From assembly GCA_949127695.1 (NCBI GenBank), contig CASBQH010000077.1, positions 1-22,066 of the forward strand: DNA of 22,066 nt, given 5' to 3'. A program made the position numbers and the translations under genes. Below are positions 1 to 22,066 of this stretch, piece after piece. The notes beneath the pieces were generated by a model, which did no database searches, had not been told where the DNA came from, and worked only from the letters and a program-made list of their open reading frames with translations. Each line of letters starts with the position of its first letter. Position 1 is the stretch's first letter. Source of the stretch: Synechococcales cyanobacterium PMM_0073. GTDB taxonomy: Bacteria > Cyanobacteriota > Cyanobacteriia > Elainellales > Elainellaceae.

Positions 1-864
1 CCAGGCAATCGTGCCATCTGCGGCAATTCCAATCGCCCCAAAGTCCCGCTGGCGCGAATCAGCCTCTTGAAACGAGCGCTCGAAGGCTTTGGCCAAAGGC
101 AGCCCGTCGGTGGTGCGAATCACAATCCGAGCAGCCAGACATTCCTCAATAATATGTTCGCCAATACCAGTACAGCTGACGCCCGCATTGGCATTGGCAT
201 AGTTGCCCGCTGGCATCGCCGAGTCGCTCACCCGGCCAATGCGCTCAAAGCCTTTGCCGCCGGTTGAAGTGCCTGCTGCCAGCCGCCCCTGCGAGTCTAG
301 GGCCACCACGCCAATCGTGCCGCGTCCTGCGGCCTCGCTGGCTAGCTCTGTGACTAGCTCCTGCTCAGCCACCACGCCCGCCATCGTCCGATCAAAATTG
401 CCCTCGCGCTCCAGCAGCCATTCTTGCAGGCGAATCTTGGTCAAGGGGTCGTAGTAGGGCAGTTGCAGCTCTCGCATCAGCTCTTGTGCCCCAATATCAG
501 ACAGCACACGGTCATCTGAGTCTTGCAAAAACTGCGCCAGCTCAATTGGGTTTTTTACCCGCGAAGCGTTGATCACGCCGCTAAACCGCTGGCTAATGCC
601 GGTCATCAGAGCCGCACTCATGCGAATCTGGCCATCTGACTGCAAGACAGAGCCAGTCCCGGCATTAAAGCGCGGATCATCTTCCAGCATCTGGCAGCCT
701 CGCACGGCGGCGGCGCTCGCGTCCGCACCCGAAAGCAGCAGCGCATAGACTTCGCTTAAAATGGCATAGAGCGATTTACGCACGGCATCTGCGCCTTCTT
801 TGCCCTTGAGCGAGCTGCCGGCTCCTCCATGAATAATCAGTTTGGGCTGAACAAAACCTGACAT
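1..864 (-). CDS. iaaA: Isoaspartyl peptidase / L-asparaginase (Ntn hydrolase), 3' end outside window
   Basis: N-terminal 288 residues of a plant-type (EcAIII-like) isoaspartyl peptidase/asparaginase, which removes beta-aspartyl residues from isoaspartyl dipeptides and hydrolyses asparagine. The protein opens with MSGFVQPKLIIHGGAGS, the typical HGGAG start. The autoproteolysis and nucleophile site is visible as GRGTIGVVALD with Thr at about residue 183, close to Thr179 of the E. coli enzyme; it is followed by the glycine-rich GTSTGG oxyanion segment. The precursor splits before this Thr into alpha and beta chains. The frame is open to position 1, so the C-terminal part of the beta chain lies beyond the window. 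The ATG at 864 is preceded by a modest AAAGG 14 bases upstream. The family is certain; substrate preference between isoaspartyl peptides and asparagine is not readable from the sequence. Confidence 0.93.
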   Translation of the reverse strand, partial: MSGFVQPKLIIHGGAGSSLKGKEGADAVRKSLYAILSEVYALLLSGADASAAAVRGCQMLEDDPRFNAGTGSVLQSDGQIRMSAALMTGISQRFSGVINASRVKNPIELAQFLQDSDDRVLSDIGAQELMRELQLPYYDPLTKIRLQEWLLEREGNFDRTMAGVVAEQELVTELASEAAGRGTIGVVALDSQGRLAAGTSTGGKGFERIGRVSDSAMPAGNYANANAGVSCTGIGEHIIEECLAARIVIRTTDGLPLAKAFERSFQEADSRQRDFGAIGIAADGTIAW

Positions 865-1097
865 AGCAGTGATTACCTTTAATAGGGGGGTTGTGAGACA
901 AATCTCTTTAATCAGGGAACAACAGCCCTTCAAAGCTGATCAGCGCACAGAGCTGCCGACAAAAGCTAGAGCATAACAGCCGAGCCACTGCTCTGAATAG
1001 AACCGAAATCTCGGGTGCAGTGAAGTAGCTGATTTAACAATCTTTGAAGATATCAGAAACTGGTAGCCCAGAGGCTGGTAGCCCAGAGATAGTTGGT
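865..1097. other. Intergenic region between isoaspartyl peptidase and DUF2256 genes
   Basis: This 233-base stretch is the leader of the isoaspartyl peptidase gene and the 3' flank of the DUF2256 gene, both on the minus strand. It holds a 15-bp tandem duplication at 1060-1089 just past the DUF2256 stop and a run of six G (six C on the coding strand) at 885-890 in the peptidase leader. I see no convincing terminator, promoter or small gene. Confidence 0.5.
1060..1089. repeat. 15-bp tandem duplication (2 copies)
   Basis: The unit CTGGTAGCCCAGAGG is repeated head to tail at 1060-1074 and 1075-1089, differing only in the last base. It lies immediately downstream of the DUF2256 stop codon. It belongs to a set of similar short tandem duplications across the window. 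Confidence 0.9.
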
Positions 1098-1331
1098 TTA
1101 GCGATTAGAGCTATCAGGAAGATTCGCCTGCTCTGATCGGTGACGGCGGCAGCGCTCGGAGCAGTATTTGACTTCCTCCCAGCAGTCTTCCCACTTTTTC
1201 CGCCAGCTAAAGGGACGTTCACAGACAGGGCAAACCTTCGTGGGCAGATCAGACTTGGAGCGAACTCGACCCGCACGGCTCGCCTCAGGGTTTGCCCCTT
1301 GCTGTTTTGATCGAGACCGTGGCATAGTCAC
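1098..1331 (-). CDS. DUF2256 small zinc-binding protein
   Basis: A 77-residue basic protein of the DUF2256 family. The core reads [17 protein letters not shown] near residues 33-49, followed by [13 protein letters not shown]. The Cys-x2-Cys and Cys-x3-Cys pairs can form one zinc site, and the conserved RPFSWRKKW block is the family signature. The biochemical role is unknown; small Cys4 proteins of this sort often bind nucleic acid or a protein partner, which is inference here. Two ATG codons are possible, at 1331 (MTMPRSR) and 1325 (MPRSR); the upstream one is given. It diverges from the trmJ-like gene across a 91-bp region with a phased repeat array, so the two may share regulation. Confidence 0.85.
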
Positions 1332-1346
1332 CTGAACTCTTAATAA

Positions 1347-1389
1347 TGAGATTTACTGAGATTTACGTTTAGTTACATCTAGTTACATC
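1347..1389 (+). promoter_or_regulatory. Four TTAC cores at 10-bp intervals: candidate RpaB/HLR1 array
   Basis: TTAC occurs at 1353, 1363, 1373 and 1383, exactly one helical turn apart, always preceded by T or G. The right half reads GTTACATC-TA-GTTACATC (1372-1389), which fits the cyanobacterial HLR1 element (two G/T-TTACA-W-W octamers with a 2-bp spacer) except for the last base of each octamer. The left half, TGAGATTTAC twice, is more diverged. HLR1 is the site of the OmpR-type regulator RpaB, which controls light-stress and photosystem genes. The array lies between divergent DUF2256 and trmJ starts and abuts a TATATT hexamer. The match is seen directly; binding by RpaB is inferred. Confidence 0.6.
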
Positions 1390-1396
1390 CTATATT
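1368..1396 (+). promoter_or_regulatory. Candidate promoter for the trmJ-like gene
   Basis: A TATATT -10 hexamer at 1391-1396 has a weak TTTAGT at 1368-1373 with a 17-bp spacer. Transcription would begin near 1403, giving a leader of about 20 bases before the ATG at 1423. The phased repeat array covers the whole -35 side, so a protein bound there would compete with polymerase. Confidence 0.4.
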
Positions 1397-1422
1397 CACA
1401 TCCTACTAGCTAGAGCTGAACC

Positions 1423-2244
1423 ATGAGTGAAGCAATCATTGAGCCACCCGGAGCCGCCGCGATTCGGGTGGTGCTGGTTGAGCCTGCCGGAGCGCTCAAC
1501 GTGGGTTCTGTGGCGCGCGTGCTCAAAAATATGGGGCTGAAGCAGCTGGTGCTGGTCAATCCGCAGTGCGATCCGCTCAGCATCGAAGCCCGCCAGATGG
1601 CCATGCATGCGATCGATCTGCTGGAGTCGGCTCAGCAGGTCGAGACGCTCTCAGAAGCGCTGGCGGGCTGTCAGATTGCCGTAGCCACAACCGGGCTGGA
1701 TCATTCGGCACTGGAGGTGAAGCTAGAGCCGCCGCGCAAGGTGCTGCCCTGGCTGGTGGCCTCTCAGCTCCAGGCCGCGCTAATTTTTGGCCGCGAAGAT
1801 CGGGGGCTGACCAAATCTGAGCTGAGCTATGCCCAGCGCTGGATGCGGATTCCGACTAGCCCTGACTATGGCTCGCTGAATCTGGCGCAGGCGGTGGCAA
1901 TCTGCTGCTATGAGCTGTCTCAGGTCTGGCAGTCTAATCAGGTCGTGAATCAGACTGTGGATCAGGTTGTTGAGCCAGTCAGTGACGTAAGCAATGAAGT
2001 CGCAAGTAATGAAGTCGCAGCCGCCGACCGAGCTACGCTGGATGCGCTAGAGGGCTATTATCAGCAGCTCGAAGCCTTTTTGCTGCGAATTGGCTATCTT
2101 TATCCGCATACCGCGCCGAGCCGGATGGAAAAATTTCGGCTGCTGTTTGGGCGCGCCCAGATGTCTGAGGCTGAAGTAGCGCTCTGCCGAGGCATTTTGA
2201 CTCAGGCCAACTGGGCGCTAGGCCAAGCATGGAGCTTGAAGTAA
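1423..2244 (+). CDS. trmJ: TrmJ-family SPOUT RNA 2'-O-methyltransferase
   Basis: A 273-residue SpoU/TrmH superfamily methyltransferase closest to TrmJ, which uses S-adenosylmethionine to 2'-O-methylate position 32 of tRNAs in E. coli. Visible signatures are the N-terminal LVEPAGALNVGSVARVLKNMG (residues 18-38), where the Asn-x-Gly-x3-Arg motif carries the catalytic Arg31, then IFGREDRGLT (121-130) and IPTSPDYGSLNLAQAVAI (143-160), the three SPOUT motifs forming the knotted cofactor site. After the catalytic domain, residues 170-202 form a Val/Asn/Glu-rich linker containing a 15-bp tandem duplication, followed by the C-terminal helical segment typical of TrmJ (LEAFLLRIGYL). The ATG at 1423 follows a short leader without a strong Shine-Dalgarno sequence. 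The target nucleotide in this organism is inferred from the family. Confidence 0.88.
   Translation: MSEAIIEPPGAAAIRVVLVEPAGALNVGSVARVLKNMGLKQLVLVNPQCDPLSIEARQMAMHAIDLLESAQQVETLSEALAGCQIAVATTGLDHSALEVKLEPPRKVLPWLVASQLQAALIFGREDRGLTKSELSYAQRWMRIPTSPDYGSLNLAQAVAICCYELSQVWQSNQVVNQTVDQVVEPVSDVSNEVASNEVAAADRATLDALEGYYQQLEAFLLRIGYLYPHTAPSRMEKFRLLFGRAQMSEAEVALCRGILTQANWALGQAWSLK
1990..2019 (+). repeat. 15-bp tandem duplication in trmJ linker
   Basis: AGCAATGAAGTCGCA (1990-2004) is repeated as AGTAATGAAGTCGCA (2005-2019), encoding the doubled SNEVA unit in the linker between the SPOUT domain and the C-terminal helices. The frame is kept. Confidence 0.85.
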
Positions 2245-2584
2245 GCTATAAATCAGGCAGCAGTTGCCACTTGAGTTTCTGAGGCTTGCCCGCAGCTAAC
2301 TTGAGGCTTGCAACGTTTTGTGACTAAACCATTCAGTTAAAAAATAATCCGCTAGCCTTGCTGCACGAGCGCAGGCTCTGATGATTTGCTCAAATAGTTT
2401 GCTTAGCTCAACCTGAGCGTTTGACTAATTTTTCAGGATTTTCTGCCGTTTTGACCAGAGTGATTAAAATAAGTCAGCCTTAAAGTCAATCTGTTGATCT
2501 GTCGCCCTCAGGCTGGGTGAACATAGCAGCTCAGCGTTGGTGATTTTCCCGATAACTTGTCCAGTTGGTTTAGAGGTTTGAATT
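2245..2584. other. 340-base intergenic region, no gene seen
   Basis: The stretch between trmJ and the serine hydrolase gene is AT-richer than its neighbours. It contains a direct repeat TGAGGCTTGC (2280-2289 and 2302-2311) and a small hairpin GCTCA-ACC-TGAGC at 2406-2418, followed after some bases by a T-run at 2430-2434; this could be a weak terminator for trmJ but is far from its stop codon. No tRNA or other recognisable RNA was found. The promoter of the downstream gene presumably lies here, but no clear -35/-10 pair stands out. Confidence 0.5.
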
Positions 2585-4420
2585 GTGTTGGATTCTACCA
2601 ATCGCCCCAAAGGAAAGCAGCGTCGCTTGGCTCGCAAAAAAGCCCAAGCGGCCAACCAGTCAGCTCAACAGTCTGGCACAGCCCGCACTCGGCCTGAGTC
2701 TAATGCTGGTCGACGTTCGCCGCGTCCACAGGCTGCTCCTGCTGGTGCAGATTCTAGGCGACTGCGCCGGATGAATCCAGCTAGCCCGCAGGCTAGGACG
2801 CAGACCAGAATTCAGACCAGAATTCAGGATAATCAAAGCGCACCTCAGCCCGGTCGCTTGCCAGGAACTCCGAGCGGCGATTCCAGCTACGGCGACACCC
2901 ATCCTCTGAGAACTCGCCCACCTGAGCGGATTAATCCCCGATTCAAAGCCCGCCTAAATCCGCAAGGAGACTCGCCTGCTCACAGAGATCAAAGATCAGA
3001 ACCGGCTCGGCGGCTCGGACGGACTGCGGCGGCAGCTGGCAGTGCAACGCTAGTAGCCAAGTCTCATCAGAACGCCAAATCTGACTCGCGAGAACAGCCG
3101 AAGTCTCGACCGGCTCGACCCGCTTCGCCGCTGGTGCATCTCTGTCGGTTGCTAATTCTGGGCGTCGGCGTTGGGGCAATTGTGGGCACCGTGATCTCAG
3201 TTTGGAATCCGGCCTTGCGTAGCCCCGCCGCCGACAGTCGAGCAGGCGCACCGACCGTGCCCCAACCGCTTACTCCCAATCGAGCGGGCAATGTTCCAGG
3301 CACGCTAGCCACTGTGTCGGGCGTGCGGATGGGACGCGAGCTGAGTGATCTGGGGGTCAAAGTCACCCCGCTGACGCGAGATTTGACTGATCTGGTGCCG
3401 GGTATTTTCCTGCTCGATCTCGACAATGGAGACTACTTCAGCTTTAACGGCAGCACAGCTTTCTCAGCCGCCAGCATGATCAAAGTGCCGATCTTGATTG
3501 CCTTTTTACAAGATGTAGATGCAGGCAAAGTCAAGCTAGACGAAGTGCTAACGATGCAGCAGGCTGACCTTGCCGAAGGCTCAGGCGACATGCAGTATGC
3601 TGAAACAGGCACCCCGTATACGGCGCTGGATACAGCCACCAATATGATTATCCATAGCGACAACACGGCCACCAACATGATCGTGCGTCGGCTGGGCGGC
3701 AACGAAGTCGTCAATCGGCGCTTCCAACAGTGGGGGCTACAGCAGACGCTAATGCGGAAGCCGCTGCCCGATCTCGAAGGACTCAACACCACTTCCCCCA
3801 AGGAGCTGGTCAGCCTGATGGCATTGCTCAACGAAGGCAAACTGGTGTCGATGAAATCTCGCGATCGCGCCTTTGACATTATGCGACGCACCGTTACCGA
3901 CACGCTTTTGCCCAGCGTCCTGGCTCCGGGCACCACCATCGCTCACAAAACGGGCGATATTGGCTCACTGGTGGGGGATGTGGGCTTGGTCGATCTGCCC
4001 AGCGGTCGGCGTTATGCCATTGCCGTGGCGGTGAAGCGTCCGCATAACGACAGTCGCGCCCAAGATCTGATTCGGCAGGTGGCGGCAGTGGTCTATGAGC
4101 AGTTTGGCGGTCAGCCGACGCTGGTTCCAAGCCCTGTGGCAGCTCCGCCAGCTCAGCTCGCACCGGGCGTCAATCCAGCCCAGCCCGGTATGGCTCCAAT
4201 CGTACCCGGAGCGGCCCCAGGCGCTATGCCTGGAGCTGTGCCAAATGCGGTTCCCGGAACAGCAGTTCCCGGCAGTCTGCCAGGGGCAGTTGCACCCGCC
4301 CCTATTCCAGAGGCCGTAAATCCAGAGACCGTAAATCCAGAGACCGTCAACCCCAGCGCTCCCTATGACGCAGCCCCTGAAGCTGTACATCCAGCAGATG
4401 GTGAGGCAGGCGCAGTCTAG
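2585..4420 (+). CDS. Membrane-anchored class A beta-lactamase-fold serine hydrolase
   Basis: A 611-residue protein starting at GTG. Residues 1-180 are basic, Gln/Arg/Pro-rich and likely disordered in the cytoplasm; a single membrane helix spans about 183-206; the class A beta-lactamase/penicillin-interacting fold occupies about 245-510; and residues 511-611 form a Pro/Ala/Gly/Val tail with VNPET repeats. The active-site triad is complete: SMIK (Ser297, Lys300), SDN (358-360) and KTG (455-457). The omega-loop segment reads LPDLEGLNTTSP (394-405); aligned on its Asn, the position of the deacylating Glu166 of true beta-lactamases is Leu, and a Glu sits one residue later. This suggests a peptidoglycan-interacting or slowly deacylating enzyme rather than a drug-resistance lactamase. 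The domain is expected on the periplasmic side. No Shine-Dalgarno sequence decides the GTG start; an internal start is possible. Confidence 0.82.
   Translation: MLDSTNRPKGKQRRLARKKAQAANQSAQQSGTARTRPESNAGRRSPRPQAAPAGADSRRLRRMNPASPQARTQTRIQTRIQDNQSAPQPGRLPGTPSGDSSYGDTHPLRTRPPERINPRFKARLNPQGDSPAHRDQRSEPARRLGRTAAAAGSATLVAKSHQNAKSDSREQPKSRPARPASPLVHLCRLLILGVGVGAIVGTVISVWNPALRSPAADSRAGAPTVPQPLTPNRAGNVPGTLATVSGVRMGRELSDLGVKVTPLTRDLTDLVPGIFLLDLDNGDYFSFNGSTAFSAASMIKVPILIAFLQDVDAGKVKLDEVLTMQQADLAEGSGDMQYAETGTPYTALDTATNMIIHSDNTATNMIVRRLGGNEVVNRRFQQWGLQQTLMRKPLPDLEGLNTTSPKELVSLMALLNEGKLVSMKSRDRAFDIMRRTVTDTLLPSVLAPGTTIAHKTGDIGSLVGDVGLVDLPSGRRYAIAVAVKRPHNDSRAQDLIRQVAAVVYEQFGGQPTLVPSPVAAPPAQLAPGVNPAQPGMAPIVPGAAPGAMPGAVPNAVPGTAVPGSLPGAVAPAPIPEAVNPETVNPETVNPSAPYDAAPEAVHPADGEAGAV
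2801..2824 (+). repeat. 12-bp tandem duplication in disordered N-terminus
   Basis: CAGACCAGAATT occurs at 2801-2812 and 2813-2824, encoding the repeated QTRI units at about residues 73-80 of the serine hydrolase. Copies are identical. Confidence 0.9.
3861..3868. repeat. HIP1 octamer GCGATCGC
   Basis: One of three perfect HIP1 palindromes in the window; the others are at 6678-6685 (purQ) and 14034-14041 (M16 gene). HIP1 is highly over-represented in many cyanobacterial genomes. Three in 22 kb is modest enrichment at most. Confidence 0.8.
4316..4345 (+). repeat. 15-bp tandem duplication encoding VNPET repeats
   Basis: GTAAATCCAGAGACC is present identically at 4316-4330 and 4331-4345, followed by a partial diverged third copy. 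It encodes the VNPET-VNPET-VNP run in the C-terminal tail of the serine hydrolase. Confidence 0.9.
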
Positions 4421-4714
4421 GTTTCGCAGGAGTGACGCAATTTTCTCAGGCTCACCTCGCAGCCTCTCACATCTCCCTACCACAGTCTGCAAATAATTCG
4501 TGAGCCAGCTGCGAATTGGCAGGAAATTTTGGGTAAGCTGGGAGGGGTATGACCAATAGCTGGCCAGCTAGCCAATCATGTACCCTATATAGCAGGCAAA
4601 GTATAAGCAGGCAAAGTACAAGCAGGCAGAGAGTCTTGGCAGCGCTAGTCTTCCTTCCGATCTGGGCGCGGAGCATCTAGCCTCCAGCTTGGCTAGAGTT
4701 GAGGGAGCTGCTAG
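4421..4714. promoter_or_regulatory. PP2C leader region with palindrome and tandem repeat
   Basis: The 294-base region upstream of the PP2C gene has no gene. It contains a perfect 14-bp palindrome TAGCTGGCCAGCTA (4557-4570) flanked on both sides by CCAAT (4552-4556, 4572-4576), then CCCTATATAG (4583-4592) with a -10-like TATATA, then a 15-bp tandem repeat at 4591-4634. The palindrome lies about 20 bp upstream of the -10-like sequence and is a candidate operator. A GAGGGAG Shine-Dalgarno sequence (4701-4707) precedes the ATG by 7 bases and fixes the start. Confidence 0.5.
4591..4634. repeat. 15-bp tandem repeat, about 2.7 copies
   Basis: AGCAGGCAAAGTATA (4591-4605), AGCAGGCAAAGTACA (4606-4620) and the partial AGCAGGCAGAGAGT (4621-4634). 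It lies in the untranslated leader of the PP2C gene, so its 15-bp period is not imposed by a reading frame. Confidence 0.9.
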
Positions 4715-6571
4715 ATGTTGGTTTGTCCGGACTGTCAGTTTGAAAATCCAGATGATCACCGATTTTGTCAAGGCTGCGGTGCCTCTCTGACTGAAAAAAC
4801 CTGCGCGTTTTGCAAAGCGCTCATTTCGTTGAGTTCAGAATATTGTTTACAGTGTGGCGCAGTGACTGGAACAACCTGGAAAGCAATTTTGTCTTCTGCT
4901 AGCAACGAGCCGCTGCCAGCTGCCGATTTGAGTGCATCTTTGAGTGCATCGACCTCAGCGCTGCCGCTGCCGACTGGCAAGTTTTTAGACCCGCAGCAGC
5001 GCTATCAGCTCTTAGATCCGCTGCCGCTGCAAATGGGGCAGCATACTGAGGTTGAGGTGCGTCTGCTCGATCAGCAGCCGTTGCAGACCAGCCGACTGCT
5101 GCAAGGAGATCTGCCGCTGCTGCCCGCAGCCCTGCCCTATTTAACGCTACAGCGCCAGTTTCCGCTGCTGCCCCTGCCCTATCTGCAAGACGCATGGCAG
5201 CAGGAAGATCTGGCAGTGCTGCTGCTAGAAGATCGATCACATCTGCCGCTGCTGCTTGACCTCTGGCCTGATGATGCCATAGAGCCGCTGCAAATTTTGC
5301 ACTGGCTGCACCAGATGGTTGAGCTGTGGGCAGCGCTGGAAATCGAGCATTGCTGTCAGTCTCTGCTGAACTTGAGCAATTTGCTAGTGGATGAAGATCA
5401 TCTGCTTTGCCTCCAGCGCCTCTATCTAGACAGAGCCGATCAGCCCGTTGAGCTATCCCAGCTCGGCGTCCTTTGGCAGCAGCTGTTTCAGCAGTCGCAG
5501 CAGACTCAAAATGCCGAAATTGCGCGGCTCTGCGCTGATTTAGAATCAGGCGTGATTGACTCGCTAGATCAGCTCCGCAGCCAAATCGAAGCGATTGCGA
5601 CAGCTTTGCAGCAGCCCGTTGTTCAGCTCAGCCCAGAGGCAAAGGCCGAAATCACCCAAGATTTATTCAACGCTGAGTCAGGCGGGCTGGCGGCAGCAGA
5701 TGAAGCGGGCAGCGACGACCAGCCGACCGTGGTGCTGGGGATGCGGCTCGTCAGCCTGGAGGATGCTGGACAGACGGATATTGGCCGCCAGCGCAACCAT
5801 AACGAAGACTGCTTCAGCCTCCAGACCGAGCTAAAGAAAACAGAGACGCCTCAGGGGCGAGCGGTTCAGGCTAAGGGGCTGTATATTCTCTGTGACGGCA
5901 TGGGCGGACATGCCGGGGGCGAGGTGGCCAGCGCGCTGGCAGTCGAGACGTTGCAGCAGTATTTTGCCCAGCATTGGCAGGATAAGCTGCCCAGCGAAGC
6001 GCAGATTCGCGCCGCGATCCAGCAGGCCAATCGCGCCATTTTTGACCAAAACCAGCTGAACGCCAGCGCGGGTAGCGGTCGGATGGGCACGACATTGGTG
6101 CTGATGATGGTGCAGGATGCCGAGGCTGTAATTGCCCATGTCGGCGACAGTCGGCTCTACCGGATCAGCCGCAGACGTGGCCTACAGCAGCTCACCACCG
6201 ATCATGAGGTCGGCCAGCGCGAAATTCAGCGCGGGGTAGAGCCCAGCATTGCCTATGCCCGCCCTGATGCCTATCAGCTCACCCAGGCGCTCGGCCCCCG
6301 CGACGAAAATTTTCTCAACCCAGATATCAAGTTTCTGGAGCTGAACGAAGACGGGATTTTGCTGCTCTGTTCCGATGGCCTCTCTGACAATGATCTATTA
6401 GAAGCTCACTGGCAGAGCCATCTAGAACCCATGCTCAGCTCAGCTGTGAACCTAGAGCAGAGCGTGACTGGGCTGATTGAACTGGCCAATCAATACAACG
6501 GGCATGACAATATTACGGCAATTGCTGTGCGGCTGAAGGTGCGCCCCAACCTCGATCAGCTGCCCCGGTAG
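4715..6571 (+). CDS. Zinc-ribbon / kinase-like / PP2C serine-threonine phosphatase
   Basis: A 618-residue cytoplasmic protein with three parts. Residues 1-50 form a double zinc ribbon with four CxxC pairs (Cys4/7, 18/21, 30/33, 44/47). Residues about 90-300 are rich in Leu, Gln and Pro; their layout, ending in LLNLSNLLVDEDHLLCLQRL and a following helix-rich segment, resembles a degenerate protein kinase lobe without catalytic residues (my inference). Residues 345-607 are a complete PP2C/PPM phosphatase: RNHNEDCF (360-367), CDGMGGHAGGE (393-403), GTT (458-460), GDSRLYR (477-483), CSDGLSD (552-558) and GHDNIT (596-601). The aspartates and glycines that hold the two Mn/Mg ions are present, so it should dephosphorylate Ser/Thr phosphoproteins. 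PP2C enzymes in bacteria usually counter Hanks-type kinases; no kinase gene is nearby. The start is supported by the GAGGGAG at 4701-4707. Confidence 0.9.
   Translation: MLVCPDCQFENPDDHRFCQGCGASLTEKTCAFCKALISLSSEYCLQCGAVTGTTWKAILSSASNEPLPAADLSASLSASTSALPLPTGKFLDPQQRYQLLDPLPLQMGQHTEVEVRLLDQQPLQTSRLLQGDLPLLPAALPYLTLQRQFPLLPLPYLQDAWQQEDLAVLLLEDRSHLPLLLDLWPDDAIEPLQILHWLHQMVELWAALEIEHCCQSLLNLSNLLVDEDHLLCLQRLYLDRADQPVELSQLGVLWQQLFQQSQQTQNAEIARLCADLESGVIDSLDQLRSQIEAIATALQQPVVQLSPEAKAEITQDLFNAESGGLAAADEAGSDDQPTVVLGMRLVSLEDAGQTDIGRQRNHNEDCFSLQTELKKTETPQGRAVQAKGLYILCDGMGGHAGGEVASALAVETLQQYFAQHWQDKLPSEAQIRAAIQQANRAIFDQNQLNASAGSGRMGTTLVLMMVQDAEAVIAHVGDSRLYRISRRRGLQQLTTDHEVGQREIQRGVEPSIAYARPDAYQLTQALGPRDENFLNPDIKFLELNEDGILLLCSDGLSDNDLLEAHWQSHLEPMLSSAVNLEQSVTGLIELANQYNGHDNITAIAVRLKVRPNLDQLPR
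4927..4950 (+). repeat. 12-bp tandem duplication (LSAS doubled)
   Basis: TTTGAGTGCATC occurs identically at 4927-4938 and 4939-4950, encoding the repeated LSAS in the linker between the zinc ribbons and the middle domain of the PP2C protein. Confidence 0.9.
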
Positions 6572-6640
6572 GCCATATGTCTGGCTGATATTCGGCGATA
6601 ATAGCAGCAGCTAGCTTAGATCCAGAGCAGGAGCCGCCGC

Positions 6641-7336
6641 ATGAATTTTGGTGTGATTGTCTTTCCCGGTTCAAACTGCGATCGCGATGTGGCGATGGTG
6701 ACGCGAGAGTTGCTCAAGCAGCCAACCCGCATGGTTTGGCATGAAGAAAGCGATCTGAGCGATCTGGATGTAATCATTGTGCCGGGGGGATTTAGCTATG
6801 GCGACTATCTGCGCTGCGGCGCGATTGCCCGGTTTTCGCCCGCCGTTCAGGCCACGGTGAAACATGCCGAGCAGGGCAAGCTAGTGCTGGGCATCTGCAA
6901 TGGCTTTCAGGTGCTGAGCGAATCAGGGCTGCTGCCCGGGGCGCTGGTTCGCAATCGCGATCTGCATTTCATCTGCGACCGGATGCGGCTGCGAGTTGAG
7001 CGCACGAATCTGCCCTGGACGGCTGAATATCAGCCTGGGCAGGTCATTACGCTGCCGATTGCTCACGGCGAAGGCTGCTACTATGCTGCGCCCGAAACGC
7101 TGGCCGAGCTGGAGTCAAATCAGCAGGTGTTGCTGCGCTACTGCGACGCCGAGGGCGAAATCACCCGCGCCGCCAACCCCAATGGCTCACTCAATGCCAT
7201 TGCCGGAATTTGCAACCGTCAAGGCAATGTCTTCGGCCTGATGCCTCATCCTGAACGAGCTTCAGACCCAGCGCTGGGCTGTACCGACGGTATCCAGCTG
7301 TTTCGAGGGCTGCTTCTGGCGGCTGTAGGTCGCTAG
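6641..7336 (+). CDS. purQ: Phosphoribosylformylglycinamidine synthase, glutaminase subunit PurQ
   Basis: A 231-residue class I glutamine amidotransferase of normal length. It supplies ammonia from glutamine to PurL for conversion of FGAR to FGAM in purine synthesis, together with PurS. The start [16 protein letters not shown] is the PurQ signature. The nucleophile is Cys86 in [12 protein letters not shown] (81-92), and the His/Glu pair is His203 and Glu205 in LMPHPERA; the oxyanion region is [11 protein letters not shown] (48-58). AGGAG lies about 8 bases upstream of the ATG. purS and purL are not adjacent, which is common in cyanobacteria for purL. It runs in the same direction as the PP2C gene after a 69-base gap and converges with mlaD, the two stop codons being 5 bases apart. 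Confidence 0.97.
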
Positions 7337-7341
7337 AGCCG

Positions 7342-8754
7342 CTAGGGCGATTCTGGCAGCGTGGTGAGCGACTGGCGCGACCAGTTGTGCAAAGCCTCTG
7401 CGGCCTTGAGCTGAGCGCGTAGTTTGGCTTCAGATAGCGTTGAATCCGGCTGAGCGACTGGCAGGTTGGGCAGGTGATCTATCGTTGGGTGGGCTGTAGG
7501 CATCTGCGTGATCGGGCGGGCGGGCGAGTCGGCAGAATTGGCTCTGTCGGCGGCGCTTGCTGTATCGGCGGCATCGGCTGAATTAGTGGGAGCCGATGCC
7601 GCTGGGCTTAACGGAGCTGGATTCAGCCTCTGCGCCATCTGGCTCTGCTGATGCAACTCTTCGGCAGAGGAAACTAGCTGGCCTAAGCCAGTCACTAGGC
7701 GCTGGATATTTTGGCGAAAGGCTGGGTCGCCCGTCAGCTCATCTAAGTCAGAGGTGATTTTTTGGGCGTTTTGAAAGGTGGCGCGGGCTGAATCCAAGGT
7801 CTGCTGGAGCAGCAGAATATTTTCGGCGCTGCCCACTCCCGTCGTCAGATTCCGCAGACTGACCGAAGCCTCAGCCGCATTGACTGAGAGCGTCTGCAAA
7901 TTGGCCGCAAACTCGCCGTCTTCAAAAGCAGGCGAGAGTGCTGAGACAATCACCTGTAAGCCGGATACAGTTTGGTTCATTTGATCGAGCGTGCTGACCA
8001 GCGTGCTGCGATTTTCGGCCACCAGCGCCTGGAGCTCGTTGGCAGTCAAGCTAAACTGGTTGGCCGTGACGCCGATCTGCTCAGCCGCCGTGCCCACTGC
8101 ATCAGAAGAGCGTTGGGCTGAGCTGGAGAGTGTGCCCAACTCGCTGCGGACAGACTTAGAGAGCACCGTCACTTCGCCTGAGAGCGTATCGACGCCTTCA
8201 GCGGCTGAGGCAAAGTTCTTGGTCAGAGTCTGGACGTTGCCAAAAAACTCCGGACTAGAAAACAGATCGGTAAAGCGGATCATCGAGCTGAGCAGTTCGG
8301 TAAAGGTGATGCTGGTTGATCCTTGCAAATTGCTGCCGTCACAGACAATCAGCGATTCGTCGCAGTCGGCAGCCAGCGGCTTCTGGGCGAGCGCTGCTTC
8401 CGCCAGCTCTTGGTTCGGCGTAATATCAATAAAAGTTTCGCCCACCAGCCCCGACTGCTTTGATTCAATTGTGATGTCTTTAGGGATGACCACCGTGGCC
8501 GGGGTAATTCGCACATCCACTTCGGCATAGTTGGCGCTAACGCGAATCGCCGTAATCCGGCCAGCCACCACGCCGCGATAGCGCACAGGTGCGCCAATCT
8601 GCATCCCCTCAATATTGGGAAAGCGAATCGTGGTCTGGTAGCTGCGCTGGCTGGGGTTGATTCTCTGGAGCCAGAGGTAGAGGCCAGCCAAAACGCCAAA
8701 GCCCAGCAAAATTAAGAGACCCACAGATCCTTCTCGGACGGTTCTTGCGCGCAT
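7342..8754 (-). CDS. mlaD: MCE-domain lipid transport protein (MlaD / Ycf22 / TGD2 type)
   Basis: A 470-residue MCE protein, the substrate-binding part of an ABC lipid transporter that moves phospholipid or phosphatidate-like lipids across the periplasm. It has one N-terminal membrane helix (about 9-29), an MCE domain (about 38-115) with the sequences FPNIEGMQIGAPVRYRGV and SGLVGETFIDITP, then a long helical region (about 150-385) expected to assemble a coiled-coil tube, and a Ser/Ala/Pro-rich tail (386-470). A short insert with two Cys (CDESLIVCDGSN, 131-142) follows the MCE domain and may carry a disulphide. mlaF lies 106 bases upstream on the same strand; mlaE is 7.4 kb away on the other strand. 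Relationship to chloroplast TGD2 is family knowledge. Confidence 0.92.
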   Translation of the reverse strand: MRARTVREGSVGLLILLGFGVLAGLYLWLQRINPSQRSYQTTIRFPNIEGMQIGAPVRYRGVVAGRITAIRVSANYAEVDVRITPATVVIPKDITIESKQSGLVGETFIDITPNQELAEAALAQKPLAADCDESLIVCDGSNLQGSTSITFTELLSSMIRFTDLFSSPEFFGNVQTLTKNFASAAEGVDTLSGEVTVLSKSVRSELGTLSSSAQRSSDAVGTAAEQIGVTANQFSLTANELQALVAENRSTLVSTLDQMNQTVSGLQVIVSALSPAFEDGEFAANLQTLSVNAAEASVSLRNLTTGVGSAENILLLQQTLDSARATFQNAQKITSDLDELTGDPAFRQNIQRLVTGLGQLVSSAEELHQQSQMAQRLNPAPLSPAASAPTNSADAADTASAADRANSADSPARPITQMPTAHPTIDHLPNLPVAQPDSTLSEAKLRAQLKAAEALHNWSRQSLTTLPESP

Positions 8755-8860
8755 GACGGTTCCTCAGCAATGGACAGGCAAGACTCAGCCAAACTCATCC
8801 TAGGTCGAACTATCTAGCCCCAACTATAGCCAGACTACAAAAAGCATAGGAGAAATTGGG

Positions 8861-9709
8861 CTAGCTTGCCGGTTGGATCGGGCCAGTTGTTTGACCGCTA
8901 AAAAATTGTCGCACCATCGGGTGATTGGTGCTGTCAATTTGGTCGGGATCACCTTCCCACTGCACTTTTCCATGATAAATAAACAGAATCCGTCCGGCAG
9001 TGCGGCGGATCGTGCTGTCTTGATGGGTGACAATGGCGTAGCTGCTGCACCCCCCCTCGCAGCGTAGGTTGCGAATCAGGTCTTCAATCACGGTGGAGGC
9101 GATTGGGTCAAGCCCAGCCGTTGGCTCATCGTAGAGAATCACCTCTGGGTTGCTGGCCGGATTTTCTGGGTTTTCCATAATCGCCCTGGCAAAGCTGACG
9201 CGCTTTCGCATCCCGCCTGAAAGCGCTGCCGGATAGAGATCGCTAATGCCAGGAAGCCCGACCATTTCTAGCTTCTGCGCCACCAGATCGCGAATTTTGC
9301 GGCGTGGCAAGCGCGAATGCTGATACAGCGAAAAGCCGACGTTTTCATCGACGGTCAGCGAGTCAAACAGCGCCGTATTTTGAAACACCATGGTGATCCC
9401 AATTGGGTCTTTGTTATCTTCAACCAGCCCAACCCGGCGCTGCCCCTGCACATAGATTTCGCCGGCATCGGGCATGTCTAGGCCAGCAATCAGCCGCAAG
9501 ACGGTCGATTTACCTGTGCCGGATGGCCCAATAATTGTCAGCGAATCGCCGCGATAGATCGTCAGATCAATTTCGTCCAAAATCACCCGACCGCCATAAG
9601 CCTTGGTGATGCCCCTCAGCTCAATCAGCGGTTCAGCCCGGTTCAGACTGTCCGACGGGTGAGTTTGATCTTGGTGAGCTTGGTTTAACTGATCCTTCAT
9701 ATCAGACAT
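8861..9709 (-). CDS. mlaF: ABC transporter ATPase of the lipid (Mla/TGD3) system
   Basis: A 282-residue ATP-binding subunit that powers the MlaD/MlaE lipid transporter. Walker A is GPSGTGKS (61-68), the Q-loop is VFQNTALFDSLTVDENV (108-124), the signature is LSGGMRKR (163-170), Walker B with the catalytic Glu is EVILYDEPTAGLD (189-201), and the switch His is His229 in IVTHQ. The LSGGMRKRV and FDSLTVxENV forms are typical of MlaF and TGD3 rather than of solute importers. A 25-residue hydrophilic extension precedes the domain. ATG codons at 9709 and 9700 (MKDQLN) are both possible. It is probably co-transcribed with mlaD downstream, and its promoter should lie in the 232 bases shared with yvcK. 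Confidence 0.93.
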   Translation of the reverse strand: MSDMKDQLNQAHQDQTHPSDSLNRAEPLIELRGITKAYGGRVILDEIDLTIYRGDSLTIIGPSGTGKSTVLRLIAGLDMPDAGEIYVQGQRRVGLVEDNKDPIGITMVFQNTALFDSLTVDENVGFSLYQHSRLPRRKIRDLVAQKLEMVGLPGISDLYPAALSGGMRKRVSFARAIMENPENPASNPEVILYDEPTAGLDPIASTVIEDLIRNLRCEGGCSSYAIVTHQDSTIRRTAGRILFIYHGKVQWEGDPDQIDSTNHPMVRQFFSGQTTGPIQPAS

Positions 9710-9941
9710 ATCAGCCCTGTTCGCTATACTGCTCTATCGGCGTCAGCCAGAAACCTAACTTTATTACTAATCGATTCAGGAGTTGCTAAAGTTACTCAGG
9801 GATGCAGTCGGATTGGGCTATCACTGATGGGCAAGCAGTTCGTGGCAAATCTAAGATGCCAATAGCTCGATTTTAGTGAATTTCTGATCAAGCGAATTGG
9901 ATTAGCCTCAAGCTACCTTAACTTTTCTGGCTTCTATATTC
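9710..9941. other. Divergent intergenic region between mlaF and yvcK
   Basis: This 232-base region must carry promoters for both divergent genes. A TATATT hexamer at 9935-9940 directly abuts the yvcK ATG and so is unlikely to be its -10. On the minus strand TATAGC (9723-9728) could serve mlaF but lacks a good -35. I cannot assign either promoter with confidence, and no coding sequence or RNA gene is apparent. Confidence 0.4.
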
Positions 9942-11300
9942 ATGGGTTTTCTGAAGCAAGCGGTTCAAGTTCTGAAGCAAGAGTCGCGTCACCGCACCCC
10001 CACGCGAGTCAACCAGTGGTTTAAGTGGCTGGCTCCGGGGCTGCTGATTAAACGCTGGCTGCTGATCAGCGCCGCAGGCGTGCTGTTTGTGGCGCTAGGG
10101 CTGGCGATCTGGTCGAATCTGACGCCGATTTACTACATCGGCGAGTTTTCCAGAGATTTCCTCAGAGCCCTGACCCAGCTCGTTCCCAGCTATGTCAGCG
10201 GCCCAATTGTGCTGGTCAGCGGTATTTTGCTGATTCTCTGGGGGCAGACGCGCAGCCTCGGCTCCATTACCGAAGTGCTGATGCCGCAGGGCAACGGCGA
10301 GCTGGTAGATGTGCTGATGACGCATCGCCGCCTCTATCGCGGCCCCAAAATTGTCGTGATTGGCGGCGGCACGGGGCTCTCGACGCTGCTGCGGGGGCTA
10401 AAGCTCTACAGCGCCAACATTACGGCCATTGTTACGGTGGCCGATGATGGCGGCTCGTCAGGGCGGCTGCGGCGAGAAATTGGCGTCTTGCCACCGGGCG
10501 ACATTCGCAACTGTCTGGCCGCTTTAGCCGACGAAGAGCAGCTGCTAACCGAGCTATTTCAGTACCGGTTTCGGGCGGGGGAGGGGCTGGCTGGCCACAG
10601 CTTCGGCAACCTGTTTTTGACGGTGATGAGCGAAATCACCGGCGATCTAGAGCAGGCGATTGCGGCTAGCTCGAAGGTGCTGGCCGTGCGGGGACAGGTG
10701 CTGCCCGCCACCTTAAGCGATATGCGTCTCTGGGCAGAGCTAGCCGACGGACGCCGAATTGAAGGGGAATCCAACATCACCGAGGCTTTGGGCAAAATCG
10801 TGCAGGTCGGCTGTACGCCAGTCAATCCGCCCGCTTTGCCCAAAGCCGTTCAGGCGATTCAAGAGGCAGACTATTTAATTATGGGGCCGGGTTCGCTCTA
10901 CACCAGCATTATCCCGAATCTGCTCGTACCCGGCATTACCGAGGCAATTGCTGAATCGAAGGCGCTGCGGCTCTATGTCTGCAACATCATGACTCAGCCC
11001 GGTGAAACCGACGGCTACACGGTTTCAGACCATATTCGCGCGATTGATCGGATCACCGGCCAGCAGCTGTTTGACTCTGTGCTGGTGCAAAAAACCTCAC
11101 CCTCAGCCCAGTCGCTGATTCGCTATGCCCAAGAAGGCTCACATCTAGTCTTCTTCGACCGTGAGGACGTAGGCCGACTGGGACGCAGAGCCTTAGTCGC
11201 CAACGTGATGGAAGAAGATGCTGAAACCGGCCATTTACACCATAGCTCAGAGCGACTAGCCCGAACGCTGCTGCGCTGGTACAGCCGAGTCCGAGGATAG
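9942..11300 (+). CDS. yvcK: YvcK/CofD-like protein (gluconeogenesis factor family) with N-terminal membrane anchor
   Basis: A 452-residue protein of the YvcK/CofD-like family. In Bacillus, YvcK binds UDP-GlcNAc and is needed on gluconeogenic carbon sources and for normal cell-wall synthesis. Two membrane helices (about 38-58 and 83-101) precede the domain, an arrangement known for cyanobacterial members and absent from the Bacillus protein. The domain shows [18 protein letters not shown] (137-154), [14 protein letters not shown] (166-179), PPGDIRNCL (184-192), HSFGN (219-223), [14 protein letters not shown] (314-327) and [14 protein letters not shown] (347-360), all family signatures. The CofD transfer reaction is not expected. 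The gene ends one base before the convergent DUF2887 gene. Function in cyanobacteria is inferred from the family. Confidence 0.9.
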
Positions 11301-11301
11301 C

Positions 11302-12126
11302 TTAATTAAGGCGCTCAGGAGCATCAGATTGAGGCTGAGCTGCCTGCTGCACCAGTGAGAGATCAACTTGGAGCTGCTCGGCAATCTGCGCCATCGTCAG
11401 GCCCGTCTCTAGCAGCAGCGGTACAATTGCGCTCAGCATCTCAACTCGGCCTTCCTGACGGCCTTCCTGACGGCCTTCCGCTTTAGCTTCCTGATAAACT
11501 CTGGTCTGTTCAACACTTAGTCCTAACATCGCTTCAACCTCGGCTCGGCTCAGGCTGGCAAATTTATATACAGCAATTGTAGCAATCACCTCGATCAGTT
11601 CTGCGGCAGAGAGATTGCTGGGCGATTCAGCTCTGGCGCGATCGATCAGGCGTCTGGCTTGCTCAACTGTCTGCTGTTCTGAGGCCACCATCAGCTGCAT
11701 CACTTCTATCCCTAACGGTTGCTGGGCGGCTAATTCATCAAGATAGATGCAGCGCACCTGCGAACTCTGAAGCAAGGCGAGATACAGCGCACTTTGAGCA
11801 GGTTCTAGACCACGTCGAGGAAAAATTAACACGCCATACCAATTGCTAAACCGCGTTGGGTTGCGGTGGAGGTAGAGAAAGATCTCGGCAAAAAATCGAT
11901 GGTAGAGGAACTGATCTTTTTGAAACTGCACCTCGGCAAAAAAGATGGTTTGGGATGGTGCAGTAGCGGGCGGCAGAAAAACGCCATCGATCCGAAAGTT
12001 AGGTTCTTTAACTTCCACCGACTCAAAGCGATAGCCCCGCACCTGCTCAGGATCTTGCTGAATCAGCTCGAAGAACAGGCCAGGAAATCGCTGAAAAATC
12101 TGATAGAAAATTGCGTCGCGCTTCAC
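11302..12126 (-). CDS. DUF2887 / Rpn-like PD-(D/E)XK nuclease-family protein
   Basis: A 274-residue protein of the DUF2887 group, related to Rpn recombination-promoting nucleases/putative transposases that are very numerous in cyanobacteria. The fold motifs are visible: RIDGVFLPP with Asp47, then FFAEVQFQKD with Glu65 and Gln67 (an E-x-Q form of the ExK motif), then FYLHRFF-type helices (LYHRFFAEIFLYL, 74-86). The C-terminus has an EGRQ repeat (about 216-228) and a short helix-turn-helix-like segment (LTMAQIAEQLQV). The start is GTG, one base after the stop of the upstream M16 gene, so translation is probably coupled. It converges with yvcK with a single base between stop codons. Enzyme activity is unproven; the lysine-to-glutamine change is common in the family. 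Confidence 0.85.
   Translation of the reverse strand: MKRDAIFYQIFQRFPGLFFELIQQDPEQVRGYRFESVEVKEPNFRIDGVFLPPATAPSQTIFFAEVQFQKDQFLYHRFFAEIFLYLHRNPTRFSNWYGVLIFPRRGLEPAQSALYLALLQSSQVRCIYLDELAAQQPLGIEVMQLMVASEQQTVEQARRLIDRARAESPSNLSAAELIEVIATIAVYKFASLSRAEVEAMLGLSVEQTRVYQEAKAEGRQEGRQEGRVEMLSAIVPLLLETGLTMAQIAEQLQVDLSLVQQAAQPQSDAPERLN
11447..11480 (-). repeat. 12-bp tandem repeat encoding EGRQ units
   Basis: CGGCCTTCCTGA occurs at 11447-11458 and 11459-11470 with a partial third copy to 11480. On the coding strand it encodes EGRQ-EGRQ-EGR. Copy-number change by slippage would preserve the frame. Confidence 0.9.
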
Positions 12127-12127
12127 G

Positions 12128-13627
12128 TTATCCCTGGGGTGAGGGGATGGTCACGTCAATTGGCGTCACTTTGCTGCCGGGGCTGAGGCTGCCCAGCGGC
12201 GGCTGAATCGCAGCGGCGTTCCCTACCACCAGCGTCACCAGCTGTTCGGGCTTTAGATAGGTTTGGGCAGCGCGCTGTACGTCGGCGGCAGTTGTGGCCT
12301 TGAGCTGCTTCTGATACTGGAAGATAAAGTCTTGCGGATAGCCGTAATAGTCATAGCGCATCACCCGCGACAGGGTTTGGGCAGGCGTCGCAAAGCTGAA
12401 GATAAAGGCGTTTAAGATCGAATCTTTGGCCAGCGCCAGCTCAGACTCGGTGATGGGAGCGCTGCGAATTTTTTCCAGCTCGGCCAGAGTCGCCTTAATA
12501 AACGGTATAGTCGCTTCCGAGCGAGTCTGACCTGCCGCCAAAAACAGCCCCGGATAGTCAAACTGCGGCGACCAGTAGGCATAGACCGAATAGGCCAGCC
12601 CCTGCCGTGAACGCACCTCGTTCACCAGCCTGCCGCCCAGGCCATTCAGGACGCCATTCATCACCGAGAGCGCCGCATAGTCCGGGCTGTTGAGCTCGCC
12701 GCCCAGATGGCCAATCTGCAAGGTGCTCTGAGAGAGCTGCGGCTGATCGACGATGAAAATACCGCTCTGCTGCACCTGCTGCACCTCAGGTAAATCTTGC
12801 AGCAGACTGCGCCCAACCGGCGGAGATCCGGCCTGCCAGTCGCCAAACTGAGCTTCAATCAGGGCGCGCATTTGCGCTGAGTCAAAATCGCCGACAATGC
12901 CCAGCAGGATGTTGTTGGGATGGTAATACTGCTGGTAGAAGTTCAAAACATCTGGCCGCGAAATCTGGTCCAGCGTGCTGTATTCAATCGTGCGGGCATA
13001 GGGGCTGGTCGCGCCATAGATCAGCTTTTGAAACTCGCGTCCGGCAATCGCGTCTGGCGAGTCGTTGCGACGGGCAATCACGCCGCGCCACTGGTTTTTG
13101 GTAAACTCAATTCGCTCTGGCGGAAAAGCGGGCTGGCGCAGCAGTTCGGCAAAGCGGCTGAAGACTTCGTTCAGATCTTCGCTGAGGCTGCTAAAGCTGG
13201 CGCTACCCGCCGTGGTGTCAATGCCTGACTCAATCGCCGCCGCCCGCTGCTCCAAAAATTGATTCAGCGCTTCGGCAGGGTAATTCACCGTGCCGCCGCT
13301 GCGGAGCGTGTCGCCGACAATGCTGGCGAGTCCGGTTTTTTCAGCGGGCTCCAGCCGATCGCCGGTATAGATCGTGGCGATGCCGCTGACCAAAGGCAGC
13401 TCATGATCTTCAACCAGATAGACCTTCAGCCCGTTATTCAGCTCAAAGCGGCTGTAGGGCGGCAGCTTAATCTCTGGCGCGGGCGGAAACTTCAGATCGC
13501 TGTAGTGCTGCGGCGTGATCGCCATGGCTGGAGACCCGCTGGCCCAGCTCAGCCCCAATCCCAGCGTGATCACTAGCGCCAAAACTCCGTAGCGCAGCCA
13601 TTTCGGCAGATACCCGTTAAGCCACAT
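12128..13627 (-). CDS. M16 peptidase-like protein, non-catalytic (R/Y) subunit
   Basis: A 499-residue exported M16B-family protein with an N-terminal signal or anchor (about 10-36, ending SGSPAMA). It has two M16 halves, but the zinc motif HxxEH is lost: the equivalent stretch reads TGLASIVGDTLRSGG (98-112), with Ser, Gly and Asp in the three ligand or catalytic positions. The C-terminal half keeps the substrate-binding pair as RSRQGLAYSVYAYW (Arg339, Tyr346). It therefore looks like the regulatory or substrate-holding partner of the catalytic M16 protein encoded 58 bases upstream on the same strand. Such pairs are known in bacterial M16B enzymes and in mitochondrial processing peptidase. Substrate is unknown; location is periplasm or membrane by signal sequence. 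Confidence 0.9.
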   Translation of the reverse strand: MWLNGYLPKWLRYGVLALVITLGLGLSWASGSPAMAITPQHYSDLKFPPAPEIKLPPYSRFELNNGLKVYLVEDHELPLVSGIATIYTGDRLEPAEKTGLASIVGDTLRSGGTVNYPAEALNQFLEQRAAAIESGIDTTAGSASFSSLSEDLNEVFSRFAELLRQPAFPPERIEFTKNQWRGVIARRNDSPDAIAGREFQKLIYGATSPYARTIEYSTLDQISRPDVLNFYQQYYHPNNILLGIVGDFDSAQMRALIEAQFGDWQAGSPPVGRSLLQDLPEVQQVQQSGIFIVDQPQLSQSTLQIGHLGGELNSPDYAALSVMNGVLNGLGGRLVNEVRSRQGLAYSVYAYWSPQFDYPGLFLAAGQTRSEATIPFIKATLAELEKIRSAPITESELALAKDSILNAFIFSFATPAQTLSRVMRYDYYGYPQDFIFQYQKQLKATTAADVQRAAQTYLKPEQLVTLVVGNAAAIQPPLGSLSPGSKVTPIDVTIPSPQG

Positions 13628-13685
13628 TCAGTTCAGACTCCTGCATGAAAAATTGGAACAATTGGGATGAGCCGTCAATTAGCCA

Positions 13686-15212
13686 TTAGCCAGCGGTGAG
13701 TTTGCCGACTGTCTGGTTTTGGGGCTGAAATAGCTGCTGAGCCACCCGCTGCACGTCGGCTGCTGTCACGGCGTCAATCGCTTTTAGCTCTTCAAACAGA
13801 TTGCGCCAGCTGCCCGTCTTGGCTTCGTATTCTGGCAGCAAGCTAGCCATACCCTGATTTGAGGCCAAGGTTTGTAAGAGGCTGGCTCTCGCCTGAGTTT
13901 TGACTTGATCTAGCTCAGCTGCGGGGACGGGCGTGGTTTTGAGCTGGGTCAGCTCGGCCTCAATCGCGGCAGCAACTTGCTCAATGCTCCGGTCGGGCGC
14001 AGGCTGGGCAAATAGCACCAGCAGATTAGAGTAGCGATCGCCCGGAAAGGTAGGCGATACCTGGATGCTGAGCGCCAGCTGCTGCTGCTCGACCAGCGAG
14101 CGATAGAGTCTGGCGGTGCGTCCGCCGCTGAGAATGCTAGAAATCATCTGATAGACCGCATCATCAGGGTCAGTGAGTCCAGGGCGCTGGTAGCCTTCCA
14201 TATACCAAGGCTGAGAGGGCAGCGTCAGGTTGACGCTGCGGGGAGCAGTTTGGGGCAGCATATTCACGCTGACATCTGGAGCGCGAGTCTGCGCCTTAAA
14301 GCGGCCAAAGTAAGCTTCGGACATGGCCTGCACCTGCTTGGGATCAACGTCGCCCACAATCCCAATCGTGATCCGACTGGGGCCGTAGTAGCGGTCAAAC
14401 AGATCGCGCACGTCGCGGCTTTCCAGATTGCGAATATCGGCCTCAAAGCCAATCACCGGACGACCATAGGGATGATCGGGCAGCGCCACCTGCAAAAATG
14501 CTTCGACCAGCTTGCCAATCGGCGAGTTGTCGGTTCGCATCCGCCGCTCTTCTAGGATCACGGCCTGCTCTTCGTAAAACTCGCGGAACACCGGGTCGAG
14601 AAACCGCTCTGACTCCAGCGACATCCACAGCTCTAGCTTGTTGGCCGGGAAGCTGTAGAAGTAGCGAGTCGCGTCCGCGCTGGTGGTGGCATTCAGCCCA
14701 ACGCCGCCCGCCTGCTGCACGATCTGGCCAAACTCATTCTGCTTCACGTAGGCTGCTGCTTTGGCCTGCGTCTGAGCAAACTGCTGCTGGAGCGAGTCAG
14801 TCGATTTGCCAGCGGCTTGCGTAGTTTTGAGCTGCCCCGCCAGCTGATCTAGCTCGTCTAGCAGGGGGCGCTCTGCCGAATAGTCTCGCGTGCCGATTAG
14901 GGTCGTGCCTTTGAAGGCCAAATGCTCCAAGAAGTGAGCCGCGCCAGTTTTGTTCGGCTGCTCATAGGCTGAGCCGACATCAACATAGGTCATAAACGAC
15001 ACGGTGGGCGACTGGTGGCGCTCCATGACGATGAATTTCATGCCGTTGCTGAGCGTAAACTCGCTGATTTGCTCAGCGACTCGGTCAATATAGGGCTGAA
15101 TGTTATTGGGCTGAGCGCTGGTTGCAGCCCCAGAAAAGCTCCAGACTAGCAGGAGCAGCAGTCCGGTCAGCGCTCGTCGCCAGCTCACCGAAAACAAAGA
15201 GAAAAAACTCAT
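13686..15212 (-). CDS. M16 zinc metallopeptidase, catalytic subunit
   Basis: A 508-residue exported M16B peptidase. The preferred start is the ATG at 15212 (MSFFSLFSVSW), giving a signal peptide ending near TSAQ; a TTG 33 bases upstream would add 11 residues with no benefit. The zinc site is intact: AAHFLEHLAFKG with His93, Glu96 and His97, and the third ligand is expected at Glu214 or Glu215 (FYEEQAVILEE). The spacing to that Glu is about 40 residues longer than in pitrilysin because of an Ala/Gln-rich insert (about 115-160). The C-terminal half lacks the usual Arg/Tyr substrate pair: the corresponding stretch reads VEQQQLALS, with Val374 and Leu381. The downstream partner has exactly the complementary set, so a heterodimer is likely. 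It heads a run with the second M16 gene and DUF2887. Confidence 0.91.
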   Translation of the reverse strand: MSFFSLFSVSWRRALTGLLLLLVWSFSGAATSAQPNNIQPYIDRVAEQISEFTLSNGMKFIVMERHQSPTVSFMTYVDVGSAYEQPNKTGAAHFLEHLAFKGTTLIGTRDYSAERPLLDELDQLAGQLKTTQAAGKSTDSLQQQFAQTQAKAAAYVKQNEFGQIVQQAGGVGLNATTSADATRYFYSFPANKLELWMSLESERFLDPVFREFYEEQAVILEERRMRTDNSPIGKLVEAFLQVALPDHPYGRPVIGFEADIRNLESRDVRDLFDRYYGPSRITIGIVGDVDPKQVQAMSEAYFGRFKAQTRAPDVSVNMLPQTAPRSVNLTLPSQPWYMEGYQRPGLTDPDDAVYQMISSILSGGRTARLYRSLVEQQQLALSIQVSPTFPGDRYSNLLVLFAQPAPDRSIEQVAAAIEAELTQLKTTPVPAAELDQVKTQARASLLQTLASNQGMASLLPEYEAKTGSWRNLFEELKAIDAVTAADVQRVAQQLFQPQNQTVGKLTAG

Positions 15213-15343
15213 GAAGTTACAGACGCAGCGATATAGCGATATCAACCATCCAGGATAGTCATTTTCGGCGGAGCTTGGGAAATTTCCTCCCAGCGGCTCA
15301 GCCTAGATTTTCTGCTAAACGCCTAGTCGCAAAGTCCAGCAAA

Positions 15344-15363
15344 AAGGAGCCAGCTGGCTCCTT
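15344..15363 (-). terminator. Intrinsic terminator, perfect 20-bp palindrome
   Basis: AAGGAGCCAGCTGGCTCCTT is self-complementary and can form an 8-bp stem with an AGCT loop. On the minus strand it is followed by further T residues (CCTTTTTGC), the pattern of a Rho-independent terminator. It lies 51 bases past the stop of the small membrane protein gene and upstream of the M16 gene, separating the two transcription units. Confidence 0.85.
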
Positions 15364-15414
15364 AAAAATTGCTCTCTGTTCTCTGGGTTTGGAATTTCTC
15401 GCAGTCTGAATTCG

Positions 15415-15714
15415 CTAGCTGCGATGACCCCGCAGATGCTGAGACTGATAGAAGCTGTAGGTGTCAAATAAAACGCCAACGAGGCTGCCGACCAAACCAA
15501 TCACAATCACGCCCCGCCAGCCGCTGCCGCTGCCGAAAATTTGCAGGAAATGCGCGATTTGATCTAGGCTGGCGTTGCCAAAAGCGGCTGAAGCCGGGAG
15601 ATAGCTGACTCCGAGCGCCGTCAGCAGCAGCAGCACGAGCAGCAGCACCGGAGCAAGAAAACTGAAGATACTGGTGAGCAGCAGAGAAAGAAATAGGCTA
15701 GGCAGGGTGGTCAT
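15415..15714 (-). CDS. Small hydrophobic membrane protein, unknown function
   Basis: A 99-residue protein beginning MTTLPSLFLSLLLT at the ATG at 15714; a GTG at 15738 would extend it by 8 residues. There are two hydrophobic stretches: about 5-45 (very Leu-rich, long enough for one helix plus a re-entrant or second helix) and about 65-85 (GWRGVIVIGLVGSLVGVLF). The end is short and basic (SQHLRGHRS). I do not recognise a named family. Support for a real gene is the strong hydrophobic pattern, the position alone on the minus strand and the intrinsic terminator 51 bases after its stop. Its transcription start would be within the divergent region shared with mlaE. Confidence 0.65.
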   Translation of the reverse strand: MTTLPSLFLSLLLTSIFSFLAPVLLLVLLLLTALGVSYLPASAAFGNASLDQIAHFLQIFGSGSGWRGVIVIGLVGSLVGVLFDTYSFYQSQHLRGHRS

Positions 15715-16128
15715 ATTCACAAAAATGCTTGACTCCACAGATTGCAGAAGATTTTTGATGGCTATGCGAAAGAGTTTCGCGGATAGGGTTTAAAGATTTT
15801 ACGGTTAGGCAAGATAGCGAGCTGAGCCGTGAAGCTCACTACTCAGAATAGGCGGGATTGGCGGCAAGCGCCGGAACTGTGAAGAATCTTAAGTTAACCT
15901 TAAAAAGCTTTTTGAAGCGCCGTAAATCTGAATCTCAGAAAACTCCGATGTTTGGGGGCTGCTTGCCTGCTCAACCTCTGACAGCAGCGGCGCTAGCTCG
16001 ACTCAGAATTCTAGAGCAAAATCCCCCACCGTCCCGTAAGCGAGTTCCCAGCTGTTGCAAAAGTTCGCTATGGTTTACAGTCTTGTTGACAGTGCGTCTG
16101 GACAGTACGCCTCGGAGGAATTACCGCT
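15715..16128. promoter_or_regulatory. 414-base divergent region upstream of mlaE
   Basis: No convincing gene is present. The region includes TTAAG-TTAAC-CTTAA (15889-15903), a 12-bp palindrome AAAAAGCTTTTT (15902-15913), and a hairpin GGCG-GCAAG-CGCC (15860-15872). Close to mlaE three ACAGT pentamers occur at 16077, 16089 and 16102 (steps of 12 and 13 bp), two of them inside the longer TTTACAGT and GTTGACAGT. A TTGACA (16086-16091) resembles a -35 but no suitable -10 follows before the Shine-Dalgarno sequence, so the promoter is unresolved. Confidence 0.45.
16114..16120 (+). promoter_or_regulatory. Strong ribosome binding site fixing the TTG start of mlaE
   Basis: GGAGGAA lies 8 bases before TTG at 16129. 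No ATG or GTG follows in frame before the conserved part of the permease, so this site identifies the unusual TTG start. Confidence 0.8.
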
Positions 16129-16911
16129 TTGAGTCAGTCAGCCCATTCATCTACGCTTAAAAACTGGAGTCGGCGCTTGGTTGCGGCGGCATTTTTAGGC
16201 GGCCAGGTGCTGTTGCATCTGCTCAAAGGCAAAATTCATCGGCGCAATACCCTAGAGCAGCTGATCATGGTGGGGCCAGAATCGCTGCCGATTGTGCTGT
16301 TGACCGCCGCCACGATTGGCATGGTGTTTACGATTCAGGTGGCCGCAGAATTTTTGCGGTTTGGCGTCGGATCAGCGGTGGGAGGCGTCTTGGCCATTGC
16401 CCTAGGCCGCGAAATCGCGCCGATTATCACAGCAGTGGTGCTGGCCGGTCGAGTTGGATCAGCCTTTGCCGCCGAAATTGGCACCATGCAGGTGACGGAG
16501 CAAATCGACGCGCTCTACATGCTCAAAACCGACCCGATTGACTATCTGGTAATTCCCCGCGTGATTGCTTGCTCGGTGATGACGCCCGTGCTGTCGCTGT
16601 TTTCGTTTGTGACTGGCATGTTGGGCGGTCTGATTTTGGCAGATTGGATCTACAGCATCTCCAACGCTGTGTTTCTCGATTCAGCCCGGACGCTGCTGAC
16701 CCCCTACGATCTGGTTTGCAGCTTGATTAAAGGGCTGGTGTTTGGCTGGCTGATTGCAATTGTTGGATGCAGCTGGGGCTTGACCACCACGGGCGGCGCG
16801 AAAGGCGTGGGGCAATCGACGACGACGGCGGTGGTGACGGCGCTGCTGTTGATTTTTATCAGCAATTTTTTGATGTCTTGGCTGATGTTCTCAGTTCTCA
16901 AGCCGGTTTAA
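16129..16911 (+). CDS. mlaE: MlaE / Ycf63 / TGD1-type ABC lipid permease
   Basis: A 260-residue permease of the MlaE (DUF140) family, the membrane-embedded part of the MCE lipid transporter. It begins at TTG with the GGAGGAA site upstream. About five hydrophobic segments are visible, near 52-72, 82-102, 145-170, 196-215 and 235-255. The diagnostic block REIAPIITAVVLAGRVGSAF with the following AEIGTMQVTEQIDAL (94-128) contains the cytoplasmic coupling helix that contacts the ATPase. It is the natural partner of the mlaD and mlaF genes 6.4-8.8 kb away on the other strand; their scattering is usual in cyanobacteria. The gene is followed on the same strand by DUF3119, DUF3086 and plsY, hinting at a membrane-lipid theme. 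Direction of transport is not evident from sequence. Confidence 0.94.
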   Translation: MSQSAHSSTLKNWSRRLVAAAFLGGQVLLHLLKGKIHRRNTLEQLIMVGPESLPIVLLTAATIGMVFTIQVAAEFLRFGVGSAVGGVLAIALGREIAPIITAVVLAGRVGSAFAAEIGTMQVTEQIDALYMLKTDPIDYLVIPRVIACSVMTPVLSLFSFVTGMLGGLILADWIYSISNAVFLDSARTLLTPYDLVCSLIKGLVFGWLIAIVGCSWGLTTTGGAKGVGQSTTTAVVTALLLIFISNFLMSWLMFSVLKPV

Positions 16912-17019
16912 AACAGCCCTGAAACTACCACAAACTCACCCTAAAACCGCAAGCTGCTCTCGCCGTTAAGATAGGAGATAGGCGAGGCGGTTTCGCCCAG
17001 CTGTCGCTCAGTTCATCTT

Positions 17020-17448
17020 ATGCAATATCCTGCCGTGACTTCTACCTCTGACTCCAATCCCCCTAACGGTTCCCTGCCGCTGCCTGCTGCCACCGTTGAG
17101 CTAGCTCCCAGCTATGCAATTCCAATCGCGCTGGTGCTGCTGGCGCTGCCGCTGCTGTTTATCCAGATCTGGATTGGCGGCATTTTGGTCTTGTTCGGGC
17201 TGTTTCTGCTGGTTCAGGCCATTACCCTGCGCCTCCGTTTCACAGAACAGGCGCTCGATATTTACCGGGGCGAGCGCTGCATCCGGCAGTTTCCCTATCA
17301 AGACTGGCAAAACTGGCAGATTTTTTGGCCGCCTCTGCCGATCTTGCTCTATTTTCGAGAGGTCAACAGCATTCATTTCCTGCCTGTGCTGTTTGATGCC
17401 AAAATGCTGCATACCTGTTTAGAGCAGCGCTGTCGCCAAACCGCCTAA
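17020..17448 (+). CDS. DUF3119 membrane protein
   Basis: A 142-residue protein of the cyanobacteria/plastid-lineage family DUF3119, function unknown. A hydrophilic N-terminus (1-30) leads into two adjacent membrane helices (about 32-49 and 51-70, YAIPIALVLLALPLLFIQIW then GGILVLFGLFLLVQAI). The soluble C-terminal part is small and beta-rich with RFTEQALDIYRGE and a conserved-looking PPLPILLYFREVNSIHFLPVLFD; this resembles a membrane-associated PH-like fold, which is an inference. Its stop codon is 25 bases before the DUF3086 ATG, so the two are probably co-transcribed. The 108-base gap after mlaE may hold its own promoter (TAAGAT at 16967-16972 as a possible -10). Confidence 0.85.
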   Translation: MQYPAVTSTSDSNPPNGSLPLPAATVELAPSYAIPIALVLLALPLLFIQIWIGGILVLFGLFLLVQAITLRLRFTEQALDIYRGERCIRQFPYQDWQNWQIFWPPLPILLYFREVNSIHFLPVLFDAKMLHTCLEQRCRQTA

Positions 17449-17473
17449 TTTTCTTTACCCGCCCGATTGCTCT

Positions 17474-18715
17474 ATGAATCCCGACGAACCGAAGACTCCA
17501 GATTCTGCTGACTTCTCCAACCCCAGCCGCAATCAGCCCTTGGGCAGCTCGGTAGGCAGTTCAGCAAATAGTTCAGCGGGTGCGAATCAACCCCTGCAAC
17601 CATTAATAATCCCCACTAACCTAGCCACTAATTCTGCCATCAATCCGGCCACCAATCCGGCCACCAATCCGGCCAGCGACGATAACCTGACTCGCCGAGT
17701 CATGGAACTACAGCAGCAGGAAAGGACGCTGAAGCAAGAGCTAGCGGCGCTGCAAAGACAGATCGCTGAGTCACAGGCAGCAATTGGGCGATTAGTCAAA
17801 GAAGGCGTCAGCGATTTGGAGCAGCGCAGGCAGACGCTACAGCTGGCAATTGAGCAGCTAGAGCGCCGCCAAGAGCGGATCAAAACCGAGATGCGAACCA
17901 CGTTTGCGGGCAGTTCGCAAGATCTGGCCATGCGGGTTCAGGGCTTCAAAGACTATCTAGTAGGCAGTCTGCAAGATCTGGCGACCTCTGCTGAGCAGCT
18001 ACAGCTGACGCCTGAGGCAGATTCGATCCGTCCGGCGGCGGCGAAAGCTGAGTTTAGATCTGAATCGGTGCGCGAGCGCGAATCGACCAAGCGCGAATCG
18101 ACCAAGCCCGACTCTTCTAGCAAGCGTGACTCGGAGCGAAATAGTTCAGAGCGCAACAGCACCGCCGGATTTACCGAGCCAGGATTCGCTGAGCAGGCCA
18201 AGCGGATTCAAATGCTGCTGGATCAGTACCGGACAACGCCCGACTACTATGGAGCGCCCTGGCAGCTGCGCCGCACCTTCGAGCCAGTGCATGCCGATCG
18301 CGTCTCAAAATGGTTTTTTATGCAGGCGGGGCGCGGGGCAATTCGCACAATGGGCTCGCGGCTGCAAAATATTTTGATTGCCTCAGCTGCCATCTCAGTG
18401 CTGAACGAACTCTACGGCGAGCGGCTGCGGCCTTTAATTTTGGGCAACTCCCCCGAACGCTTGGGCGAATGGCGACGCGGGCTGCAAGACTGTCTGGGCG
18501 TATCGCGCGCCGATTTTGGCATCGACGAAGGCATCGTGCTGTTTGAATCTCCTGAGGCGCTGGCTCAACGCGCCGAGCGGCTGGTGAAGCAAAAGCAGCT
18601 GCCGCTAATCATTGTCGATGAAACCGAAGAATATATCAGCGTGGCATTGCTGCAATTTCCGCTCTGGCTGGCCTTTGCGCCTGACCCGAATCTGCCCAGC
18701 TCCAGCATGTACTAA
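17474..18715 (+). CDS. DUF3086 protein with coiled coil
   Basis: A 413-residue protein of DUF3086, a cyanobacterial family without assigned function. Residues 1-70 are Asn/Ser/Pro/Ala-rich and disordered with NPAT repeats; 71-145 form a clear coiled coil (heptads with Leu, Ile and many Gln/Glu/Arg); 146-178 continue as helix; 180-238 are a Ser/Arg/Glu-rich low-complexity linker; and 240-405 are the conserved globular domain, with TTPDYYGAPWQLRRTFEPVH (254-273), KWFFMQAGRGAIRTMGSRLQN (279-299), and a C-terminal beta-rich part. No signal peptide or membrane helix is seen, so it is probably cytoplasmic or peripheral. It sits between DUF3119 and plsY. No catalytic motif is recognised; I do not propose an activity. 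Confidence 0.87.
   Translation: MNPDEPKTPDSADFSNPSRNQPLGSSVGSSANSSAGANQPLQPLIIPTNLATNSAINPATNPATNPASDDNLTRRVMELQQQERTLKQELAALQRQIAESQAAIGRLVKEGVSDLEQRRQTLQLAIEQLERRQERIKTEMRTTFAGSSQDLAMRVQGFKDYLVGSLQDLATSAEQLQLTPEADSIRPAAAKAEFRSESVRERESTKRESTKPDSSSKRDSERNSSERNSTAGFTEPGFAEQAKRIQMLLDQYRTTPDYYGAPWQLRRTFEPVHADRVSKWFFMQAGRGAIRTMGSRLQNILIASAAISVLNELYGERLRPLILGNSPERLGEWRRGLQDCLGVSRADFGIDEGIVLFESPEALAQRAERLVKQKQLPLIIVDETEEYISVALLQFPLWLAFAPDPNLPSSSMY
17641..17676 (+). repeat. 12-bp tandem repeat, 3 copies (NPAT units)
   Basis: CAATCCGGCCAC at 17641-17652 and 17653-17664 and CAATCCGGCCAG at 17665-17676 encode the NPAT repeats in the disordered N-terminus of the DUF3086 protein. A diverged copy precedes them. 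Confidence 0.9.
18076..18105 (+). repeat. 15-bp tandem duplication (RESTK doubled)
   Basis: GCGCGAATCGACCAA is identical at 18076-18090 and 18091-18105. It encodes the doubled RESTK in the low-complexity linker of the DUF3086 protein. Confidence 0.9.
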
Positions 18716-18761
18716 GCGGGTTCGAGCCTTTAGACCTGATAAACTAAGGCTGTTTGTGGCG

Positions 18762-18776
18762 CTTTGCAGCGCAAAG
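18762..18776 (+). other. Short hairpin in the plsY leader
   Basis: CTTTGC-AGC-GCAAAG forms a 6-bp stem with a 3-base loop between the DUF3086 stop and the plsY start, 27 bases before the plsY ATG. Only three T residues follow, so it is at best a weak attenuator; it might equally be chance. Confidence 0.3.
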
Positions 18777-18803
18777 TTTGCAGGACTAAAGCGAGGTCAA
18801 ACG

Positions 18804-19460
18804 ATGGCAGTCTGGGTAGCGCAGCTGGGGCTGGTGATTTTGGTGGCCTACCTGTTGGGCGCAATTCCGACGGGCTACTGGGCGGGGCTGCTGCTCCAGG
18901 GCATTGACATCCGAGAACATGGCTCCAAGTCTACTGGCGCGACGAACGTGCTGCGGACGTTGGGCAAGATTCCGGCAGTGATTGTACTGACTATAGACGT
19001 GCTGAAAGGTGTGGCGGCAGTGGCTTTTGTGCGCTGGTTCTACAGCTTGCCCAGCGCGGCTTTACCAATTGGCCTAGTCACAGACTGGCTGCCCTGGATC
19101 ATGACACTGGCCGCCTTAATGGCAGTTTTGGGGCATAGCCGCTCTGTTTGGATTCAGTTTACGGGCGGCAAATCAGCGGCCACCGGGCTGGGCGTGCTGC
19201 TGGCTTGCTGCTGGCAGGTGGGCTTGGGGATTCTGCTGGTGTTTGGCTTGGTGCTGGCAACCTCGCGGCTGGTTTCGCTAGGGTCAATGGCCGCCGCAAT
19301 TGCCGCAGCGCCGCTGATGTGGGGATTTGGACAGCCGCTGGCTTTTCAGCTCGTGGCGCTGCTGGGCGGGCTGTTTGTAATCTGGCGGCATCAGGCCAAT
19401 ATTCAGCGGCTGCTTGCGGGCACAGAACCGAGATTGGGGCAGCAGTCGAGCGATGCGTGA
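18804..19460 (+). CDS. plsY: Acyl-phosphate:glycerol-3-phosphate acyltransferase PlsY
   Basis: A 218-residue integral membrane enzyme that moves an acyl group from acyl-phosphate to glycerol-3-phosphate, giving lysophosphatidate, the first step of membrane glycerolipid synthesis; PlsX provides the acyl-phosphate. All three cytoplasmic motifs are present: HGSKSTGATNVLRTLG (39-54), LGHSRSVWIQFTGGKSAATGLG (109-130) and RHQANIQRLLAGTEPRLG (195-212). About seven membrane segments fit the known PlsY topology. The start is the ATG at 18804 (MAVWVAQLGL) with GCGAGG upstream; an in-frame ATG at 18612 would overlap DUF3086 by over 100 bases and add sequence unlike PlsY. The variant SKSTGATN in place of the usual SGNxGATN is noted but the catalytic Ser and Asn are kept. 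Confidence 0.95.
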   Translation: MAVWVAQLGLVILVAYLLGAIPTGYWAGLLLQGIDIREHGSKSTGATNVLRTLGKIPAVIVLTIDVLKGVAAVAFVRWFYSLPSAALPIGLVTDWLPWIMTLAALMAVLGHSRSVWIQFTGGKSAATGLGVLLACCWQVGLGILLVFGLVLATSRLVSLGSMAAAIAAAPLMWGFGQPLAFQLVALLGGLFVIWRHQANIQRLLAGTEPRLGQQSSDA

Positions 19461-19493
19461 ATGCAGAAATTTACGGGAAACCTGAGTGAAATC

Positions 19494-19565
19494 AATTTGG
19501 CTTCAGAAATTGGCTGTGTTCTGCATGTAGCTATGTGGCACAGAACACATTGAAGCCGTCAAATT
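19494..19565. promoter_or_regulatory. Long interrupted dyad upstream of the SIMPL gene
   Basis: Nested inverted repeats: AATTT (19494-19498) with AAATT (19561-19565); GGCTTCA (19499-19505) with TGAAGCC (19551-19557); TGTGTTCTG (19515-19523) with CAGAACACA (19541-19549). Together they give 21 perfect pairs around a 17-base loop, interrupted by a 9/1-base internal loop and a 3-base bulge. There is no T-run, so it is not a standard terminator for plsY. Its right arms overlap TTGAAG (19550-19555), which with TAAATT (19572-19577) at 16 bp makes a possible promoter, so the dyad may be an operator or an RNA structure. Confidence 0.65.
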
Positions 19566-19584
19566 CACTCCTAAATTATCCCGT

Positions 19585-20373
19585 ATGTCACAGCATCGTT
19601 TTTTCTCCGCTTTTCTCAGCCTAGTAGCAATTGGCGCTTCGACTGCTGCCCTAGCCGGCACCGCGCAAACCAGTCGCGCCGCTGAAGTCAATTCGAGTTT
19701 TCAGGTGGCGCAGCTATCTGCCTCTGAAAACCGCAGTCTGTTTGTCACCGGTACAGGCCAAGCCGAAATTCCAGCTGATCAGGCCGTGCTGGTGCTATCT
19801 TTCTATCCCAATAGCTATTACGGCATTGATGCTTCTGACCCGAACGCCACACCCGCCCAACCACAGGTGAAACCCAGCGACATCAGCGCGGCGGTCGATG
19901 CGGCCAAAGGCGCAGGGGTGAGCAATGCAAACGCCTACCCAGATTTCACCACACCAGGCGCAATGCGAGTCAGACTTGTGATCAACCAGCCCAGCCCAGC
20001 CCAGATTGACCGGGCTGTGACCGCCGTGAATACAGCATTGCTCAAAACCAACCGCTATACGAGTTCGGGAGTGGCAGTCGGCTACGGCATCCGCGACTGC
20101 AATGCTGCTGAGGCGACTGTGCGGCAGGCCGCGATGGCAGATGCCAACCGGCGGGCAACAGCGCTGGCAGATGTCTCTGGCAGTCAGGTCGGCGAGCTGG
20201 TTTCACTCTCTGAGTCCATTACCTGGGGTCCCAGCTATACGGGCAACTGTCCCGTGGCGGACGCGCCCTCGTCCTATGCCGATATCTCGGCGGGCTATCC
20301 TTACTATGACCCGTCAGTGCCGCCGCTAGTGCGTGTGGTTTATAGCCTCAGCGTAACTTACGGCTTGCGCTAG
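19585..20373 (+). CDS. Exported SIMPL-domain (DUF541) protein
   Basis: A 262-residue periplasmic protein of the SIMPL/DUF541 family. The N-terminus MSQHRFFSAFLSLVAIGASTAALA is a signal peptide with cleavage after ALA near residue 24 or RAA near 33. The mature domain begins with the family hallmark LFVTGTGQAEIPADQAVLVLSF (about 52-73) and ends with the usual helix ADANRRATALADVSGSQVGELVSLSES. Two Cys (in RDCNAAEA and GNCPVADA) could form a disulphide. SIMPL proteins (E. coli YggE is one) have been linked to oxidative or envelope stress, but the mechanism is unclear. The 124-base upstream gap contains the strong dyad described separately, so it probably has its own control. It overlaps the convergent murF gene by 4 bases. 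Confidence 0.88.
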   Translation: MSQHRFFSAFLSLVAIGASTAALAGTAQTSRAAEVNSSFQVAQLSASENRSLFVTGTGQAEIPADQAVLVLSFYPNSYYGIDASDPNATPAQPQVKPSDISAAVDAAKGAGVSNANAYPDFTTPGAMRVRLVINQPSPAQIDRAVTAVNTALLKTNRYTSSGVAVGYGIRDCNAAEATVRQAAMADANRRATALADVSGSQVGELVSLSESITWGPSYTGNCPVADAPSSYADISAGYPYYDPSVPPLVRVVYSLSVTYGLR

Positions 20374-21764
20374 GAGGAAACTGCGCTAGGAAGATAAAGC
20401 TCTCGCAGCGGCTGGATCACCTGATCTAGGCCAACTGCCCGCGAGGCTTTAAATAACAACCGATCGCCTGGAGCCATCAAGGTTCGCAGGCGATTGATCA
20501 ATTCAGCCTGACTGGCAAACTGCTCGGCCACCAGCGGCATTGCGCCCTCCGCCATCGCGGCAGCCTCAGCCGGATCAGCCAAAATCAGCAGCGCATCCAG
20601 CTTCAGCTGCTGCACCATTGCCCCTACTCGATAATGCAGCACCTGCGACTGTTCGCCCAGCTCTTTCATCGTGCCCAGCACCGCAATCCGGCGGGTGGCG
20701 GGGATGTCGGCCAACAGCTGTAGCGCGGCCAGCATGGATTCTAAGCCTGCGTTATAGGTTTCATCTAGCAGCAGAATATCGTTGGGCAGCCAGTCGCGGC
20801 GGGCGCGTCCCTGGGGCAGCTCTAGGCTCAGCGGCGGTAAAGCGCTCCAGTCAATTTGCAGCAGTTCGGCGACGGCAATGGCCGCCAAATAGTTCGAGGC
20901 ATGGTGCCGACCGGGCAGCGGCAGCTTCAGCTCAACGCCGCTGACCCGAATCGTTTCGGCATCCAGCAGCTCGCCGCGCAGTTCGCCCGCGTTCAGGCCA
21001 TAGGTGAGGCGCTTCCCTGGCCAAACTTGAGCGGCTCTCTGCATCAGCAGCGGGCTATCGGCATTTAGCACCGCAGCGCTGGTGGGCGGCAGGGTTTGCA
21101 GCAGTTCACATTTGGCCTCGGCAATCGCCTGCTCTGAGCCGAGTCGGCCAATATGCGCTGTGCCCACGTTGGTGATCACGGCAATATCAGGAGAGGCGAG
21201 CTGGCTGAGCAGGGCAATTTCTCCAGATGCCCGCATTCCCATTTCAATCACGGCGAAGTCATGCTCTGGCCGCAGCTCTAGCAGCGTTTTGGGCACGCCA
21301 ATCTCGTTGTTGTAATTAGCCTGCGTTTTGAGCACCTTGCCCTGAGTCGCCAGCAGCGCCGCAATCAGCTCTTTGGTGGTGGTTTTGCCCACTGAACCCG
21401 TCACGGCAATTACCGGCAGCTGAAACTGCTTGCGCCACCACTGACCCATCTGCTGATAGGCTTGCAGCGTATCGGCCACGGGCAGCAGCAGCAGATCTGG
21501 CAGATCTGTCTGAGCAATCTGGCGCATAGCCTGTTGATTCACCACGGCTGCAATTGCGCCCTGCTGCTGCACCTGATCTAGAAACGCATGGCCATCAAAC
21601 CGCTCGCCTTGAAGCGCCACAAACAGCGAACCGGGCTGGATGGAGCGGCTGTCGGTGCTAATTTGAGTCAGCGGCTGATCGAGCGCTGCTGCCAAATTGG
21701 CCCGATCAGGCAGCTCAACCGCCAAGATTTGAGCCAGCTGATGCAGGGTAAGGGAGCGGATCAT
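20370..21764 (-). CDS. murF: UDP-MurNAc-tripeptide:D-Ala-D-Ala ligase MurF
   Basis: A 464-residue Mur ligase that adds D-Ala-D-Ala to UDP-MurNAc-tripeptide in the cytoplasm, the last step of the soluble peptidoglycan precursor. The start chosen is the ATG at 21764 (MIRSLTLHQL); a TTG 21 bases upstream adds residues unlike the family. Domain 1 has STDSRSIQPGSLFVAL (36-51). Domain 2 has the P-loop VTGSVGKTTTKE (121-132), QANYNNEIGVPKTLL (148-162), EMGMRASGEI (174-183), NVGTAHIGRLGS (199-210) and the carbamylated-lysine region EAKCELL (216-222). Domain 3 has DETYNAG (334-340), where many homologues have DDSYNANP. The length is normal. It converges with the SIMPL gene, overlapping it by 4 bases. 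Confidence 0.96.
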   Translation of the reverse strand: MIRSLTLHQLAQILAVELPDRANLAAALDQPLTQISTDSRSIQPGSLFVALQGERFDGHAFLDQVQQQGAIAAVVNQQAMRQIAQTDLPDLLLLPVADTLQAYQQMGQWWRKQFQLPVIAVTGSVGKTTTKELIAALLATQGKVLKTQANYNNEIGVPKTLLELRPEHDFAVIEMGMRASGEIALLSQLASPDIAVITNVGTAHIGRLGSEQAIAEAKCELLQTLPPTSAAVLNADSPLLMQRAAQVWPGKRLTYGLNAGELRGELLDAETIRVSGVELKLPLPGRHHASNYLAAIAVAELLQIDWSALPPLSLELPQGRARRDWLPNDILLLDETYNAGLESMLAALQLLADIPATRRIAVLGTMKELGEQSQVLHYRVGAMVQQLKLDALLILADPAEAAAMAEGAMPLVAEQFASQAELINRLRTLMAPGDRLLFKASRAVGLDQVIQPLRELYLPSAVSS

Positions 21765-21794
21765 AGCAGAGATAGCAGAAAACAATTAGCAGTC

Positions 21795-21822
21795 ATCATA
21801 CCCTCATGTGAGAGCGGCAGAA
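21795..21822 (-). promoter_or_regulatory. Candidate murF promoter
   Basis: On the minus strand TTCTGC (21822-21817) and TATGAT (21800-21795) are separated by 16 bp; transcription would start near 21788, 24 bases before the murF ATG. The -10 is good, the -35 weak. Confidence 0.35.
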
Positions 21823-21846
21823 TGCGATACTTTTGAACCCGCTAAC

Positions 21847-21973
21847 TCAATTGGGGCTGAAGCTCAGCCTGATGCAGCTGGCAAACTTAATCAAAACTTC
21901 AACGTTTAACGCAACAGGTTCACTTTTCGGCTGAATTTACTTAAGTATAATTGGCTACATTAGCCCCAGTTGA
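21847..21973. promoter_or_regulatory. Long-range 14-bp inverted repeat with an internal TATAAT
   Basis: TCAATTGGGGCTGA (21847-21860) faces TTAGCCCCAGTTGA (21960-21973), matching at 12 of 14 positions. The two non-matching pairs would be U-G wobbles in a plus-strand RNA, so all 14 could pair there. Between the arms lies a consensus TATAAT (21946-21951) in plus orientation, overlapped by GTA-N8-TAC (21945-21958), the NtcA-type consensus. No good -35 is seen. Confidence 0.5.
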
Positions 21974-22066
21974 ATAGCCGAACTCGAAGTCGCCGCCGAT
22001 TTGAGAGCGAATCTGCTGAGACTACGGAAATAACGGCAGGTTGTCAGCGCTCAAGCTCCAAGTCGC

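Follow-up and report, generated by a model that had tools for sequence, protein, structure and literature searches.

Phased TTAC words between a DUF2256 gene and trmJ of a cyanobacterium: probably a young tandem array with an imperfect HLR1-like site

The spacer between a DUF2256 gene and the divergent trmJ gene of a Synechococcales cyanobacterium holds four TTAC words at strict 10-bp spacing. We consider it fairly probable that this array is specific to its lineage, arose from two slippage duplications and carries, as it stands, an HLR1-like site with two mismatches. It is probably a young quirk of the sequence and at most a weak candidate for a switch. We would not class it as an HLR1 element, since the strict consensus of that element and the conservation to be expected of an established target were both tested and not found. 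That RpaB could bind the array in vitro is plausible. The features concerned are the following, in coordinates of the window, i.e., the whole stretch of 22,066 nucleotides that was analysed.

1098 to 1325, minus strand: DUF2256 gene (PF10013), 75 amino acids plus stop, divergent from trmJ
1347 to 1366, plus strand: left perfect tandem duplication, two copies of TGAGATTTAC (Tandem Repeats Finder, period 10)
1353 to 1386, plus strand: four TTAC words at 10-bp spacing (motif search)
1370 to 1389, plus strand: right perfect tandem duplication, two copies of TAGTTACATC (Tandem Repeats Finder, period 10)
1372 to 1389, plus strand: HLR1-like pair GTTACATC-TA-GTTACATC, deviating from the consensus at two positions, namely position 8 of each octamer
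1391 to 1396, plus strand: TATATT, putative −10 box of trmJ without a good −35 (by eye)
1423 to 2244, plus strand: gene of a TrmJ/YjtD-family RNA methyltransferase, 273 amino acids (PF00588, TIGR00050)

The array lies within a 97-bp spacer (1326-1422), from which the DUF2256 gene is read on the minus and trmJ on the plus strand. The spacer has a GC content of 35%, as compared to 56% in the whole window. The latter constitutes contig 77 of a 3.6-Mb assembly that is 77.75% complete and split into 529 contigs. The DUF2256 protein scores 78.9 bits with PF10013 (cut-off 25); its search against the NCBIfam profiles gave no match. The methyltransferase reaches 110.8 bits with PF00588 (cut-off 29.7) and 214.9 bits with TIGR00050 (cut-off 167.15); with the narrower TrmJ model NF011694 it scores 145.1, which is under the cut-off of 280. 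A promoter scan of the spacer did not call TATATT and gave another weak candidate at 1319-1347.

The original prediction had placed TTAC at 1353, 1363, 1373 and 1383, in exact 10-bp steps, and the sequence as well as a motif search agree. Tandem Repeats Finder recovered the two perfect 10-bp tandem duplications that had been claimed, a consensus scan bore out that the right pair has the HLR1 layout apart from the final C of each octamer, and the TATATT said to adjoin this pair is indeed present. Relative to shuffled sequence the array is non-random: TTAC-N6-TTAC starts three times in the window (1353, 1363 and 1373), as against a mean of 0.09 and a maximum of 1 in 100 dinucleotide shuffles. 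Since both outer TTAC pairs are by-products of the duplications, only the common word and the common register are left to explain.

Most simply, two neighbouring 10-bp stretches of the AT-rich divergent spacer would each have been doubled once by replication slippage, which we infer as the cause. With TTAC in each unit and a register common to both arrays, four TTAC at 10 bp would result, and the right array would thereby have gained its HLR1-like site beside the TATATT box. Both 10-bp duplications are perfect head-to-tail copies, the mark of a slippage array, and similar arrays with other units are found at the same locus in relatives. Perfect tandem duplications with a period of 7-15 occur in nine of the 49 distinct DUF2256-trmJ spacers, the window included, while 0.43 were expected from shuffles. 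The duplicated units mostly differ among these nine; one is common to L028 and L029. The spacer of Pegethrix bostrychoides has a tandem duplication of its own, TGATTGATGATTGAT, and in that of L100 GTTACATCC is repeated at 9 bp. The whole window (1-22066) contains 17 perfect tandem duplications of this period range, the mean of 20 shuffles being 2.3. In its perfect head-to-tail copying the array thus resembles the other cyanobacterial spacer duplications at this locus; it differs from them in having two arrays side by side with a common word and register.

Slippage alone does not account for TTAC in one register in both units. In a simulation of two neighbouring 10-bp duplications set 3 bp apart, some 4-mer or other became four-fold phased in 2.2% of the trials, TTAC/GTAA in 0.03%. 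The latter figure is the best argument for a function, yet it is weakened, since the word was picked after it had been seen.

As a class, phased TTAC arrays are not enriched. In 36 genomes of the family, 48 triples of phased TTAC face 63 of the backwards control CATT; quadruples occur in 16 of 291 genomes of the class and in 15 for the control, with 31 matches each, as counted among the matches listed. About ten of the 16 genomes with a TTAC quadruple show, by reading, plain or near-plain 10-bp tandem repeats. Linkers identical in at least five of six positions were seen in nine of the 48 TTAC triples and in 29 of the 63 control triples. TTAC triples are therefore less often full repeats, and the TTAC set includes relatively more arrays of another kind, which tells against slippage as the source of all of them. 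This is as expected if some of them, such as the one before sds (see below), are real sites.

HLR1, the element bound by RpaB, has the consensus KTTACAWW-N2-KTTACAWW, as given in PMC13421787 and likewise in PMC11633204. The right pair of the array (1372-1389) matches 14 of the 16 specified positions. It shares with HLR1 the TTAC cores 10 bp apart, the G before and the A and T after each TTAC, the 2 bp between the octamers and an adjoining TATA-like box. It differs from it by a C instead of A or T at position 8 of both octamers, and the array as a whole differs by its four TTAC words made of two perfect duplications. The overlapping pair at 1362-1379 likewise has two mismatches. The strict two-octamer pattern is therefore absent from the array, and an exact match is obtained once position 8 is left free.

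How much such a match is worth depends on what else the genome offers. With position 8 free, the 3.6-Mb assembly contains just three matches, among them the right pair, and the control yields one. At up to two mismatches, 58 matches in the own genome stand against 39 in the control (all tiers), which is a mild excess; many of these matches must therefore be due to chance. The two-mismatch tier, to which the site of the window belongs, makes up 49 of the 58. Among the 21 of its 49 rows that were examined, two are the window itself and two lie inside frames of more than 150 codons (L174, L186). This tier is a mixture that cannot be separated. The reduced pattern KTTAC-N5-KTTAC occurs 20 times in the own genome and 25 times in the control. 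The near-exact site of a psb34-like locus (L304) also deviates from the consensus at position 8, and to judge by it this position may be lenient.

A working, young RpaB operator is the reading with which ours has to be compared. The duplications would have multiplied a half-site, RpaB would repress or tune trmJ and possibly the DUF2256 gene in low light, and high light would relieve the repression. We hold this for a tentative possibility. The 14 matching positions, the rarity of the match with position 8 free and the possible leniency of that position speak for it; the deviation of both octamers from the strict consensus and the membership in a tier so rich in matches speak against it. Its sharper version is doubtful: that slippage has just made four half-sites in one lineage, so that the RNA methyltransferase and a small zinc-ribbon-like protein are light-controlled there only.

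According to PMC13421787, the position of HLR1 decides between activation and repression by RpaB. The ranges that we applied, counted from the transcription start, are about −66 to −45 for activation and −38 to +23 for repression. If TATATT is the −10 box, we infer a start of trmJ transcription near 1403, which would put the HLR1-like pair at about −31 to −14 and the left pair at about −56 to −37. Provided that the array is functional, RpaB, which belongs to the OmpR family and acts on direct repeats, would then occupy the stretch directly preceding the putative −10 box of trmJ. It would act mainly as a repressor to be relieved in high light, about −31 to −14 being within the repression range. 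The array would also stand just upstream of the position required for a DUF2256 promoter, so that a single protein bound there could affect the two genes.

RpaB is encoded in the same genome (L192; 396.4 bits with NF045944, cut-off 330), which is a further likeness to the known system and favours the operator; the HLR1 idea is reasonable in this organism. HLR1 is matched exactly or with a single mismatch at nine sites of the assembly. Of the four sites not listed here, one (L161) falls within a long reading frame; the five near photosynthesis or quinone genes are these.

Phytoene desaturase: site 46 bp away; the gene is cut by the contig end
psaA: site some 400 bp away, allowing for the extended frame; a gene fragment is in the locus
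Solanesyl-diphosphate synthase (sds): site 22 bp away; the family is named via the homologue P0001, 84% identical
ABC1/UbiB-like gene: site 194 bp away; above the cut-off of PF03109, below that of the UbiB model
Psb35-related gene: site 151 bp away; another frame is closer on the other side

PMC13421787 lists two of these genes, psaA and crtP/pds, as targets of RpaB. In the family, HLR1-like sites or TTAC triples precede ABC1/UbiB-like genes (L166, tested by profile; L138 and L139, by eye), and one family locus (L145) has a TTAC triple or HLR1-like site before a gene which we take to be menA-like.

The array might also serve another OmpR-family regulator of one-turn direct repeats, e.g., RpaA, which appears quite unlikely to us. 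Head-to-tail repeats are typical of OmpR-family sites, and candidates abound: the assembly yields 14 Trans_reg_C matches, 13 of them above cut-off, and L193, by its sequence presumably RpaA-like, scores 221.1 with the RpaB model, under its cut-off of 330. For such a regulator, however, the array is equally unconserved in relatives. An NtcA site, the consensus of which is GTA-N8-TAC, was not seen by eye on either strand of the array. Pho-type boxes have a spacing of 11 bp and misfit the 10-bp array.

From 54 psb34 matches 30 were taken; eight could not be aligned, 14 were below 55% identity, and eight, out of ten at that level, had at least 64%. Among these last eight psb34-like loci HLR1 is exact in five, has one mismatch in one (L304) and is absent within 200 bp in two (L302, L303). 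A third phased TTAC is present in two of the eight (L298, L305), and multiple phasing at plausible RpaB promoters counts in favour of the operator. Three of the 14 loci below 55% identity have HLR1 with two mismatches (L315, L316, L320). The only psb34-like gene of the own genome (L309, 46% identity) has four mismatches in its best match. psaD counts among the RpaB targets named for model strains. None of 30 family loci (out of 33 genomes with a match) has an HLR1 upstream of it with fewer than two mismatches; the best plus-strand match has three mismatches or fewer in only five of the 30, and two further loci reach three on the other strand. With such poor matches psaD was dropped as a positive control, and psb34 and sds were used. 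The absence of HLR1 at L302, L303, L309 and psaD means that the RpaB regulon is not simply transferable, and it weighs against an operator in the window. Many psaD promoters of the family have in common a near-palindromic ACTGTTACAGT-like word about 75-105 bp upstream (L266-L295).

The sds promoter is more rewarding. TTAC-N6-TTAC before sds is kept, with conserved linkers, in 29 of 30 family loci (L328-L357; sampled out of 36 genomes); it follows that a conserved site would have been detected. In most of them the pair is GTTACGAAATTTTACAT and sits between the start codon and a TAGAAT/TAAAAT-like box. In the own genome it is found on contig 426 at 4930-4947 (L337). Three phased TTAC occur in four and four in one (L335) of the 30 loci; here, too, multiple phasing favours the operator reading of the window. 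The window array resembles the sds arrays in its 10-bp TTAC spacing, up to four per locus, and in its closeness to a start codon. In contrast to the conserved sds pair, it is unique, with linkers that have been duplicated. By its sequence, the sds pair is a good candidate for an RpaB target in plastoquinone synthesis, better than the window array.

The literature searched, mostly open-access papers, yielded nothing on RpaB together with solanesyl, and no link of RpaB to trmJ or DUF2256 either. The latter sets the window apart from known HLR1 sites and tells against the operator. RpaB and a tRNA methyltransferase co-occur in a proteomics paper. The word "methyltransferase" is absent from the main text of PMC5785211 on RpaB targets.

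The conservation of the array was examined in 110 trmJ loci, 30 from 57 genomes with a match and 80 of 101 tblastn matches. Removal of 12 with identical upstream DNA left 98, of which 49 have a divergent DUF2256 gene by tblastn. In at least 49 of the 98 distinct cyanobacterial upstream regions compared (L001-L110), DUF2256 and trmJ thus adjoin each other in divergent orientation. Among the 49 distinct DUF2256-trmJ spacers, only that of the window has a 10-bp-phased TTAC pair; the other 48 lack it on both strands. Upkeep before orthologues is expected of an established RpaB target, although it does not strictly define one, and its lack in the relatives compared separates the array from HLR1 and argues against the operator. 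The closest relative compared is P. bostrychoides GSE-TBD4-15B, the TrmJ of which is 75% (tblastn) or 82% (HMMER alignment) identical; plus-strand TTAC is absent from the 300 bp upstream of its trmJ. An alignment of five spacers from the same genus shows no conserved block across the array. The nearest spacer compared (L002/L031) has diverged so far that neither duplicated unit can be recognised in it, even as a single copy.

The check that had been proposed, 10-bp-phased TTAC in close relatives, has accordingly turned out negative in 48 spacers including that of P. bostrychoides, the nearest relative having about 75% TrmJ identity. What stands of the original HLR1 reading is the near-match pair, the RpaB gene and the HLR1-like sites near psaA and phytoene desaturase; its conservation does not. 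The conservation test is real but not final, because even the nearest relative reaches just 75% TrmJ identity by tblastn; at this distance a recent selected site is indistinguishable from a neutral one. In the spacers of L016 and L097, a site of different sequence comes within two mismatches of HLR1 on one of the strands, and L087, one of the 98 trmJ regions and without DUF2256, has a GTAA-N6-GTAA pair. By eye, L097, L100 and L108 have in common a word resembling TYACATYTTGTAYYATT close to the start of DUF2256, and the spacer of about 405 bp in Microcoleus vaginatus (L108) is filled by an inverted-repeat element, GGAACAGGCA...TGCCTGTTCC, in multiple copies.

That the array acts via DNA shape, phased T-runs slightly curving the divergent promoter without any protein site, is very improbable. 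The spacer is AT-rich, and short T-runs recur at 10 bp. These runs, however, comprise only two or three T, and curvature usually requires longer tracts; nor is the array conserved in the 48 other spacers.

If the array is a product of slippage only, it cautions against taking four TTAC words in 10-bp phase, by themselves, for an operator, because such quadruples are no commoner than the backwards control in 291 cyanobacterial genomes. If RpaB does use the array, it would exemplify how a regulator acquires a target when a half-site is duplicated, and RNA modification would be tied to light. The by-product of this work outweighs the array itself: a conserved pair before sds, the gene for the side chain of plastoquinone.
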